DNA from: Fimbriimonadaceae bacterium
Lineage (GTDB): Bacteria > Armatimonadota > Fimbriimonadia > Fimbriimonadales > Fimbriimonadaceae
DNA length: 64,000 nt
Assembly: GCA_019187105.1 (NCBI GenBank)
Contig: JABAQM010000001.1
Span: 3,192,734 to 3,256,733, forward strand
Direction of reading: 5' to 3'
Part shown: positions 1-64,000 of the stretch, one piece after another
Layout of the letters: each line of letters starts with the position of its first letter
Numbering within the stretch: the stretch's first letter is position 1
Position numbers and translations under genes: made by a program
Notes under the pieces: model-generated
Told to the model about the DNA's origin: nothing
Databases searched by the model: none
Seen by the model: only the letters and a program-made list of their open reading frames with translations

Positions 1-2
1 AA

Positions 3-152
3 GCGCTGCAACTATTACGCAGGATGAACGTTCACGCTGGTACCTTGTTCCCTGGACCAATTGGGGCTGCCCGCCTGGGCCTTGACGCAATTCGAATTAA
101 AGAGTACTCCGGCAAACTTCGTTGGTCGGCGCCACCGCCAGGATTCATCTGA
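3..152 (+). CDS. FRG-domain protein, C-terminal fragment (cut by window start)
   Basis: The reading frame is open from base 3 to a TGA at 150-152 and gives 49 C-terminal residues. The stretch MNVHAGTLFPGPIGAARL resembles the end of FRG domains (named for a conserved F-R-G), where a 'MNI..ATLFPGLDG.ARSL' segment closes the fold. The function of FRG proteins is mostly unknown; some occur near phage-defence or toxin genes. The 5' part lies outside the window, so the domain call rests on this segment alone. The next gene starts 20 bp downstream on the same strand and may be co-transcribed. Confidence 0.55.
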   Translation, partial: ALQLLRRMNVHAGTLFPGPIGAARLGLDAIRIKEYSGKLRWSAPPPGFI

Positions 153-171
153 ACCTTACTAAGATGTCTGG

Positions 172-840
172 ATGGCTGGGATCGACCTGGTCCGATCGGG
201 CGGGGTACATGCCACCGGATCAGGAGAACTCACGGCCAACAGTCCGGCAAGCAGTAAGATTGCGATCATGGGATTGATGATCCATTCGCTCGGCGAACTT
301 CCGGCCTCGGCAGCCCGTGGGTTCTTCGTTTACCTGCTGGACTATGGGTGGGATGATCCGCTGTGGAAGGTCGTGATCGAAAACTTCAATAAGATGGCCG
401 AACTGGCTTCTAGCAATGATGCTGTCGTTATAAGGGGCACGGTCGCGGCTCACTTTACTGACGAAGTTCTCTCATGGCATCAAATTAATGGGGAATCGGG
501 TGAAACTGTGCTCCCGGCCCTCATGGTGACAACGCGAAATCCGCATCAATTTAAGCAGGGGAACCGAGAGAGCGATCGGCCGCCTCAGAAAGACAGTATT
601 CTTTTGATCCCCCTCCGTAGGATGTGCAAGTCACCTGTCGAGGTCGTACCGCTAATTGAGCAGCTTTTCAGCGACATAAAAGAAAAGCAGCAACTGAGCA
701 GTTTTCAGGTTGCAAAAGAGCTCCGGGCAGGAATTGGCAAGGCAATAGTCGACAGTCTTATTCTTGAACCCAACTTGGGCGGAGTCGGCGTTAATTTGAT
801 GTCGATCTTGAATTTCTTGCGCGGGCGGCGAGGCAAGTAG
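172..840 (+). CDS. hypothetical protein, no recognised domain
   Basis: This is a 222-residue soluble protein with no signal peptide or membrane segment. I do not recognise the family. The first ~32 residues are low-complexity, and an in-frame ATG at 268 (MGLMIHSLGELPAS) is an equally plausible start. The middle reads as a mixed alpha/beta domain (residues ~45-165). The C-terminus has a hydrophobic GGVGVNLMSILNFL segment and a basic tail. The base composition looks more AT-rich than the housekeeping genes further along, which together with the upstream FRG fragment suggests an accessory segment. No clear Shine-Dalgarno precedes either start. Confidence 0.55.
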   Translation: MAGIDLVRSGGVHATGSGELTANSPASSKIAIMGLMIHSLGELPASAARGFFVYLLDYGWDDPLWKVVIENFNKMAELASSNDAVVIRGTVAAHFTDEVLSWHQINGESGETVLPALMVTTRNPHQFKQGNRESDRPPQKDSILLIPLRRMCKSPVEVVPLIEQLFSDIKEKQQLSSFQVAKELRAGIGKAIVDSLILEPNLGGVGVNLMSILNFLRGRRGK

Positions 841-897
841 GCGTCCAGTGAATCTGGGGGTATAGGCGTGTCCTGCCCGGTCACTAGTCGGTATGAA

Positions 898-1113
898 TCA
901 AGCAAACACGTTCTGGCAGAACCCGCACTGGAGGGTATCTTTCTGCGCACTCTGGATCGCCGACTCGACGAGACTAGCAGCTAGGACAAACCCTATGGAG
1001 CCGAAGTATCCAAGGCCCGTACCCGGCTTGCCTACCACTACAATGTTCGTGGAGCCGCAGGCGGGACAGGATCGTCCGAGACCGGTGGCAACCTGATACC
1101 GAGGATCGTTCAA
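898..1113 (-). CDS. small zinc-ribbon membrane protein
   Basis: This 71-residue protein has two CxxC knuckles, CPAC near residue 16 and CGFC near residue 63, separated by one hydrophobic segment (GLGYFGSIGFVLAASLVES). The four cysteines suggest a zinc ribbon split by a membrane-dipping or amphipathic helix. Such small zinc-ribbon proteins are common in bacterial genomes and are mostly uncharacterised. The gene converges on the 222-residue gene, and no partner gene is evident. The cysteine spacing supports a real gene despite its size. Confidence 0.6.
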   Translation of the reverse strand: MNDPRYQVATGLGRSCPACGSTNIVVVGKPGTGLGYFGSIGFVLAASLVESAIQSAQKDTLQCGFCQNVFA

Positions 1114-1139
1114 AACTGCTGGCGTCTGGCGAGCGCGGC

Positions 1140-1312
1140 GCGGGTGGCCGGGGTTTGGGTGACTGGCGCGAACATCGTGACCTGTTTGTTTCCTCCTCCC
1201 TTCAACTGGGTGGCCCGGGTTCGCAATGCTAACCCGGGCGCGAAGCGCTCTTAATCCACCTCACAACAGCTTGTGACGGGCGGGTGGCCGGGGTTTGGGA
1301 AGCTAACCCCGG
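1140..1312. repeat. REP-like palindromic repeat cluster in a long gene-free stretch
   Basis: No convincing gene lies between 1114 and 1661. A 20-bp sequence at 1140-1159 recurs exactly at 1280-1299 (core GGGTGGCCGGGGTTTGGG). The second copy forms a hairpin with arms CCGGGGTT (1288-1295) and AACCCCGG (1305-1312). A related unit between them has arms GCCCGGGTT (1213-1221) and AACCCGGGC (1231-1239). Variant units with covarying arms look like a REP/BIME-type intergenic repeat family rather than one terminator. Confidence 0.5.
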
Positions 1313-1485
1313 TACCGAAGGCATTCCGGCATCCTGATCCTGTCGCCGAATAGTCGCGCCATTTGGCGGACCCCTCTTCTGGTGACCCGAGGCGCGCTGG
1401 ACCATTTGAGTGGATCAAGTGGGCGTGCCGCAAAAGGCCGAAAGGAGACGTCACGGCGGAAAGAAATCCCTCCGAAACGAAGCCC

Positions 1486-1553
1486 GATCTCTGCGAAGAA
1501 AATTCCTATCTCGGGCCAAGAAAAGTCCATCTCTGCGATGGTCAAAGGAAATT
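1486..1553. repeat. A-rich imperfect tandem repeat upstream of the FN3-like gene
   Basis: Three units of about 21-22 bp each begin with ATCTC and carry a GAAAA.TCC-like core. They start near 1487, 1508 and 1529. The period is two helical turns. Poly-A tracts continue to about 1580. The array lies in the leader or promoter region of the gene starting at 1662 and could be a regulatory array or a remnant of slippage. A frame stays open through it, but its product is a basic low-complexity string, so I do not call it coding. Confidence 0.35.
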
Positions 1554-1661
1554 TTTTGCCCGCGAAAGAAAAAAAGTCGCCAAAGACATCTCAAAACTGG
1601 CGGAAGACCGGGAATAAGTCCCAACAGGAGGGCCAAAAGGGGCCCCTGGAGGATCATTCCT

Positions 1662-2303
1662 ATGAGTTATATCACGGAGAATTTGCAGGATGGCGAATTC
1701 AATTCCGCCCTTGCCAACTTCAATGCCGTCTGCATCGCCAATGCGGCGACGCTGGCGCTGACTCCGAGCGACCTGACCGCGATCGCCGCCGCTGCGACCG
1801 GGTTCAACACGACCTATAACGCCGCCACCGCCGCCAAGGCCTCGGCCAAGAACAGCGTGGAAGCCAAGGACCTCCAGAAGAAGTCCAGCCGGGCGACCGT
1901 CAACAAGTACGCCAAGCTCTTCCGCGCGAACCAGGCGGTGCCCGACAATCTGCTCGACAGCCTGATGCTGCCGCACCACAAGACGCCGGGCACGAAGACC
2001 CCGCCGACCACGCCGCTCGACCTGACCGGCAGCGCCGATGGCAACGGCGTCGTCAGCCTCAAGTGGAAGCGCAACGGCAACATTGCCGGGACCCAGTTCC
2101 TGATCGAAACCCGCATCGATCCGGCCGGGCCGTGGACGATCAGCGGCAGCACCACGCAGGCGAAATTCACCTACCAGGCGACGCCGGGCGTCTACATCGC
2201 CTTCCGCGTCACCGCCGTCCGCCGCGAGCTCAGCTCGCTCCCCAGCTTCCCCTACGCGTTCTGGGAGAACGGCGGCGAGATGGGCTTGCAACTGGCAGCG
2301 TAG
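1662..2303 (+). CDS. fibronectin type III-like protein with helical N-terminal domain
   Basis: This is a 213-residue protein. Residues 1-100 are Ala-rich helices (A.TLALTPSDLTAIAAAATG). A Pro/Thr linker (TPGTKTPPTTPLDL) follows, and then a ~90-residue beta domain with the FN3 pattern (SLKWKRNGN, TQFLIETRIDP, TYQATPG.YIAFRVTAVR). There is no signal peptide. The architecture matches, from memory, a widespread uncharacterised family in Verrucomicrobia, Planctomycetes and relatives. The start at 1662 is chosen because GGAGGA lies 9 bp upstream; the frame stays open to 1410 but the extension is basic low-complexity sequence. A small GGGCC/GGCCC hairpin precedes the Shine-Dalgarno. Confidence 0.7.
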   Translation: MSYITENLQDGEFNSALANFNAVCIANAATLALTPSDLTAIAAAATGFNTTYNAATAAKASAKNSVEAKDLQKKSSRATVNKYAKLFRANQAVPDNLLDSLMLPHHKTPGTKTPPTTPLDLTGSADGNGVVSLKWKRNGNIAGTQFLIETRIDPAGPWTISGSTTQAKFTYQATPGVYIAFRVTAVRRELSSLPSFPYAFWENGGEMGLQLAA

Positions 2304-2319
2304 CGCCGGGATACGGGGT

Positions 2320-2390
2320 ACGGGATACGGGTCTCGGGTCTCGGGTTTCGGGATCCTTGCTTCCAAAAGATCGCGTGTCCCGTATCCCGT
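2320..2390. repeat. inverted repeat with CGGG-rich tandem motif
   Basis: Perfect 12-bp arms ACGGGATACGGG (2320-2331) and CCCGTATCCCGT (2379-2390) enclose a loop. The left flank (2308-2350) repeats CGGGATACGG/CGGGTCTCGG-type units. It lies just after the stop of the FN3-like gene and could act as a terminator-like hairpin, but there is no T-run. It is an intergenic low-complexity palindrome in the same gap as the histidine-kinase fragment. Confidence 0.5.
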
Positions 2391-2406
2391 TAGCCCCTAC
2401 CCCGTT

Positions 2407-2634
2407 CATCTCCGACCCCTCTGGGAAGGGAGAACGAGCCAACGGCAGGGAACTGTTGAGGCGAACGAGGTTGATGACTTATGGCGGACTGAAGTTGAAG
2501 GGCGCTTCTTCCTCACCCATGCCGGTCCCTGTCTTGGTGCTCGTAGCTTCGCGGCTTGGAGTGCGAAACTCTGCGATCAGGTTTTCGAGGTCCGCTACCG
2601 CACAGGGCTTCGTCAAGTGAGCGTCGAAGCCGGC
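2407..2634 (-). pseudogene. duplicated 3' fragment of the hybrid histidine kinase gene (repeat copy 1)
   Basis: About 228 bp is nearly identical, with roughly ten differences and a small indel, to 4553-4783. Read on the minus strand it encodes the last ~50 residues of the kinase receiver domain (LTKPCAVADLENLIAEF, TKTGTGMGEEEA) and continues past the stop into the former 3' flank. It lacks the rest of the receiver and any start, so it is a non-functional fragment. Identity ends at GCCGGC (2634), and the ankyrin gene stop codon follows at once (2638-2640). Confidence 0.85.
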
Positions 2635-2637
2635 CGA

Positions 2638-4500
2638 CTAGCCGCTGATCCGTCTCCACTCACCCTGCTCTAGGTTCAAGTGGTACACGCTCGGGTTATC
2701 GACGTGCTCTTCTTGGCTTCCCCTGAAGCGTATGGCCTTACCCCCTCGCAACTCGATGACCTGGTCGCGAAGGTTGGCACGATGCTCATATATTCTTGGC
2801 ACGAGGTCGCCCGTGGTTACCATTCGTTCGATTGAGTAATCGAGGGTGCTCAGTCGATAAACCGGTATCGATCCCGATCTTTGGTGAACGTATCCTAGGC
2901 CGCCAATGATCCAGATGAAATCCCCCACCAGGGTTGCAGAGTGAAAGTCAGTGGGTTCGAAGACCTCGTAAGGGTAGCCAAAGATCCTTATGGTTCCATC
3001 GGGATGCAAGACCGTTACGTCGTTATAGATGCAGAAGTCAGGGTCATACGAATCCTCGTGTTCGCCCGCGATCAGGATCGATCGTCCATCCGGCATCAGG
3101 GTAACACTTTGGCCGAATCGATCGAAGCACCAAACTTGCGGGGGGCGTGATTGCCAGGAGACGCCACAAGCCATCCTGGCTTCATCGTCGAATCGGTCTC
3201 TTGCGAGATAGGCATTGCATCCCGCATTGATCATAGCCAGCCTAAACGGTTCCGTGATGTCCTCAGGATTTGCCGTGCCTGGACGCTCGTATCGAGCTGC
3301 CATGTACTGCTCAGCAGTAACAGCCAGGAGGGCTGTATCGTTCTCATCGGGCAGCCCGACCAGCTTCCTCCGTGCGTCCCGGTCGATCTTCGCCGGATCA
3401 GCCCCAGCATTAAGGAGGAACAGAATGGTCTCGCGGTCTCTAGCGGCTTCGATGATTCCCGAGATCCCGTCACCAATTGACATGTCGGCTCCCCGATCAA
3501 GCAGGATCTGAACGATCTCCAAGTTGCCGGCTTCCACGGCGCATACGAGTGCGGGCTGATCGTGCTCATCCGTCTCGTTGGCCGAGCATCCCGCATCCAG
3601 CATTCGCAAGACGAGCGTTGCCTTCCCACTCTGGATTGCGCAGTGAAGGCATGATGGGGCTTCAGCAAATTGCTTCCGTATCGAAGCTCCTTTCTCCATC
3701 AGCGCCTTGACCATCGATTCGTCGCCGCGCCTCAGGGCGATATGCAGGCTCTTGTGTTGAACCGCATCGGTCTCGTCGAGATCAGGGTCCTTCGTCAGCT
3801 CGTGCTCGACATCAGCCAGGGAGCCCATGGCAGCGGCCCGTAGGAGCGGACTCCACTGAGCGGGCGCTTCGTCGGCGCCGCCTGCCACCAGTAGCTTCGC
3901 TACTTCGTATCTGCCGTCGCGCAGTGCGCCGACCAGCGGTACCTCGCCGTAACTGGATCTGCCATCAGGCGAGACCCCCTGTTCGAGCAGGTACTCGACC
4001 ACTTCAACTGGATCTTGTGCGGTAAGGATCGCATGGTGCATGGCGGTATAGCCATTGTCGTCCGTGTAGTGGAGATCTGCGCCGTGATTGGCGAACGCTT
4101 CGACGATCTCAAGATTGCCAGATTTCAGGGCCATCGATATCGTCGAGACCGAATAGGACTTCGGAGAAAGGCTGATCGGAGGTAACTCAAGTCCTGTCGA
4201 CTTGAAAACGTCACTAAAGTCGACGCCCCATTCCTCGTCCCCCGGAAACTCCTGAACAAAAACAAAGTTGACATCCGCCCCGGCCTCAAGCAAGGCTCGT
4301 ACGATTTTGGCGCTCGGCTGTGGGCAATCGAGGGCGACATAAAGGGCGGTCTGGTTGTTTCGGTCAAGTTCGTTTATGACGCGCTTACTGTCGGGGAGGT
4401 CTCGCAGTACCCTTGCAAGGGCATCTGCGTCGCCGATCCGCACTAGGTCATGTATAAGCTCCAGAATGCAAGATTGGCATATCGGCTCGTTTGGCAGCAA
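2638..4500 (-). CDS. ankyrin-repeat protein with C-terminal Kelch-like domain
   Basis: The protein is about 620 residues. Residues ~15-400 hold many ankyrin repeats (for example NGYTAMHHAILTAQDP, LLEQGVSPDGRSSYGE, LLDRGADMSIGDG). The last ~200 residues are different: WCFDRFGQSVTLMPDGR, HSATLVGDFIWIIGG and YRLSTLDYSIERM look like Kelch or beta-propeller blades. No signal peptide or membrane segment is seen. The frame opens upstream to 4701, but that extension is Arg-rich and runs back through the duplicated kinase sequence. A TTG at 4500 (MLPNEPICQ) is the most likely start, though its Shine-Dalgarno is poor. The likely role is protein binding; the partner is unknown. The gene lies between the two direct repeats. 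Confidence 0.75.
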   Translation of the reverse strand: MLPNEPICQSCILELIHDLVRIGDADALARVLRDLPDSKRVINELDRNNQTALYVALDCPQPSAKIVRALLEAGADVNFVFVQEFPGDEEWGVDFSDVFKSTGLELPPISLSPKSYSVSTISMALKSGNLEIVEAFANHGADLHYTDDNGYTAMHHAILTAQDPVEVVEYLLEQGVSPDGRSSYGEVPLVGALRDGRYEVAKLLVAGGADEAPAQWSPLLRAAAMGSLADVEHELTKDPDLDETDAVQHKSLHIALRRGDESMVKALMEKGASIRKQFAEAPSCLHCAIQSGKATLVLRMLDAGCSANETDEHDQPALVCAVEAGNLEIVQILLDRGADMSIGDGISGIIEAARDRETILFLLNAGADPAKIDRDARRKLVGLPDENDTALLAVTAEQYMAARYERPGTANPEDITEPFRLAMINAGCNAYLARDRFDDEARMACGVSWQSRPPQVWCFDRFGQSVTLMPDGRSILIAGEHEDSYDPDFCIYNDVTVLHPDGTIRIFGYPYEVFEPTDFHSATLVGDFIWIIGGLGYVHQRSGSIPVYRLSTLDYSIERMVTTGDLVPRIYEHRANLRDQVIELRGGKAIRFRGSQEEHVDNPSVYHLNLEQGEWRRISG

Positions 4501-4501
4501 G

Positions 4502-4522
4502 GTTGCCCGAGAGCGGGGCAAC
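4502..4522 (-). other. hairpin between kinase gene and ankyrin gene
   Basis: Perfect 7-bp arms GTTGCCC (4502-4508) and GGGCAAC (4516-4522) enclose a 7-nt loop, immediately upstream of the proposed TTG start of the ankyrin gene and ~105 bp beyond the kinase stop. There is no U-run, so a leader hairpin is at least as likely as a terminator. Confidence 0.4.
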
Positions 4523-4552
4523 GGTCGTTCGGGTCCGGTGCTCCGTTTTTTT

Positions 4553-4783
4553 CCATCCCGACCCCTCCCCTGGAAAGGGAGAACGAGCCAACGGCAGGGA
4601 ACTGTTGAGGCGAACGAGGTTGATGACTTATGGCGGACTGAAGTTAAACGGCGCCTCTTCCTCACCCATGCCGGTCCCTGTCTTGGTGCTCGTAGCTTCA
4701 CGGTTCGGAGAGCGAAACTCTGCGATCAGGTTTTCGAGGTCCGCTACCGCACAGGGCTTCGTCAGGTGAGCGTCGAAGCCGGC
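4553..4783. repeat. direct repeat copy 2 (3' end of kinase gene plus flank)
   Basis: This is the partner of the fragment at 2407-2634. It spans the C-terminal ~50 codons of the kinase (which stops at 4628-4630) and ~75 bp of downstream flank. Both copies have the same orientation and enclose the ankyrin/Kelch gene, giving the order repeat-cargo-repeat expected from single-crossover integration or unequal recombination. Confidence 0.85.
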
Positions 4784-7015
4784 TTCGAGGGCGGCGGCAA
4801 CATCCTCGTCCTGGCCGTAGCCGGTCAAAGCGATCAGTAGCCCAGCGTAGCCTTCCGGGCCGTACGCTCTGTCGCTACGCAGGCGCCTGGCGACTTCGAG
4901 ACCATCAAGACCGGGAAGGCCGATATCCAGAACCACAAGATCCGGCCGCCAGGAATGGGCGAGGCTCAACCCATCTAGCCCGTTGTGGGCCGACTTCACC
5001 GTGTACCCCTTCTTAACAAGGGCGATCGTGAACATCCTCACGAGGTCGCTGTTGTCGTCGACGATGAGGATTTGAAGGCCTTCGGCTTCTTGCTTTTGCA
5101 CAGGCTCCGGAACTGAGACAACGGCCCGTGGCGCGGACACCAGGGGAAGCTTGACGACGAACTCGCTGCCCGCTGTGGCGTTCGCCGGTGGAGAGTGGGC
5201 CTCGAGGGTGCCGCCATGGAGGACGATCAAGCGCTTGGCGAGGGAGAGGCCGACTCCCAGGCCGCCACGGGAATGATCCAGGGTGCTGTCGGCCTGGGTG
5301 AACAGGTCGAAAATGTGCGGCAGCAGATTCGGAGCGATGCCGATGCCGTTGTCGCGTACGCGTACCTGCACTTCAGCGCGGTCGCCCAGTACCTCGCAGA
5401 AAACTTCGATGCGGCCACCCTCATCGGTGTACTTAACGGCGTTGCTTAAGAGGTTGGTGAAGACCTGCTCCAGCCGGGTCGCGTCGGCATTGACCCAGGC
5501 GGCGCCCTCGGGGCAGAGATCCATCAGGAGTTCATGACGCCGCGCCTCGATCAGCGGTTGGACGGTCTGCACCGCGTTCCGCAGCACCTGGTTGGCGTCG
5601 AGGACCGCCAAGTCGATGCGGATGCGGCCGCTGACCACCCGAGAGACTTCCAGCAAGTCGTTCACCAACCGCGCCAGGTTTGCTACTTGGCGGTGGAGGA
5701 TGTCCAAGGTCTGCCGCTCGACGGCATCATCGCTGTCTTGCAACCGCAAAAGCTCCACCGCGGTTTGGATGGGGGCCAAGGGGTTGCGCAGCTCGTGGCT
5801 CAGCATTGCCAGGAACTCGTCCTTGCGTCGCGACTCGGTTGCGAGTTCCTCCGCCCGCTCGCCGATCTGCTTCTCCATCAAGGATCTCTCGGTGATGTCG
5901 AGGCACGAGCCGATGTAGCCCGCGAATTCGCCTTCCACCGAGTACCGGGGAATGCCATGATCGAGCAGCCAGCGGTATTCGCCATCGTGACGCTTCAGCC
6001 GGTACTCCATCGAGAAGGGCTCCCGGGCGTCGAACGACCTGGAATAGGTCTCGAGACACTGGTCGAAATCCTCCGGGTGGACGTTTTCGGCCCATCCGTT
6101 GCCAAGCTCCTCATCCATGGATCGTCCCACGAAATCAAGCCAGACCTTGTTAAACCAGGTGCACAGTTTGTCGGGGCCGCTCATCCAGATCAGCACGGGA
6201 GCGGCATCGGCCATCGTGCGGAAGCGCTCCTCGCTGGCCCGCAACGCTCCTTCAGCCTGCTTTCGTATGGTGACATCGCGAACCAGCCCGGTGAACATTC
6301 GCTGCGATCCAAGGTTCATCGCACTCACCGCCAAGTCCATGGGGAACTGGGAGCCGTCCTTGCGCCGTCCAACGACCTCGCGACCGATGCCGATGATCTT
6401 GGGGTTGCCGGTGCGCTTGTAGTTGTCCAGATAGGAATCGTGCTCCTGCGCGTAGGGGTCCGGCATCAGCATGGCAACGTTCTGACCCACCAACTCATCT
6501 GCGGTGTAGCCGAAGAGGCGCTCCACGGCGGGATTGGACGACTCGATGATGCCCCGTTCATCGATGGTGATGATGCCGTCGACCACGGTGTCAAAAACTG
6601 CTTGATGCCGGGCGGCAGTGGCCTGAAGCACCTCATCCTGGCGGCTAATGCGTTGCTGGGCGCGGCGCATCTGGTCGGAAACCACCGTGATCGCGAAGCC
6701 GGCTACAAAGTAGGATAATGTGCCCACGAAATACCGCAGATCGGGCTGGTCGATGATGACCGAGCCGCGCGGCTGGACGAAAAAGAAGTCAGCCGCAATC
6801 CAGCTAGCGAACACCGTGCAGACCGTCGCGGGCGTACTGGTCAGCAAGGCGACAACGGCCACGGCGACGAAGTAGGTGACGTACGGCAGGTGGTCGCCCA
6901 GCCACAGGTCGAGCCAGAGCCGCAACCCGGTTGCCACGGTTACAGCGAGAACGACTATTGCGGCATTCCGCACGGGGGCGTCACGGCGCGACGGCTTCTT
7001 CTGCGAGCCAGCCAT
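4628..7015 (-). CDS. membrane-bound hybrid sensor histidine kinase (DUF4118-PAS-PAS-HisKA-HATPase-REC)
   Basis: The protein has 795 residues from the ATG at 7015; a GTG at 7036 would add seven. The N-terminus has a KdpD-like four-helix DUF4118 region (residues ~15-105). Two PAS domains follow (GIITIDERGIIESSNPA; LIWMSGPDKLCTWFNKV), then HisKA with FLAMLSHELRNPLAPIQ (phospho-acceptor His), an HATPase with DNGIGIAPNLLPHIFDLF and GGLGVGLSLAKRL, and a receiver with LILIVDD-type strand 1, VVLDIGLPG (phospho-acceptor Asp) and LTKP. It should autophosphorylate and pass phosphate internally. No cognate output regulator is adjacent. The 3' end has been duplicated downstream. Confidence 0.92.
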   Translation of the reverse strand: MAGSQKKPSRRDAPVRNAAIVVLAVTVATGLRLWLDLWLGDHLPYVTYFVAVAVVALLTSTPATVCTVFASWIAADFFFVQPRGSVIIDQPDLRYFVGTLSYFVAGFAITVVSDQMRRAQQRISRQDEVLQATAARHQAVFDTVVDGIITIDERGIIESSNPAVERLFGYTADELVGQNVAMLMPDPYAQEHDSYLDNYKRTGNPKIIGIGREVVGRRKDGSQFPMDLAVSAMNLGSQRMFTGLVRDVTIRKQAEGALRASEERFRTMADAAPVLIWMSGPDKLCTWFNKVWLDFVGRSMDEELGNGWAENVHPEDFDQCLETYSRSFDAREPFSMEYRLKRHDGEYRWLLDHGIPRYSVEGEFAGYIGSCLDITERSLMEKQIGERAEELATESRRKDEFLAMLSHELRNPLAPIQTAVELLRLQDSDDAVERQTLDILHRQVANLARLVNDLLEVSRVVSGRIRIDLAVLDANQVLRNAVQTVQPLIEARRHELLMDLCPEGAAWVNADATRLEQVFTNLLSNAVKYTDEGGRIEVFCEVLGDRAEVQVRVRDNGIGIAPNLLPHIFDLFTQADSTLDHSRGGLGVGLSLAKRLIVLHGGTLEAHSPPANATAGSEFVVKLPLVSAPRAVVSVPEPVQKQEAEGLQILIVDDNSDLVRMFTIALVKKGYTVKSAHNGLDGLSLAHSWRPDLVVLDIGLPGLDGLEVARRLRSDRAYGPEGYAGLLIALTGYGQDEDVAAALEAGFDAHLTKPCAVADLENLIAEFRSPNREATSTKTGTGMGEEEAPFNFSPP

Positions 7016-7157
7016 GGACGATGAAAATGATAGCACAAGAAATCAAACTTGCTGAAATCAATCTAACGTCAAACTGAACGGGGTGGCCGTTCCCGCCACT
7101 TGCCGCCATTCCGAGCGGGGGGGAAGGCCGAAGAAGAATCTGAAATGCGGCCCAGTT

Positions 7158-7233
7158 TTCCCCCTCACGGTTTGGGGACCAGCTGGCTCCGCTGCTCGCG
7201 GCTATTGGAAGGACACCCGGCGTGAGGGGGGAA
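7158..7233. repeat. long-loop inverted repeat between the kinase and secreted-protein genes
   Basis: Arms TTCCCCCTCACG (7158-7169) and CGTGAGGGGGGAA (7221-7233) pair over 12 bp with a ~51-nt spacer. On the minus strand the far arm is followed by AAAAC, and it lies ~20 bp beyond the stop of the secreted-protein gene, so it may end that transcript. The rest of 7016-7252 shows no gene. Confidence 0.4.
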
Positions 7234-7252
7234 GTCGGTGAGAACGAGGCGC

Positions 7253-8329
7253 CTACTCCTCGAACGTCACCTCATAGCTCGTTGCCGTAAAGTCGATCGA
7301 TGCCGCTCCACCGGAGAAGCCCTGCGCGTTGGTGCTGACGCGGAGATCCACCGCCGCCTCGAAGCGCTGGCCACCGCTCACGTCGCGCGTCAGGGTGACG
7401 GAGCCCGATTGGGTGGGTACCGAAAGCTCCTGACCTCCGACGACGAGCGCGTTGTTACTTTCGTTAAAGAGCGATGTGGCGACGAAGTTGTTCGTGCTGA
7501 CGCCGGCGACATGGGTTCGGAATACTCCAAGTGCGCTCACCAGCGCGCCCCCGGCTACGGCCGTGGTCGTCGTCTTGTACGAAAAGTTGAAATGGAGGGT
7601 GATTGTCATGCGCCGCGCGTTGCTGGGCACGTCGATGAAGATTCCTTCGGTCGCGTTTGCGCTTGCAAGAGCGGGAAACCCGGTAGCCAGGGAATCACAG
7701 GAGAGCCGCATGCGGCCCGACGAATCGTTGAAGGTCACCGAGGCATTGTTGAACCCGGCGCCAGACTTCGAGATATCGGAAGCGTGAAACGCGTACGGGG
7801 GATTGAAAGTTTGAGTGGCGGGGAGCGGCGGCTCCTGGGATGCCTCCAAGAGCTTGCGAAGTTGGAGACCGATCAATTCCAGGTACGTGTAATCGATCCC
7901 GTAGACGTTCCGTAGCAGGTCGCGGACCTTGTCTTTGTCGGCGCCGCCAAAGTGGTACGCGCTATCAATAACGCTTCGATTCTTCTTCAGAAGCTGCCGG
8001 ACGCGGTCCAGGCGGTCCTTCCTCTTGCTCGTCATCAGACTTTTCGCCTGCCGGATGAAGGAGCCGTAGGCGGCATTAGACTTCTCCTGGCTCTTTAAGG
8101 CTTGACGGATGGGAGCAAGCTTGTCCCAGGCGCGCTTGATCCTGGCTTGTTCTGCCTTGGACTCAGCCTTGGATTTGGCCAGCATGGCCGCGCTGCTTTT
8201 GGCCACGAGTGACTTTGCCTTGGCCACCGTCAAGCCCTTGGGAAGCCGCTTGGCGTTGATTTTGATGTCCGGTGATGCAAGCAACAGGCATGGAGTGACA
8301 AGAAGTGCGACGAAGAGTAGTTTTTTCAT
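7253..8329 (-). CDS. secreted hypothetical protein with helical N-terminal and beta-rich C-terminal region
   Basis: This is a 358-residue protein with a clear signal peptide (MKKLLFVALLVTPCLLLASP). Residues ~25-150 are Lys/Ala-rich helices, probably coiled coil. Residues ~160-358 are a beta-rich, Ser/Thr/Asn-rich domain (RRMTITLHFNFSYKTTTTA, SGSVTLTRDVSGGQRFEAAVDL). I do not recognise the family. The ATG at 8329 is chosen because the signal peptide begins there and GGGGG lies just upstream; the frame opens nine codons earlier. The gene appears monocistronic. An extracellular or periplasmic structural role is possible but not shown. Confidence 0.75.
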   Translation of the reverse strand: MKKLLFVALLVTPCLLLASPDIKINAKRLPKGLTVAKAKSLVAKSSAAMLAKSKAESKAEQARIKRAWDKLAPIRQALKSQEKSNAAYGSFIRQAKSLMTSKRKDRLDRVRQLLKKNRSVIDSAYHFGGADKDKVRDLLRNVYGIDYTYLELIGLQLRKLLEASQEPPLPATQTFNPPYAFHASDISKSGAGFNNASVTFNDSSGRMRLSCDSLATGFPALASANATEGIFIDVPSNARRMTITLHFNFSYKTTTTAVAGGALVSALGVFRTHVAGVSTNNFVATSLFNESNNALVVGGQELSVPTQSGSVTLTRDVSGGQRFEAAVDLRVSTNAQGFSGGAASIDFTATSYEVTFEE

Positions 8330-8450
8330 ATAGCCCCCTATAGAAGCGCGTCGCATATTACCATGACTTGTGGTGATTCGTCGTGTTCTCGCTGGGTTGC
8401 GACCGGAGGGAGCTGTCGAGGGGAAGGCGTCGCCTGAAGCCTGCGCTAAC

Positions 8451-8726
8451 TCATCGCGAGTTGCTGGCTTCCGCTTCCGCCTCAGCCTCCATCTTGGTGA
8501 GGCGCGTGTAATAATCGGCGAATTCGTTAAGATGGGCGAGAGCGATCTTGCCGGTTAAGATGGGGTCGTCACCGGTCACGTCCGTCGCTGGATCGCGAGT
8601 TCCATGTTCCAACTCGACCTCCATCCCTCTTCGGAATTCCTCCACATCGAATCGGCTCCAATCGATTCCTAACTGGTCACCGATCGCTTTGGCCTGTTCA
8701 GCGCTGAAGTACCTTGAGTTTGACAT
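8451..8726 (-). CDS. DUF5661 family protein
   Basis: This 91-residue cytosolic protein shows the pattern I associate with DUF5661: FSAEQAKAIGDQLGIDWSRF, then EFRRGMEVELEHGTRDP, VTGDDPILTGKIALAHL and EFADYYTRL. The conserved core is intact and the C-terminus is a Glu/Ala-rich tail. The family has no known function; members are small and widespread. The gene is divergent from the channel-like gene at 8802, separated by 75 bp that should contain both promoters. Confidence 0.75.
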   Translation of the reverse strand: MSNSRYFSAEQAKAIGDQLGIDWSRFDVEEFRRGMEVELEHGTRDPATDVTGDDPILTGKIALAHLNEFADYYTRLTKMEAEAEAEASNSR

Positions 8727-8801
8727 AGCGACAGTTTAACCCTCTGGCAAAAGGGGTCTGTCCATGTTTGGCACAAGCTTGTGGGATGAGATCTGTAAGC
8801 T

Positions 8802-9158
8802 ATGCCCATGTATGAGCATCGCCAAGTCCCGCCGATCTCCAGACAAAGATTCAGGTTCCGGGTGGTCCAGCACATCACCTGGATTGGGCTCATCATCGTG
8901 CCGACGCTTGCCATCGGCATGTTGGGCTATCACCTTTTGGCCGGTCTGAGCTGGATCGACTCGCTCCTCAATGCCTCGATGATCCTAGGCGGAATGGGTC
9001 CTGTCGACCGGCTCGAAACCGACACAGCCAAGCTTTTCGCCTCTTTCTATGCCCTGTTTTCGGGCCTCGTCTTCATTGGCGTTGCCGGGCTGTTTGTTGC
9101 ACCCTTTGCCCATCGAATCTTGCACCACTTCCATTGGGAGGCAGCGGGCAACGAATAG
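8802..9158 (+). CDS. two-helix K+-channel-like membrane protein with GMGP pore loop
   Basis: This is a 118-residue membrane protein. TM1 spans ~residues 24-47 (GLIIVPTLAIGMLGYHLL). An amphipathic segment follows (SWIDSLLNASMIL), then a glycine-rich loop GGMGP (~62-66). TM2 spans ~77-102 (KLFASFYALFSGLVFIGVAG), and the tail is His-rich (HRILHHFH). The order TM1, pore helix, loop, TM2 and the 'KLFa..YALfsG' segment match two-TM potassium channels. The canonical TVGYG filter is replaced by ILGGMGP. Similar small proteins exist elsewhere and to my knowledge are not characterised. The start ATG at 8802 has a second ATG two codons on. It is probably a divergent pore protein; ion selectivity is unknown. 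Confidence 0.7.
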   Translation: MPMYEHRQVPPISRQRFRFRVVQHITWIGLIIVPTLAIGMLGYHLLAGLSWIDSLLNASMILGGMGPVDRLETDTAKLFASFYALFSGLVFIGVAGLFVAPFAHRILHHFHWEAAGNE

Positions 9159-9200
9159 ACCACATCCAAGTGAACGAACTCGACGTCCAGGTTGAGCGTG

Positions 9201-9277
9201 TGGTACTCCCGACGGGATTCGAACCCGCGATCTTCGCCGTGAGAGGGCGATGTCCTAAACCGCTAGACGACGGGAGC
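9201..9277 (-). tRNA. tRNA-Glu (anticodon CTC)
   Basis: The minus strand folds as a cloverleaf. The acceptor stem is GCTCCCG/CGGGAGT (one G-U pair), the anticodon stem is TCGCC/GGCGA with loop CTCTCAC (anticodon CTC), and the T arm contains GGTTCGAATCC. Discriminator A and CCA are encoded (9201-9204). All stems are complete, so the gene should be functional. It lies between the channel-like gene and the penicillin acylase gene. Confidence 0.93.
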
Positions 9278-9322
9278 ACGATCGAACGGATGAGAATGAT
9301 ACTCGATCCGCCCTGCCGAAGG

Positions 9323-11581
9323 CTAGCGTGGGCGCGGCGGGAACGTCAACCGCGAGTGCATCGGCTTGTAGCCCCACGCTCGGGCCAGCGCCGCCTGGCT
9401 CTTGGCATGGGGACCCGATTCGGCCACGCCGGGAGGCAGGACGTTGCGCCCGCGCAAGGTCGCGCCGAGCTCGACAATCTGGATATAGCTGCCGCGGTTC
9501 GAATAGGGAATCGGATCCTCGCCGGTGACCGGGATGGAAGGCGGATTCCAGCCCCACAGGGAGGGCTCAGGACCAAACCGTTCGGTGAGCCGGGCGACCG
9601 CTTTCTCGAACGCAGCCCGGACGAGCTCGGTATTCGTTCTTTTGCCGCGGTAGCCGACCTTGGTCTTGCCCTGCAGGGCATTCAGCATCAGCGACGGCTG
9701 GGCCGCCTGGTTAAAGAGGTCCATCGAGAGCATGTTGCCGGTCGTCGCAAGGAAGAGTTCTTCGCGCACGGCCTGCACCATCTCGCGATAAAGCCGTTCG
9801 GAAATCGAGCCGCCGAGGGCCATGCCGTCATGCGCCAGCAAATACGGGGCGGCCTGTTTGGCCAGGTCGCCGGTTGGGATGTAACCGGTCATAGCCTCCC
9901 GGATAAAGGGCATCAAAAACGCGGCATCGTCGTCCGCCCGGGCGATGCCCCAGATCGCCATTTCGAGGTCAGGCACGCCCAGTTTCGTCGCTTTGAGACG
10001 ATCGAGGAGGATGGCGTTGCGAAAGATCGCGCCCCACACCGGCGTGTCGCCGTTCTCCCACCACGGGGTCGGCTTGTTGTTCCAGTTGGCGATCAGGCCC
10101 GATTTCGGGTTGACGACCGTAACCAGTGACGCGGCATCGCGGGTGGCGGTCCAGTCATGTTCGGGATCGCCGGGAGTAGGGAAGCGTGGATCCACTTTCG
10201 GCGAACGAACGGGTGTAATGCCGCAATATCGCCAACCGATGTCGCCGGTGCGCGTCGCCCAAAAGAAGTTGAAGCCGACCGGCAGTCCGGAGGTGGTTTT
10301 CAGGACATCGCGCGTCGTCTTGACGGCCGGGATCCCGAGAATCGACTCGAATCCGAGCAGCTCCCGTCCCCACCAGGTCGCGGATCGCGAGAAGTAGGAC
10401 TTGGTCGAGTTGCTCCGCAGCAGAACCGGCCCGTAGTGGGTGCGCAGCTGCTCGACTTTCTGGGAATCCGCGCCTTTGACCTTAACCTCGAAGGTGATCC
10501 GCTCGAGCGGTCGCCTCTCCTTGCCATAGAGATAGCCATCGCCATCCATCGGGGAGACGAAGATGTCTGCGGAGTCGAGAACGCCGGTTGTGAGCCCCCA
10601 GGCTATGTCGTTGTTGTGGCCGACGACCACGCCGGGCACTCCCGGAACGTCCATGCCGACAACGAAGCGATCGCCGACCGTTAGCGAGCACTCGTGGATG
10701 ATGCTGGGGTTGGAAAAGCCCATCTGGGGCCCGCTGAGCAGGAGGGGAAAGCCGAGCTTGGACTTCTCCTTGCCCACCACGATCGCGTAGCTGCCGGTGT
10801 GAAAGGGCGCGGCGACCTGTTCCGCAACCGCAAGCTCCTCTTCCCGCAGGGCCAGCGACAAGGCGGGAGCCAGTTCGAGAAGGTTCGGCTTTGGCACCGC
10901 CTTGACGTGCTCTTCCAGGACTTTTCGTCCCTGGCCGCCGAAAATGGCAGGGAAGGGCGTGGTGTCGGTGGTTGTCGGTATGGAGCGCTTGTCGGCACGA
11001 AAGAGAAAGTCGTCCACGACATCGAGAACCCGTTCTTGGCCGACCTTGCCCACCATGTACTGGTAGAAGGCGAGATTTCGAAGTTCGCCCGCGCCTCCTC
11101 CTCCGAAGATCTGGGCCATCTGGATCGCGATCGCCGCCGAGTCGATTTCGGTCCAAGGTTCGGGATCGAAGCCGTTGTCGGCGTAGCCCTTGGGGAGCTT
11201 TTCGCCAGACTTTGCCTCCCCGATATAACGATTCACACCTCGCGCATAGGCTCTGAACGCGTCGCGGCCGATCGCGCTCATACCGGCGATCTGATTAGCG
11301 ATTTCCTCGTTGGTATAACCGAGCAGCTTGCGGTCGCGGTCGGCCTTAGCGAAGCTCGCGCCGAAGACCTCGGCCATCTTGCCCAGCGCGACCCGCCGAC
11401 TGGTTTCCAATTGCCAAAGACGGTCCTGGGCCACGGCGTAGCCCTGGGTTTCGTAGGCCTCCGCCCACGTGCTTGCCAGAATATGGGGCACGCCGAACGA
11501 GTCCCGTTCGATCGTCTGGGGCGCCTGCAAAGCCGTTTGCGCGATGACTGAGGCAGCTAAAAAGACGATAGGCGTGGTCAC
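9323..11581 (-). CDS. penicillin acylase family N-terminal nucleophile hydrolase, secreted
   Basis: The protein has 752 residues from a GTG at 11581. It begins with a hydrophobic signal (TTPIVFLAASVIAQTALQA) and the A-chain motifs DSFGVPHILASTWAEA and GYAVAQDRLWQLE. Autocatalytic cleavage would fall before Ser264 in HTGSYAIVVG, the catalytic N-terminal serine of the B chain. HNNDIAWGLTTG, a conserved B-chain segment, follows. The length fits the family (about 700-850). Members cleave amides such as beta-lactam side chains, acyl-homoserine lactones or cyclic lipopeptides; the substrate here cannot be read from sequence. The frame opens to 11698 but that extension overlaps another gene and has no signal. 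A perfect inverted repeat covers the proposed start. Confidence 0.88.
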   Translation of the reverse strand: MTTPIVFLAASVIAQTALQAPQTIERDSFGVPHILASTWAEAYETQGYAVAQDRLWQLETSRRVALGKMAEVFGASFAKADRDRKLLGYTNEEIANQIAGMSAIGRDAFRAYARGVNRYIGEAKSGEKLPKGYADNGFDPEPWTEIDSAAIAIQMAQIFGGGGAGELRNLAFYQYMVGKVGQERVLDVVDDFLFRADKRSIPTTTDTTPFPAIFGGQGRKVLEEHVKAVPKPNLLELAPALSLALREEELAVAEQVAAPFHTGSYAIVVGKEKSKLGFPLLLSGPQMGFSNPSIIHECSLTVGDRFVVGMDVPGVPGVVVGHNNDIAWGLTTGVLDSADIFVSPMDGDGYLYGKERRPLERITFEVKVKGADSQKVEQLRTHYGPVLLRSNSTKSYFSRSATWWGRELLGFESILGIPAVKTTRDVLKTTSGLPVGFNFFWATRTGDIGWRYCGITPVRSPKVDPRFPTPGDPEHDWTATRDAASLVTVVNPKSGLIANWNNKPTPWWENGDTPVWGAIFRNAILLDRLKATKLGVPDLEMAIWGIARADDDAAFLMPFIREAMTGYIPTGDLAKQAAPYLLAHDGMALGGSISERLYREMVQAVREELFLATTGNMLSMDLFNQAAQPSLMLNALQGKTKVGYRGKRTNTELVRAAFEKAVARLTERFGPEPSLWGWNPPSIPVTGEDPIPYSNRGSYIQIVELGATLRGRNVLPPGVAESGPHAKSQAALARAWGYKPMHSRLTFPPRPR

Positions 11582-11590
11582 ACGCCTATC
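11567..11590. promoter_or_regulatory. perfect 10-bp inverted repeat over the penicillin acylase start
   Basis: Arms GATAGGCGTG (11567-11576) and CACGCCTATC (11581-11590) are separated by GTCA. The proposed GTG start codon (11579-11581) falls in the spacer and at the first base of the upstream arm. As RNA the hairpin would cover the start codon; as DNA it would be a symmetric operator. Confidence 0.45.
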
Positions 11591-11622
11591 TTGTCCGAAT
11601 TCGGTTGGAGAGAGTTTATGGG

Positions 11623-11811
11623 CTAGGGCAGGCTTCGACCGCCGCCTCCAAGGCTCTTCTTGCCGAGGATTAGCCATGCTACGTACCCAAGGCCACAAAG
11701 GAGCGCGATCGGTATGACGAGGGCCACCAAACTCTTGATCAGCGAGATCGCGATCCCAAAGGCAAAGAACGCCACAATCGCAAGCACGACGATTTTCGCA
11801 AAGTTGGTCAT
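11623..11811 (-). CDS. small two-helix membrane protein
   Basis: This 62-residue protein reads MTNFAKIVVLAIVAFFAFG, then two hydrophobic helices (~residues 5-22 and ~28-52) and a tail KKSLGGGGRSLP. No family is recognised. The start at 11811 places the first helix at the N-terminus; the frame opens to 11883 but the extension is hydrophilic and unlikely. The gene is 42 bp upstream of the penicillin acylase start on the same strand and may be its operon partner. The function is unknown. Confidence 0.55.
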   Translation of the reverse strand: MTNFAKIVVLAIVAFFAFGIAISLIKSLVALVIPIALLCGLGYVAWLILGKKSLGGGGRSLP

Positions 11812-11913
11812 CGAATTCTTCTCTCCGGCAGATAGCCTACCGCTATACTTCCTAACACGGTCCCGCGGTGCGATAGGTTGCAAAGCCGCGTAATTAGGTC
11901 ATAAGTCCCTTCG

Positions 11914-12774
11914 ATGCCGATTCCCATTTATCGAATTGAACCTATTCGGCAGGCTCCGCCCGCGCCCAGGATTAACCCCAGGCTCGTCGCCGATTGGCTT
12001 GTAAAGTTCCTGGTGGACGAGTGCACCCGTCGCCGTGGCATCGAAAAGGTGGTCATCGGTCTGTCGGGCGGCGTGGATTCGGCGGTCGCGGCGGCCCTCA
12101 GCGCGCGAGCGTTCGGGGGCGGCAACGTGCTCGCGATCAGGATGCCTTACCGAATCAGCAGTCCGACCAGCCTGACCGATGCCCAGGCGATTGTCAACCA
12201 ATACGGACTCAAATGCGAAACGATCGACATTACGGCGATGGTCGACGGCTACCTGTGCGAACTGGAGACACCTCCCAACCCGACGCGAATTGGCAATATC
12301 TGCGCTCGCTGCCGTACCGCGATCCTCTTCGACCAATCGGCTGCCATTTCGGGACTTCCGATCGGGACCGGAAACAAAACCGAGCGGTTTTTCGGCTATT
12401 TCACTTGGCATGCCGATGACGCGCCGCCGATCAATCCGCTTGGCGATCTCTTGAAGACTCAGGTTTGGGACCTTGCCCGCGAGCTCGGAATTCCCGAGCA
12501 CATCGTCGCAAAGCCGCCAACTGCCGATCTGGTTGCAGGCCAGACCGATGAGGGTGATTTCGGGATTACCTACCAGGAGGCAGATGCCGTCCTGTACTTT
12601 GTGGCAAAGGGCTACACCAGGGAACAATGCCTCAGCCTCGGGTATGAGCCACGCGTGGTCGATATCGTGTGGAAGCGGGTTGCCGGTACGCACTGGAAGC
12701 GGCGACTGCCAACCGTCGCCATGCTCACCGACTCATCGATCAACGAATACTATCTTCGTCCTGTGGACTATTGA
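11914..12774 (+). CDS. nadE: NH3-dependent NAD+ synthetase
   Basis: This 286-residue cytosolic enzyme converts deamido-NAD+ to NAD+ using ATP and ammonia, the last step of NAD synthesis. The PP-loop VIGLSGGVDSAVAAAL lies at residues ~47-62. The family signature GTGNKTERFFGYFT and the C-terminal KPPTADLVAGQTDEGDFG are both present. It lacks a glutaminase domain, so it is the short ammonia-dependent type. The gene is monocistronic, and its 3' end overlaps the convergent flavoprotein gene by 7 bp. The NAD kinase gene (54341-55219) is elsewhere in the window. Confidence 0.95.
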   Translation: MPIPIYRIEPIRQAPPAPRINPRLVADWLVKFLVDECTRRRGIEKVVIGLSGGVDSAVAAALSARAFGGGNVLAIRMPYRISSPTSLTDAQAIVNQYGLKCETIDITAMVDGYLCELETPPNPTRIGNICARCRTAILFDQSAAISGLPIGTGNKTERFFGYFTWHADDAPPINPLGDLLKTQVWDLARELGIPEHIVAKPPTADLVAGQTDEGDFGITYQEADAVLYFVAKGYTREQCLSLGYEPRVVDIVWKRVAGTHWKRRLPTVAMLTDSSINEYYLRPVDY

Positions 12775-14003
12775 GCCGCCGATTCTCCGGCGACGAAGCC
12801 ACCAGAAAACGCAGCTTGGAGGTTGTAGCCGCCTACCGGTCCGGCGATGTCCAAGACCTCCCCGCACAGGTACAGCCCGCCGATCAACTTGGACTGCATG
12901 GTGTGAGGGTCGACCTCGTTGAGGCTGACGCCTCCGGCCGTCACTTCGCCTTTTTCGATCGGCACTCGACTCACCCGGCCAAGTTCAAGACCCTTGATTA
13001 CTTCTACCAGCCGATTCCTGGCTTTGCGATCAGATTGTGAGGCGACGAGCTCCATCGAGATGCCGGCTTGATTCGCGACCACCGGTAACAGGGATGCAGG
13101 AACCGTCTTTTCGGCAAAGCCTGTCAGCCGACGTCGTGGGTTTGCCTCGATCCATTCATGGAGCTGTTCCTTCAGGGATTCAAATGACTCGCTCGGACAA
13201 AGGTCGGCTTCGAGCGTTACAGAACCCTCGATCATTCGTTCCGCGACGACCCGGCTGATGCCAAGCGCAGTCGGACCGCTGATTCCGTGATGGGTGAACA
13301 GAGTGTCTCCCTGCCACCTGGCGATCTCCTTCCCGTTTTGTCGTCCCTTCAGAACGCAGACGCGCAGGCTCACACCGGGCAGGCCATCCGTGGGTTTTGG
13401 GTCGGTGTCGATCGGAGCCAGGGCCGGTGCCGGATCGATAATGGTGTGTCCCAGGGACCTAGCCCATTGCCAGCCATCGCCAGTCGTGCCCGAATTCGGA
13501 TAGCTGCAGCCTCCCACACAGACGATTACCCGGTCGAACAGCTCTCTTCCAACATCTGTGGTGACTCCAACAGCCTGGGCCGACTCGACGAGAATTCCCC
13601 GAACAGGGGTGCCAAGCCGGACCAGGACGTTCTCTTCCGCCAAATAGGTCGCCAAGATCCTGACCACGTCCTTGGCCGTCCCGTTTGTGGGGAAGATCCG
13701 TCCATCAGGCCGGGTGTACACCTCGAGACCTCGCGAAGTTAGCATTTCGACGATTTCGTCGTTGCGAAAGCGATAGCAGGACGGCCGGATGAAGCGAGCC
13801 TCGTTGGGACGGAATGCTCTAATCAGGTCTTCGAGGGGACCGTCGTGGGTGATATTGCACTTGCCACCGCCCGAGATGAGGATCTTGGTGCCGATTCTCG
13901 GGGTCTTCTCCAGCAACTGAACCTCAGCGCCATGCCGTGCCGCATTCCAAGCCGCGATGATGCCGGCAGCCCCGGCTCCGACAACGGCGACCTTAAGGGG
14001 CAT
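12768..14003 (-). CDS. NAD(P)/FAD-dependent oxidoreductase, HI0933/BaiN family
   Basis: This 411-residue flavoprotein has an N-terminal FAD-binding Rossmann motif VAVVGAGAAGIIAAWNAA, the family signature ILISGGGKCNIT (~residue 45) and the C-terminal LYLCGEVLDIAGPVGGYNLQ. These features define the HI0933/YhiN/BaiN group, whose members are putative 2-enoate-type reductases; the physiological substrate is usually unknown. ATG 14003 is chosen because the FAD motif follows directly; the frame runs 44 codons further up with no domain. It is divergent from the exopolysaccharide operon, with 56 bp between starts. Confidence 0.9.
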   Translation of the reverse strand: MPLKVAVVGAGAAGIIAAWNAARHGAEVQLLEKTPRIGTKILISGGGKCNITHDGPLEDLIRAFRPNEARFIRPSCYRFRNDEIVEMLTSRGLEVYTRPDGRIFPTNGTAKDVVRILATYLAEENVLVRLGTPVRGILVESAQAVGVTTDVGRELFDRVIVCVGGCSYPNSGTTGDGWQWARSLGHTIIDPAPALAPIDTDPKPTDGLPGVSLRVCVLKGRQNGKEIARWQGDTLFTHHGISGPTALGISRVVAERMIEGSVTLEADLCPSESFESLKEQLHEWIEANPRRRLTGFAEKTVPASLLPVVANQAGISMELVASQSDRKARNRLVEVIKGLELGRVSRVPIEKGEVTAGGVSLNEVDPHTMQSKLIGGLYLCGEVLDIAGPVGGYNLQAAFSGGFVAGESAAQ

Positions 14004-14059
14004 GGTCAAGATTGAACCCGACTCTATTGATGACTTCGAACCGCCATAATTGAGGGGGT

Positions 14060-14824
14060 ATGGAGCACCGGTACATCCTGGGCAGCCGCATCGACGCGAC
14101 GAGCCTGGATGATGCCACACGGCAAGTCTTGGCATGGGCCCGAGCCGGAGAATCCAAGATGGTATGCATCGCCAACGTGCATATGGTGATGGAAGCCTAC
14201 GACTCGCCTAGCTTCCGCGAGCTTCTCAATGAATCGGATCTCAACACGTCGGACGGTATGCCGCTCGTCTGGGTGATGCGCAAACTCGGCCTGAAAAACC
14301 AATCGCGAGTGGCGGGTCCTGATCTGCTGCTTCCGCTCTGCCGTGCCGCCGCTGCCGAAGGAATCCCCGTGGGCTTCCACGGCTCGACCCCGGAAACGTT
14401 GGAGCTGCTCCAGACCAAGCTCCGGCAGGATTTGCCGTCGCTGAACATCGCCTATTCGGTCTCACCACCGTTTCGTCCTCCGACGGCCGAAGAACAGGCG
14501 GAAACCGTCGCCGCGATCAACCGGTCTGGGTGTGGCGTCCTGTTCGTCGGTCTGGGCTGTCCAAAGCAAGAGAAGTGGATGGCCGAACACCGAGGGAAGG
14601 TCGCGTGCCCCATGATCGGCGTTGGAGCAGCATTCGACTTCATTGCCGGGACTGTCAAACGGGCGCCGAAGTGGATGCAGAAGTCCGGGCTCGAATGGCT
14701 CTTTCGCCTCCTTTCCGACCCCAAGCGGCTTGCGGTGAGATACTTTAAGCACAATCCGCGTTATTTAGCCTTGGCTGCATTGCAAGTCCTAGGCATCCGA
14801 CAATTCAAACCAAGCTCATCATGA
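14060..14824 (+). CDS. WecG/TagA/CpsF family glycosyltransferase (copy 1)
   Basis: This is a 254-residue GT26-family enzyme. Hallmarks are [12 protein letters not shown], the segment [18 protein letters not shown] with a conserved Asp, [11 protein letters not shown], and [12 protein letters not shown] near residue 168. The family adds a sugar, usually N-acetylmannosamine or its uronate, to a lipid-linked GlcNAc in wall or capsule precursors. The C-terminus is an amphipathic, basic helix typical of membrane association. It is first in the plus-strand operon and overlaps gmd by 4 bp (ATGA). A paralogue lies at 30463-31218. Confidence 0.9.
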
Positions 14825-15867
14825 ACAAGGCGGTTATCACCGGCATCACCGGCCAGGACGGCAGTTACCTTGCCGAATTCCTCCTGAAAAAGGGCTACGA
14901 AGTCCATGGCATTGTAAGGCGCGCGAGCAGCTTCAATACCTCGAGGATCGATCATCTTTACCAGGACCCTCACCTGCCAAACGTGAAGATCAAGCTGCAC
15001 TACGGCGACCTTTCGGATGGAACCGGGCTCCGCCGCATCGTGGAAAGCGTTCAGCCGGACGAGGTTTATAACCTCGGCGCCCAATCCCACGTGCGAGTGA
15101 GTTTTGACCAGCCCGAATACACCGGTGACGTGGTAGGTACGGGTACGTTGCGGCTGCTGGAAGCGGTTCGGGATTATATGAACATATCCGGCCGCACGGT
15201 CAAGTTCTATCAGGCAGGGTCTTCGGAGATGTTCGGCGCCGCACCGGCGCCCCAGAGCGAGGCCACGCCGTTTCATCCCCGCAGCCCTTATGCCGTGGCC
15301 AAAGTGGCTGGCTTCTGGTACGCGCGGAACTATCGGGAAGCCTACGGGATGTTTGCGGCGAACGGCATCCTGTTCAACCATGAATCTCCCCGCCGCGGAG
15401 AGACCTTTGTAACGCGAAAGATCACGCGGGCGCTTGGTCGGATCGCTTGCGGCCTGCAGGATAAGGTCTATCTGGGCAACTTGGACGCTAAACGCGACTG
15501 GGGTTTTGCCGGAGACTATGTTGAAGCGATGTGGATGATGCTGCAGCATCCCGAACCTGGCGATTTTGTGGTTGCCACTGGAGAGTCGTATTCCGTTCGC
15601 GAGTTCCTAACCGAGGCTTTTGGTTGTGCTGGGCTTGACTGGCAGCAATACGTGGAGTTCGATCCGCGTTACCTGCGCCCGGCGGAAGTCGACCACTTGG
15701 AAGGCGATCCGAGCTACACCAAAAAGGCCCTGGGCTGGGAACCGCGAACCAGCTTCCGGGAGTTGGTGAAGATGATGGTCGATCACGACATGGAACTGGC
15801 GCGGCAGGAGAAGACCCTTCGCGACGCCGGCCATGCCGTAACCTTGTCCGGGGTAGGGAGTGGATAG
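14821..15867 (+). CDS. gmd: GDP-mannose 4,6-dehydratase
   Basis: This 348-residue short-chain dehydrogenase converts GDP-mannose to GDP-4-keto-6-deoxymannose. The NADP-binding motif [15 protein letters not shown] is at the N-terminus, followed by [11 protein letters not shown]. The catalytic YxxxK occurs in [11 protein letters not shown], and [17 protein letters not shown] is typical of Gmd. The length matches the family. It overlaps the next gene (GDP-fucose synthase) by 8 bp, so the two act in sequence to make GDP-L-fucose for the polysaccharide. Confidence 0.96.
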
Positions 15868-16822
15868 GGGCGAAAGAATTTTTGTGGCCGGCCACCGTGG
15901 ACTCGTGGGCTCGGCAATCGTTCGCCGGCTCCAAGCCGCTGGCTTGGACAATCTGCTGACCCGCCGCCGGGACGAACTCGATTTGACGAGCAAGTCGGCG
16001 GTCGATGATTTCTTCGAAGGCACCAAGCCGGAGTATGTTTTTCTGGCTGCCGCCAAAGTCGGCGGCATTCTCGCCAATAACACCGCTCCCGGCGACTTCA
16101 TTCGTGAGAATCTGCAAATCCAGACGAACGTCATTGATGCCGCCTACAGAAACGGAACGAAGAAGCTGCTTTTCCTGGGATCCTCGTGCATCTATCCCAA
16201 ACATGCCGCACAACCGATCAAGGAGGAGTACCTTCTCACTGGCGAACTCGAGCCCACCAACGACGCCTACGCGATTGCCAAGATTGCCGGGATCGTTATG
16301 TGCCAGGCTTACCGACGCCAGTATGGCTTCGATGCCATATCCCTGATGCCCACCAACCTCTACGGTCCTGGTGACAACTTCGACCTGAAGACTTCTCATG
16401 TCTTGCCTGCGCTCCTGCGCAAGTTCCACGAGGCGCGCGTAAGCGGAGATGATGAGGTCGTGGTTTGGGGTTCGGGCACCCCTCGGCGCGAGTTCCTGCA
16501 CGTCGACGATCTTGCGGATGCTGCTTGCTTCCTCATGGAGCGTTACAGCGAAGGAGCTATCGTCAATGTCGGGACCGGAACGGACCTCAGCATCGCTGAA
16601 CTCGCAGATTTGGTTCGTGAAACCGTTGGTTTCACCGGCCGGGTGGTCTACGACCGATCTAAACCCGACGGCACGCCTCGTAAACTTCTCGACGTCTCGC
16701 GCCTTCGATCCCTGGGATGGGAGGCGAAAATCACCCTTTCAGAGGGCCTCAGGTCGACCTACCAGTGGTTCCTCGACCAGCCCCGTGTGCGGGATGAAGC
16801 CCTGACCGCAGCAACCTCATGA
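15860..16822 (+). CDS. fcl: GDP-L-fucose synthase
   Basis: This 320-residue epimerase/reductase (WcaG/Fcl) converts GDP-4-keto-6-deoxymannose to GDP-L-fucose. Motifs are [38 protein letters not shown], the catalytic [15 protein letters not shown] and [14 protein letters not shown]. The start is GTG at 15860, inside the end of gmd, with GGGTAGGGAG upstream as the Shine-Dalgarno. Its TGA stop overlaps the ATG of a 40-codon ORF (ATGA). Confidence 0.96.
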
Positions 16823-16941
16823 GTCCGATCGACCCGTTCAAACGTCCTTTAGAGGAGCGCCGTCAAGTTCCCTTGAGCTTGGCCAATATGCCATCATTGG
16901 GGGCGTCGAAGCTGAACGAAACGGATTTCACAGGCGGATAA
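16819..16941 (+). CDS. 40-residue small ORF between fcl and the Wzc-like gene
   Basis: The ATG at 16819 overlaps the fcl stop (ATGA). The frame runs to TAA at 16939-16941 and encodes [20 protein letters not shown], then [15 protein letters not shown]. The Wzc-like ATG follows 3 bp later in the same frame. The peptide is hydrophilic with no helix or signal. It could be a real coupled small protein, a translational-coupling leader, or an N-terminal extension of Wzc cut off by the TAA. The tight stop-start fit on both sides favours translation. Confidence 0.5.
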
Positions 16942-16944
16942 CGT

Positions 16945-19020
16945 ATGTACAAGATTCACTTTAAGCGAACCTTTCTTTTTGCCATCATTGGCCTTTTGGC
17001 CGGATTGCTTTATGGGTTGTTCAGCCCAAAGGTGTACGAAGGCAACGCCGGCATGATTGTCGGTACCGATCAGGGCCGCATCGCAGGCGGCAATTCCGGC
17101 TTCCAAGAGGACGTCGAGCAGATCCTTCGCCAAGGCTACTACAAAGACTCCGAAACGGAGGCCCAGGTCCTTCGAAGCCAGGGAGTCTTCTTTAGAGCGC
17201 TTCAGCGTGTGGCAGAGAAGCGAGGCGTGGCGACGATCACCGACGACAACCGTGCCGCTTACGAGCGATATGACGTTATCACCCCAGAGAAGTCCCAGGT
17301 CGCGCTGATTCAGGTTCGATGGACCGACCCGAAGATCGCCGCCGAAATCGCCAACGAAGTTACGTTTGTCTACAACGAGCTTCGCCAGCAAGCGATGCGC
17401 GACTCGGTTAACTCCGCGATCGCCTACCTTGAAGACCAGGTTCAGCTAGCCCGACAGAAGCTCACGATCAAGCAGAACGATTTGGAAGGGTTCAAGAAGT
17501 CGAAGCTGATCTCAGACTACGCCCAGAAGACGATGGCCGACGAAAAGACGCTGAGCGACTACACCCTCGCAGCCGCCAATCTTGAGTCCGAAATTCAGGC
17601 GATCGATGCCGAGCTATCGGCCGACCGAGCCATCAAGGCGAGAACACCACAGTTTATGCAAAGCACGCGGCACGAGAACAAGAATATTGTTCTCGCCAAG
17701 CTTGAGAGTGCAAAGAGCGATCTCGAAGCGGGGAAGGTCGCCTTGCTTAGCCGCTATCTCCCCGATTCAATCGAAGTTCGGAATGTCAATGAACAATTGG
17801 CTGAGGTTAACAGGCAGCTCGCCATCGAGCGGAAGCGAGCCTCGGAAATTACAGGAAGAACCCAGAGCGTTGACCCCGTGTGGCTGGAAAAGGACCAGAA
17901 GATCGCCCAGAACATCACTCGGCGGCAGTCCGTGGAGCGAAGGCTACAGGAAATGAACTCGCAGCTTGAAGAGCACAAGGCAAAGATGGAACTGCGGCCG
18001 GCTGACGAAATCGGCCTCCTTGAGCGGAACCGCGATGTCGGCATCGCCTCGGAGCAATTCCAGCGTCTCGTGAGGCAGTTGGAAGACCTTAAGGTCCGAA
18101 CGGACTCCGCTGGTCGCTCTGCCCAGCTCATTTTTAGTGCCCAGGTCGATGAGGATCCGGTTGCACCCGACGTTTTCAAGATGAGCTTTATCGGCGCCCT
18201 TGCCGGGATTTGTTTGGGTCTGATCTTCAGCTTCGCGATGGAATCGCTCAAGCTCCGCGTTCATACCTCGGCACAGCTTTCCGAGCTCACCGGACTACCC
18301 GTGGTTGCCGCAGTGCCGAAGCTGCCCAAACCGCGCGAGATCCGGCTTCTACGAAATCTTGTGAAGCCTGAGGGTCAGCCTTCGGAAAGCTTCCGCTACA
18401 TGTCGTTCTTTACGCTCGCCAACGACGCCACCTTCCCGAAGGTCGTGTTGTTCACCGGCGCGGGTCGCCAGGTTGGCACGTCGGGCTCCGCAGCGCAGTT
18501 CGCGGTTGCGATGGCGCGCGCTGGAACCAAGACCCTGCTTGTGGACGGCGACCTTCGCCGCCAGACCGTGACCAAGATGTTCGGCGCGGAAGGTAAGCCT
18601 GGCGTTTCCGACCTCCTTGGGCGAGAAATGCTGCCGTCGGGTCAGGAATCCGCGATCGAGATCGCGACGGCGCATCCTGGCCTCATGCTCTTGCCCGCAG
18701 GTAGCGGAGGACGCACCTCGCTCAGCGCCTTTCAGATCGCGCACATCGCGGCGGTCGTCCAGCAGCTGCGGGATAAGGCTCAGGTTATCGTCATCGACGC
18801 GCCTCCCTGCGATGCGTTCTCTGACGCTTCGGCGCTGGCCAAGTACGTCGACGACGTCTGCATGGTGGTTTCGGCAAGAAAGACGCCGTTCCGCAGCATT
18901 CCGCTGGCGTACGAGATCCTGAGCCGAGCTGGAGGTAAGAACATCAGCCTCGTGTTGACGGAAGCTTCCGCCCAAGAAGAGCCGTTCGCCGAGGCAGCAA
19001 GGTCACTGTCACGGGCATAA
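16945..19020 (+). CDS. Wzc-like polysaccharide co-polymerase with degenerate tyrosine-kinase domain
   Basis: This 691-residue inner-membrane protein has an N-terminal Wzz domain with TM1 (FLFAIIGLLAGLLYGLF), a long periplasmic coiled coil (~150-400), TM2 (~residues 412-432, FIGALAGICLGLIFSFAM) and a C-terminal CpsD-like domain (~475-691). The nucleotide site is altered: Walker A reads TGAGRQVGTSG (residues ~503-513), with Thr in place of the invariant Lys. Walker A' (LLVDGDLRR) and Walker B (VIVIDAPP) are recognisable. The C-terminus has no tyrosine cluster. It should control chain length, but autokinase activity is unlikely. It follows the small ORF by 3 bp and precedes the polymerase-like gene by 10 bp. 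Confidence 0.9.
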   Translation: MYKIHFKRTFLFAIIGLLAGLLYGLFSPKVYEGNAGMIVGTDQGRIAGGNSGFQEDVEQILRQGYYKDSETEAQVLRSQGVFFRALQRVAEKRGVATITDDNRAAYERYDVITPEKSQVALIQVRWTDPKIAAEIANEVTFVYNELRQQAMRDSVNSAIAYLEDQVQLARQKLTIKQNDLEGFKKSKLISDYAQKTMADEKTLSDYTLAAANLESEIQAIDAELSADRAIKARTPQFMQSTRHENKNIVLAKLESAKSDLEAGKVALLSRYLPDSIEVRNVNEQLAEVNRQLAIERKRASEITGRTQSVDPVWLEKDQKIAQNITRRQSVERRLQEMNSQLEEHKAKMELRPADEIGLLERNRDVGIASEQFQRLVRQLEDLKVRTDSAGRSAQLIFSAQVDEDPVAPDVFKMSFIGALAGICLGLIFSFAMESLKLRVHTSAQLSELTGLPVVAAVPKLPKPREIRLLRNLVKPEGQPSESFRYMSFFTLANDATFPKVVLFTGAGRQVGTSGSAAQFAVAMARAGTKTLLVDGDLRRQTVTKMFGAEGKPGVSDLLGREMLPSGQESAIEIATAHPGLMLLPAGSGGRTSLSAFQIAHIAAVVQQLRDKAQVIVIDAPPCDAFSDASALAKYVDDVCMVVSARKTPFRSIPLAYEILSRAGGKNISLVLTEASAQEEPFAEAARSLSRA

Positions 19021-19030
19021 GCTTCAACGC

Positions 19031-20431
19031 ATGAGCATCGAGGCGATTAGGGACCGGGTTGGCGTGGCGAGGCATTTTCCTCGCACGCCAACTTCGGTTG
19101 CCCAGGCGGAGGTTATCGTCCCCAAGGCCTTTGTGACTTGGGGTGTCGCGAACCTGATCCTGTCGAACATTGCGATGCTCATCCCGTTCTACTGGGATAA
19201 CGGGCCCATTCTCCGCAATGCCACCGTCGTAAGCGGCGTCCTCTGGATCATCATCGGGTCCTCGCGGCTCAACGTGCCGCTCCGCGTGGCGCTACCGATT
19301 GCTTTGGTGCTGTTCCTCCAAATCTGGAGCGCCATCTCGACGGGATGGATCGCCAGCGCGATCGGACGGGATAAGGCGATCAACGCAGCTGACTTCTTCT
19401 TGCTGCGGTACCTGTATCTCTATTTCACGGCCTCGATGCTCGTCTGGCTTGAACCAAAGACCAGGCGTATCATTCTAGGGATCATTCTCGTCAACGTCGG
19501 CACGTGCGGCGTGATTGCGATCGCCCAATTCCTAAAGTTTCCGCCGGCAATCGAGCTGGCCAACATCTTGAGTCCCACCGTCGACATTACGAACTGGGAT
19601 AATCGCGGCGGCTTGCGGGCGACCGGTATCTACGGTTTTCCCGGCCACCTAGCCTTGAATGCGGCGATTTGCGCGGCGATTTTCGCTGGACGGTTAACGG
19701 TACGCAAGCTGTCACGGATAGAGGTTTTCCTCTTCTTTACCTTTGCGTTCTTTTCCATCATCCCGCAGGCTAGAACGCACATCCCGGTCTTGGCGCTCAC
19801 GATGCTCGTCTTCGTGCTCGGGATGATCTACCAAGAGCGGGAGCGCGCTTCTTGGTTCATCGTCATGCTGGTCATCGGCGTGATTTCCGTCGCCTTCGTC
19901 TTCAAGGATCAGTTTTCGTACGTTGCCGGCACCGACTGGCTGAACGACAAAAACATGCAGTACCGCCAAAAGCGGTCGTGGGTCATGGCCGACAAGGTTC
20001 ATGAAGCGTTTCCATGGACGGGAATCGGACCTGAACCGCGGTATTGGGGACGGCCGGACAGCTTGCCTGACAAATACGCTCCTCGGACGGCATTCGACAA
20101 TGGCTACATGCTGATTCGGTCTTCCTACGGGATCGTGGGCATGGCTTCCGTTATCCTCGCGCTGTTTATCGGCGTTTTTCTCGCCCTGAATGTGCGTCTT
20201 GACAGGCACGAATCAGGCGAAAGAAGGTCTCTCGCCACGACCTGGGCGATCGCTTGCGTCGGGGTGGCGATCGGCATGTACGGCAACAACGTCATCACTT
20301 GGGAACCGACGATGACCTTTATGATGATGCTGGCCGGCGCATCCATGACCACAAGAGTTGAGGCGATGGAAAGCAGCAGGTCAAAGCTCAAAACCGCTTT
20401 GCGAGGCAACATCCTCCCCGCCAACCGGTAG
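19031..20431 (+). CDS. O-antigen ligase/polymerase-like membrane protein (Wzy-like)
   Basis: This 466-residue protein has about ten to twelve hydrophobic segments (for example AFVTWGVANLILSNIAM, ALPIALVLFLQIW, IILGIILVNVGTCGVIAIAQ). A large loop before the last helices contains PWTGIGPEPRYWG, like the periplasmic loop of Wzy_C proteins. The family polymerises or ligates undecaprenyl-linked repeat units in the periplasm. Its place between Wzc-like and Wzx-like genes supports a Wzy role over WaaL. Sequence alone cannot separate the two. Confidence 0.82.
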   Translation: MSIEAIRDRVGVARHFPRTPTSVAQAEVIVPKAFVTWGVANLILSNIAMLIPFYWDNGPILRNATVVSGVLWIIIGSSRLNVPLRVALPIALVLFLQIWSAISTGWIASAIGRDKAINAADFFLLRYLYLYFTASMLVWLEPKTRRIILGIILVNVGTCGVIAIAQFLKFPPAIELANILSPTVDITNWDNRGGLRATGIYGFPGHLALNAAICAAIFAGRLTVRKLSRIEVFLFFTFAFFSIIPQARTHIPVLALTMLVFVLGMIYQERERASWFIVMLVIGVISVAFVFKDQFSYVAGTDWLNDKNMQYRQKRSWVMADKVHEAFPWTGIGPEPRYWGRPDSLPDKYAPRTAFDNGYMLIRSSYGIVGMASVILALFIGVFLALNVRLDRHESGERRSLATTWAIACVGVAIGMYGNNVITWEPTMTFMMMLAGASMTTRVEAMESSRSKLKTALRGNILPANR

Positions 20432-20446
20432 GCGGCGGGTTTGGCT

Positions 20447-21937
20447 ATGACCAAGGGGAAGGGAGCGATCGCTCTCGTTGGCGCAAAGGTCGTCAATGTC
20501 GGCCTTCAGTTCCTTGCAACCCGACTCTATTTGCAGTGGCTGGGGCAAGCGAACTACGGTATCGTGCTCCTCTTTGCCTCGATATCGGCCTACATGAACA
20601 TCGTCGACTTGGGTTACTGGACCGGAGCCCAGCGACGAATCACTCTGGCGAGAGCCAATAACGATGGCGAAGATGTTCGCCGGACGGTGCGATGCTTGGC
20701 CGTCTTAAACGCGCGGGTCTGCCTGCTTGCGGTCGTCGGCTACGTCCTTCTGTACTTGCTCTTCCCGATTCCCGGCGTCGTGCCGACCGATCGCCCCATT
20801 CTTTTTGCCGCCGCCGGTGTTCAATTCATCGCGCAATGGCTGAGCCTCACGCTGACCAGTTTGTTGATCTCGCATGAGCGCTTCAACCGCCTGGCTCTGA
20901 CGAACTTCATTCAGAGCGTAGTGACGGTTTTGGTTGGATTGTACGCCGCCTACACGTACCGAACGCCTCAGGCGATCATGATCGCCAACGCGTGCTCATT
21001 CCTGGCCATTCTTGTCTGGAACATGACTCTCTTGAGGCCTGTCTACGGCTTCATTCCCCTCGTTGGAAAATTGGACGACGAAATCGCGAAGGACCTGAGT
21101 CAAGTGGGTCGCAGAAGCTACGCCCACCGATTCGTCGCGAACATGGCCGGAAGCACGGACAAGCTGATCATCGGGTCGTTCTTTGGCCCGGCGGCGGTAA
21201 CGCTGTACGGAATTCCGGCTCGCATCCCGGAGGTACTCAAGGACGTCTTTGCGCCGATCTACACCACGACCCAGCCAGAAATCACTCGTGCCCTGGATCA
21301 AGACCCGAAGTTTCTCGTTGCAGTGGTGCAGCGGAACAGCCTGCTCGTCTTGGCCATCTCCTTAGCCTTTATCATGGTCCCGTGCAGCTTCGGCACACCA
21401 CTGATCGAAGCCTTGTTCCCAGGAGAGTTTCCAAATGGCGGATGGGTCTGTGCCCTGATTGGACTCTATAAAGCGGCTGAGCTCTATTACTCGCAGCTGG
21501 CGATCCCGCCGTATGCGAAGGGCCGGCCGGACTGGTTGGTTCCTTTCGCGGCCAGCACGTTCGTAATCTCGGCAGGACTGACCTATGTCGCTTACCAGAA
21601 CATCGGAGTGCTCGGGGTTGCGCTTGTCAACGTCGGAATCACGATTCTGCAGTTCCTGCCTTACCACCTGATGATTCAAAGGCGTATTCTTCACGGCCAG
21701 AGCCTTGGCCATTGGTATCGGAAAGCGGCGGGAATCATTGCGATTGCCTTGCTGGCATCGCTCGGTGGGCTCACCATTTCCGCTTCTGAACCGCTAAAGG
21801 CGTATCCATGGCTGGCCGTCCTCGTGATGCCGCCAACAGCGCTTCTCGCCATTGCGCTGATGGTGAAACTAAAATTCTGCCCAAAGCCCACAGTTGTCAA
21901 GAATCTGATCGAACGAATGCGGTCCGCTGCCGCATAG
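20447..21937 (+). CDS. polysaccharide flippase (Wzx-like, MOP superfamily)
   Basis: This ~496-residue protein has about 12-14 membrane helices. The N-terminus AIALVGAKVVNVGLQFLATRLYLQWLGQANYG is characteristic of PST/Wzx transporters when read in parts (ATRLYLQWLGQANYGIVLL). SYAHRFVANMAGSTDKLIIG with a charged helix follows mid-protein. It should flip undecaprenyl-PP-linked repeat units to the periplasm. ATG 20447 is preferred (GGCGGCGGG upstream); a TTG at 20441 is also possible. An 84-bp gap follows before the next gene. Confidence 0.88.
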   Translation: MTKGKGAIALVGAKVVNVGLQFLATRLYLQWLGQANYGIVLLFASISAYMNIVDLGYWTGAQRRITLARANNDGEDVRRTVRCLAVLNARVCLLAVVGYVLLYLLFPIPGVVPTDRPILFAAAGVQFIAQWLSLTLTSLLISHERFNRLALTNFIQSVVTVLVGLYAAYTYRTPQAIMIANACSFLAILVWNMTLLRPVYGFIPLVGKLDDEIAKDLSQVGRRSYAHRFVANMAGSTDKLIIGSFFGPAAVTLYGIPARIPEVLKDVFAPIYTTTQPEITRALDQDPKFLVAVVQRNSLLVLAISLAFIMVPCSFGTPLIEALFPGEFPNGGWVCALIGLYKAAELYYSQLAIPPYAKGRPDWLVPFAASTFVISAGLTYVAYQNIGVLGVALVNVGITILQFLPYHLMIQRRILHGQSLGHWYRKAAGIIAIALLASLGGLTISASEPLKAYPWLAVLVMPPTALLAIALMVKLKFCPKPTVVKNLIERMRSAAA

Positions 21938-22021
21938 CCGTCGTCGAGCCAATGCGGTAAGGTCTTAGGATCGGTTGAGTCTGGTGAGGGCGGGGCAAAA
22001 AACCGAAATCAAGGAAGAAGC

Positions 22022-22651
22022 ATGCTATCTGCCATCAAGTCGATCGTAAGACCGATTTATCGAAAATGGGCGACCAATCAGGATCGCCGCCGGTTGGAGT
22101 CGCGCGATCGCAGCCAGCCATGCAAGGTTGTAATCGGATCGGGACATACCCATTCGGAAGGTTGGTACGACACCGATGTGGAGTTTCTTAACCTGTTGGA
22201 GCCCAGCGACTGGCAGCATTACTTTGCCGAGAATTCTATCGAGCGAATGCTTGCCGAGCACGTATGGGAGCATTTAACCCCTGAGGACGGTAAGCGGGCG
22301 GCAGCAACCTGCTTCACGTATCTTCGCCCAGGCGGCTCGCTTCGAGTTGCCGTGCCGGACGGCATGCATCCAGACAAGGACTATATTGATCGCGTGAAGC
22401 CGGGGGGAAGCGGGGAAGGGGCGGACGACCACAAGGTGCTCTACACCTACCAAACATTCAGCGACCTTTTTCAATCCGTTGGATTCGAAGTCGACCTTCT
22501 CGAGTACCACGACGATCATGGCGAGTTCCACGCCAAGGATTGGGTTCCCGCTGACGGCTATATTCATCGCTCGATACGATTCGACCCTCGAAATGCCGGC
22601 GGAAAACGAGTCTATACCTCCATCATTTTGGACGCGAAAAAGCCCAACTGA
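22022..22651 (+). CDS. SAM-dependent methyltransferase-like protein
   Basis: This is a 209-residue protein. Segments CKVVIGSGHTHSEGWYDTD, RMLAEHVWEHLTPEDG and CFTYLRPGGSLRVAVPDG match the 'EHv.EHl...dg...alrlLkPGG.lri..PD' core of class I methyltransferases found in polysaccharide and O-antigen clusters. The glycine-rich SAM loop is short (IGSGH), as in that subfamily. A GGAAGAAG Shine-Dalgarno lies just upstream. It sits 2 bp before the first GT4 gene and probably decorates a sugar, but no methylation target is identifiable. Confidence 0.75.
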   Translation: MLSAIKSIVRPIYRKWATNQDRRRLESRDRSQPCKVVIGSGHTHSEGWYDTDVEFLNLLEPSDWQHYFAENSIERMLAEHVWEHLTPEDGKRAAATCFTYLRPGGSLRVAVPDGMHPDKDYIDRVKPGGSGEGADDHKVLYTYQTFSDLFQSVGFEVDLLEYHDDHGEFHAKDWVPADGYIHRSIRFDPRNAGGKRVYTSIILDAKKPN

Positions 22652-22653
22652 GA

Positions 22654-23784
22654 ATGGCGAGGAAGGATCCCGTTAGAGTTTGGTTCCTGATGTCGGACCT
22701 CGACGATTGCGGGGGCGCGCCCCGCGTCAACCATGACATCTTGGTGAACCTGGACCGGGAGCGCTTCGACCTTACTCAAGTCTATTTCTATCATGCTGGC
22801 GACATTGGCGAGCAGATCCGGGCATCGGGCGTTAGAACCGTCGAACATATGGCTCATTCGCCTGTGGATGCGCTTCCCCTCTTTCGGCTTTGGAATCTCG
22901 CTATGGACCTGCGGCCGCAGGTCATCTTCACAACGGAGAACGCTCTCGCACTGACTTACGCGGGGATTCTCAAGCAATTTGGCATCGTCAAGGCGGTGGT
23001 GACGGCGATGCATACGGCCCGACCGCTATCGAAGCAGGGTGAGATCGCGTGGAAGCTCAGCCTGCGTCATGTCGATCAGATCGTTGCGCTTTCTCAGCGG
23101 AATAAGGACTATTGGCAACACAAGAGCGGTCTGCCGGACGAGCGCTTCCGGATCATCGTGAACGGTATCGATACAGCCAAGTTCGATCTCGAGCCCGACA
23201 AGCGTGGTCTGCGCCAACGGATCGGCCTGCCCGACGACCGAACCATTATCGGGACGATCGCCAATTTCAACACAGTCAAGAACCTGGGCCTGTTCGTCGA
23301 TGTCGCCCATGACCTTATCGAGTCTGGATTGAACGTCCACTTCGCCATGGTTGGAGATGGAGTCGACAAGCCCATGGTGGAATCGAAAATCGCCAGTTAT
23401 GGCCACCAAGACCGCTTTCTCTTGCCGGGGAAGGTCTGGGACCCGGAAACTTGGCAGCGAGCTATAGATATCGGCTGCCTGACGTCCCACAGCGAGGCCC
23501 TGCCGCTGACCGTCCTGGAGGCTCAGGCGTGCGGTTCTCCCGTGGTGTCGACGGACGTTGGTGGTGTGCGTGACGTGATTGTCCAAGGAGAAACCGGGTT
23601 TTATGTGCCCGCCGGGGACCGCACGAGTCTGGTCGAAAAGCTGCGCTACCTGATAGAAAATCCCGAAAAGAGAGCCGAGATGGGGGTTAAGGGACGAAAT
23701 CGCGTCCTTGGCGAATTCTCGGTGGACCAGATGGTACGCCGCTACGAGGATTGTTTTCTCGAGGTCGTCGGGGCCAGTCGGTGA
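22654..23784 (+). CDS. GT4 family glycosyltransferase (1)
   Basis: This 376-residue GT-B enzyme has an N-terminal DDCGGAPRVNHDILVNLD acceptor-side loop. The C-terminal donor domain contains IIVNGIDTAKF, IIGTIANFNTVKN and EALPLTVLEAQACGSPVVS, the retaining GT4 E-x7-E motif. It should add one sugar to the growing repeat unit at the cytosolic membrane face. The TGA stop overlaps the GTG start of the next gene, so translation is coupled. The sugar donor cannot be told from sequence. Confidence 0.9.
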   Translation: MARKDPVRVWFLMSDLDDCGGAPRVNHDILVNLDRERFDLTQVYFYHAGDIGEQIRASGVRTVEHMAHSPVDALPLFRLWNLAMDLRPQVIFTTENALALTYAGILKQFGIVKAVVTAMHTARPLSKQGEIAWKLSLRHVDQIVALSQRNKDYWQHKSGLPDERFRIIVNGIDTAKFDLEPDKRGLRQRIGLPDDRTIIGTIANFNTVKNLGLFVDVAHDLIESGLNVHFAMVGDGVDKPMVESKIASYGHQDRFLLPGKVWDPETWQRAIDIGCLTSHSEALPLTVLEAQACGSPVVSTDVGGVRDVIVQGETGFYVPAGDRTSLVEKLRYLIENPEKRAEMGVKGRNRVLGEFSVDQMVRRYEDCFLEVVGASR

Positions 23785-24899
23785 AGCCGAGGCTCGTGAT
23801 CATGACCAATATGATCGCGCCATACCGGATTCCGGTTTACGAGAACATCGCAGCTGAATTCGACACGACCATTCTGTACAGCGGCCAGGAGTCCAACCGC
23901 TCGAAGTGGGACGGCATCCTTGCCCAACTGAAAAATGCCAGGGCACGGCAAGCATGGGGACTCACCTTCAAGCGGCGGAAGCGAGCCGAGAGGGAACTTG
24001 AAGCGCAGGGAATCTTCGACTACCAGTTCATCCATATAACGCCGGGTTATCTCGTCGATCTGGCCAGGATCAGACCTCGCGCCATCATCGCGAACGAAAT
24101 GGGCTTTCGCGCATTGGCCGCGCTATTTTACGGCACCGTTGCCAGAGTGCCCGTTTGGATCTGGTGGGGAGGCACGCTGCATACTGAGCGGTCTGTGGGC
24201 CGCCTGCGCAAGATAGTCCGCGGCATTGTCAAGCGTTGGGCGAAGCGCTGGATCAGCTACGGTCAGACTTCTACCGACTACCTGGAGAGCATCGGAGTGA
24301 ACCGCGATCGCATTCTCCAGATTCAGAACTGCGTGGACGAGACCAGGTACTCCGACACAGTCGAACCGAGCGAGAACTGGACGCCGAAGCCAGTCGTCCT
24401 TCACGTCGGCCAGCTGATTGCCCGCAAGGGCATCATGCCGATGCTGACCGCTGCCGTGGAGGTACAGCGGAATGGCGCCGAGTTTTCACTGGTTCTGGTT
24501 GGTGACGGACCGGACCGCGCGCTGCTGGAGCAGCAGGTCAAGGATCTCGGTTTGAAGAACGTGGTATTCGCCGGCGCCCGGAAGCCTTCGGACATGCCCG
24601 CCGTTTACAGGAGCGCGGACTGCCTGGTGTTTCCAACCTTGGAAGACGTTTGGGGATTGGTCGCCAACGAGGCGATCCTGTGCGGACTTCCCGTTGTTGC
24701 CTCGAAATTCGCGGGATGCAGTCCGGAGCTTTTCGACGCCGAACAGGTCTTTGACCCCACCGATCCTGTCGACTTTGCGAGGGTCTTCAAGCTCATTGTT
24801 GAAGGAAAGGTGCCCCCGGCTGACCGATCCAAGCTCAAAACGACAGCCGAAGTGGCGGAGATGATCGTCACCGACGTTCGCCGAGCCATGGGCCAATGA
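23781..24899 (+). CDS. GT4 family glycosyltransferase (2)
   Basis: The enzyme has 372 residues from a GTG at 23781 that overlaps the previous stop (GTGA). The N-terminus reads KPRLVIMTNMIAPYRIPVYE, a typical GT4 opening. The donor domain has VLHVGQLIARKGI, LVLVGDGPDR and EDVWGLVANEAILCGLPVVAS with the E-x7-E pair. An earlier in-frame ATG at 23751 would overlap the upstream gene by 34 bp and lacks support. It overlaps the next GT by 4 bp. The donor and acceptor are unknown. Confidence 0.9.
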   Translation: MKPRLVIMTNMIAPYRIPVYENIAAEFDTTILYSGQESNRSKWDGILAQLKNARARQAWGLTFKRRKRAERELEAQGIFDYQFIHITPGYLVDLARIRPRAIIANEMGFRALAALFYGTVARVPVWIWWGGTLHTERSVGRLRKIVRGIVKRWAKRWISYGQTSTDYLESIGVNRDRILQIQNCVDETRYSDTVEPSENWTPKPVVLHVGQLIARKGIMPMLTAAVEVQRNGAEFSLVLVGDGPDRALLEQQVKDLGLKNVVFAGARKPSDMPAVYRSADCLVFPTLEDVWGLVANEAILCGLPVVASKFAGCSPELFDAEQVFDPTDPVDFARVFKLIVEGKVPPADRSKLKTTAEVAEMIVTDVRRAMGQ

Positions 24900-26056
24900 A
24901 GGTCGCGCTGCTTCACACCTTTTATCAGCAGCCTGGTGGCGAGGATGCCGTCTTTCGAGACGAGGTCGCCTTGCTTCGCAAGCATGGCCATGAGGTCATG
25001 GAGATTACGGCGCATAACCAGGCGATGGACGACCTATCGACGCGCGACCGAGTCAAGGTGACCCTCTCCAATAGCGCTGCGGCAGAAGAGGTCATCAGGA
25101 CGTTGCGGGACACTCGCCCCGAGGTCCTGCATGTTCACAACACGTTCCAGTATTGGTCGCCGGAGGTCTTTTGGGCGGCAAAGCAGAGTGGGGTGCCTAC
25201 GGTTTGGACGCTTCACAACTATCGGGTTCTGTGCGCCAACGGGCTGTTCTTTCGGAACGGGCACATTTGTGAGCTTTGCCTTGGTCGACGATTTCAGTGG
25301 CCCGGCATTCGATATCGCTGCTACCGCGGCGACGCCAAAGCATCCGCGGTTGTCGCCCTCATGAATGCCCGCCATTGGAAAAAGGGAACTTGGACCGAGG
25401 CGATCGACGCTATGATCTGCCTCACCGATTTCGCTAAGGGAAAGTTCATTGAAGGCGGCCTGCCCGCAGCGAAGCTTCACGTCAAGCCCAATTTCGTCGA
25501 CCCCGACCCCGGTCCTGGGGACCACCAGGACGCAACCGCCCTGTTTGTAGGTCGGTTGGATGCCTACAAGGGTATTCGGACCTTGCTCCGAGCATGGGAG
25601 TTTGTCGCAGGTTTGAATCTGACCATCATCGGAGATGGCGATCTGCGTCCGGAGGTCGAAGCGATCCGATCGCCACACATCAAGTACCTAGGTCCACAAC
25701 CGGCCGATCGGGTGATTGAAGAAATGAAGCGATCAAAGCTCCTGGTATTCACTTCAGAGCTTTACGAGGGATTTCCACGCGTGATCGTTGAAGCATTCGC
25801 CACCGGGCTGCCCGTGGTGGTGTCAGATTGCGGTTCAGCGGCGACGGTGGTCGAAAGTGACAAGACCGGTGTCCACTTCAGAACAGGCGACGCCGTGGAC
25901 CTAGCCGACCGCGTCAACGAGTTGGCGGCTGCGCCAGAAAAGCTTGCGGCACTCTCTGAAGCAGCTCGCCGCACGTATCTCGACCATTACACTGGCGACG
26001 CCAATGCCGCCATGTTGGAAGCGATTTATCGCTCTGTCAGCCGACTGTCTGGGTAA
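24896..26056 (+). CDS. GT4 family glycosyltransferase (3)
   Basis: This is a 386-residue GT-B enzyme. The N-terminal LLHTFYQQPGGEDAVFRDE and the VLHVHNTFQYWSPEVFWAAK and VPTVWTLHNYRVLCANG segments are typical of capsule GT4 enzymes with a cysteine-rich insert (HICELCLGRRFQ). The donor domain has ALFVGRLDAYKGI, LTIIGDGDLRPEV and ELYEGFPRVIVEAFATGLPVV. It is the last gene of the plus-strand operon. Its 3' end overlaps the convergent epimerase gene by 20 bp. Confidence 0.9.
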   Translation: MKVALLHTFYQQPGGEDAVFRDEVALLRKHGHEVMEITAHNQAMDDLSTRDRVKVTLSNSAAAEEVIRTLRDTRPEVLHVHNTFQYWSPEVFWAAKQSGVPTVWTLHNYRVLCANGLFFRNGHICELCLGRRFQWPGIRYRCYRGDAKASAVVALMNARHWKKGTWTEAIDAMICLTDFAKGKFIEGGLPAAKLHVKPNFVDPDPGPGDHQDATALFVGRLDAYKGIRTLLRAWEFVAGLNLTIIGDGDLRPEVEAIRSPHIKYLGPQPADRVIEEMKRSKLLVFTSELYEGFPRVIVEAFATGLPVVVSDCGSAATVVESDKTGVHFRTGDAVDLADRVNELAAAPEKLAALSEAARRTYLDHYTGDANAAMLEAIYRSVSRLSG

Positions 26057-26951
26057 GTCCCTGGTCCAGGCGGACAGCTGCCTGCCATCCCAGTTCGAGC
26101 TGAGCTCTTTCGACGGACGCCGATGAGAAGCGAATGTCACCGGTACGAGCCTCGCCGTAGCTGACGGCCACGGAGGAGCCAAGTGCGGACTGCACGGCCT
26201 CGACGAGGTGATTCAGGCTGACCGACCGACCGGTTCCGATGTTATAGGACTTGGCATCCGCCGTCGCCGCGTTCATCGCGGCCAGGTTAGCGGCAACGAC
26301 ATCCGCAACGTAGACGAAGTCTCTTGTCTGCTCGCCATCGCCGAATATTGTTATGCCATCGCCCCGGCGGCAGCGATCGATAAAGATGCTGATGACCCCG
26401 GAATAGGGGCTCTTCGGGTCCTGGCGGGGACCGTACACGTTGAAATACCGGAGGGCTGTGCCTCGAAGGCCGTGGAGGCGGCCGTAGATCGCCAGAAGAC
26501 GTTCGCCATGGAGCTTCTGCTCGCCGTACGGAGAAATCGGCTCGGTTGGCATTCCCTCTGTTTTGGGAAGCGCAGGGTCATCCCCGTAGACCGCTGCAGA
26601 GGAGCTGAGAACGACGGCGGCTCCTGCCTGACGCGCGGCTTCCAGGACATGGAGGGTCGAAAGGGCGTTCACCCGTTCAGCTCGGATGGGATCGTGGATC
26701 GAATCCTGAACGCTTACAACGGCCGCGAGATGGAACAGACCCGCACAGCCTCGCGCGTTTTCGGCGAGAAGTGCCGCATCCTCGATCGAACCCTTCACGA
26801 ACTGGACTTTTCCATCGACCTGCCGCAGGTTCTCCCGATAGCCGGAGCTCAGATCGTCGACCACGACGACATCGTGGCCATCAGCAACCAGCCGATCGGT
26901 GAGGTGGCTCCCGATGAATCCTGCGCCACCGGTAACCAGGTACTTTGCCAT
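26037..26951 (-). CDS. NAD-dependent sugar epimerase/dehydratase (GalE-like)
   Basis: This 304-residue extended SDR protein has YLVTGGAGFIGSHLTDRLV at the N-terminus. The catalytic YxxxK lies in ISPYGEQKLHGERLL. LRYFNVYGPRQDPKSPYSGV is typical of UDP-glucose/UDP-GlcNAc 4-epimerases and related decarboxylases. Next to ugd, the likely substrate is a UDP-sugar or UDP-uronate. Its start codon shares a base with the ugd stop (26951), so the two genes are co-translated. Confidence 0.88.
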   Translation of the reverse strand: MAKYLVTGGAGFIGSHLTDRLVADGHDVVVVDDLSSGYRENLRQVDGKVQFVKGSIEDAALLAENARGCAGLFHLAAVVSVQDSIHDPIRAERVNALSTLHVLEAARQAGAAVVLSSSAAVYGDDPALPKTEGMPTEPISPYGEQKLHGERLLAIYGRLHGLRGTALRYFNVYGPRQDPKSPYSGVISIFIDRCRRGDGITIFGDGEQTRDFVYVADVVAANLAAMNAATADAKSYNIGTGRSVSLNHLVEAVQSALGSSVAVSYGEARTGDIRFSSASVERAQLELGWQAAVRLDQGLTQTVG

Positions 26952-28243
26952 CAGATCGCGCCGACGGTGTGGTAGTCAAAGCCGGCGGCCACGAAGCACT
27001 GTCGATCCCAGAATCGTCGTCCATCGAAGACGATCGGCTGCCGCATCCGAGCCTTGAACTGCGCGGGATCGAGATCCCGAAACTCCTCCCATTCGGTCGC
27101 TAGAATGAGGACATCGGCATCGTCAGCAGCCGCATAGGCAGTGTCGGCATATTCGATGTTAGGATGAATGCGCTTGACGTTGTCCATGGCAATGGGATCG
27201 TAAGCGCGCACCTTTCCGCCCTTTCTTGCAATCTCCTCGATGATCACCACCGACTTGGCATCACGGATGTCGTCGGTATTGGGTTTGAATGCAAGTCCGA
27301 GCAAGCCAACACGCTTGCCGGCCAGAGACCCAAGCCGCTGCTCCACTCGCCGGAGAAAGTGAAGGGTTTGCTGGCGATTGATGTCCCAGACGGCCTTCAT
27401 AAGTTGGAAGTCGTAACCGAGCAGTTCGCTGATTGCAATCATGCCCTGGACATCTTTAGGGAAGCACGAGCCGCCCCAGCCAATACCAGCCTGAAGGAAC
27501 TGCTTTCCAATTCGATGGTCCGTGCCAAGACCCCGCGCTACGTCGCCGACATTGGCCCCTGACATCTCGCAGATTCGGCTGAGAGCGTTAACGAAACTGA
27601 TTTTCATTGCCAGGAAGCTGTTGCTGGCGTACTTGATCAGCTCTGCGCTCTTGACGTCGGTGACGATGACCTCGCCTCCGAGTGGCTTATGAAGCTCCAC
27701 CATTTTGTCGGCAGCGGCAGAATCCGAAACCCCTATGACGACGCGATCAGGATGCAGCGTGTCCTTGAGGGCCGAACCTTCCCGTAGGAATTCCGGATTG
27801 CTCACCACGCTGAAGTTCGCGTCCGGGACGCCGACCGTTCTAATGATCTGCTCGACCATTTCGCCGGTTCCAACCGGCACTGTCGACTTATTGACCACGA
27901 TGGTGGGCTTGTCGATCGCAGCCGCAATCTCGTGGGCCACCGCAGTTACGGCGGTCAGGTCTGGCGTTCCGTCGTGCGCGGCAGGCGTTCCAACTGCAAT
28001 GAAGACAATCTCGCTGGACTTGGTGGCCTCCCGAACGGAATCAGAAATGACGAGATTTCCGTTGGCAAGCACGCGTTTGAGGACTTCCTCCAGGCCCGGC
28101 TCGTAAATCGGAGGAATTCCGGCCCTTAGTTTCGCGAGCTTTTCTGGATCGCGGTCGACACAGATCACCTCGTTACCGAGGTCGGCGAATACTACGCCGG
28201 AAACGAGACCGACATATCCGGTCCCGATGACCGCAACCTTCAT
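26951..28243 (-). CDS. ugd: UDP-glucose 6-dehydrogenase
   Basis: This 430-residue enzyme oxidises UDP-glucose to UDP-glucuronate with two NAD+. The N-terminal Rossmann motif is VAVIGTGYVGLVSGVVFADLG, split here as GTGYVGLVSG. The catalytic cysteine lies in GIGWGGSCFPKDVQGM. LKDTLHPDRVVIGVSD and LGLAFKPNTDDIRDAKS are family signatures. It supplies uronate precursor for the exopolysaccharide. It is the third gene of the ROK-smORF-ugd-epimerase operon, 12 bp after the small ORF. Confidence 0.96.
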   Translation of the reverse strand: MKVAVIGTGYVGLVSGVVFADLGNEVICVDRDPEKLAKLRAGIPPIYEPGLEEVLKRVLANGNLVISDSVREATKSSEIVFIAVGTPAAHDGTPDLTAVTAVAHEIAAAIDKPTIVVNKSTVPVGTGEMVEQIIRTVGVPDANFSVVSNPEFLREGSALKDTLHPDRVVIGVSDSAAADKMVELHKPLGGEVIVTDVKSAELIKYASNSFLAMKISFVNALSRICEMSGANVGDVARGLGTDHRIGKQFLQAGIGWGGSCFPKDVQGMIAISELLGYDFQLMKAVWDINRQQTLHFLRRVEQRLGSLAGKRVGLLGLAFKPNTDDIRDAKSVVIIEEIARKGGKVRAYDPIAMDNVKRIHPNIEYADTAYAAADDADVLILATEWEEFRDLDPAQFKARMRQPIVFDGRRFWDRQCFVAAGFDYHTVGAI

Positions 28244-28255
28244 ACGCCCTCCAGG

Positions 28256-28402
28256 TTACCGCGGGTCGGGTTCAGGCTTAGCCTTCTCCTTATCATCCTC
28301 TTCATTTTCGGCGGGGAAGCTGTAAGTCCACAACTTGCGGCCGCCTTCAATGACAATGGTTTCCCGAATCGGCTTTAGCGGATCCTTTTCTTCTATGCCC
28401 AA
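28256..28402 (-). CDS. 48-residue charged small protein with TTG start
   Basis: A TTG at 28402 overlaps the last codons of the ROK gene and opens MGIEEKDPLKPIRETIVIEG, then RKLWTYSFPAE, ending in the acidic/basic tail NEEDDKEKAKPEPDPR. It ends 12 bp before ugd. The middle could form a beta hairpin and the tail is disordered. I do not recognise it. The fit between two operon genes supports translation. An upstream ATG in frame exists only inside the ROK gene. Confidence 0.55.
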   Translation of the reverse strand: MGIEEKDPLKPIRETIVIEGGRKLWTYSFPAENEEDDKEKAKPEPDPR

Positions 28403-29418
28403 GTTTCGTACTCCAACGCGAGGGCGGCGGCGCCCAGGATTCCCGCCTCGTCGATCTGCTGAGCCTGCACGATACGGCAATCTTGGAACAGCGACATGAT
28501 CGCCACATTACGGGCAGCCTTGCGTACTGGCTCGAGTATCAACTCCCCCGCCTTGGCCACCTGACCGCCTATTGCGACGACGTCCGGGGCGAAGATATTG
28601 ATAAAGTTGCCGATCCCAACACCCAGGTAGGTGCCCACTTCGGTCCAGACTTCGATTGAAAGCTCGTCACCCTGGTTCGCGGCCTCACTGATCAGCCTTG
28701 GCGTCGTTTTCGCGAGGTCTCCCTCCACCATTTGCTCGAGAAGAGAGCCTGGCCTCCGCTTCATGCGATGGATCGCCCGGTTCACGATTCCGTCCCGTTG
28801 GCAATAGGCCTCAATAGCTCCGTAAGTACCCGCGTTACAGTCGAGGCCGCCAGCGAGGACGACGGTATGGCCAAGTTCGGCGCCTCCCTTGTTGCCGCCC
28901 AAAAGAAGGAGTGGGCCGCGGGCATTCCCGCCCACAGCATGCGAGGAGAGCACGACGCCGCCCCCAATGCCGGTTCCCAGCGTGATCATGACCAGGCACC
29001 TGGCCGAGTTATTGCCGCTGCCAAAGCGATACTCTCCCAGAGCGGCCAGATTGGCATCGTTGCCGATTCGAACCGGAAGGCCAAGTCGCCGTTCGAGAGG
29101 TTCCCGGACGCCTACATTGAGCCAATAACGAAACACCCCGTCGATCGTCTCACCGAAATTTGGGGCCCAGCGCACAACCCCGTGGTCGTCATCCACGTGT
29201 CCGGGAATCGCGAGCCCAAACGAGGAAGGGCGTATTCCGCCTTGAGCGATGGTCTGGCTAACGGTTGCGGCGACCGCATCCATAATCGCCTCCGTGCCAT
29301 CTTGAGCGCGGGAAGGATTCGAAACCGCCGGTCCGAGCGGCCTCCCATCTTCATCGCAGGCTTGCGCTCTGACATTGGTCCCCCCAAGGTCGACACCGAT
29401 TACGCAACGCTCAGCCAT
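28393..29418 (-). CDS. ROK family sugar kinase (glucokinase-like)
   Basis: This 341-residue protein has the phosphate-1 motif CVIGVDLGGTNVRAQACD at the N-terminus, the catalytic region GNDANLAALGEYRFGSG and TLGTGIGGGVVLSSH. The usual ROK zinc motif CxCGxxGCxE is replaced by CNAGTYGAIE, so two of its cysteines are Ala; metal binding may be lost. It probably phosphorylates glucose or a related hexose to feed the UDP-sugar pathway of the downstream ugd and epimerase genes. It is first in the four-gene minus-strand operon. Confidence 0.88.
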   Translation of the reverse strand: MAERCVIGVDLGGTNVRAQACDEDGRPLGPAVSNPSRAQDGTEAIMDAVAATVSQTIAQGGIRPSSFGLAIPGHVDDDHGVVRWAPNFGETIDGVFRYWLNVGVREPLERRLGLPVRIGNDANLAALGEYRFGSGNNSARCLVMITLGTGIGGGVVLSSHAVGGNARGPLLLLGGNKGGAELGHTVVLAGGLDCNAGTYGAIEAYCQRDGIVNRAIHRMKRRPGSLLEQMVEGDLAKTTPRLISEAANQGDELSIEVWTEVGTYLGVGIGNFINIFAPDVVAIGGQVAKAGELILEPVRKAARNVAIMSLFQDCRIVQAQQIDEAGILGAAALALEYETWA

Positions 29419-29437
29419 CCGGGAGAGATTATGGATA

Positions 29438-29479
29438 CAAAAAGCCCTCCCCCGTACCGGTGCCGGCCGAGGGAGGGCA
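29438..29479 (-). terminator. Rho-independent terminator of the prepilin gene
   Basis: On the minus strand, arm GCCCTCCC pairs with GGGAGGGC across a G+C-rich loop with its own CCGG pairing and is followed by TTTTTG. It lies 10 bp beyond the prepilin stop and before the ROK gene on the same strand, so it separates the two transcripts. Confidence 0.8.
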
Positions 29480-29488
29480 GTTGCTACT

Positions 29489-30286
29489 TTACTGGCAGGC
29501 CAGGTCTTCGGAGTCCGTGATCGTGCTTCCCGGAATGCCGTGAAGGTCCGTATAGGGGTCTTGGGCCGTACTGGGCGCAGCCTGAAGGTCCTTATCGGTC
29601 TTGCGCAGCGGCTCGGAGGTGCGCCAGCTGTAATAGGTCGGCCGGGGCGAGCCCTGTGGCGTATCTCCGCCCTTTGGAACGCCGGCGTACTTGTACCATT
29701 TGGCGCTGGAATCGGTGAAGTTCAGAACCAATCCATCGGTATGGCGGGCATAGCCAAGGAAATTGTAGAACTCGAGGGGAGCCGCGTCCTTCATATAGCC
29801 ATCGAAGAACATGATCGTCCCGCTCGGATTGTCGATCGAGGAGAGCGGCGAAACGATCGTTCGCTTGTTCATGAACGGGCAGAAGTTCTCGCCGAAGAGG
29901 CCGAGGTTGGGAACGTATCCGGTGAACTTGAACGTCCCTGCGCTCTGGAGCCCCAACTTCTGGAGGCGACCGGGCCAGTCGATTCCCGGCAGATACGACG
30001 GGTCGTTGAAGACGCCGGTGTTCTTCAGGTACGGCTGCACCGCGTCGTAGACGGAGAAGATGGTCCCCTGCTTCGAGAAGTAGGCGCTCATCGGAACGAC
30101 ATCGTCCGAATCGTTACAGTACATGATGACCGAGGTCGCAACCTGCTTCTGGTTGCTGATGTTCTGGGTCTTCTTTGCGGCGGCCTTCGCCTGGGCGAAA
30201 ACAGGGAAGAGGATCGCCGCCAGGATGGCGATGATCGCGATTACGACAAGCAATTCAATTAAGGTGAACCCCTTCTTATTCGGCAA
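29489..30286 (-). CDS. type IV pilin-like prepilin protein (DUF1559/H-X9-DG class)
   Basis: This 265-residue secreted protein has a class III/type IV prepilin N-terminus: a short basic leader PNKKG, then FTLIELLVVIAIIAILAAIL with Glu5, and FPVFAQAKAAAKK. The body (residues ~45-265) is a G-type minor pilin or DUF1559-like domain with CNDSDDVVPM, SGTIMFFDGY and a C-terminal HTDGLVLNFTDSSAKW. The start is a TTG at 30286: GGAGG lies 8 bp upstream, and an upstream frame extension has no leader function. Such proteins are abundant in Armatimonadota and Planctomycetes; most are of unknown function. The leader has a strong hairpin. Confidence 0.9.
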   Translation of the reverse strand: MPNKKGFTLIELLVVIAIIAILAAILFPVFAQAKAAAKKTQNISNQKQVATSVIMYCNDSDDVVPMSAYFSKQGTIFSVYDAVQPYLKNTGVFNDPSYLPGIDWPGRLQKLGLQSAGTFKFTGYVPNLGLFGENFCPFMNKRTIVSPLSSIDNPSGTIMFFDGYMKDAAPLEFYNFLGYARHTDGLVLNFTDSSAKWYKYAGVPKGGDTPQGSPRPTYYSWRTSEPLRKTDKDLQAAPSTAQDPYTDLHGIPGSTITDSEDLACQ

Positions 30287-30309
30287 TTTCAATTCCTCCA
30301 GTAACAGCA

Positions 30310-30334
30310 ACACAGGCCCATAGGGGGCCTGTGT
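30310..30334 (-). other. 5'-leader hairpin of the prepilin gene
   Basis: Arms ACACAGGCCC (30310-30319) and GGGCCTGTGT (30325-30334) pair perfectly around a 5-nt loop. The hairpin is ~15 bp upstream of the GGAGG of the TTG-started prepilin gene. No U-run follows, so an mRNA-stabilising or regulatory leader is more likely than a terminator. Confidence 0.55.
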
Positions 30335-30352
30335 CGTAAAAGCCAAAGCTCT

Positions 30353-30369
30353 GTTAACGAGATGTTAAC
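30353..30369. promoter_or_regulatory. two GTTAAC palindromes one helical turn apart
   Basis: GTTAAC occurs at 30353-30358 and 30364-30369, 11 bp apart, in the divergent region between the prepilin gene and the second WecG/TagA gene. Phased palindromes on one face of the helix are a typical operator layout. No regulator is assigned. Confidence 0.35.
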
Positions 30370-30462
30370 CGATGCCATTCGAGCGGCGCAATGTGTCCGG
30401 CCACTTGCGGCATAGATTGTCCGCAATCGAACAATGTGGTGCCCGAAAGGTAGACTCAATTC

Positions 30463-31218
30463 ATGGCGTCACGGACGACGCACAGCCCACTTTCCGTTCC
30501 GACCGCGACCGTTTTGGGGACGCCGATCTGCACCTATGATATGGAGCAGACGATGGCGCTGCTAGGAGATCTTCTGGACAGCGACGAGTCGCATTTAGTT
30601 GTCACCGCCGACGCGACCGCACTCCTACATGCCACAACCGACGTCCGCTACCAGAAGATGTTCGCAGGAGCAACGATGGTAACGCCCGATAGCTCAGGTG
30701 TGGTTTGGGCCTTGAAGCGGAAAGGAGCACGGGTAGCGGGCCGGGTCAGCGGGGTCGACCTCCTGGCGAGGTTCTGCGCGCTCAGCGCGGACCGTGGCAC
30801 CAAGCTCTATTTTCTCGGCGCGGCGCCCGGAGTCGCTGAGGAAGCCGCTGAACGGCTCCGACTGAGATTTCCAGGCTGCAACATCGTGGGCACCCGCCAC
30901 GGATACTTCCCGCCTGAAAGTGATGAGGTCGTAGCGGCCGAAGTAGCGGAAATGTCGCCGGACGTCGTCTTTGTCGCGATGGGAATGCCGCGCCAGGAGA
31001 CGTTCTTTATCGATAATGCAGATACGATCGGAGCGAAAATCGGTATTGGTGTTGGCGGGTCGTTCGACGTTTTCAGCGGGCGCATCCGCCGGGCACCCAA
31101 GCTCTTCCAGCGCCTCAACCTGGAGTGGCTATGGCGGCTCCTCCAAGATCCTACGAAGATCGGCAAGGTCAAGTACCTACCGAAGTTCGTTTGGATGGTT
31201 CTAACCAGGGATCGATGA
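30463..31218 (+). CDS. WecG/TagA/CpsF family glycosyltransferase (copy 2)
   Basis: This 251-residue GT26 enzyme has TADATALLHATTDVRYQKM, the conserved VTPDSSGVVWALKRKG (Asp), LYFLGAAPGVAEEAAERL and VFVAMGMPRQETFF. The C-terminal basic helix (RRAPKLFQRLNLEWLWRLL) should bind the membrane. It is paralogous to the gene at 14060, not identical, so it probably adds a different sugar or acts in another pathway. It overlaps the adenosyltransferase gene by 4 bp and starts an operon that ends with feoB. Confidence 0.9.
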   Translation: MASRTTHSPLSVPTATVLGTPICTYDMEQTMALLGDLLDSDESHLVVTADATALLHATTDVRYQKMFAGATMVTPDSSGVVWALKRKGARVAGRVSGVDLLARFCALSADRGTKLYFLGAAPGVAEEAAERLRLRFPGCNIVGTRHGYFPPESDEVVAAEVAEMSPDVVFVAMGMPRQETFFIDNADTIGAKIGIGVGGSFDVFSGRIRRAPKLFQRLNLEWLWRLLQDPTKIGKVKYLPKFVWMVLTRDR

Positions 31219-31763
31219 AGATTTATACAAAGACCGGCGACGACGGCACCACTGGGCTTCTCGGCGGAGGCCGGGTGTCGAAGTTTGACATGAGGATCGA
31301 GTCGCTAGGCTCTCTCGATGAGCTTAATGCCACTATCGGGCTTACTCTGGCTTACGACACCATGGAACTTGAGCGCATGTTGAATCAGATTCAGGCGCTC
31401 TTGTTTGAGGTCGGCTCAGAACTTGCCGTGGAGAAGGGGTACGCGGGCTCGCCTGCATCATTGGCGGACTACGACATTCTCGATCTGGAGCGGGATATGG
31501 ACCGGATGACCGACGCAATGCCACCCTTGACTGCGTTTGTTCTCCCCGGCGGAACGGAGGTAAGCGCTCGGCTTCACCTCGCGCGGGCGATATGCCGGCG
31601 TTGTGAACGCGCGATTTGGGAGCTTCACCAGGCAAAACCTGTTCGACCGATCATAACGACCTACCTCAACCGTCTATCTGATTGGCTGTTCGTGGCGGCA
31701 CGCTGGGCTAATCATGTTTCAGGCGTGGCCGATACGATCTGGCACCCGAGAAACGAGCCGTGA
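31215..31763 (+). CDS. ATP:cob(I)alamin adenosyltransferase, PduO type
   Basis: This 182-residue enzyme transfers adenosine from ATP to cob(I)alamin to make coenzyme B12. The N-terminal ATP-binding TKTGDDGTTGLLGGGRVSK, the SLGSLDELNATIG segment and AICRRCERAIWEL are the family signatures. Its start ATG at 31215 overlaps the glycosyltransferase stop (ATGA); the frame extends further up without a domain. No other cobalamin gene is nearby, so its operon partners give no pathway hint. Confidence 0.93.
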   Translation: MKIYTKTGDDGTTGLLGGGRVSKFDMRIESLGSLDELNATIGLTLAYDTMELERMLNQIQALLFEVGSELAVEKGYAGSPASLADYDILDLERDMDRMTDAMPPLTAFVLPGGTEVSARLHLARAICRRCERAIWELHQAKPVRPIITTYLNRLSDWLFVAARWANHVSGVADTIWHPRNEP

Positions 31764-32482
31764 CCGTAACGCTGATCGCCGCCTTATGCTTGGTTCCGAG
31801 CCAAGAGGCTGATAAACCGACCGAGATGGTCGGCCGCATGCTGGCCAAGTATTCCAAGGCGACCACCATGACCGGTGAGATTACGTGGACGCAGCAAGTC
31901 AAGGACTCCAGCATCGTCACCAAGACGACGCTTCAGATCGATGCGCCAAGCAAGCTCTATATTCGGCAGGATCGGACCGGCGCCAGTGCAAAGAGCATCT
32001 TCGTGGTCTCCGATGGCACCACATTCAGTTACCCTGTGCCTCCGGACCTCCCCTCGCGACCCGGTGAACGGCTATTGGAGCCGGTAACCAATGGTGGAAA
32101 AGCCCAATCCTTCAAGGACATCTATGGAGTGGTTTCCAAGGCTCTGATTGATCGGTCCCTCCCGCTCGATGTCGCGATCAGCCGGCTCGAAGATCTGAAG
32201 TTTCTTCGAACCCAATGGGTGACCATGGAACTTTCCGGAACCGCTACCATCGATAACAACGAGATCACGATCATCAAGGGGCAATGGCGGCCCTACGGAC
32301 AGGCGCCAACATCTGGCACCTACGAGATGTGGCTCACGAAGTCCGACGAGCTTCGACGCTATGTCCAGAGGGAAAAATTAGAGATAGAAAGAATCGGCTT
32401 GGTCGAAGTTGTGGGGATTTGGGACTGTAAACTGGTAATTGACGGCAAACCTGACCCCGATCTCTTCGTCATCAAGAAATAG
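31760..32482 (+). CDS. LolA/DUF2092-like periplasmic protein
   Basis: The protein has 240 residues from a GTG at 31760 (GTGA overlap). A short hydrophobic signal TLIAALCLVPSQ precedes a beta-rich domain: MLAKYSKATTMTGEITWTQQ, TLQIDAPSKLYIRQ, FVVSDGTTFSYPVP. The pattern resembles the LolA/LppX open-barrel fold, which carries lipoproteins or lipids in the periplasm. The family call is by fold pattern only. It is 8 bp upstream of feoA. Confidence 0.65.
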   Translation: MTVTLIAALCLVPSQEADKPTEMVGRMLAKYSKATTMTGEITWTQQVKDSSIVTKTTLQIDAPSKLYIRQDRTGASAKSIFVVSDGTTFSYPVPPDLPSRPGERLLEPVTNGGKAQSFKDIYGVVSKALIDRSLPLDVAISRLEDLKFLRTQWVTMELSGTATIDNNEITIIKGQWRPYGQAPTSGTYEMWLTKSDELRRYVQREKLEIERIGLVEVVGIWDCKLVIDGKPDPDLFVIKK

Positions 32483-32490
32483 ACGCAAGC

Positions 32491-32739
32491 ATGACCCACA
32501 CCAACATTCGGTTCACTGAGCTCAAGAAGGGCGATCGCGCTCGGGTTACTGCGATGACTTCAACCGACGCCGGCGGCAGCCGGCTGCATGACCTTGGCCT
32601 GACAATAGGGACCGAGCTACTCGTCGTGAAAGTTGCCCCGTTCGGCGATCCTATCGAGATCGAGTTCCGCGGCACCCGACTCTGCCTGCGAAAGCGGGAA
32701 ACCAGCTCTATTGCTGTCGAACTTGTCGGCGGCCTCTAA
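32491..32739 (+). CDS. feoA: ferrous iron transport protein A
   Basis: This 82-residue SH3-like protein shows the FeoA pattern: FTELKKGDRARVTAMTS, then SRLHDLGLTIGTELLVVKVAPFGDPIEIEFRGTRLCLRK, read here as RLHDLGLTIGTEL and DPIEIEFRGTRLCLRK. It regulates or assembles FeoB at the membrane. Its 3' end overlaps feoB. No Fur box was recognised upstream, and the operon starts at the glycosyltransferase gene. Confidence 0.92.
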   Translation: MTHTNIRFTELKKGDRARVTAMTSTDAGGSRLHDLGLTIGTELLVVKVAPFGDPIEIEFRGTRLCLRKRETSSIAVELVGGL

Positions 32740-34897
32740 ACCGGGCAGTTCGCCGTCCACGCGGCACCCCGTCGTTGCCTTGGTTGGGAACCCCAATTCT
32801 GGCAAAACGTCGCTCTTTAACGCCCTTACCGGCCTCAATCAAAAGGTAGGCAACTACCCGGGAGTGACAGTCGAGAAGGTCAGTGCGAAGCTGACCGTTG
32901 GAGCCAGAACCGTTGATTTGATCGACGTTCCCGGCTTGTATTCCCTCAAAGCGATTTCTCCGGATGAGACGGTTGCGGCACAGGTTGTCGCGGGTCATGA
33001 CGCGATCGTTGCGAGGCCAGATTTGCTCGTTGTGGTCCTTGATGCCACGAACCTCGAGCGAAACCTCTTTCTGCTAAGTCAGCTTGCCGATTTCGAGTAT
33101 CCCATGGTGGTCGCCCTCACCATGACGGACATGCTCGACAAGGACGTTTCCGTCGATGTCGATCAGCTTGCCCGTTTGCTGGGTGTCACGGTGATTCCGG
33201 TCGTCGCCCATAAGGGAGTGGGCTTGGAGGCCATCAAGAGGGCCATCGACGAAGACCTTATCGCACCACGAAGAGCCGCCCGTGCATTTCGATACCCCCG
33301 CGAGCTCGAAGCCCATGTCAGCGAGATCGAGGATCGATGTCGCCGAATTGGCCTTGAGGTCGAGCGTGGCGAGATCCGGCAAGCCTTTCTCATCGGATCC
33401 GGCGACTTTGCGACGGCCCTCAAGAACATTCCAGACTTGCATGGGTCGTTTGAAGCGGCCAGGCAGGAATTGCAGGAGCGCGGGCTGCTTTCCACGACCT
33501 TGGACGTCAAGCGCCGCTACGATTGGGCCTCCCGAGTCCGAAAGGCGGTTTTGCCGGAAGGAGCCGCTCGACGGGCAAACGCGCTTACGGACAAGATCGA
33601 CCGTGTTCTCATCCACCGTGTTTACGGCCTCGTGATTTTCATCGGGATCATGTATGGCGTCTTCCAGGCGATTTACACCTTTGCGGGGCCGCTGATGGAC
33701 GGGATCGATTGGCTCTTCGGAAGCCTGGGAGACCTTGTACGGCCGCAGCTTGGTGCAGTGCCATGGCTGGAATCGTTGCTCGTGGACGGTCTATTGACCG
33801 GGATCGGAGGAGTGTTGATGTTCCTCCCCCAAATCGCCATCCTGTTTCTGCTGATCTCTATCCTGGAGGGCTCGGGGTACCTCGCGCGAGCTGCCTTCCT
33901 GATGGACCGCCTTTTGGGTTGGTGTGGGCTTAACGGACGGGCGTTTGTGCCTCTGCTTTCCAGCTACGCCTGTGCGATTCCCGGAATCATGGCCACCCGG
34001 GTTATGCCCGACCGCGGAGGACGTCTAGCAACGATCCTGGTCGCACCGCTGATGAGTTGTTCAGCCCGGCTTCCGGTGTACATCTTGCTGATCGGGACGT
34101 TTATCCAACCCAAATTCGGTGTCGGATGGGCTGGGTTTGCGCTGTTCGCCATGCACCTGGTGGGCCTGGTTGTCGCTATCCCGGTCGCTTGGATCATCAA
34201 CCGCGGGATCATTCGCGGTAAGCGGCTGCCGTTCTACTTGGAGCTTCCCAGCTATCAGTGGCCGAAGTGGCGAGATGTCTTACTTGCCGTCTATTTCCGC
34301 GCCAAGCTGTTCGTTACCACGGCAGGAACGATTATCGTCGTGATGTCCCTGCTGATCTGGGCTCTCCTCTATTTCCCGCGGAGCGACGAAGCGACTGCCC
34401 AGTACCGCCAGGAATACGCCTCCCTTGCCCAAGAACGCAGATCGGCAATCGCTGAGGATGCATATGTTCAGGGCCGGCAAATCGAGTACTCGGCGCTGGG
34501 CCGCTTCGGAAGATTCATTGAGCCAGCATTCGTGCCGGCAGGATTCGACTGGCGACTGACCACCGGAATCCTCGCCGCATTTCCGGCAAGGGAGGTCGTC
34601 GTCCCATCGCTCGGCATCATTTTTCAGCTTGGCGGCGAAGTCGACGAGGCGAGTGGCGATCTAAGACTAGCCCTTCAACGGGCGACATGGCCGGACGGGC
34701 GTCCCCTGCTAACGCCCTGGAATGCCATCGGGTTGATGGTCTTCTTCGCTCTATGCTGCCAATGCACGGCAACGCTGGCAACGGTAAAGCAGGAGACCAA
34801 ATCCTGGAAATGGCCGGCTTTCATGTTTGCTTACATGACGGCCTTGGCCTACCTTGCTGCGGTGGCCATCAACCAGATTGGTCTGGCACTAACCTAA
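32723..34897 (+). CDS. feoB: ferrous iron transporter B
   Basis: The protein has about 724 residues. The N-terminal G domain has G1 VGNPNSGKTSLFNALTG, G2 NYPGVTVEK, and G3 DVPGLYSL. G4 reads ALTMTDML, with Thr where NxxD is usual. The C-terminal membrane part contains the Gate motifs (LLSSYACAIPGIMATR, PLMSCSARLPVYILLIG) and ends in helices (WNAIGLMVFFALCCQCTAT). It imports Fe2+ under GTP control. The start is uncertain: in-frame TTGs at 32711 and 32723 lie in the feoA tail; the frame opens to 32633. It overlaps holA by 4 bp at its 3' end. Confidence 0.92.
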   Translation: MSAASKPGSSPSTRHPVVALVGNPNSGKTSLFNALTGLNQKVGNYPGVTVEKVSAKLTVGARTVDLIDVPGLYSLKAISPDETVAAQVVAGHDAIVARPDLLVVVLDATNLERNLFLLSQLADFEYPMVVALTMTDMLDKDVSVDVDQLARLLGVTVIPVVAHKGVGLEAIKRAIDEDLIAPRRAARAFRYPRELEAHVSEIEDRCRRIGLEVERGEIRQAFLIGSGDFATALKNIPDLHGSFEAARQELQERGLLSTTLDVKRRYDWASRVRKAVLPEGAARRANALTDKIDRVLIHRVYGLVIFIGIMYGVFQAIYTFAGPLMDGIDWLFGSLGDLVRPQLGAVPWLESLLVDGLLTGIGGVLMFLPQIAILFLLISILEGSGYLARAAFLMDRLLGWCGLNGRAFVPLLSSYACAIPGIMATRVMPDRGGRLATILVAPLMSCSARLPVYILLIGTFIQPKFGVGWAGFALFAMHLVGLVVAIPVAWIINRGIIRGKRLPFYLELPSYQWPKWRDVLLAVYFRAKLFVTTAGTIIVVMSLLIWALLYFPRSDEATAQYRQEYASLAQERRSAIAEDAYVQGRQIEYSALGRFGRFIEPAFVPAGFDWRLTTGILAAFPAREVVVPSLGIIFQLGGEVDEASGDLRLALQRATWPDGRPLLTPWNAIGLMVFFALCCQCTATLATVKQETKSWKWPAFMFAYMTALAYLAAVAINQIGLALT

Positions 34898-35955
34898 CTG
34901 GCCACCGGTATTCCGCCTCGAAAAATGTCGACCAGCTTGAGAGTCGAAACTTCGATGCTATCGAATGGATCCATGGCGGGAAGCATTCCCTTTAGCCGGG
35001 CATCGAGGTCGCTGAGTTCCTGCATGGCGGCCAGGATCTGGTCCTGGGAAATTTTCTTTGCCTGCTGGAGGGTCTTGTTCTTGACGAAGTCGGCCGAACT
35101 GGCCAAATTGACGTTGCCAGGCAACAGACTCTCGGGCGCAGATTCGGCCGCGGCGGAGAGTTGCACGCCGGCATCCAGCAGCGACCGTGCTTGCCAGAGC
35201 AGGCGAACCTGTCGATGAATCATTGGCAGAATGTGCCGGGGCCCAGCTTCGTCCGCCCGGGGAAGCTTGGCTACAAGGGATCGCAGATGAGACATCGCCT
35301 CGCCCGGACGGTTGAAAATCAGAGCGTCGACGTAGGCGAAAACCCTCCATTCCCGGGAAGGAGTGACGACTTGGCGAACATCCGCCAATGAGATGTCTTT
35401 CGATTCGCCAACAAAGAGGGCCAGCTTTTCAGCTTCACCGACGGCGAGGGAATAGCTGCCGCCGACCATTTCCATTAGGGCCTCGACCGCCGGCGCCGGG
35501 ATACTCTTGCCCAGTGAATCAAGATGCTTCTGGATCTTGACTTTGGCCTCGTCCTTCTTCAGGTTGGCCAGTAAAACTTGACCCTTCGCCTTCTTGACCG
35601 CATTCGACCAAGCAGTTGCGATGCTGTCAAACCGGCTTTGTTCACCTACTTCGTCGTCGGCAACGAGGATGAGGCGACCGGATTCCGGCACCTGCTGTAT
35701 CCACTTGACCGCACCGAGATCGTCGGGCCTTCCCGCTCTGAGGAGGTGCCGCACCACCAAGGTTCGTTTGTCGGCCATGAAGGGAACCGTCGAAACGGCG
35801 GCAATCCAATCGCTCGGCCTCGACGAGCCGGCCAGGGTTTCTTCGAAGTCGAAGTCACCAGTTGCCACTCCCGCTTCGCGCAAGAGGTCGTCAAGGAACT
35901 GTTGCCGAAGAAAACTTTCGTCACCGGCAATCAAAACTAGGCGCGCGTCCGCCAT
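34894..35955 (-). CDS. holA: DNA polymerase III, delta subunit
   Basis: This 353-residue clamp-loader subunit has the N-terminal LVLIAGDESFLRQQFLDDLL, then TLVVRHLLRAG and RLILVADDE. The helical C-terminal collar domain follows, with ILPMIHRQVRLLWQARSLLDAG. It opens the beta clamp for loading. The length matches the family. It is the last gene of the moxR-DUF58-transglutaminase operon, 3 bp after the transglutaminase stop, a common bacterial juxtaposition with little functional meaning. Confidence 0.92.
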   Translation of the reverse strand: MADARLVLIAGDESFLRQQFLDDLLREAGVATGDFDFEETLAGSSRPSDWIAAVSTVPFMADKRTLVVRHLLRAGRPDDLGAVKWIQQVPESGRLILVADDEVGEQSRFDSIATAWSNAVKKAKGQVLLANLKKDEAKVKIQKHLDSLGKSIPAPAVEALMEMVGGSYSLAVGEAEKLALFVGESKDISLADVRQVVTPSREWRVFAYVDALIFNRPGEAMSHLRSLVAKLPRADEAGPRHILPMIHRQVRLLWQARSLLDAGVQLSAAAESAPESLLPGNVNLASSADFVKNKTLQQAKKISQDQILAAMQELSDLDARLKGMLPAMDPFDSIEVSTLKLVDIFRGGIPVAS

Positions 35956-35958
35956 TGG

Positions 35959-37983
35959 CTAGGCTTTCTCCTTCGCAAGGTGCTTCACCCGCAGCCCAAA
36001 CTCCGACAGCTTGTCGTCCGATGGGGGTTCTGGGCCGTACAGATAGCCCTCGAACTCAGCCGCAAGGTGCCGGAAGTGGCTAGACAGGGAATGGGTGTAC
36101 TCCTGAAGGGTTTCGTGGAGTTGGCGGGGTCTGCCGACGCGATGGCGTGCATGGGACTGGAACCGTTTCACGAGGCTATGCAGCCGACGGGTACGTCGGT
36201 CGGTTGCCTCGGGCACCGCCGATTTACCTGACCGCAGCAAGTAACCGATAGCGAATAGGGCGATGAGACCGGAGCCTCCCAACAAGAATTCGCGGGTTGG
36301 CGAACGTTCATACCAGGCGTAGAAGCTGGCGCTGGGATTGCCACGCTCGCCTCCTTCGACTGCCGATGCGCCTTCCGTGGGATCAAAAGCAACCCATCCC
36401 ACTCCTTCGAAGTAGATCTCGGCCCAGGCATGGTAGTCGGATTCGCGGATCAGGTAGCGCCCCTCCTGATCCTTGTCGCCGCTGATAGGAAAGAAGCCGG
36501 TAACCACTCTCGACGGCATATTGGCGCACCGCGCCATTAGAGCCATTGCACTGGCGAACAGGTCGCAATAGCCCTGCTTGGTTTTGAAAAGGAACGTATC
36601 GACGGCATCAAGTTGGCGTCCGATAGCCGGCGCGTTGAGGTTGTACATCACCCGGGACTCGATTGACCGCTTGATCGCCATGGCCCGGGCGTAGTCCGTT
36701 CGCTCTCCCTTGGTGACTTGTGCGACGAGGTCGCGGACCCGCTTCGTGGCCCGCGACGCGTCCCACAGCATCCTTGAGCCGCCGTAGTGAGGCGGTGTTC
36801 CGACGTTATAGGGCACGATGTCGTCGTCGGAAACATAGGCGATGGCACGGCGCCGAACTCCCCGGGTCAGCGGTTGCGGGGGCCGAACGGTTCCGTCAGA
36901 CAAGACCAGCACGTCCTGATTGAATCCGATCAAGGGTTCGCCGGGAAAGTACATCTTGTCATGGATGCCGCCCGCGATCATGATGGAGAATGGCTGGGAC
37001 CGTCCGTCGGGCATGGTTTCGTTGGGCGAAAAATCGTAGAGAAGCCGACGACCTCCGGGACCCACCAGTCCGTCCGACTCCCAACCGATCCCGGTATAGC
37101 GGATGTACGTGCTGCCGCGGAGATAGCGTGGCTTGTCGAGCCGCGTATGGATCACGACCCGGTCCGAAAGTTGGCTGCGTGGTCCCAGACCAACGCGGAA
37201 CGCGGCGTCACCACCCGCAAAGCGGTTGCCGACTATTCGGTTTTGCCCGGGCGGAATCGGCAAGTTGATTTTGACCGCGCTCGCAATCGGCTCAACCGAC
37301 TTTTGAATCACCGGTGCGCCGATGACGCTGATCGCCACGACCACGCCTGCCGAAACCAGGCCCCAGGCGGGTCCTGCCATCCATCGCCATGGCCCGGATT
37401 CCAGCCGGTTGCTAAGGATCGTCAGGGATTCACCGGCGAAAGCCGAGCTTGCCGCGTACGAGCGCTGGGCCAGCCGCAGCATCGATCGGTAATGGGCTCT
37501 CGCAAAGAGGGTGGATGCACAGATCAAGAAAACGAAAAACAGCGGCGTCGCTGGACCATACGTATCGAAACATCCGGTCAGGCCAAACAACGCGATACTC
37601 GGGACGGCCAGGAATAGGAGCGTCGAGTCTCGCCAAGCCACGACCGAACACATCAGAATCATCCACGACAGCATTCCGGCCACAATCAGCTCACGCGGAT
37701 AGCCGCCCCCCGGCGTGAGGCCATTGAGCGGAAGTACCAAGACTGCAGCGGCGATGCCAAAACCCGCAAATAGGCCCGTATCCCAGGTGACGGCCTGGTT
37801 TCGAAACTTCTGAGCCAGCAGGTAGCCGGCGACGGCCATGATCAGCGTCCCGATCGCAAAGAAATTCGCAACCACCGGCTTGCCGATGCTCATGCCCGTG
37901 CAGTAAGTAGCCAGCGTGGCTCCCACCGCGGCAAGAAGGTGGTCGATGCGTCCTACCTGCTGCGGTCCATCGCGGGCAATCAC
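35959..37983 (-). CDS. transglutaminase-like membrane protein (TgpA/DUF3488 type)
   Basis: This 674-residue protein has about six N-terminal membrane helices (VVANFFAIGTLIMAVAGYL, LIVAGMLSWMILMCSVVAW) and a periplasmic transglutaminase core near residues 460-560: QGYCDLFASAMALMARC (Cys), ESDYHAWAEIYF (His) and VAFDPTEG (Asp). One C-terminal helix (FLLGGSGLIALFAIGYLL) and a cytosolic tail follow. A GTG at 37983 is chosen because GGAGGT lies 9 bp upstream and it overlaps the DUF58 stop (GTGA). Family members act in cell-envelope protein processing; the substrate is unknown. Confidence 0.9.
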   Translation of the reverse strand: MIARDGPQQVGRIDHLLAAVGATLATYCTGMSIGKPVVANFFAIGTLIMAVAGYLLAQKFRNQAVTWDTGLFAGFGIAAAVLVLPLNGLTPGGGYPRELIVAGMLSWMILMCSVVAWRDSTLLFLAVPSIALFGLTGCFDTYGPATPLFFVFLICASTLFARAHYRSMLRLAQRSYAASSAFAGESLTILSNRLESGPWRWMAGPAWGLVSAGVVVAISVIGAPVIQKSVEPIASAVKINLPIPPGQNRIVGNRFAGGDAAFRVGLGPRSQLSDRVVIHTRLDKPRYLRGSTYIRYTGIGWESDGLVGPGGRRLLYDFSPNETMPDGRSQPFSIMIAGGIHDKMYFPGEPLIGFNQDVLVLSDGTVRPPQPLTRGVRRRAIAYVSDDDIVPYNVGTPPHYGGSRMLWDASRATKRVRDLVAQVTKGERTDYARAMAIKRSIESRVMYNLNAPAIGRQLDAVDTFLFKTKQGYCDLFASAMALMARCANMPSRVVTGFFPISGDKDQEGRYLIRESDYHAWAEIYFEGVGWVAFDPTEGASAVEGGERGNPSASFYAWYERSPTREFLLGGSGLIALFAIGYLLRSGKSAVPEATDRRTRRLHSLVKRFQSHARHRVGRPRQLHETLQEYTHSLSSHFRHLAAEFEGYLYGPEPPSDDKLSEFGLRVKHLAKEKA

Positions 37984-39176
37984 TGGGGCCTTACCTCCGG
38001 CATAACCATAACCTGAGCTCCGACATCCTGCAATCTGGCCAGGTAGCTCGGGTTTGAGGCATTGCCATCGCGCTCGAGCCTCCCTTGCTCGGCGTACTGT
38101 GCGGCATCGTAGACGAGGCAAGCAACTTGCGCCCCTCCGAGTCGGGCAATGGTGGACGGGAGGTCGGTGTCCTGCCGAGAAAGCAGCAGAATAACCGTCG
38201 CTCCCTCGGGCATCGCGCTCTGAGCAGTTCGAAGATCTTCGCTCATCGAAGTGGCCGAGTCCGCTACGATGACTGTTAGGATATCGGAAATCTGGGCCAA
38301 TCTCGTCTCAAGATCCGCGGTCGAGTGGGAATCGGTCTCGAACTGGCCGAACTGAACGATTGCCTGTTTCCGCAGGAATTGCTCCGCTAGATACAGCGCA
38401 TGGCCGCACATCGCTTCCAGCGTGGAATGAAGGCCCTCGCCAACATCGCTTCCTTTGGTGCGCTGCAGGAGAAACACAAAGTGGGCGCCGGCTCCAGTCT
38501 CGAACTCCTTGACCATTAGCCTTCCCGTTCGTGCGCTTGATGCCCAGTGGACATGCTTTAACGGGTCGCCGGTCGCATACTCCCGAATGCCTCGTGTATC
38601 CAAGCCGGAACCGCGGATTCGGCCCGTTTCCAACTCGCTGTTGCCCATTCCGGCACCGGCTGCGATCGCAATCGACACGGGAATGGGCGCTGGGTAGACC
38701 TTTAGCTGGCACGGCTCGGTGGTGATCGTGCGCTCGAGAACGATCAAACCAAGGGCGTCGGTGCCGCGGATCGTCGCACGATTCCAGCGATAGCTTCCGC
38801 GACGCCTCGGACGAAAGCTGTAGCGTGTCTCGACGGGTTGATCAGGCGCCGGAGCTACGGGCAGGCTCGGCGTGATGTCTGAGGCTGCCATACGACCAGG
38901 CAGGCTGTCGACGATGGAAATGAGCGGACGGCGAATACGGCGTTCGCTGGTGAGGGTCATTTGCACCGTGACGGTGTCTCCCACAGCGACGGCGGGCGGG
39001 ACGACACGCTCGACCCTCAAGCCCTGAATGGCCAAATAGGATTGGATACGAGCCGCTGCGAGAGTCACGATCATGGCGGTGCTCATAAAAAAGAGCTGTT
39101 GCGAATTGATCAGGACGGCAACGACCGCGAGAAAGAGTGCGGCTGCCACCAACGTGGATCGGCCGACGGACCGCAT
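37980..39176 (-). CDS. DUF58 domain-containing protein
   Basis: This 398-residue protein has an N-terminal pair of hydrophobic helices (TLVAAALFLAVVAVLI, MSTAMIVTLAAARIQSYLAI), a beta domain, and the DUF58 signature REYATGDPLKHVHWASSARTGRLMVKEFE at ~residues 195-225, quoted as GDPLKHVHWASSARTGRL. The C-terminus is vWA-like. DUF58 proteins work with MoxR ATPases as paired assembly factors, and the MoxR gene lies directly upstream. It overlaps the transglutaminase gene by 4 bp (GTGA). Confidence 0.92.
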   Translation of the reverse strand: MRSVGRSTLVAAALFLAVVAVLINSQQLFFMSTAMIVTLAAARIQSYLAIQGLRVERVVPPAVAVGDTVTVQMTLTSERRIRRPLISIVDSLPGRMAASDITPSLPVAPAPDQPVETRYSFRPRRRGSYRWNRATIRGTDALGLIVLERTITTEPCQLKVYPAPIPVSIAIAAGAGMGNSELETGRIRGSGLDTRGIREYATGDPLKHVHWASSARTGRLMVKEFETGAGAHFVFLLQRTKGSDVGEGLHSTLEAMCGHALYLAEQFLRKQAIVQFGQFETDSHSTADLETRLAQISDILTVIVADSATSMSEDLRTAQSAMPEGATVILLLSRQDTDLPSTIARLGGAQVACLVYDAAQYAEQGRLERDGNASNPSYLARLQDVGAQVMVMPEVRPQ

Positions 39177-39179
39177 CGC

Positions 39180-40130
39180 TTAAGCCACGGGAACCGGCGT
39201 CGGCACCGAGGTGAGGACCTGTTCGATGACATCGTCGTTGGTCAGGCCGCGTGCTCGCACTTCGCCGCGAACAATCACACGGTGCCCAAGAATCGTGGCT
39301 GCCATCACCTTCACGTCGTCCGGTGAGACAAATTCGGAACCCCTGAGGGCGGCGTGGGCCTGGGCGGCGTGCAACAAATAGAGCGAGCCACGAGGAGATG
39401 CGCCCATCGCCAAGAGGCTGTGATCGCGGGTTGCACGGACGATACCCACAATATAATCCCGCACCGTATCGTGGACAAAGACATCGCGGATGGCGGCGAT
39501 AACTTCGAGAACCTCCTCAGGCGTCGTCACCGCGCGAAGCGTATCGATGGGGTGGGCGATTTGCTGGGCTCGCATCACCTCAAGCTCTGCCTCCAAGTCG
39601 GGATAGCCGAGAGAGACTCGCGCAAAGAACCGGTCAAGCTGGGCCTCCGGCAACGGAAATGTGCCGGTCATCTCGACGTTGTTTTGCGTTGCAATGACGA
39701 AGAAAGGGCGTGGAAGAGGCCTAGTTTGCCCGTCAATCGAAACCTGATGCTCCTCCATCGCTTCGAGCAAGGCTGACTGCGTCTTTGGGGTCGCCCTGTT
39801 GATCTCATCGACGAGAACGACGTTCGCGAACACGGGTCCTGGGCGAAAGTCGAACGATTGGTCCCGCTGGTTGAAGATCGAGGAACCCGTGACGTCTGTT
39901 GGCAGGAGATCCGGCGTAAACTGGACGCGCCGGAACTCGCCGCCGATGCTGATCGCAATCGCTTTGGCCAGTGTCGTCTTTCCAACGCCGGGCACGTCTT
40001 CGATCAGCAGGTGGCCGCCACAGAGCATCGTGATGACGCTCTTTTTGATGGACTCCTGCTTGCCTACGATGACGCGGCCGATCTCTTCAATCAAGCGATC
40101 GGCTAGGTTGGATATATGCGATGACTTCAA
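39180..40130 (-). CDS. MoxR family AAA+ ATPase
   Basis: This 316-residue AAA+ protein has the Walker A motif DVPGVGKTTLAKAIA and a Walker B with LVDEINRATPKTQSALLEAMEEHQV, quoted as VLVDEINRATPK. Sensor-1 Asn occurs in VIATQNNVE, and the lid domain follows. MoxR proteins act as chaperones in protein-complex maturation with DUF58 or vWA partners. It leads the moxR-DUF58-transglutaminase-holA operon with a 3-bp gap to DUF58. Confidence 0.95.
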   Translation of the reverse strand: MKSSHISNLADRLIEEIGRVIVGKQESIKKSVITMLCGGHLLIEDVPGVGKTTLAKAIAISIGGEFRRVQFTPDLLPTDVTGSSIFNQRDQSFDFRPGPVFANVVLVDEINRATPKTQSALLEAMEEHQVSIDGQTRPLPRPFFVIATQNNVEMTGTFPLPEAQLDRFFARVSLGYPDLEAELEVMRAQQIAHPIDTLRAVTTPEEVLEVIAAIRDVFVHDTVRDYIVGIVRATRDHSLLAMGASPRGSLYLLHAAQAHAALRGSEFVSPDDVKVMAATILGHRVIVRGEVRARGLTNDDVIEQVLTSVPTPVPVA

Positions 40131-40191
40131 GGAGACGTTCCCAGGCGCGAAAGTTGATTATTCGACGCTAACAAACCGGCCGAAAAGTTCG

Positions 40192-40440
40192 TTAGCTGGC
40201 ATGCGGCGCCGACTTGCTTTCGGTAACCGTATCCTCCGCAGGCTCTTCCCTCAGGGCGCTGTCGAAATTCTTCTTGCCCTCTTCGATGCCCTTTTGAAAC
40301 TCACCCATACCTTTTCCAAGGCCTCGCATGAGTTGTGGGATCTTGGTTCCACCAAAGAGAAGAAGGACCACGATCAGGATGGCGACCATTTCGGTCGTGC
40401 CAAGCCATGCGAAGTAAGGTAAGGCGCTATGTAGCATCAT
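40192..40440 (-). CDS. tatA: twin-arginine translocase subunit TatA/E
   Basis: This 82-residue protein has an N-terminal helix ([19 protein letters not shown]), the hinge [17 protein letters not shown] in the FG..KIP position, an amphipathic helix ([14 protein letters not shown]) and an acidic tail. TatA forms the Tat translocation pore. The start is taken at ATG 40440; a start four codons earlier is possible. TatC is not in the window. The gene stands alone between moxR and the pilin-like gene. Confidence 0.9.
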
Positions 40441-40504
40441 TTGAACCGCCACTACCAGTATACGCCAGGGGCGGACAAACGTTCACTCGTTGACCGGGGT
40501 TTGG

Positions 40505-41170
40505 TTACTTCGAATCTGTTCCTACTTTGGTCTCGATCTTCCACCCCTTGTTTTTGCCAACGTCGAAGGTGGTACCGCTGTTGTTGTCGAATCCTTCGAC
40601 ATCGCCTTCCATGTGAACCAGGATCCAGCCGCGGTTCTTGCCCATCAGCTTCGGCGAAGATTCCTTTGGAAGGGGCTTGTACTTGGCCGCTACATTGCTA
40701 CCGGCCTTTTCCGTTTCGAAGAAAAGCACAGTGGAGCCCGGATTGGCAACCTCGCTCGCTACCTTGCCGGCAACGTCAGCGTTGTACGCGATTCCCGTCT
40801 TGTAGGCGTCGGTCTCGGCGCAAACCCAAACCGCGGAATCGGGATCGACCACCTTGATTGGTCCCAGGTCTTCCTTTTTGCCACTGATCGCCTTCTTCAG
40901 GTAAGGCTTCAGGTCCTCCTGCCACGTTTGTGCAGGCGGCAGCTTGCCGTCGTGTTCAGCGGCGTAGCCCTGAGCCGCTTCGCGGAGAAATTCCATTGAG
41001 ACAGCGCAGCCGGCCATGGGAAACGCCTCGCGCATGACCTTCATCCCGAAGTAAGTACAGACTCCTAGGAGGGCAAGGCACGGAATTCCGATAACCAGGC
41101 ACACGATAAGTACGATCTTGCCTGTGTTGCTCTTTGGAGCAGCAGCGTAACGATCATTTGGCATCCCCAT
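40505..41170 (-). CDS. membrane-anchored protein with pilin-like (DUF1559-like) extracellular domain
   Basis: This 221-residue protein has a short cytosolic N-terminus, one helix (GKIVLIVCLVIGIPCLALLGV, residues ~17-38) and an exported domain. The domain has FLREAAQGYAAEHDGKLPPA, WQEDLKPYLKK, VWVCAETDAYKTGIAYN and NPGSTVLFFETEKAG. These follow the order of the prepilin body at 29489 (NDSDDVVPM, VQPYLKN, NPSGTIMFFDGY). It lacks the prepilin cleavage motif, so it probably stays membrane-anchored. The function is unknown. Confidence 0.7.
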   Translation of the reverse strand: MGMPNDRYAAAPKSNTGKIVLIVCLVIGIPCLALLGVCTYFGMKVMREAFPMAGCAVSMEFLREAAQGYAAEHDGKLPPAQTWQEDLKPYLKKAISGKKEDLGPIKVVDPDSAVWVCAETDAYKTGIAYNADVAGKVASEVANPGSTVLFFETEKAGSNVAAKYKPLPKESSPKLMGKNRGWILVHMEGDVEGFDNNSGTTFDVGKNKGWKIETKVGTDSK

Positions 41171-41253
41171 GGCAGAATTTTAGCCCGAACCTGGAAATTC
41201 CGTGAATGCTACAACTTCAATTCGCCCACGGCCGCTCAGGTAACTTCGAAGGC

Positions 41254-42576
41254 ATGCCGAATCCCGCTCGGCCACCAAGCGTTGACAAGCTTAAATCAAA
41301 TCCCGTTCTCGCGCCATATTCCGAGGCTATTCGGAGCCGTGCCGGAAGAGCGGTTGCGCAGTCAATTCGGGATGGTCAGCTCATAGGCGAGAATGGAGCG
41401 ATCGAAGCCGCCCTATTGGATGCGGCCGAATACTTCGCGTCTACATCCCTAAAGCCGGCAATCAACGCCACCGGCGTCATTTTGCACACTGGGCTAGGAA
41501 GAGCTCGCCTCAGTAATGCCGCCACTGAGTCCGTTACAGCGGTGGCGGGAAGCAACGCGACCCTCGAGATCAGCCTCGAAACGGGTGAAAGGGGCGACCG
41601 ACAGTCCCATGTTCGGGAGTTGCTTCGCGAATTGACGGGCGCGGAAGACGCCTTAGTGGTCAACAACTGCGCAGGTGCGCTCTACTTGAGCCTTGCCGCG
41701 CTTTGTCGCGGCGGCGGGGTGATCCTGTCACGCGGTCAAATGGTGGAGATCGGTGGCTCCTTTCGAATGCCCGACATCATCGCGGACACCGGCTGTCGGT
41801 TAGTGGAGGTTGGATGTACCAACCGTACTCGACTAAGCGACTACGAACGGGCGGTGGGAGAGGATACCAAGGCCATCCTTAGGTGCAGTCCGAGTAATTT
41901 TCAGATGACGGGCTTTGTTTCGCAGCCAGAGCTTGGGGAACTTGCTGCGCTGGCACAACGCTCCGGCTCGCTTCTGATTGACGACCTTGGACATGGCTGT
42001 TTGATCGATGTTCGGGAATTTGGGCTCCGCCAAGTCACGACCCTGGGGGAAAGCATTTCAGCTGGGTCCCACTTGGTGCTCGGCAGTGGGGACAAACTGC
42101 TCGGCGGCCCCCAAGCCGGAATCGCTGTCGGCTCGAACGAAGCCATTGCCGCGATGAAAAAGCATCCCCTTGCTCGCGCGTTCCGCATTGACAAGCTCTC
42201 GCTGGCCGCCCTCGCCGCCACGCTCACCCAATACCGAGACGGCACGTGGCGGTCGATCCCGCTCTGGACGGCCGTAAGCCGCACCCTGGAGACCGTGAAG
42301 AAGGATGCCAAGGCGATTGCCCGGTCCTGGCATGGCGCCGAGATTCAACGCGCTGAAACTGAGATTGGTGGCGGCTCCCTGCCTGGAGAGGGCATTCCAA
42401 CTTGGCGAGTCGGCCTCGCCGCTCCCGATCCCGTGGCACTGGCCACGTTGCTTCGCAACGGTAAGCCAAGTATCTTCGGCCGAATCGAGCGGGATCGGGT
42501 CTGGCTGGATCCGAGAACCCTGGACCCGGACGAAGTCAGGGCTGTCGCCAAACGGTTGAAGGAGCTTGCGGCTTGA
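41254..42576 (+). CDS. selA: L-seryl-tRNA(Sec) selenium transferase homologue
   Basis: This ~440-residue PLP enzyme has KPAINATGVILHTGLGRA, LVVNNCAGALYLSLAAL and the Schiff-base lysine Lys281 in SGDKLLGGPQAGIAVG, all family signatures. SelA converts Ser-tRNA(Sec) to selenocysteyl-tRNA(Sec) using selenophosphate. ATG 41254 is preferred (MPNPARPPSVDKL aligns with the family start); an ATG at 41206 is possible. No selB, selD or selC is in this window. A TTG start of the next gene overlaps its stop (TTGA). Confidence 0.88.
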   Translation: MPNPARPPSVDKLKSNPVLAPYSEAIRSRAGRAVAQSIRDGQLIGENGAIEAALLDAAEYFASTSLKPAINATGVILHTGLGRARLSNAATESVTAVAGSNATLEISLETGERGDRQSHVRELLRELTGAEDALVVNNCAGALYLSLAALCRGGGVILSRGQMVEIGGSFRMPDIIADTGCRLVEVGCTNRTRLSDYERAVGEDTKAILRCSPSNFQMTGFVSQPELGELAALAQRSGSLLIDDLGHGCLIDVREFGLRQVTTLGESISAGSHLVLGSGDKLLGGPQAGIAVGSNEAIAAMKKHPLARAFRIDKLSLAALAATLTQYRDGTWRSIPLWTAVSRTLETVKKDAKAIARSWHGAEIQRAETEIGGGSLPGEGIPTWRVGLAAPDPVALATLLRNGKPSIFGRIERDRVWLDPRTLDPDEVRAVAKRLKELAA

Positions 42577-42869
42577 GCCATACGCCCGAAGAGGTAGTGA
42601 CGGCCGTTGCGATCGCGGAAGCCACTGGCCTCTCCGACGGTCAGTTGCGCGAGTTGGCAGACGCCCTAAAACGGGGCGAATCCCCCGCTGATCCAGCCAT
42701 TCGATCGATATTGAGGCTTGCCTCGGCGTACAGTGTGGTACGAAGGCGTTTCGGGAGGACTTCGGCACTGAAGGTCATTGACCAGGTTTTCGACGTTCCG
42801 GAACACAAGGGGCTCGTCCACGCATTGCATCAAGTGTCTCCATGCATCGTTCCCTTGGACTTGGACTAG
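42573..42869 (+). CDS. hypothetical 98-residue protein coupled to selA
   Basis: A TTG at 42573 overlaps the selA stop. The protein is alpha-helical: EEVVTAVAIAEATGLSDGQL, LADALKRGESPADPAIRSIL, and a basic SYSVVRRRFGRTSALKVI. There is no signal or membrane segment. I do not recognise it. It overlaps the GH65-like gene by 28 bp. The operon position suggests a small accessory factor, but there is no direct evidence. Confidence 0.55.
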   Translation: MSHTPEEVVTAVAIAEATGLSDGQLRELADALKRGESPADPAIRSILRLASAYSVVRRRFGRTSALKVIDQVFDVPEHKGLVHALHQVSPCIVPLDLD

Positions 42870-44815
42870 CGGCACTCCTCCTTGTTGGGTGCGGGGAACC
42901 CGATCCCGGACCGGTCGTTACTACTGCCGATAGCCCTTACCGACACCCGATCACAGACGACCCGTGGGTCGTTGCCTGCACGGATTCCAGCCAGACGGAA
43001 CCGGCTTACCTCGGTGGACGGGTTGCTGGGTTCCGAATCAGCCGCAACGCATGCTCGCTGTCACTGCTGGCAAAGGTGGGCTATGAAAAGTCCGGTGAAG
43101 AGAAGCTCCTCGCGCCGCCAACCGATCTAAAAACGTCCTGGGAACTCGATGGTAAGGCGCTGGCTATGACCGGGATCGAGTACCGCCAGCAGCTGAACCT
43201 CAAGTCTGGTGTCCTGACGACCCAGTACCAAGCCGGATCTGGAGTGCAAGTGAAGGTGCTTCAGAGGGTGGATCCCGAGACAAGCGCGCTTGCCGAGCAG
43301 TGGAATTTCGTATTTGATACCCCTCGGTTACTCACCATGCGATTCTCGCCCTCGCCCGATGCGCGAACAGAGGGTGGCCACTATGTTTGGAGGCTGGACG
43401 AGCGCTACCCGGTCGCGGTAAGACATGGCGGGCAGACCAGGGTCTTGGAGTCGTTACAGGCAGGCGTCCTGGTGGCCACGGCCGGACCCGCCAGCCAGAT
43501 CACAATAACGCGGACCATCGGAATCCAGGCTGATAACCTTCCGAGTCCGGACCGAGTGCTTGTGGCTCCGGGCCCCGACATTCCAGAGATATCCATCGAT
43601 GGACCGCGCGACGACCAGGACGCGGTAAGGGCGATGCTCTTCTACCTCGAATCGCTTGGCAGGAGTCAGCCGCCGAGCCCGTTCGGATGGAGCAATACGA
43701 CCTATTTCGGCCATGCGTTCTGGGATGCCGATGTCTGGGTGTTGCCGGCCGCTGCGCTGTTGCTCCCTGATGTGGCTCGCTCCATTGCCGAGTATCGATT
43801 GAGGCTTGGAGCGCCGCATGATCAGCATGGATATCGGGCTAACTACAAGCGCTGGGCCACAGCGGAGGCCAGTGAAATCGGTCTTAAGCCCTTGACCGAG
43901 CCACCGGCTCTGATGGTGCCGTGGGAATCCAGTCTCAGTGGTCTCGAAACCGTTCCGGGACCCTCTCGGCTGCAGCACCATATCACGGGTTCAGTACTCT
44001 GGGGCCTCACCATGGCAGAGGCGTTTGGTCTTATCCGGGAGCAGGAAGGTTCCCTCATGACCGCATTCGTCAGTGGTGCAGACCAGTTTTGGCGTCAGAG
44101 GTCGAACCGGCGGCCCGACGGACTATTCGAAGTGCGCCGTACGATGAGTCCGGACGAGTTCCACGTGGGTGACAACGACCTTTACACCAACTTGCTTGCC
44201 CAGTGGTCGACGAATGACCGTTCATGGAAACAGCAGAGTCGCCCTTTTTACCTTCCCAAGGACGATCGGTCATTCCTGACCTACGATCATGACCGGCTGC
44301 GATCGTACAAGCAGGCTGCCGCCGTTCTAGCGATATATCCTCTGCAGTTTCCACCGGCTGAGGCGCAAGCGCTCACCATGCTGTCACGCTTTGCCGACAA
44401 GGTCACCGAGAACGGGCCTGCCATGTCCGACTCGATCCACGCTACCATTCTCGCTCGGTATGGGAATGCAGACGAGGCCTATGAGCGTTGGCGAGCCAGT
44501 TGGCAACCCTTTACCGACCACCCTCTCCTGTTGTTCAGTGAGAAGAAGCGGAAGGCGGTGACGTACTTCACCACGGGGGCAGGGGGCTGCCTGCAGGCAT
44601 TTCTGTACGGGCTGCTCGGATTTCGTGTGGACGATGAAGCACAGGCCGGATCCAAATGGTCCCTTCCGTTGCAGGCGGGTAAGGTCTTATCGATACGGCC
44701 GCGCTTGCCCAGCGCTTGGCGGTCGGTAACCATCAGAGGCGTTCGGCTAATGGGTCGCAAGTTCGATTTCACCATCTCAAACGAAGCCGTTAACGTCGAG
44801 CCAAAAGGAGCATAG
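42842..44815 (+). CDS. GH65-like glycoside hydrolase/phosphorylase lipoprotein
   Basis: This 657-residue protein has a lipoprotein signal (LGLGLAALLLVGC, lipobox LVGC). An N-terminal beta-sandwich (~40-240) precedes an (alpha/alpha)6 barrel with GWSNTTYFGHAFWDADVWVLP and VPWESSLSGLETVPG, matching GH65/acid-trehalase-like motifs 'GhaFWDtE.W.lP' and 'fPWEsa..G.E'. The Glu in the latter region is the presumed general acid. It is anchored outside the cytosol, so it acts on exported sugars. The substrate is unknown. Its stop (44813-44815) directly abuts the next gene. Confidence 0.82.
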   Translation: MHRSLGLGLAALLLVGCGEPDPGPVVTTADSPYRHPITDDPWVVACTDSSQTEPAYLGGRVAGFRISRNACSLSLLAKVGYEKSGEEKLLAPPTDLKTSWELDGKALAMTGIEYRQQLNLKSGVLTTQYQAGSGVQVKVLQRVDPETSALAEQWNFVFDTPRLLTMRFSPSPDARTEGGHYVWRLDERYPVAVRHGGQTRVLESLQAGVLVATAGPASQITITRTIGIQADNLPSPDRVLVAPGPDIPEISIDGPRDDQDAVRAMLFYLESLGRSQPPSPFGWSNTTYFGHAFWDADVWVLPAAALLLPDVARSIAEYRLRLGAPHDQHGYRANYKRWATAEASEIGLKPLTEPPALMVPWESSLSGLETVPGPSRLQHHITGSVLWGLTMAEAFGLIREQEGSLMTAFVSGADQFWRQRSNRRPDGLFEVRRTMSPDEFHVGDNDLYTNLLAQWSTNDRSWKQQSRPFYLPKDDRSFLTYDHDRLRSYKQAAAVLAIYPLQFPPAEAQALTMLSRFADKVTENGPAMSDSIHATILARYGNADEAYERWRASWQPFTDHPLLLFSEKKRKAVTYFTTGAGGCLQAFLYGLLGFRVDDEAQAGSKWSLPLQAGKVLSIRPRLPSAWRSVTIRGVRLMGRKFDFTISNEAVNVEPKGA

Positions 44816-45562
44816 ATGCCAAACGTCGTCATTACCGTTGATTGCGAGGCAGCCCACCACGATCGCTGCTTTACGTCGGAGTACATTCGCGTCCTTGAGG
44901 ATGAGTTCGTGCCCGCCACTTGGATGATTCACGTGTCGATGAAGGATGCCACCGCCAACACGCTGCTGTACTATCGCGAGTATGCGCACAAGATCCCGAA
45001 CTGGCACGAGATCGGAATGAAGGTGAATTTCGAAAATGAACGCGGCTACATCGAGGATCCAAAGGAGCGTGCGAATGTTATCTTCTTAGCCAAGGATGCT
45101 CTCAAGTCCCATATGTTCAAGGCCACGGCCTTTCGAGCTGGATGCTTCGCGCTGGTGCCAAGCGACGTGCCGTACTTGGAGGACATCGGCATTCTCGTCG
45201 ACAGCTCGATCGTTCCCGATGCCGAGTACCGTATGTTTGTGGATTGGACGGGGGCACCTCACGAGCCGTTCCACGCTGGACCCGGAGACCTCAAAAAAGA
45301 GGGTAAGAACCGGCTCCTTCATATTCCGGTGGCGACGCACGAGGGGAAGCACGCTTACCTTGACAGCGGCTTCGATGTGGTTCAACCAATTCTAGAAGCC
45401 AATTTACAAAGGGAAGTCGTCTGTGTTGGCCTACGTGACTACCACGATTCAGTGGAGGACCTTCGAAAGATGGTTCGGTACTTCAGGAGTAAGGGCGCCC
45501 ATTTCACGACGCTCACGCAGGCGGCAAGCGAACATTACGAGCACCACGAGGCCCTGGTCTAG
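44816..45562 (+). CDS. polysaccharide deacetylase-like (CE4/NodB fold) protein
   Basis: This 248-residue cytosolic-looking protein has VVITVDCEAAHH (metal Asp-Cys-Glu motif), WHEIGMKVNF, ATAFRAGCFALVPSD and a C-terminal VVCVGLRDYHD. These follow the NodB order (TFDxx, HxxxH, RxPxx). The HxxxH motif is only partly present. There is no signal peptide, so it may act in the cytosol or be mis-started; ATG 44816 directly abuts the GH65-like stop. The substrate may be a glycan of the exopolysaccharide, but this is an inference. Confidence 0.7.
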   Translation: MPNVVITVDCEAAHHDRCFTSEYIRVLEDEFVPATWMIHVSMKDATANTLLYYREYAHKIPNWHEIGMKVNFENERGYIEDPKERANVIFLAKDALKSHMFKATAFRAGCFALVPSDVPYLEDIGILVDSSIVPDAEYRMFVDWTGAPHEPFHAGPGDLKKEGKNRLLHIPVATHEGKHAYLDSGFDVVQPILEANLQREVVCVGLRDYHDSVEDLRKMVRYFRSKGAHFTTLTQAASEHYEHHEALV

Positions 45563-45576
45563 CTAAACAAAGAGTT

Positions 45577-45605
45577 GCGGCCCGTTCCAATCCGGAACGG
45601 GCCGC
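45577..45605. terminator. strong convergent hairpin terminator
   Basis: Perfect 12-bp arms GCGGCCCGTTCC (45577-45588) and GGAACGGGCCGC (45594-45605) enclose a 5-nt loop, between the convergent deacetylase and subtilase genes. On the minus strand AACTCTTTGTTT follows; on the plus strand the tail is not U-rich. It likely serves the subtilase and perhaps both genes. Confidence 0.75.
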
Positions 45606-45623
45606 GATGCCTTCAGAGAGCGA

Positions 45624-47606
45624 TTACGGCTGGGTGAGTTGCACTCGAACCTGATCGATCTTGATCGTCCAGTTGAAGCCTGCTCCAGGGCCGCTCGGGA
45701 AGTACTGGGTTCGCACGCCGATCGTCGTGTCTGCATTGATATACAGAGCCGTGTTCGTCGTGCTCGCAGTTACGGTCGTGCCGCCGGTCGTAACCGTGCC
45801 ACTGCCGATTTGGTCCCAGATGCCGGATCCATCTTGCCGCTGTGCGAAGATCTTGAGTAGCGCCTGCGGTCGGGTGACCTTGCTGTTGACGCTGACCGTG
45901 ATCTTACTGACGTTCTGGTTGAACTGCGAGAACGCGTAGTACTTCAGGTCAGCCTCTGGCTGTCCGAGCGTGCCTGGGTTCTTCTGGTTCAGAACGTCGA
46001 GCGTAATGCCATCCACAGCGTGGATATCGGTCACAGGGTCGTTGTTGGTGAAGCCCTTTTCGACCGTGTAGAACTCAATCAACGAGTCGAAAGTCTTCTG
46101 AACGACCGTGATCGTTACCGTGGCCGCCGCCGACAGCATATTGTCCGTATCCTTGGCTTTGTACTTGAATGTGTCTACACCGAAGAAGCCGGGATTTGGA
46201 GTGTAGCTGAAGGAACCGTTAGCATTAAGCGTTAGCGAACCGTTCGTAACGTTGGTGTCGAGCACCGCCGTCAGGGTTTGACCATTCGGATCGGTGTCGT
46301 TGCCGAGCACGCCCGGTGCAGCGATATTCAGGGTTTGCCCTTCGTTCGCATTGTAAGCGTCGTTATTGGCGGTCGGAGGCAGCGGGCCCATCGATTCGAT
46401 GGCCTTGCCAACGTCGATTCGTCCCCAACCCCAGTAGTCGTCATTGCCGGCATTGCCGAGGTCTTTGCAGCTGTTGAAGAGGATAGTCTCAACCTGGTTC
46501 GGGGTGAGCGCGGGGTTCATCGACCAGATGAGCGCACAGGCGCCGTTGGCAACGGGGGTTGCCATGCTGGTGCCATCCCAAGCCTCATAACTGGTGTCCG
46601 AAGTCCGCGTCGACGACCAAATGCCGGTACCCGGCGAGAAGACGTCGACGCCACGGCCATACGCGCTGAAAGACGCCTTGCCGTCGCTGGAATTAGAGGC
46701 GCCAACTACGATGACGTCGGCATGGTCGAATCCGGTGAGGTTTCGATTGTCGTTGCCGGCCGCCCAGAGGAGCAGACCGCCCTTGCCCTTGATGTAGTTG
46801 CCGGTGGTCTGGATCGAGGAGCTGTCAACGCCAGAATAGCTGACGCTGATCGGCTTCGCGCCGTTATCCACGGCCCATCGGGCGCCGTTCGTCAGGGCAG
46901 AAAGGCTAGCTCCGCCGCCTGCATCGTTCGTAACGCGGATCGGCATGATCTTGACCGTCCATGCCACACCAGCGACGCCCTTGCCGTTGTTACCGGAGGC
47001 AGCCGCGCAACCTGCCACGTGCGTGCCGTGGCCGTTAACGTCGTTGACTTGGCCGCCGTTTGCTTCAGCCTGGCCCGATGCCGAGTTATAGCCGTTGACC
47101 CATCGGCCCGTTAGGTCCTCGTGGGTCTTGCGAACGCCCGTGTCGCAAACCGCCAACGTTACGGACGGATTGCCTTGGATGTAATCCCAAGCGATGTTCG
47201 ATCGAATCTTCGGGTGGTGCCATTGGCTGCCGTACCGAGGATCGTTGGGGGTGAGCAGTGGATACAGGATCCAGTTAGGATGGGCGTACTCAAAGAGGCC
47301 GGTGCCCATCAGCTGCGACGCCAGCAAATTCTCGTTGCTGCCATCCGGCACGTTGATGATGTATTCGTCGACTTCGACGACGTATTCAGCCGTCATCGGC
47401 GTCAGCCGTTGCTGAGCCTGTTGGGCCAGCAGCATGGCTTGCTTAATCGATACACCTTGGCCGAGCAGATCGTCGATCTGCTTTGGCCGAACAATCATCT
47501 GACCCGAGAATTCTTTGACTCCGGGCAGTTCTTTGTAGTCTTGGGAACCCGCAAGGGTGGCGCCAGCAAATAGCAGCGCGACCGCGGTTAGGATTGCTTT
47601 ATTCAA
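45624..47606 (-). CDS. secreted subtilisin-like serine protease with cadherin-like domain (S8, paralogue 1)
   Basis: This 660-residue protein has a signal peptide (KAILTAVALLFAGATLAG) and a ~95-residue I9-type propeptide (GQMIVRPKQIDDLLGQG). The S8 catalytic domain has Asp (AVCDTGVRKTHEDL), His (NGHGTHVAGCAAASG), Asn (LLWAAGNDNRN) and Ser (DGTSMATPVANG). A cadherin/VCBS-like module follows (PGVLGNDTDPNGQTLTAVL, GSFSYTPNPGFFGVDTFKY), then a C-terminal beta domain. The start is a TTG at 47606, with GGAAGGAG 7-8 bp upstream. It is about 140 bp downstream of its paralogue and has its own leader. Confidence 0.93.
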   Translation of the reverse strand: MNKAILTAVALLFAGATLAGSQDYKELPGVKEFSGQMIVRPKQIDDLLGQGVSIKQAMLLAQQAQQRLTPMTAEYVVEVDEYIINVPDGSNENLLASQLMGTGLFEYAHPNWILYPLLTPNDPRYGSQWHHPKIRSNIAWDYIQGNPSVTLAVCDTGVRKTHEDLTGRWVNGYNSASGQAEANGGQVNDVNGHGTHVAGCAAASGNNGKGVAGVAWTVKIMPIRVTNDAGGGASLSALTNGARWAVDNGAKPISVSYSGVDSSSIQTTGNYIKGKGGLLLWAAGNDNRNLTGFDHADVIVVGASNSSDGKASFSAYGRGVDVFSPGTGIWSSTRTSDTSYEAWDGTSMATPVANGACALIWSMNPALTPNQVETILFNSCKDLGNAGNDDYWGWGRIDVGKAIESMGPLPPTANNDAYNANEGQTLNIAAPGVLGNDTDPNGQTLTAVLDTNVTNGSLTLNANGSFSYTPNPGFFGVDTFKYKAKDTDNMLSAAATVTITVVQKTFDSLIEFYTVEKGFTNNDPVTDIHAVDGITLDVLNQKNPGTLGQPEADLKYYAFSQFNQNVSKITVSVNSKVTRPQALLKIFAQRQDGSGIWDQIGSGTVTTGGTTVTASTTNTALYINADTTIGVRTQYFPSGPGAGFNWTIKIDQVRVQLTQP

Positions 47607-47698
47607 CCTGAACTCCTTCCTTAATAGGATTGAATCGGATAGGCGCTCTCCGCCTACCGACGTACAAGTATTAGATCGACAAATGTTACTTTAAAGTT

Positions 47699-47736
47699 CA
47701 AAAAAACCGCCCCGATCGAGTTGGTCGGGGCGGTTT
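47699..47736 (-). terminator. Rho-independent terminator of subtilase paralogue 2
   Basis: On the minus strand AAACCGCCCCGA pairs with TCGGGGCGGTTT and is followed by a run of T (plus-strand A's at 47700-47706). It is 16 bp past the stop of the 47752-49464 gene. Confidence 0.88.
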
Positions 47737-47751
47737 GCTGGCATTGGCCCC

Positions 47752-49464
47752 TTAGTTCACCGTCAGATGAACCATATCGGGTCGACCGCGGAACTTGGCT
47801 TGCGGAAGCACGCCTGCCTTTCGGTAGCGGACTCGAGCCTCCAAGGCACCGGTCGTCGGATTGACGATGTCGGCGATTTCGGTTGCATTGGTCGTGATCG
47901 CAGTTCGCGTCACGTCGGTATTGGCCGCGCCGAACACGAACAGGTCCTTCTGGTACGTGTTGTTGTTGTTGGCTCGGCTAACGAACTCGATTCGCTGCTC
48001 GATATTGGTGAATTGAGTCTGAGCGTCGACCGTAAGCTTCAACTGGGTGATACCGCTGGTGATCGGTGACGTGAAGAACACGTTGAACCGAATAGCCGGG
48101 ATCGAAGTGTTAGCGACTGCAGTGTTCTCGGCCTCAGCTCGCGTACCGTTGTCCGTTCGGATCTTGTTCACATCATTGGCGCCAAGCTCGAGGCCCTGCG
48201 GTCCGACCGTGTAGCTTGTGGCGTCGACTTCGAACGGCGACGGCGTGTTCTGCAGCGCCTTTTGAGCGTCCACGCGGCCCTTGCCGTAGAGTGTGTCTTC
48301 GCCAGCCGATCCAAGGTCCTTACACGTGGTCAGGAGGATGTTTTCGACCTGATTAGGCGTCAAGCCGAAGTTTCGTCCCTTGATAAGCGCGCTAACGCCG
48401 CAAGCGATCGGGCTGGCAAAGCTGGTGCCATCCCACCCGGTTCCCTGATAGCTCGTGTCGCTGCTGTTGCTGGTTGACCAGATGCTTTCGCCCGGTGCAA
48501 CACAGTCGGTCGCGGTTCCGCGATTCGAGAAACCGGACAGCGTATCGCCGGAGTTAGTCGAGCCAACGATCACCACATCGACGTGGTCATTGTTATTGGT
48601 TTGCGAGGCGTTGCCGGCGGCAAAGTGAACGAGGCAGCCCTTGCTCTTCGCGTAATTGCCCGCGGTCTGGAAGGAAGCGTCCTGAACGCCTGAGTAGCTG
48701 AAATTCAGAACGTGGGCGCCATTGTCGGCCGCCCAGTTGATCGCAGCGACCATCCAAGAAATCTGCGAGCCGCCGCCACCCGAGTTGGTTACGCGGATCG
48801 GCATGATCTTGCAGTTCCAAGCCATACCGGCCACACCGACGCCATTGTTGCCCGTGGCGGTAACAATGCCCGTCACGTGGGTGCCGTGACCATGGATGTC
48901 GTTGATCTGGCCACCGTTGGCTTCGGACAGGTTGCTGGCGGAGTTGTAGCCGCTCACAAATCGACCTGCGAGGTCTTGGTGGGTCTTGCGAACGCCTGTG
49001 TCGCAAATGGCGACGATAACGTTGCTGTTGCCCGTGAAGATGTCCCAGGCGAGCGGTGAGTTGACCTTAGGGTGGTGCCACTGATTGCCGTAGAACGGAT
49101 CGTTGGGAGTCAATGCCGGGAAGTGCATGTAGTTGGGCTCGACGTACTCGTACAGGCCCGTCTCCATGAGGTGCTCCGACATGCTGTTCTCGTTGAAACC
49201 TTCGGGGATGTCCACGACGATCATGTCGGTCTGCGGCAGATAGTCGACTTCCAGCGACGCGATCTGCTGCGAAGCCATCGACTTCATCAGTTGAGCCTGC
49301 TGCAGGGTCCAGCCATTCTGAAGGTAATGGTCAATCTGCTTCGGCCTGACGATCATCTGGCCGGTGAATTCCTGAACGCCCGGTACCTCGAAGTATTGGG
49401 CGCGATCGGCCATAGCAATGGCCGACGCAGCAACGATGCCGCTAAGTATAAGTAGCTTTTTCAA
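47752..49464 (-). CDS. secreted subtilisin-like serine protease (S8, paralogue 2)
   Basis: This ~570-residue protein has a signal peptide (LKKLLILSGIVAASAIAMA), an I9-type propeptide (GQMIVRPKQIDHYLQNG) and a catalytic domain with Asp (AICDTGVRKTHQDL), His (HGHGTHVTGIV), Asn (VHFAAGNAS) and Ser (DGTSFASPIACG). A C-terminal beta domain (~150 residues) follows, without the cadherin-like module of paralogue 1. The start is probably the TTG at 49464, 5 bp after GGAGG; a GTG four codons earlier is possible. Tandem duplication with paralogue 1 is clear from the shared propeptide. Confidence 0.93.
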   Translation of the reverse strand: MKKLLILSGIVAASAIAMADRAQYFEVPGVQEFTGQMIVRPKQIDHYLQNGWTLQQAQLMKSMASQQIASLEVDYLPQTDMIVVDIPEGFNENSMSEHLMETGLYEYVEPNYMHFPALTPNDPFYGNQWHHPKVNSPLAWDIFTGNSNVIVAICDTGVRKTHQDLAGRFVSGYNSASNLSEANGGQINDIHGHGTHVTGIVTATGNNGVGVAGMAWNCKIMPIRVTNSGGGGSQISWMVAAINWAADNGAHVLNFSYSGVQDASFQTAGNYAKSKGCLVHFAAGNASQTNNNDHVDVVIVGSTNSGDTLSGFSNRGTATDCVAPGESIWSTSNSSDTSYQGTGWDGTSFASPIACGVSALIKGRNFGLTPNQVENILLTTCKDLGSAGEDTLYGKGRVDAQKALQNTPSPFEVDATSYTVGPQGLELGANDVNKIRTDNGTRAEAENTAVANTSIPAIRFNVFFTSPITSGITQLKLTVDAQTQFTNIEQRIEFVSRANNNNTYQKDLFVFGAANTDVTRTAITTNATEIADIVNPTTGALEARVRYRKAGVLPQAKFRGRPDMVHLTVN

Positions 49465-49476
49465 ATATGCCTCCAC

Positions 49477-49506
49477 AAAAAATTACAGGTGCCCAAGGGC
49501 GGGCAC
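49477..49506 (-). terminator. hairpin and U-run in the leader of subtilase 2
   Basis: On the minus strand GTGCCC (49501-49506) and GGGCAC (49489-49494) pair around a 6-nt loop, and AATTTTTT follows (A-run at 49477-49482). It lies between the end of lepA and the Shine-Dalgarno of subtilase 2. It could terminate lepA or act as an attenuator on subtilase 2 transcripts. Confidence 0.5.
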
Positions 49507-49522
49507 AGAATCTCTCCCACTT

Positions 49523-49528
49523 ATTATA
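49523..49528 (-). promoter_or_regulatory. candidate -10 box for subtilase 2
   Basis: TATAAT on the minus strand lies ~20 bp upstream of the leader hairpin and ~60 bp upstream of the TTG start. No good -35 box is visible at 16-18 bp, so the call is weak. Confidence 0.3.
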
Positions 49529-49580
49529 AGACAGGATTTGGATACTGGAGAAAGGCCACGGCAAGAATTGTGCCAAAAAA

Positions 49581-51377
49581 CTATTCGGCGACCTTAAGAA
49601 CGCTCAGAAACGCCTCCTGAGGGAGTTCAACGGCGCCGATTTGTTTCATGCGCTTCTTGCCCTCCTTTTGCTTTTCAAGCAGCTTGCGTTTCCGTGTAAC
49701 GTCTCCACCATAGCACTTGGCGATAACGTTCTTCCGGAAGGGCTTGACCGACTCGGCCGCGATGATCTTGGCCCCGATCGCGGCCTGAATTCTAACCTCG
49801 TACTGTTGTCTTGGAACCACCTTCCGCAATTGCTCGACCATTGCCCGTGCCCGCTGATACGCAAACTCTCCGCTGACAATGAAAGAGAGGGCATCAACAA
49901 CATCGCCGTTTAGCATGATATCGACCTTCTTGAGATCAGACCGCATGTACTCGGAAAGCTCGTAATCGAAACTGGCGTAGCCTCTCGTGCTGGATTTCAA
50001 CTTATCGAAGAAGTCGAGGAGGATCTCCGCCAAGGGAAGGGTGTAATGGAGAATGACGCGATTGGTCGTTGGGTATTCGGTCCGGACATAAATGCCTCGG
50101 CGGTCTTGACACAGCGTCATCGCCGCCCCCACATATTCGTTGGGGCACATGATCGTTGCGCTCACTGCGGGTTCTTCGATGAAGGCAATCTCGGTGGAGT
50201 GAGGCATAAGGCTAGGGTTGCTCACATGCACGACATCGGAGTTCGTCTTATGAACGATGTAATCCACGCTGGGTGAAGTCAAAATGAGGTCAAGGCCAAA
50301 CTCACGTTCGAGGCGTTCGCGTGTGATCTCCATGTGGAGCAGCCCCAAGAAACCGCATCGATAGCCGAAGCCGAGCGCTGCCGAGCTTTCCGGCTCGAAG
50401 TCCAGTGCGGCATCGTTCAGCTTGAGCTTGTCCAGGGCATCTCGAAGCTCCTGGTAGTCCTCACCATCGCTGGGATAGAGACCACAGAACACCATCGGCT
50501 TGGCCTTCCGGTAGCCGGCAAGTGGCTCCGTCGCCGGGTTGTGGGCGCTCGTAACGGTGTCTCCTACGCCCGCGTCCCCGATGGCCTTCATCGATGCCGT
50601 GATGAAGCCAACCTCGCCGGTTTCGAGGGCGGTCGTGCGGTCCAAGCTCGGTCGAAAGACGCCAACCGTGTCCACGTCGAACGTCGCGCCCGTGGACATC
50701 ATCCGGATCCGGTCACCCGGTCGAACGGAACCATCCACAACGCGTACGTAGGCAACCGCTCCCTGGTAACTGTCGAAATGAGAGTCGAAGATCAGGGCGC
50801 GAAGTGGCCGATCGGCATGGCCTTTGGGGAAAGGAACTCGCTGGACAACGGCTTCAAGAATGTCGTCGATTCCGATGCCCGTTTTTGCCGAGGTCAGAAC
50901 CGCGTCGTCGGCGATAATGGCAACCGCGCTTTCGATTTCCTCCCGGGCCCGGTCGACATCGGCGTGTGGTAAGTCGATTTTATTGATGACAGGAACGATT
51001 TCCAGGTTTTGGTTCATTGCCATCGCCGCGTTGGCGATCGTCTGCGCTTCCACACCCTGGCTGGCATCCACGACTAACAGGGCGCCCTCACACGCGGCAA
51101 GCGACCGAGAAACCTCGTAAGTGAAGTCCACGTGTCCGGGCGTATCGATCAGGTTTAGCTGGTAGGTTTCCCCGTTCGATGCCGTGTAGCTAAGTCGAAC
51201 AGCCGTCATTTTGATCGTAATCCCTCGCTCACGCTCGATATCCATCGTATCGAGCATTTGCTCTTGTGCTTGTCCGCGGATGGCGCCGCAGCGCTCGATG
51301 ATGCGGTCGGCGAGGGTCGACTTGCCGTGATCGATATGCGCGATGATGCAGAAATTCCGGATATGGTCCTGGTTCAT
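49581..51377 (-). CDS. lepA: elongation factor 4 (back-translocase)
   Basis: This is a 598-residue translational GTPase. The G1 motif is [15 protein letters not shown]2/G3 include [12 protein letters not shown] and [12 protein letters not shown], and G4 is [13 protein letters not shown]. The C-terminal LepA domain carries the signature [20 protein letters not shown]. It acts on stalled ribosomes. The length matches the family. It is divergent from the AraC-type regulator, with only 38 bp between starts. Confidence 0.97.
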
Positions 51378-51415
51378 CGCGGCTGCGTCAGTGTACCGCC
51401 GGGCCTGTCAGTTAG

Positions 51416-52651
51416 ATGTCACAATCAAATCTGAGAAACATGAGCCGTTCCTTGATCAATTTGTCGTTTCCTCGCCCGGCAAAGGGATGGAAGCTGGATA
51501 TGGCGACACCGTGCCCGCACCTACCCATCGGAACGGAAATTGGGTGGCAATCGGCTGGAGGGCCGGCCAAGCACCCAGCCCGGATGCTGGGTACCACGCT
51601 CACGATCGACCTGCCTCCTGGCATGAGCCGAGTTCACTTGGTTGGTATCTTCGGCCTGTGGTCCGCTCCGACCGTTGAACCGCCAGGCAGTCAGGGCGCC
51701 ACGCTTGGCTGGCTCAGAGGCGAGTCGACTATTCGAACCGTTGCCCTCGTTGCCGGCCGTCACTACGATGACGCCGCCAAGAGCGTGAAAATCCAGCGTT
51801 CGAACGGAGACGGCACCAGCATCGAAACGCTTGGCGCCACTGAGGTTGATGGTCGCTGTTACCGGGTTGACATTCTTACAATTGACGTCCCACAGGGGGC
51901 CGACCGACTCTCGTTCCACGACACGGGAACCGTAGCAAGTTTCGTCATCTTTGATGCCCTTGCCGAAGTCGAGAAGCCAACGGCGTGCCCCTTCAGGGAG
52001 GCCAGCGGAGGGGTGTCGCTGGCCGAGGTCGGCGCGATCATTCGACTCGCCGACCAAAAGCGTTTTCAGCAGGCCCTTGCTCAGCTGAGCAGCGGCATTC
52101 GCCAGCTCTCCGACCTCGACGAGGGACGCAGCCTCGCATTGACGTTCCTCGCCGTGATCGTCGCCGCCCTGCTGGAACTGGGAGGGTCGAGAGACCTGCA
52201 CCGCCTGCAGCTCGAAGCAGCGCGTGAGTTTGACCGACTTCAGAGCACCCACGACATTGCGGACCGGGTCTCGAATCTGTTACTAGCCGTGACTCACCCG
52301 CATTTCGTCCGCGAGAAGTCCCACACCGACAATCTGATCGAGGATGCGATCCGGTATGTCGGTCGCCACTTTGCCCGCGACATCAGTGATGAGGAGATGG
52401 CCAGAAACCTCGGGCTTAGCACGTCGCACTTCCGCTACCTGTTCAAGCAGGCAACCGGGATTCCGTTTCACAAGTACGTGATCGCATCCCGCCTCGAAAT
52501 GGCGCGCCAGATGCTGCTGGAGTCCGAGATGTCAATTTCGGAGGTTGCGGGGAGTGTGGGCTTTGCCAGTCCTGCGCACTTTACGCGGGCCTTTAATCAG
52601 CGATTCGGCAGTTCACCTAAGGTCCTTCGCTCAGCTCGGTCGATGGCCTAG
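51416..52651 (+). CDS. AraC family transcriptional regulator with unrecognised N-terminal domain
   Basis: This is a ~411-residue protein. The last ~100 residues form a typical double HTH of AraC/XylS type: DISDEEMARNLGLSTSHFRY, FKQATGIPFHKYVIASRLEMA, ISEVAGSVGFASPAHFTRAF and NQRFGSSP. Residues ~30-190 are a beta-rich domain (TLTIDLPPGMSRVHLVGIFG, RVDILTIDVPQGADRLSFHD) that resembles a carbohydrate-binding or NPCBM-like fold, but I do not recognise it. A helical linker follows. The start ATG at 51416 is followed by others at 51440 and 51500. It likely senses a ligand and controls a distant operon. Confidence 0.85.
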   Translation: MSQSNLRNMSRSLINLSFPRPAKGWKLDMATPCPHLPIGTEIGWQSAGGPAKHPARMLGTTLTIDLPPGMSRVHLVGIFGLWSAPTVEPPGSQGATLGWLRGESTIRTVALVAGRHYDDAAKSVKIQRSNGDGTSIETLGATEVDGRCYRVDILTIDVPQGADRLSFHDTGTVASFVIFDALAEVEKPTACPFREASGGVSLAEVGAIIRLADQKRFQQALAQLSSGIRQLSDLDEGRSLALTFLAVIVAALLELGGSRDLHRLQLEAAREFDRLQSTHDIADRVSNLLLAVTHPHFVREKSHTDNLIEDAIRYVGRHFARDISDEEMARNLGLSTSHFRYLFKQATGIPFHKYVIASRLEMARQMLLESEMSISEVAGSVGFASPAHFTRAFNQRFGSSPKVLRSARSMA

Positions 52652-53340
52652 CTGGCCTCGGCTTGTGGCTGGGTACTGGATTGCTTGGTCCTGCCGGAAA
52701 CAATAAAGTCGACCCTGCTTGCGATGTTCAACGCATGGTCGGCGATCCGCTCTAGGTGGTGAATCGCGAGGAGAACCCAGCTTGCGGCCACGACCTGCCC
52801 AGGATCAGACTGCATGTTGCCATGAATCTGGCGGCGAAGTTCACGATAGAGCTCATCGATCTCGTCTTCCCGCTTTCGGATCGAGCCCACCATCGGGAAG
52901 TCGCGCCGAACAAAGGCGTCGATAGCCTCGGCGATCATGGCGCGTACAGCCGAACCCATCTTGCGGAGGTCGATGAAATCGGTGGACCCGAGCTCCTGTT
53001 CAATCTTCATGCCGCATTTGGCGATGTCGACGGCCAGGTCGCCAATTCTCTCAATGTCGGTGATGATCTTGAGGGTCGATCCGACGATGCGAAAATCCGT
53101 CGCTACCGGCTGTTGGAGGGCCAGCATTCGAAGGCAACGATTCTCAATATCTTGATCGAATCGATCGACCTCGTCGTCAGCTTCAAGGACTTCAAAGGCG
53201 AGCCGGGAGTCCAAGGTGCAAAGCGATTCTATGGCACGTCCAACCATGGATTCGGCTGCCGTCGCCATGGCCAGCAACTCGTGTTCGAGATGCCTCATTT
53301 CGATTGCGAAAGCCTGAGTATGTTGCGGTTGCACTGCCAT
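52648..53340 (-). CDS. phoU: phosphate transport system regulator PhoU
   Basis: This 230-residue protein has the tandem PhoU three-helix repeats: EMRHLEHELLAMATAAESMVGRAIE, quoted as HELLAMATAAESMVGRAI, and DFRIVGSTLKIITDIERIGDLAVDIAK, quoted as LKIITDIERIGDLAVDI, then HHLERIADHALNIASRV. It represses the Pho response by controlling PhoR with the Pst transporter. ATG 53340 is taken because the family start fits there; the frame opens to 53403 with a low-complexity extension. It converges with and overlaps the AraC-type gene by 4 bp. pst genes are not in the window. Confidence 0.93.
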   Translation of the reverse strand: MAVQPQHTQAFAIEMRHLEHELLAMATAAESMVGRAIESLCTLDSRLAFEVLEADDEVDRFDQDIENRCLRMLALQQPVATDFRIVGSTLKIITDIERIGDLAVDIAKCGMKIEQELGSTDFIDLRKMGSAVRAMIAEAIDAFVRRDFPMVGSIRKREDEIDELYRELRRQIHGNMQSDPGQVVAASWVLLAIHHLERIADHALNIASRVDFIVSGRTKQSSTQPQAEAS

Positions 53341-53426
53341 AGCTGGTGGAGGCGACGGATGGTTGCCACCGGTGCCCAAATACTCTAGACGAAATCCGGC
53401 CACACAGCGGCGCCACGCCGAGACAT

Positions 53427-54344
53427 TTAGCCGAGACTTAGAGGAAAGTGACAGATCGCTTGGTGAGGATCATCCTTTTCCGCACTCGGTTCGTCCATTA
53501 TGCATCGATTTTGCGCAATATGACACCTTGGTGCAAAACGGCAACCCGATAAAGTGTCACCACCACCGCCTATTTCTCCCGAAAGACCTTTCGGAATGAT
53601 CCCAATCGTGTCGATTGTTGGCGCAGAATCCAGGAGCGCACGGGTGTAGGGATGCCTGGGAGCGGCAAAAATCGATTCAGCCTCCCCTTGCTCGACGATT
53701 TGGCCAAGGTACATCACCAATATGCGGTCGGCCAAGTAGCGAACCGTGCCAAGATCGTGGGAGATGTAAACCAGAGCACAGCCCATCTCCTCTTGTAAGT
53801 CCTTTAGCAGGTTCAGGATTTGCGCTTGGATGCTGAGGTCGAGTGCCGCCGTTGGTTCGTCGCAGATGACAATGGGGGGCTTAAGAGCGAGTGCGCGAGC
53901 GATTGCCGCTCGCTGGCGCTGTCCTCCACTAAGCTGGTGGGGAAACCGGTCCGCATGGTCCGCTGAGAGCCCGACCTTCAACAGCAGGTCAGAGGCATCG
54001 ATCGCCTTGGAGGCGAGTGCCGCCGGTTCTTCGATCGATCTCCGAAGAGTCCATCGCGGATCGAGGCTGGCATTGGGATCCTGCCAAACCATTCCCACAT
54101 CCTCGGTCATCCCGCGATAGGGCCCATTAATCGGCCGACCCTTGATCGAGATGGACCCCCCGGCAATCGGCTGCAGTCCGAGGATCGCTCTGGCTATCGT
54201 CGTCTTGCCACAACCTGATTCACCGACGATGGTCAAGGTTTCGCCGGGTGCTACGGTAAACGACACGCGGTCCACTGCTCGGAATGTGCCGTCTCGCTGC
54301 GGATACTCCACAACGAGATCCTTGACCTCCAAGATTGGTGTCAA
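53427..54344 (-). CDS. oligopeptide/dipeptide ABC transporter ATP-binding protein (OppF/DppF-like)
   Basis: This 305-residue ATPase has Walker A (GESGCGKTTIARAIL), Q-loop, LSGGQRQRAAIARAL signature, Walker B (VICDEPTAALDLS) and H-loop (YISHDLGTV). The C-terminal oligopeptide-family domain with GCRFAPRCHIAQNRC is present, which marks the Opp/Dpp group. No permease or binding protein gene is adjacent, so its partners are elsewhere. It is the last gene of the purL operon and overlaps nadK by 4 bp. Confidence 0.9.
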   Translation of the reverse strand: MTPILEVKDLVVEYPQRDGTFRAVDRVSFTVAPGETLTIVGESGCGKTTIARAILGLQPIAGGSISIKGRPINGPYRGMTEDVGMVWQDPNASLDPRWTLRRSIEEPAALASKAIDASDLLLKVGLSADHADRFPHQLSGGQRQRAAIARALALKPPIVICDEPTAALDLSIQAQILNLLKDLQEEMGCALVYISHDLGTVRYLADRILVMYLGQIVEQGEAESIFAAPRHPYTRALLDSAPTIDTIGIIPKGLSGEIGGGGDTLSGCRFAPRCHIAQNRCIMDEPSAEKDDPHQAICHFPLSLG

Positions 54345-55219
54345 TGGTCTTCAACCTCATCGGGAATCGCGCCCTTGTTCCAGAACATCCGCTGGCTGAG
54401 CTTGACGATGAAGTCGTCCTCGTCGATGCTGACTAACCGGGTGACCCGCGGAGAACTGGTAATCCGCACCCGGTCTCGGGCGAGGAGGTGGAGGCGGCTG
54501 GTTCCGTCACAGGACAGAACAGCGTCACCTTCTGTCTGAAGGCTCAGTTCGATGACCGAATCCTTATGGAGAATCAAGGGACGTGCCGAGAGCGTGTGCG
54601 GTGTTAGGGCGGTCAACAAGAGGGCGTGCACCGTCGGATCGACGATGGGGCCGCCCGCCGAAAGGTTGTATGCCGTACTGCCAGTGGGGCTTGCGACAAT
54701 CACCCCGTCGGCTGGGTAGGTGGTCAGGTGGTAGTCGCCGACCTTGACCTGGATCGAGATCATCTGCGTGGTTGCGGCCCGCTGCAACGCCGCCTCATTT
54801 AGGCAGTGGAGACTTGCCACCGTGACCTCACCGCGCACGAGGTCGGCCTGCACCATCATTCGCTCCTCAATCCTAGCCCCTCCATCGAAAAACTGGCTGA
54901 GGGCGGCACCGATCTCATTGGGCCGACACTGAGTGACAAAGCCAAATCGGCCGTAGTAGACGCCCAAAATCGGCGTTCCGGACGAGGAACAGATGTGGGC
55001 GGCCCGAATCAAGGTGCCGTCTCCACCGAAGGTGATCAGAAGATCGGCATCGGCTAGCCGATCGGTCGGCAGAGGGTCGATTCCGATGAGCGGCGAGGCT
55101 TCCCGATCTGAATACGATTCGATCTGGTGCTTGCGAAGCCAATCCCTTGTTTGGACAGCGGCCTCTATCGCATCGGGCCGATGCACGTTGACGAGCAAGT
55201 TAACCCGAGCGTGCTTCAC
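54341..55219 (-). CDS. nadK: NAD kinase
   Basis: This 292-residue enzyme makes NADP+ from NAD+ and ATP. Motifs are LLITFGGDGTLIRAAH (catalytic GGDGT), GVYYGRFGFVTQC, LNEAALQRAATTQMI and the ATP-binding GSTAYNLSAGGPIVDP. The length is typical. It overlaps both neighbours by 4 bp (ATGA with the TPR gene), so translation is coupled. NAD synthetase lies at 11914-12774 in the same window. Confidence 0.95.
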   Translation of the reverse strand: MKHARVNLLVNVHRPDAIEAAVQTRDWLRKHQIESYSDREASPLIGIDPLPTDRLADADLLITFGGDGTLIRAAHICSSSGTPILGVYYGRFGFVTQCRPNEIGAALSQFFDGGARIEERMMVQADLVRGEVTVASLHCLNEAALQRAATTQMISIQVKVGDYHLTTYPADGVIVASPTGSTAYNLSAGGPIVDPTVHALLLTALTPHTLSARPLILHKDSVIELSLQTEGDAVLSCDGTSRLHLLARDRVRITSSPRVTRLVSIDEDDFIVKLSQRMFWNKGAIPDEVEDH

Positions 55220-56700
55220 GATCCGGACTTCAAACGCTCCAAGTTCTTTTTGGCCTCGGCGAAGTTTGGATCGACTTTGAGTGCCTGCTCCAAGACCTGT
55301 ATCGCCGCCGCCCTCTTGTTCAGCCTCTCGAGGGTGATCGCCAAGTTGTTGTAGGCGACAACGAACTTGCGGTCGAGCTCGATACTCTTCCTAAAGGCTT
55401 TTTCTGCTTCGGCGAGCTTGTTGTCTTCCAGCAGTCCAAGTCCGACACCGTTGTGTCCGCCTGGATTCTTTGGGTCCGCCTTGACGACGAACTGGAAGTG
55501 ATACCGGGCGCCAGGCTTGTCGTTGCTAACCCAAAGCGCGTTGGCAAGGTCGAGTCGCACGCCATGCAGCGAGGGCTCCTTCCGAATCAGGTCCTTCCAA
55601 ATCTCGATTGCCTTGTCGGTTTGGCCCAGCTTGGCATGCGTGGCGGCAAGACTCAGTTGGGCGTCGCGGCTCTGAGTGTTGAGCCCGGCCAAGCGCTGAA
55701 AGAGGGGCAACGCAAGGTCATACTCGCCCCGCTTGTATCGGATCAAGCCAAGGTTGTTCAGCGTGTCGACATCATTGGGTTCCAGGGCAAGCGCCTTCTC
55801 GTAAGCCTCGATCGCGCCCTCAAACTGGTTGGATCCGGCGCGCAGAACCCCGAGGTTGAACCAATAGGAAGCCGATAGGTTCTCTCCGTTCTTCAAAGCT
55901 TCCAGCACCGATAATGATTCGGACTTCTTTCCGAGCCGGGCGTAGATTTCAGATAAGACCATGCCGACCTTGGGCTCGGGCGTGCGGGGATGCCACGCCC
56001 GCTGCAGGTATTTGAGGGCTGACTCGTCCTGCCGAAGTCGTGCGAAAGCAAAGCCGGCGTTTCGCGCAAACGTCATTTCGGCCGGCTTGAGATCAGATGC
56101 CCGGGCGTAGGACGCCGCCGCATCGGCGGTCTGCTGAGATTGCTCGTACGCCGCCCCCAGGTTGTTGAGGGTGTAGGGATCCTCAGGTGAAAGCTCCAGA
56201 GCCCGCTTGAGAGGTCCAACGGCCTCTTGTGGCTTTTTCAACTTGAGATAGGCCACCCCGATGTTGTAGTGCGCTTCGGCTTGCTTCGGATTGATTTGAA
56301 GGAGCGATTCGAAGGACCGGATCGCGTCCGCGAAGCGCTCCGCCGACATGTAGGCATTGCCCAGGTTGTTAAGGACTTCGACGTTCGTTGGCTGGAGCTT
56401 CTTCGCGGCTTCGAGCGGCGGGATCGCCAGTGCAGGCTCGCTTCGCCGAAGGTGGAGGAAGCCCTTCCACGAGAGGGCATCGATGTACTCAGGCTTTTTG
56501 GCAAGAAGGGCGTCGACCGCTTTCAAGGCATCCTCAACCTTGCCATCCCGATATAGGTCGCGGGCGACTTTAAGCTCAGCGACGTCGTCGGCGGTCTGAG
56601 CAACGGAGGCCGTAGCGATTGCCGTGCAAGTCAGAACGACGATGAACAGGCGACAAAGTCCTGCCCTGAGCGTCCCCACAAGTGAGCGGCGGATTGCCAC
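55216..56700 (-). CDS. secreted or membrane-tethered TPR-repeat protein
   Basis: The protein has 494 residues from a GTG at 56700, 4 bp after the purL stop with GGAG 7 bp upstream. A signal or anchor (LFIVVLTCTAIATASVAQ) precedes about twelve tetratricopeptide repeats, for example AIRSFESLLQINPKQAEAHY, AVGPLKRALELSPEDPYTL and AIEAYEKALALEPNDVDTL. An ATG further upstream would lie inside purL. TPR proteins assemble complexes; no partner can be named. It is second in the purL operon and overlaps nadK. Confidence 0.88.
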   Translation of the reverse strand: MAIRRSLVGTLRAGLCRLFIVVLTCTAIATASVAQTADDVAELKVARDLYRDGKVEDALKAVDALLAKKPEYIDALSWKGFLHLRRSEPALAIPPLEAAKKLQPTNVEVLNNLGNAYMSAERFADAIRSFESLLQINPKQAEAHYNIGVAYLKLKKPQEAVGPLKRALELSPEDPYTLNNLGAAYEQSQQTADAAASYARASDLKPAEMTFARNAGFAFARLRQDESALKYLQRAWHPRTPEPKVGMVLSEIYARLGKKSESLSVLEALKNGENLSASYWFNLGVLRAGSNQFEGAIEAYEKALALEPNDVDTLNNLGLIRYKRGEYDLALPLFQRLAGLNTQSRDAQLSLAATHAKLGQTDKAIEIWKDLIRKEPSLHGVRLDLANALWVSNDKPGARYHFQFVVKADPKNPGGHNGVGLGLLEDNKLAEAEKAFRKSIELDRKFVVAYNNLAITLERLNKRAAAIQVLEQALKVDPNFAEAKKNLERLKSGS

Positions 56701-56704
56701 CTGG

Positions 56705-58960
56705 TTACTCCGACATAAGGTTGGGAATGACATTCTCGTAGATCTCGCGGCAGTGGCTCCGCTGTTCATTGATGACCGCCTTGCCTTGGTACGACAAAGA
56801 ATACGCGTCTGATTCCGGGTCCAGGGTGCCAATCTTTCGGCAAGAAAGCCCCTTGACGCCAGCAACGTTTGCCAATTCGTCGAATTGCTTTACATCGATA
56901 AGGACAAGCACTCGTCCGCTCCACTCTCCAAACAGGTCGGAGACATCCAAACCCGTTGCAACTGGACAGTCGGCTTGGATGCCGCCGTGCCAGATCGCCA
57001 ACTCGGCGAGTGCAAAGGCAAGCCCTCCCTCCGAGATGTCGTGAGCAACCTTGGCTAGCTTGAGTTCTCCGATCTCGACGAGTACGTCGTTCAGGTCACG
57101 TTCCCGGGCCAGGTCGGGTCCTTCGGGAACACCATGCTCCACCCCGCAAACTTCGGCAAGATATTCCGAGGCACCAATCCCTTGAGAGGCAGACCAGGCC
57201 GGCCTGGAATACTCGAGGAGGACAATGGTGGCGGGGGCGTCGATGCGTTCCATGATCGCGCTTTCAGCGTCGACGAGCACGCCGAGGGCGCCAATGAGAG
57301 GGGTCGGCAAGACTTCTCCCAGCTCGCTCTCGTTATAGAAACTGACGTTGCCGCTGATCACTGGCGTCCCGAGGGCCTCGGAAGCATCGGCAATTCCCCG
57401 CACCGCTCGCTCAAACTGCCAAAAAACGCTTGGGTACTGGGGGTTGCCGAAATTTAGACCGTCCGTAAGCGCTACGGGCTTCGCGCCCAGGCATGCGACG
57501 TTTCTCGTAGCCTCGACTGCTGCCAGCATCCCGCCGCATTGGGGATCTGCATAGGTCCAGCGGGCATTGCCATCAATCTTGACCACGATGGCTTTGCGGG
57601 TTTCCCGTAGCGCGATCACCGATCCATCAGAAGCGCCCGGTCCCACCGCCGTCCGAGTTTGAACTTCCTGGTCGTATTGCTGCCAGACCCACCGCCTCGA
57701 TGAAAGATTTGGACTCGCCAAAAGCTTCTTAAGGCTTTCCGCAGGATTGCAGGGCGGCAGGGAGGCCGGCGTCCAACGTTGTCGTTCCTCGAATTCGGCC
57801 GGCACCTCAATCGGAGTGGAATACGTGGGGCAGCGGTCAGTAAGCAGGTCTGGCGGTACGTCGACAATCCTTTCTCCCTTGCGAGAGATTCTGACCCTGC
57901 GATCGTCGGTCACTTCACCGATCACCTCCGCGTGTACTCCCCACTTGTGGAAGACATCGATGACTTCTTGCTCGCGTCCGGCTGCGGCAACGGCCAGCAT
58001 CCGTTCCTGGCTCTCGCTAAGCATCATCTCATACGCCGAGATGTCTTCCTCGCGGGTGGGCACGCGATCCAAATCGATGCGCATTCCAACCCCACCCTTG
58101 CTGGCCATCTCCGTAGTCGAGCAGGTCAGCCCTGCCGCGCCCATGTCCTGGATGGCGACGACAGCACCAGTTTCCAGGGCCTCCAGGGTGGCCTCGATCA
58201 GAAGCTTTTCCGCAAAGGGGTCACCAATTTGAACGTTCGGCCGCTTAGCGTCGCTGTCTTCACCCAGAGCGTCGCTGGCAAACGTTGCGCCGTGAATCCC
58301 ATCCTTGCCGGTTGCGGCCCCAAGGTAGATGACTTTGTTTCCCGCTCCTTGCGCAGCTGCCGTCGCGATAGAACGCATCGGGACCGTGCCGACCGACATC
58401 GCGTTTACCAGTGGATTGCCGCTGTAGCGCGGGTGAAACATGAGATCGCCGGCGACGGTTGGGACACCAACGCAGTTGCCATAGCCGGCGATGCCCGCGA
58501 CAACATGCTCGAAGAGGTGACGGTTGCGCTCGACAATCCCGTCAGGAGCTTCACCCTTCCGGAGCGGGCCGAATCGAAGTGAATTGAGCGAAGCGATCGG
58601 TCGCGCCCCCATCGTAAAGATGTCGCGAATGATCCCGCCCACACCGGTTGCTGCCCCCTGGTAGGGTTCGACTGCACTCGGATGGTTGTGGCTCTCGACC
58701 TTCATGGTAACGCCGATTCCATCGCCGATATCGACAACTCCTGCGTTTTCGAGCCCGGAACCTGCCATGGCCTCCCGGTACTTCTTAAAGTAAGCGAGAA
58801 TGGGACGGGAATACTTGTATCCGCAATGCTCGCTCCACATCACGGCGAACATGCCGAGTTCCGTTAGGGTAGGTTGGCGTCCAAGCAGTTGAAGTATGAG
58901 GTCGTGCTCAGAGTCGGTTAGCCCCATCGACCGATGGACATCGGGAGCTAAGACAGCCAT
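56705..58960 (-). CDS. purL: phosphoribosylformylglycinamidine synthase subunit II
   Basis: This ~751-residue enzyme is the short form that needs PurS and PurQ. The FGAM synthase signature ESHNHPSAVEPYQGAATGVGG, IQDMGAAGLTCSTTEMASKGG and the C-terminal HDISEGGLAFALAELAI are present. It converts FGAR to FGAM in purine synthesis. ATG 58960 is taken; the frame extends to 58996. purS and purQ are not adjacent. It leads the purL-TPR-nadK-oppF-like operon. Confidence 0.95.
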   Translation of the reverse strand: MAVLAPDVHRSMGLTDSEHDLILQLLGRQPTLTELGMFAVMWSEHCGYKYSRPILAYFKKYREAMAGSGLENAGVVDIGDGIGVTMKVESHNHPSAVEPYQGAATGVGGIIRDIFTMGARPIASLNSLRFGPLRKGEAPDGIVERNRHLFEHVVAGIAGYGNCVGVPTVAGDLMFHPRYSGNPLVNAMSVGTVPMRSIATAAAQGAGNKVIYLGAATGKDGIHGATFASDALGEDSDAKRPNVQIGDPFAEKLLIEATLEALETGAVVAIQDMGAAGLTCSTTEMASKGGVGMRIDLDRVPTREEDISAYEMMLSESQERMLAVAAAGREQEVIDVFHKWGVHAEVIGEVTDDRRVRISRKGERIVDVPPDLLTDRCPTYSTPIEVPAEFEERQRWTPASLPPCNPAESLKKLLASPNLSSRRWVWQQYDQEVQTRTAVGPGASDGSVIALRETRKAIVVKIDGNARWTYADPQCGGMLAAVEATRNVACLGAKPVALTDGLNFGNPQYPSVFWQFERAVRGIADASEALGTPVISGNVSFYNESELGEVLPTPLIGALGVLVDAESAIMERIDAPATIVLLEYSRPAWSASQGIGASEYLAEVCGVEHGVPEGPDLARERDLNDVLVEIGELKLAKVAHDISEGGLAFALAELAIWHGGIQADCPVATGLDVSDLFGEWSGRVLVLIDVKQFDELANVAGVKGLSCRKIGTLDPESDAYSLSYQGKAVINEQRSHCREIYENVIPNLMSE

Positions 58961-59357
58961 TACCAGGATTATATCCCTGGGGTTCCTCCTGTTCATGGCC
59001 GCCTGCGGCAGCAGGGGCGACTGGGTTGGCCAATGGAAAGGGAACCACGGGCTGCCGGGCCGCGAGGGTGATCATCCGGGAGTCGTCGTGACGATGAACT
59101 CGGTCTCCCTGACTATCGATCGCCAAGGCAAGTTTGTTCTAATAGAGGCTGGACTGCCCCGGACGGGGTCTGTTTCGATGAACGGCGACACCGCAGAATT
59201 GGTCGTGATCACAAAGATGGGTTCAGAAGTATCAAAGACGAAGCCAGAACCAGTGATTACGCTCCGGAAGCTATCTCCAAACGAACTAGAGATGCACGAT
59301 CCTGGCGCGTTTGTGAAGACACCGGTCAAACTAAGACGCGAAACGTCGGCGGAATAA
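58896..59357 (+). CDS. lipoprotein of unknown function
   Basis: This up-to-153-residue protein has a hydrophobic stretch (ISLGFLLFMAAC) with a lipobox MAAC, so it is probably a lipoprotein of ~110 mature residues with a beta-rich domain (VVVTMNSVSLTIDRQGKFVL, TAELVVITKMG). The real start is unclear: the in-frame ATG at 58896 lies inside the divergent purL start region and gives an unlikely leader. A non-ATG start between 58940 and 58980 is more probable. The family is not recognised. It lies 32 bp upstream of lemA. Confidence 0.6.
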   Translation: MRSCSESVSPIDRWTSGAKTAITRIISLGFLLFMAACGSRGDWVGQWKGNHGLPGREGDHPGVVVTMNSVSLTIDRQGKFVLIEAGLPRTGSVSMNGDTAELVVITKMGSEVSKTKPEPVITLRKLSPNELEMHDPGAFVKTPVKLRRETSAE

Positions 59358-59389
59358 CGTCCGTACAAAGCGGGGTAGACACTCAAATA

Positions 59390-59953
59390 ATGTGGATTGC
59401 ACTGGTTATCATCGCTCTGCTGGTCGTCTACGGCATCGTCACGTATAACGGCCTCGTCTCACTCCGACAGCAAACGGGAAATGCCTGGGGCCAAATCGAT
59501 GTGCAGCTTAAGCGTCGATATGACCTGATTCCGAATCTAGTCGAGACCGTAAAAGCCTACATGGCCCATGAGAAGGACACTCTTGAGCGGGTGATTCAGG
59601 CCCGCAACAGAGCCCTTGGCGCAACCACAATTGGTGAAAAGGCCGCTGCCGAAACGGCTGTTGCGAGTGCCCTCAGTGGCCTCTTTGCTCTTTCCGAATC
59701 GTATCCGCAGCTGCGAGCAAGTGAGAACATGCAGCAGCTTCACGAAGAGCTGACCAGTACCGAAAACAAGATCGCCTTTAGTCGGCAGTACTACAACGAT
59801 GTGGTAACGGCCTACAACACCAAGATCCAGCAGTTCCCCTCGAGCATTTTTGCCAACATGGGTGGCTTCAAGATGCGAGAACTGTTCGAGATCGAGAGCC
59901 CAGCCATGCGGGAAACGGTCAAGGTCGACTTTTCAACCGGTACGCCCGGATAG
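59390..59953 (+). CDS. LemA family protein
   Basis: This 187-residue protein has an N-terminal transmembrane helix (WIALVIIALLVVYGIVTYN) and the LemA signature TGNAWGQIDVQLKRRYDLIPNLVETV, quoted as QIDVQLKRRYDLIPNLV. Helices follow with SENMQQLHEELTSTENKI and FSRQYYNDVVTAYN. The function of the family is unknown; it is often near TPM- or M48-type genes, but here CapA-like and flagellar genes follow. Its 3' end overlaps the convergent CapA-like gene by 35 bp. Confidence 0.95.
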   Translation: MWIALVIIALLVVYGIVTYNGLVSLRQQTGNAWGQIDVQLKRRYDLIPNLVETVKAYMAHEKDTLERVIQARNRALGATTIGEKAAAETAVASALSGLFALSESYPQLRASENMQQLHEELTSTENKIAFSRQYYNDVVTAYNTKIQQFPSSIFANMGGFKMRELFEIESPAMRETVKVDFSTGTPG

Positions 59954-60944
59954 GCAGGTCCTTCGATTCTTTCGAGGGGTACGCCTGACGGAGCTTCGTT
60001 GAAAGGCCCTTGAAGCCACCGTCGCCGGCGGTCGGTTTGACCTTCCCGCCCGAGATTGAACATCCTCTTGCCTCAAGGGCTTTCAAGCGAGTGCCCTCAA
60101 AGCTGGCCACGAAGACAGCCGTAGAACCTGGGCGAGGTGAGATGAGATTTCCCATCGAGTAGAGGATCGACTTACCCTTATAGAGCTCACCGCCTTGCAG
60201 GACATGAGGGTGGGCGCCGGCGACCATGTCCGCGCCGGCATCAACGAGTGCTCGGCCCAGTGCTACCTGGTAGGTAGAAGGCAGGGCTTTCTTCTCGATC
60301 CCCCAATGGGGCGCAACAATGAGGAAGTCGCAGTCTTGGCGCGCACTGGACACGATCGTTCGTAGCCTTGAAGTCGCTTTCTGGTCGATCGATCCTCCTA
60401 GATCAAGTGCGGCCACTCCGGGTCGGGTCGGTGTCGAAGGCGTGCAGGCCCCAAGCCCGCCCGTTGACATAAACGCGAGCACCGAGAGTACGCCCACTCG
60501 AACTCCGGATGAAGTCGTAAACCTCGCCGTGTTCCACGACTCCTCGTCGAATTCACCTGCACCAGAGTGCTCGATACCCTTGGATTCGAGGAGGTTCAGC
60601 ATCTGCGAAAGTCCGGGCCATCCATAGTCCATCGCGTGGTTGTTGCCCAGGGTCACGATATCGACACCGCAGCCCACGAGCCGGCCAATGTGACCGGGAT
60701 CGGCGCGCAAGACGAACTGGCGCTTGGCCTTTCGGTCACCAAGGGACTTCCTCGAGGTTGCCTTTCCCCGGTTGGTGAGCGGAATTTCAAGGTTGACGAC
60801 AGCCACGTCGGCATCCCAGAAATAGTGCTTCACGGCCGACAACGGTCTTGCCTTGACTCCAATGCCGTTCAGCATCACGTCCCCGCCGAGTGCGAGTGTC
60901 CAGGGGGAACCTAAAATGGCCCCTGCGATGCAGGCAGCAATCAT
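59919..60944 (-). CDS. CapA family protein (calcineurin-like metallophosphatase)
   Basis: The protein has 341 residues from ATG 60944, opening with a signal-like segment (MIAACIAGAILGSPWTLA). Motifs are ALGGDVMLNGIGV, VVNLEIPLTN, TLGNNHAMDYGWPGL, IVAPHWGIEK and AGAHPHVLQGGELYKG, all of the CapA/PGA_cap clade. Members support poly-gamma-glutamate or wall-linked polymer synthesis, though many have no known substrate. The frame opens to 61142 but the extension overlaps the flagellar start. The 3' end overlaps lemA by 35 bp on the opposite strand. Confidence 0.9.
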   Translation of the reverse strand: MIAACIAGAILGSPWTLALGGDVMLNGIGVKARPLSAVKHYFWDADVAVVNLEIPLTNRGKATSRKSLGDRKAKRQFVLRADPGHIGRLVGCGVDIVTLGNNHAMDYGWPGLSQMLNLLESKGIEHSGAGEFDEESWNTARFTTSSGVRVGVLSVLAFMSTGGLGACTPSTPTRPGVAALDLGGSIDQKATSRLRTIVSSARQDCDFLIVAPHWGIEKKALPSTYQVALGRALVDAGADMVAGAHPHVLQGGELYKGKSILYSMGNLISPRPGSTAVFVASFEGTRLKALEARGCSISGGKVKPTAGDGGFKGLSTKLRQAYPSKESKDLPIRAYRLKSRP

Positions 60945-61057
60945 GTGAAGATCATGACGCAGCACCCTGCAGAAACGCCGTGCGGAGCCGATATTTCTGA
61001 TGAGCCCGGCCAGCAATGTTCGGGATCCGATTCTAGGATGGAATCGCTTGCGAACGG

Positions 61058-61450
61058 ATGCGCGAGGGCAACTTCGTGCGAATTCTGGACAACCTATACG
61101 AACCACACCTGGGTCGGCTACAGCAGTCGATGGCCCTGGCATCCAAGCGGCAAAGCCTGCTAACCGCCAATCTTGCGAATGTGAACACGCCTGGCTACAA
61201 GCGCCAGGACATGGATTTTCACTTGGTGCTGGACTCGTTCACCGAGAAATTTCCGCGGCTCGCCGAATGGAAGCATCTTGGCGAGGGCAACGTAACCACC
61301 GGCGGCGCAATCCGCATCGACGGCAATGGCGTCGATATGGAACGGGAAGTCGTGGGTCTTGCCGAAACGGAGCTCCGATTTGAAGCGCTTACGCAGGCTA
61401 CGGCTGGATACTTCGCCGGGCTTAAGAACGTGATTCGGGAGGGTAGATAA
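61058..61450 (+). CDS. flgB: flagellar basal-body rod protein FlgB
   Basis: This ~130-residue proximal rod protein has the N-terminal rod motif with ALASKRQSLLTANLANVNTPGYKRQDMDF, quoted as SLLTANLANVNTPGYKRQD, and a C-terminal helix ELRFEALTQATAGYF. The start is ATG 61058; a GTG six codons on (61076) is possible. Its TAA stop overlaps the flgC ATG. It is the first gene of the flagellar operon running to the window end. Confidence 0.93.
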   Translation: MREGNFVRILDNLYEPHLGRLQQSMALASKRQSLLTANLANVNTPGYKRQDMDFHLVLDSFTEKFPRLAEWKHLGEGNVTTGGAIRIDGNGVDMEREVVGLAETELRFEALTQATAGYFAGLKNVIREGR

Positions 61451-61839
61451 TGTCTCTAAACTCTGCCATGCGCGTCAGCGCAACCGGCCTGACCGCCGAG
61501 CGATTTCGAATGGATGTCATTTCCGTGAATATCGCCAACGCGAACAGCTCCCGGGTCAACGGCAAGGAACCGTATCGTCGTCGCGACGTCGAGTTGATCG
61601 GAGACGCCAACGGCGTAAAGATCAGTCGCATCGTCGAGGACAAGGGCCCTTTCGTGATGAAGTTTGAACCTGGCAACCCTAATGCCGATGCGGAAGGAAT
61701 GGTCCTCTACAGCAATGTGGAGCCCGTAAGCGAGATGGTCAACATGATCGGCGCCAGCCGGGCATACGAAGCCAACATCGCGGCATTCAACGCTGTAAAG
61801 GGCATGATTCGGAGCGCACTGACAATCGGCAAGGTCTAA
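61450..61839 (+). CDS. flgC: flagellar basal-body rod protein FlgC
   Basis: This 129-residue proximal rod protein has SLNSAMRVSATGLTAERFRM, SVNIANANSSRVNG and the C-terminal NVEPVSEMVNMIGASRAYEA, which are typical. It begins at the last base of the flgB stop and ends 2 bp before fliE. The protein sits in the periplasmic rod between the MS ring and FlgF/FlgG. Confidence 0.95.
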   Translation: MSLNSAMRVSATGLTAERFRMDVISVNIANANSSRVNGKEPYRRRDVELIGDANGVKISRIVEDKGPFVMKFEPGNPNADAEGMVLYSNVEPVSEMVNMIGASRAYEANIAAFNAVKGMIRSALTIGKV

Positions 61840-61841
61840 CG

Positions 61842-62135
61842 ATGCGCATCAATCCCACGCAATCCGGCCTGGCAGGACCTGCCGGCCCGGCAAAGCCACA
61901 GACTGGAAGTTCTGAGGACTTTGGGCAAACCCTGATGGACGTCCTGAAGGAGGTCAATTCGATCCAGGCGGATAGCCGCCGGGTCCAGACCGACTTTATG
62001 ACGGGTCAGAACGGCGTGGAATACCACGACCTCATGATTGCGATGGAGAAGGCGAGCGTTGCGATGCAGCTTACGTTGCAGGTTCGCAATAAGCTCCTCG
62101 AAGCCTATCAGGAGATCAATCGGATTCAGATCTGA
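61842..62135 (+). CDS. fliE: flagellar hook-basal body complex protein FliE
   Basis: This 97-residue rod-to-MS-ring adaptor has a disordered N-terminus rich in Pro/Gly, then FGQTLMDVLKEVNSIQADS and the conserved C-terminal HDLMIAMEKASVAMQLTLQV with NKLLEAYQEI. It begins 2 bp after flgC, and the next gene, fliF, starts 49 bp later. Confidence 0.94.
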   Translation: MRINPTQSGLAGPAGPAKPQTGSSEDFGQTLMDVLKEVNSIQADSRRVQTDFMTGQNGVEYHDLMIAMEKASVAMQLTLQVRNKLLEAYQEINRIQI

Positions 62136-62184
62136 TTCATCGCACGGGTCGTTTTGGGTTCCGCGCTCCGCTTAGCTCGCGCTT

Positions 62185-63951
62185 ATGGGAACGCTTCTAC
62201 TTAGGTTAAGGACGTGGTGGGAAACCTCGGACCGCACGCAGAAGGTTGTGACGGTCTTTGGGGGATCGTTTTTAGTCATTCTGCTCGCCGGTGTCGCCTA
62301 TACGGCGAGCCGGCCCAAGATGGAACTGCTGTTTGGTGGTTTGACCGCTGCTGACCAGGGGATGGTCATCGAGGAACTCCGCAACATCGGAATCGCCACG
62401 ACGATCGACGCTCAAGGGAACGTCCTTGTCCCATCCGACAAGCTGCCCGAGGCGCGCGCAAAGCTGGCCATGAACGGCAAGACGCCTCGATCGGGATCTG
62501 GTGGCTTTACGGAGCTGCCTCCATGGGGTGGATTGAACATGACACCCAGTGTCGAGCGTGAGAAGCTCCGGGCCGGCTTGGAGGCGGAATTAGCATCAAC
62601 GATCAGCGCCATTAACGGCATCGATTCGGCGAAGGTCCACCTCTCCATGGGTGACGATGCGCCATTCGCCATCGAGCGTAGACCACCGACGGCCAGCATT
62701 ACGGTTGTAGAAGAGCCTGGCTTCACCATTTCCGGTGAGCAGGCGAAAGCCGTTGCAATGCTCGTGGCTCGCGCCGTCAGCGGCATGGATACAAAGGACG
62801 TGACGGTCATGACCGGACGCGGCCAGCTTGTCTGGGACGGCCTGGAAGACTCCGGGTCCTCTGGTTTGGCGGCAAAGCGCGTCGAGGCCCAGAACCTGGA
62901 AGCCAAACGGATCGAGCGGGAGCTCCAGCGCAAACTTGACACCGCATTTGGAGTCGGCAATACCGTCGCCACGGTTGTTCTCACCCTGGACTTCGATAAG
63001 AAGCATGTGGAAGCGGTAGAGAACACGCCCAGCGAGGCGCCCCGGGTTCAGGAAAAGAACAAAGAAACGATGAAAGCAGGCTCCAAGTCGCCAACGGGAT
63101 CGGGTGTTGCAGGAGCGATCAGCAACAACCCTGCGGCCCCCGCCGGAAATAGTGGAGCGGGCGCGGATGGACAGGCCTACGAAAGCAGCCAGGAAGCAAC
63201 CGAATTCGAAGTCAATACGAAGAAGTCATCCATCGACGAAGCAGCCGGCGATGTCGAATCGATGGCGATCAACGTCCTGGTCGATGGCGAGAAGGTCACC
63301 GACGTGGCGTCGGTGGAGAGCTTCCTCGCCGGCTATCTGGGACCCAAGTCGTCCGATACGGCCAAGTACAAGGCCACTGTAACCTCAGCCAAGTTCGACC
63401 GAAGTGCCCAGGCCGCGGCGACGAAGGCCGGTGCGGAGGCTAGCGGCCGTCAGCGCGTGGAACAGATTCTCGCGATCCTCCCGGTCGCCGCCCTGCTCGT
63501 GGTCGGTTTCCTGGTGATGAAGTCCATGGTCAAGGTTGCCAAGTCCCAGAATGTCATGGTTCAAGCGCTGCCCGACGGCACCCTGGTGGCGGCGCCAGGG
63601 GCTGCCTTTCCGCAAGGTGCGCTCGGCGCCGGTGCCGGGAAGGCGGTTGCCTTGCCGGCGGGCGGATCCATCACCCAGGCAGAAATGCAGCAGGCCATGC
63701 AGACCCGGCGAGCGGTTCCCAAGGCTCTCTCGCTGCAAGACGACGAGGAAGAGTACGACGATGACGAGTATGGCCAGGGGAAGAAAAAGCGCCGGTCGGT
63801 AAGTTTCGTCGACACCGGCGAACTCGAAACCATCGAGGCCATTCGTGAAAAGGTGAACGTCCAGTTGGAGCAAATTAAGAAGCTCGCGGTCGATCGGCCG
63901 GAAACCGTAGCAATGCTGCTCAAGACCTGGATGCTGGAGGAACGGCGATGA
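62185..63951 (+). CDS. fliF: flagellar MS-ring protein FliF
   Basis: This 588-residue inner-membrane protein has TM1 (FGGSFLVILLAGVAYTAS), RBM domains (LFGGLTAADQGMVIEELRNI; GLEAELASTISAINGIDSAK), a disordered Gly/Ala/Ser region (~residues 300-345), TM2 (ILAILPVAALLVVGFLVMK, ~430-450) and a C-terminal FliG-binding segment (VDRPETVAMLLKTWM). It forms the MS ring. It overlaps fliG by 4 bp (ATGA). Confidence 0.96.
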   Translation: MGTLLLRLRTWWETSDRTQKVVTVFGGSFLVILLAGVAYTASRPKMELLFGGLTAADQGMVIEELRNIGIATTIDAQGNVLVPSDKLPEARAKLAMNGKTPRSGSGGFTELPPWGGLNMTPSVEREKLRAGLEAELASTISAINGIDSAKVHLSMGDDAPFAIERRPPTASITVVEEPGFTISGEQAKAVAMLVARAVSGMDTKDVTVMTGRGQLVWDGLEDSGSSGLAAKRVEAQNLEAKRIERELQRKLDTAFGVGNTVATVVLTLDFDKKHVEAVENTPSEAPRVQEKNKETMKAGSKSPTGSGVAGAISNNPAAPAGNSGAGADGQAYESSQEATEFEVNTKKSSIDEAAGDVESMAINVLVDGEKVTDVASVESFLAGYLGPKSSDTAKYKATVTSAKFDRSAQAAATKAGAEASGRQRVEQILAILPVAALLVVGFLVMKSMVKVAKSQNVMVQALPDGTLVAAPGAAFPQGALGAGAGKAVALPAGGSITQAEMQQAMQTRRAVPKALSLQDDEEEYDDDEYGQGKKKRRSVSFVDTGELETIEAIREKVNVQLEQIKKLAVDRPETVAMLLKTWMLEERR

Positions 63952-64000
63952 AGCGAGCCCAGATGCTCGACTTGACGCCGAAGAAGAAGGCGGCGCTTGT
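63948..64000 (+). CDS. fliG: flagellar motor switch protein FliG, N-terminus (cut by window end)
   Basis: ATG 63948 overlaps the fliF stop (ATGA). The first residues read MKRAQMLDLTPKKKAAL, like the start of FliG ('lt..qKAAilli'). Only 53 nt are inside the window. The call rests on gene order fliF-fliG and this N-terminus. Confidence 0.75.
   Translation, partial: MKRAQMLDLTPKKKAAL

Follow-up and report, generated by a model that had tools for sequence, protein, structure and literature searches.

Introduction

Few motifs in biology are as strongly conserved as the filters of K+ channels. In the signature TVGYG, the threonine hydroxyl makes the innermost K+ site and the aromatic residue braces the filter from behind. 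In NaK, a non-selective two-transmembrane (2TM) channel of Bacillus cereus, the filter TVGDGN retains, of the four ion sites, only S3 and S4 and passes Na+ and K+ non-selectively, and the sequence TVGYGD restores selectivity (PMC9822992). NirBac1.1 and NirBac1.2, which also have non-canonical filters, are non-selective by flux assays (PMC4607889). TRPV1, another non-selective cation channel, carries the filter GMGD (PMC12749864). The pH sensors of KcsA are H25 and E118 (PMC5669632).

A small gene in the bacterial DNA analyzed here (64,000 nucleotides, hereafter the window) encodes a protein with the letters G-M-G-P at its filter. A preliminary description, made from the sequence, had read it as a two-helix channel-like protein and had suggested a conserved family that lost or changed K+ selectivity. 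This family is a natural experiment on the making and losing of selectivity, in which the pore fold is kept and another four-residue filter is fixed across more than ten phyla.

Results

The window gene and its surroundings

The open reading frame at 8802-9158 (plus strand) encodes 118 residues containing ...WIDSLLNASMILGGMGPVDRLETDTAKLFASFYALFSG..., with ILGGMGP in place of TVGYG, exactly as first described. It is a real protein-coding gene. In comparisons with four relatives (60-73% amino acid identity) the nucleotide differences are concentrated at codon position 3; against the relative L001, differences at positions 1, 2 and 3 number 25, 22 and 54, and a synonymous codon is swapped at 39 of the 81 identical residues. 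This codon-position pattern, together with conservation across phyla, rules out a chance reading frame. Translation probably starts at the in-frame ATG at 8808 (M3) rather than at 8802, because family members nearly always begin MYEHR, with M at this column in 93 of 97 members. The gene and the parts of its product are as follows.

8802..9158, plus strand: GMGP channel-like protein reading frame, 118 residues as read, probable start ATG 8808
8841..8942, plus strand: N-terminal amphipathic part and TM1, residues 14-47 (AlphaFold2 helix 14-47, hydropathy, conservation)
8952..8987, plus strand: pore helix WIDSLLNASMIL, residues 51-62 (AlphaFold2 helix 51-62; ungapped against the pore helix of NaK and RCK channels)
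8988..9008, plus strand: filter loop GGMGPVD, residues 63-69 (alignments with NaK and RCK channels)
9021..9149, plus strand: TM2 and cytoplasmic extension, residues 74-116 (AlphaFold2 helix 74-116; hinge-like G88, P101)
9111..9134, plus strand: HRILHHFH, residues 104-111 (near-invariant H104, R105, H108 and H111 on one helix face)

None of the following neighbors is a plausible partner of the GMGP protein.

4628-7036, minus strand: hybrid histidine kinase, upstream, with a KdpD-type DUF4118 membrane domain, PAS-PAS and a receiver domain
8451-8726, minus strand: DUF5661 protein, on one flank of the GMGP gene
9201-9277, minus strand: tRNA-Glu(CTC), on the other flank
9323-11698, minus strand: penicillin amidase, beyond the tRNA

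A 367-residue protein at 7253-8356 (minus strand) has a signal-like N-terminus and no Pfam match.

Homology and fold

Taken alone, the window protein lacks any substantial match in Pfam, NCBIfam or PHROGs, and no match to Pfam Ion_trans_2 (PF07885, curated cut-off 22.5 bits) is listed for it. Pfam matches to PetG, SieB and CbtB were set aside as weak (at most 12.6 bits for the window protein) and scattered over short stretches. A single-sequence search of the PDB returned 24 weak matches (E 0.017-0.7), all of them NaK, NaK-derived or similarly named channel or transporter entries. A profile of 46 relatives matches NaK in the PDB with an E-value of about 1e-4, followed by TASK2 and MthK, and its sole non-channel match is one TenA chain (E 0.65). 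Ion_trans_2 matches 25 of these 46 members weakly (best E 8.8e-5). In genome searches the family profile reaches K+ channel pores with E-values of 1e-4 to 1e-8, in long reading frames mostly of about 340-410 residues, and hhalign comparison of the family with 31 RCK-linked K+ channel pores gives a probability of 98.4% (E 5.6e-15). These matches amount to significant pore-domain sequence homology to the tetrameric pore-loop (2TM) cation channel superfamily.

An AlphaFold2 monomer model computed with the family alignment (pLDDT 92.9, pTM 0.81) has helices at residues 14-47 (TM1), 51-62 (pore helix) and 74-116 (TM2). This is the order of TM1, pore-helix-like segment, glycine loop and TM2 that had been proposed, and a fold without a re-entrant pore-loop helix, which had been named as a refutation, is contradicted by the separate pore helix and loop. 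All 50 matches listed by Foldseek against the PDB are NaK structures (probability 1.00), with TM-scores of 0.50-0.57 by query length and best rmsd values of 1.8-2.1 Å over 70-77 columns; their E-values are only 0.03-0.09, for which the short length and helical make-up of the protein probably account. Both the model and its match to NaK show a pore helix and filter loop between TM1 and TM2, the topology of the superfamily. Against viral models, Foldseek ranks pithovirus and related proteins highest (TMq 0.60-0.74), several of them named potassium channel.

All meaningful sequence and fold matches are therefore to pore-loop channels, which upholds the suggestion of a conserved channel-like family and leaves no place for the other refutation foreseen, membership in a known non-channel family. 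The GMGP protein belongs to the 2TM pore-loop channels by fold and homology and probably works like one. Its signature is not that of a K+ channel, and it is not a member of the NaK, NirBac or RCK families. No description of the family was found in Pfam, NCBIfam or the open literature (subscription journals lay outside the search), and the family is large and apparently unnamed.

No TrkA-N/RCK domain is present in the window protein, and TrkA is not among the recurrent families in 110 immediate neighbor genes of its relatives. A cytoplasmic Kir (IRK) domain likewise gave no Pfam match in this protein of 118 residues, whose TM2 helix ends at residue 116. The earlier statement that a regulatory domain is lacking therefore holds for domains, but it overlooked a near-invariant HRxLHxxH at the end of TM2 (see below).

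Filter sequence

Two alignments, one with NaK (HMMER) and one made jointly with RCK channels (MAFFT), place G64-M65-G66-P67-V68 at the position of the K+ channel T-V-G-Y-G. The pore helix is ungapped in both alignments, the GMGP protein has one residue fewer after the filter, and the predicted helix boundary at residue 62 fits this register. The alternative given by hhalign has a gap of two residues ahead of the loop and aligns GMGP with GYNE; we consider this register less likely, and because it shifts the filter by two residues the residue-by-residue reading is not fully settled.

The filter letters are strongly conserved among family members (G64 in 128 of 131, M65 in 125 of 131, G66 in 128 of 130 and P67 in 128 of 131), and the K+ signature TxG[YF]G occurs in none of the 131 aligned. 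The NaK-type filter TVGDGN is also absent, the same columns reading GMGPVD. Loci from L082 on, found mostly by profile, were counted apart, since the peptide MILGGMGP had contributed to finding the first 80. GMGP is present in 42 of these 51 rows, and the rest read GEGP, GAGP, GVGP or GLGI, or are more diverged or broken. Two loci form a divergent sister group that has neither GMGP nor TVGYG and keeps a C-terminal HRxLHxWH.

L113, 1498-1857, plus strand: sister-group member in a record labelled Proteus mirabilis
L185, around 3001-3225, plus strand: sister-group member in a proteobacterial genome

The filter position of this pair reads MIGTQNL or MLSGQPV. The RCK-type K+ channels recovered by the profile (L087-L101, L129-L153, L180-L182) often have no second filter glycine, with natural variants such as TVGFRE, TVGYNE, TVGYKE, TVGYEV and TVGITE, and the filter of L091 reads TLNLSQP.

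Conserved residues outside the filter

Outside the filter, near-invariance extends to E5, R20, G39, G42, Y43, K77, F79, G88, P101, H104, R105, H108 and H111, with R20, G39, G42 and Y43, of the region of residues 14-47, invariant or nearly so. The hinge-position G88 is found in 128 of 131 members and P101 in 130 of 131. At the C-terminal end of TM2, HRxLHxxH is almost invariant (H104, 128/131; R105, 129/131; H108, 129/130; H111, 123/129); the motif is missing in L177 and L184.

In NaK and KcsA the N-terminus is established to lie inside, an arrangement that to our knowledge is common to all relatives of known topology. If it holds here, H104, H108 and H111 would be located at the cytoplasmic end of TM2. 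The position of the conserved titratable or charged residues H104, H108, H111, R105, R20 and E5 fits KcsA-like pH sensing. We propose, purely by analogy, that HRxLHxxH is a putative proton or metal sensor at the inner gate, because KcsA senses protons in the same region.

Distribution of the family

At least 540 genome stretches encode relatives, and the best 80 of these share 51-72% identity. The family spans more than ten phyla, in agreement with the earlier remark that similar small proteins occur in other phyla, and a profile search of the kind then called for recovers members in many phyla. In the bacterial family of the window, 8 of 85 genomes have a full family member; the corresponding counts are 16 of 195, 6 of 201, 27 of 198 and 2 of 299 genomes in the phyla of Haloferula, an Anaerolineales MAG, a Flavobacteriales MAG and a Rhodanobacteraceae MAG, respectively, with a few of these copies broken or degenerate. 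Record titles, many of them of MAGs and some unreliable, add Planctomycetota, Acidobacteriota, Gemmatimonadota, Myxococcota, Ignavibacteriota, Zixibacteria, WOR-3 and candidate phyla. Archaeal membership by way of L001, titled 'Methanoregulaceae archaeon SJ84', was rejected, as the genome matches one from the bacterial family to which the window belongs and the title is probably wrong.

A tree that includes RCK pores (115 columns, many inner forks open) unites the GMGP family in one clade apart from the TVGYG channels with a support of 100/100, and rows of different phyla interleave inside this clade. No gene family occurs in more than 3 of the 110 immediate neighbor genes scanned. A link to K+ operons was considered and dropped; kdpDE is a neighbor once (L045), and the other members of that cluster, kinases in L052 and L055, align too poorly (28-32% over parts) to establish one. 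Because occurrence is patchy within taxa, phyla are interleaved and the neighborhood is not fixed, these results point to a self-sufficient gene that has spread horizontally.

Four plasmid records match the family, including a Thioclava plasmid copy annotated 'hypothetical protein'. Searches of PHROGs and of INPHARED phages gave no match. Two collinear phage-like contigs from IMG/VR (about 77% nucleotide identity) carry the gene at the same place.

L183, 5016-5405, plus strand: family copy on the Thioclava plasmid
L192, 2500-2859, plus strand: phage-contig GMGP gene, full length (119 residues), near a thymidylate synthase gene
L190, 3947-4237, plus strand: phage-contig GMGP gene, N-terminally frame-shifted, collinear with L192

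On the Thioclava plasmid, a mechanosensitive-channel gene directly follows the GMGP gene and a gene for a patatin-like phospholipase precedes it.

A search for Ion_trans_2 proteins above the cut-off found nothing in the window's own genome, which is 99.6% complete, and was positive in 11 of 14 control genomes. Apart from the GMGP protein, this genome may therefore have no pore-loop channel of this type.

Discussion

Computation establishes the family, its homology to pore-loop channels, its fold and the conservation of its motifs; from these features we infer a tetramer, conductance, selectivity, gating and a physiological role. With moderate confidence we propose a minimal tetrameric cation-permeable pore that has lost K+ selectivity, much like NaK or NirBac, and is gated by protonation of, or metal binding to, a histidine ring. 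The gene product would be one subunit of a homotetramer, with TM1 and TM2 lining the central pore and the pore helix aiming the glycine loop G-M-G-P-V into it. Compared with TVGYG, GMGPV is without the threonine, the aromatic residue and the second glycine, and an ordered four-site K+ filter is therefore probably not formed. Because GMGPV departs further from TVGYG than the NaK filter does, a non-K+-selective pore is predicted, through which small monovalent cations would pass with little or no preference for K+, as in NaK and NirBac. Opening would probably be controlled at the inner end of TM2. There, Gly88 as the hinge, Pro101 and as many as twelve histidines in a ring (H104, H108 and H111 from each of four subunits) may, together with R105, R20 and E5, sense cytoplasmic pH or bound metal; the pH response would resemble that mediated by H25 and E118 in KcsA. 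Such a protein could serve as a stand-alone regulated leak or relief valve for cations.

Some observations count against this proposal. GMGP is missing from a few members and the histidine motif from L177 and L184, Foldseek gives E-values of only 0.03-0.09 and TM-scores to NaK of 0.50-0.57, and hhalign sets the filter in another register. The strongest doubt comes from the strict conservation of G-M-G-P in different phyla, which suggests a particular chemistry under selection and not a mere loss of selectivity. Such a loss by itself would not have kept the same four letters in so many lineages, and the loop may therefore serve a new selectivity or a structural purpose. The pore might, for example, be selective for a species other than K+, such as protons, ammonium, Li+, a divalent ion or a soft metal (for instance Cu+ at Met65/His), with G-M-G-P as a new filter. 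The near invariance of G64-M65-G66-P67 is in keeping with such a filter, M60, M65 and the three conserved histidines are possible metal or proton ligands, and TRPV1 has the filter GMGD (PMC12749864). However, metal-homeostasis genes or other consistent neighbors are absent among the 110 neighbor genes scanned, Met65 in the favored register replaces the filter valine and would point its side chain away from the pore, and the TRPV1 resemblance extends over a few letters; we regard this explanation as unlikely. It also seems rather unlikely that the pore-loop fold has been kept without conduction, in a membrane protein with a structural or regulatory task or in a subunit that associates with another channel. 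In favor of this are the loss of the K+ signature, the shortness of the protein, its lack of a ligand domain and the finding that a Y-to-A change in the GYGD filter gives expressed but non-conducting K+ channels (PMC2853561). On the other hand, conservation is among the highest in the pore helix, the filter loop and the hinge glycine, for which a dead pore would have no use. Furthermore, no partner gene travels with the GMGP gene, and its own genome offers no other Ion_trans_2 protein above the cut-off for it to join.

Retention of K+ selectivity through an unorthodox filter appears highly improbable. In its favor, the protein is related to K+ channels, the second filter glycine is already gone from RCK-linked channels of the same phyla (TVGFRE, TVGYNE, TVGYKE), and the genome has no other recognizable K+ channel of this type, but threonine, aromatic residue and second glycine are replaced in nearly all members, and NaK and NirBac, which also deviate from TxGYG, are non-selective (PMC9822992, PMC4607889). 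A more speculative proposal, which we hold to be doubtful, is that GMGP proteins constitute a separate class of minimal channels with a filter chemistry of their own (for protons, a metal or another non-K+ cation) and an inner histidine-ring gate responding to cytoplasmic pH or metal, spread horizontally among bacteria and present in some phages.

With about 115 residues, the protein is of a size that suits crystallography, NMR and complete mutational scans. It may be the sole pore-loop channel of its type in some bacteria and is also carried by phages.

The proposed non-selective pore can be set beside several described channels. The best sequence and fold match is NaK (PDB 2ahy, 3e83 and engineered NaK-CNG pores), which shares the minimal 2TM module of about 110 residues, the order TM1, pore helix, filter, TM2, a hinge glycine and a deviating filter. 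NaK nevertheless retains Thr-Val-Gly and the last glycine (TVGDGN), whereas the GMGP proteins have G-M-G-P-V in a loop one residue shorter, and their cytoplasmic HRxLHxxH lies outside the part that aligns with NaK. The Kir-type NirBac proteins (PMC4607889) are likewise prokaryotic 2TM pore-loop proteins whose filters depart from TxGYG. However, they have a Kir domain on the cytoplasmic side, are small in number (Anaeromyxobacter, Gemmatimonas) and vary in their filters. The GMGP proteins, by contrast, occur in many phyla with a single near-invariant filter and without any added domain. RCK-linked prokaryotic K+ channels (Ion_trans_2 plus TrkA-N; MthK-like) have a homologous pore with the landmarks GYH...D and GK.F in common, but they are mostly about 340-410 residues long with TVG(Y/F) filters, and the GMGP proteins form a separate clade.

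The filters GMGD of TRPV1 and GMGP have the letters G-M-G in common. TRPV1 is, however, a 6TM channel, and in the favored register GMGP does not occupy the same filter positions; the likeness is likely a coincidence or convergence, and kinship with TRPV1 is unsupported beyond the letters. Kcv-type channels are K+ channels of eukaryotic viruses. As minimal pore-only proteins, the GMGP proteins resemble these viral channels, and the fold match to the Kcv-like protein of pithovirus LCPAC304 (A0A481Z868) has a TMq of 0.67 with 39% identity.
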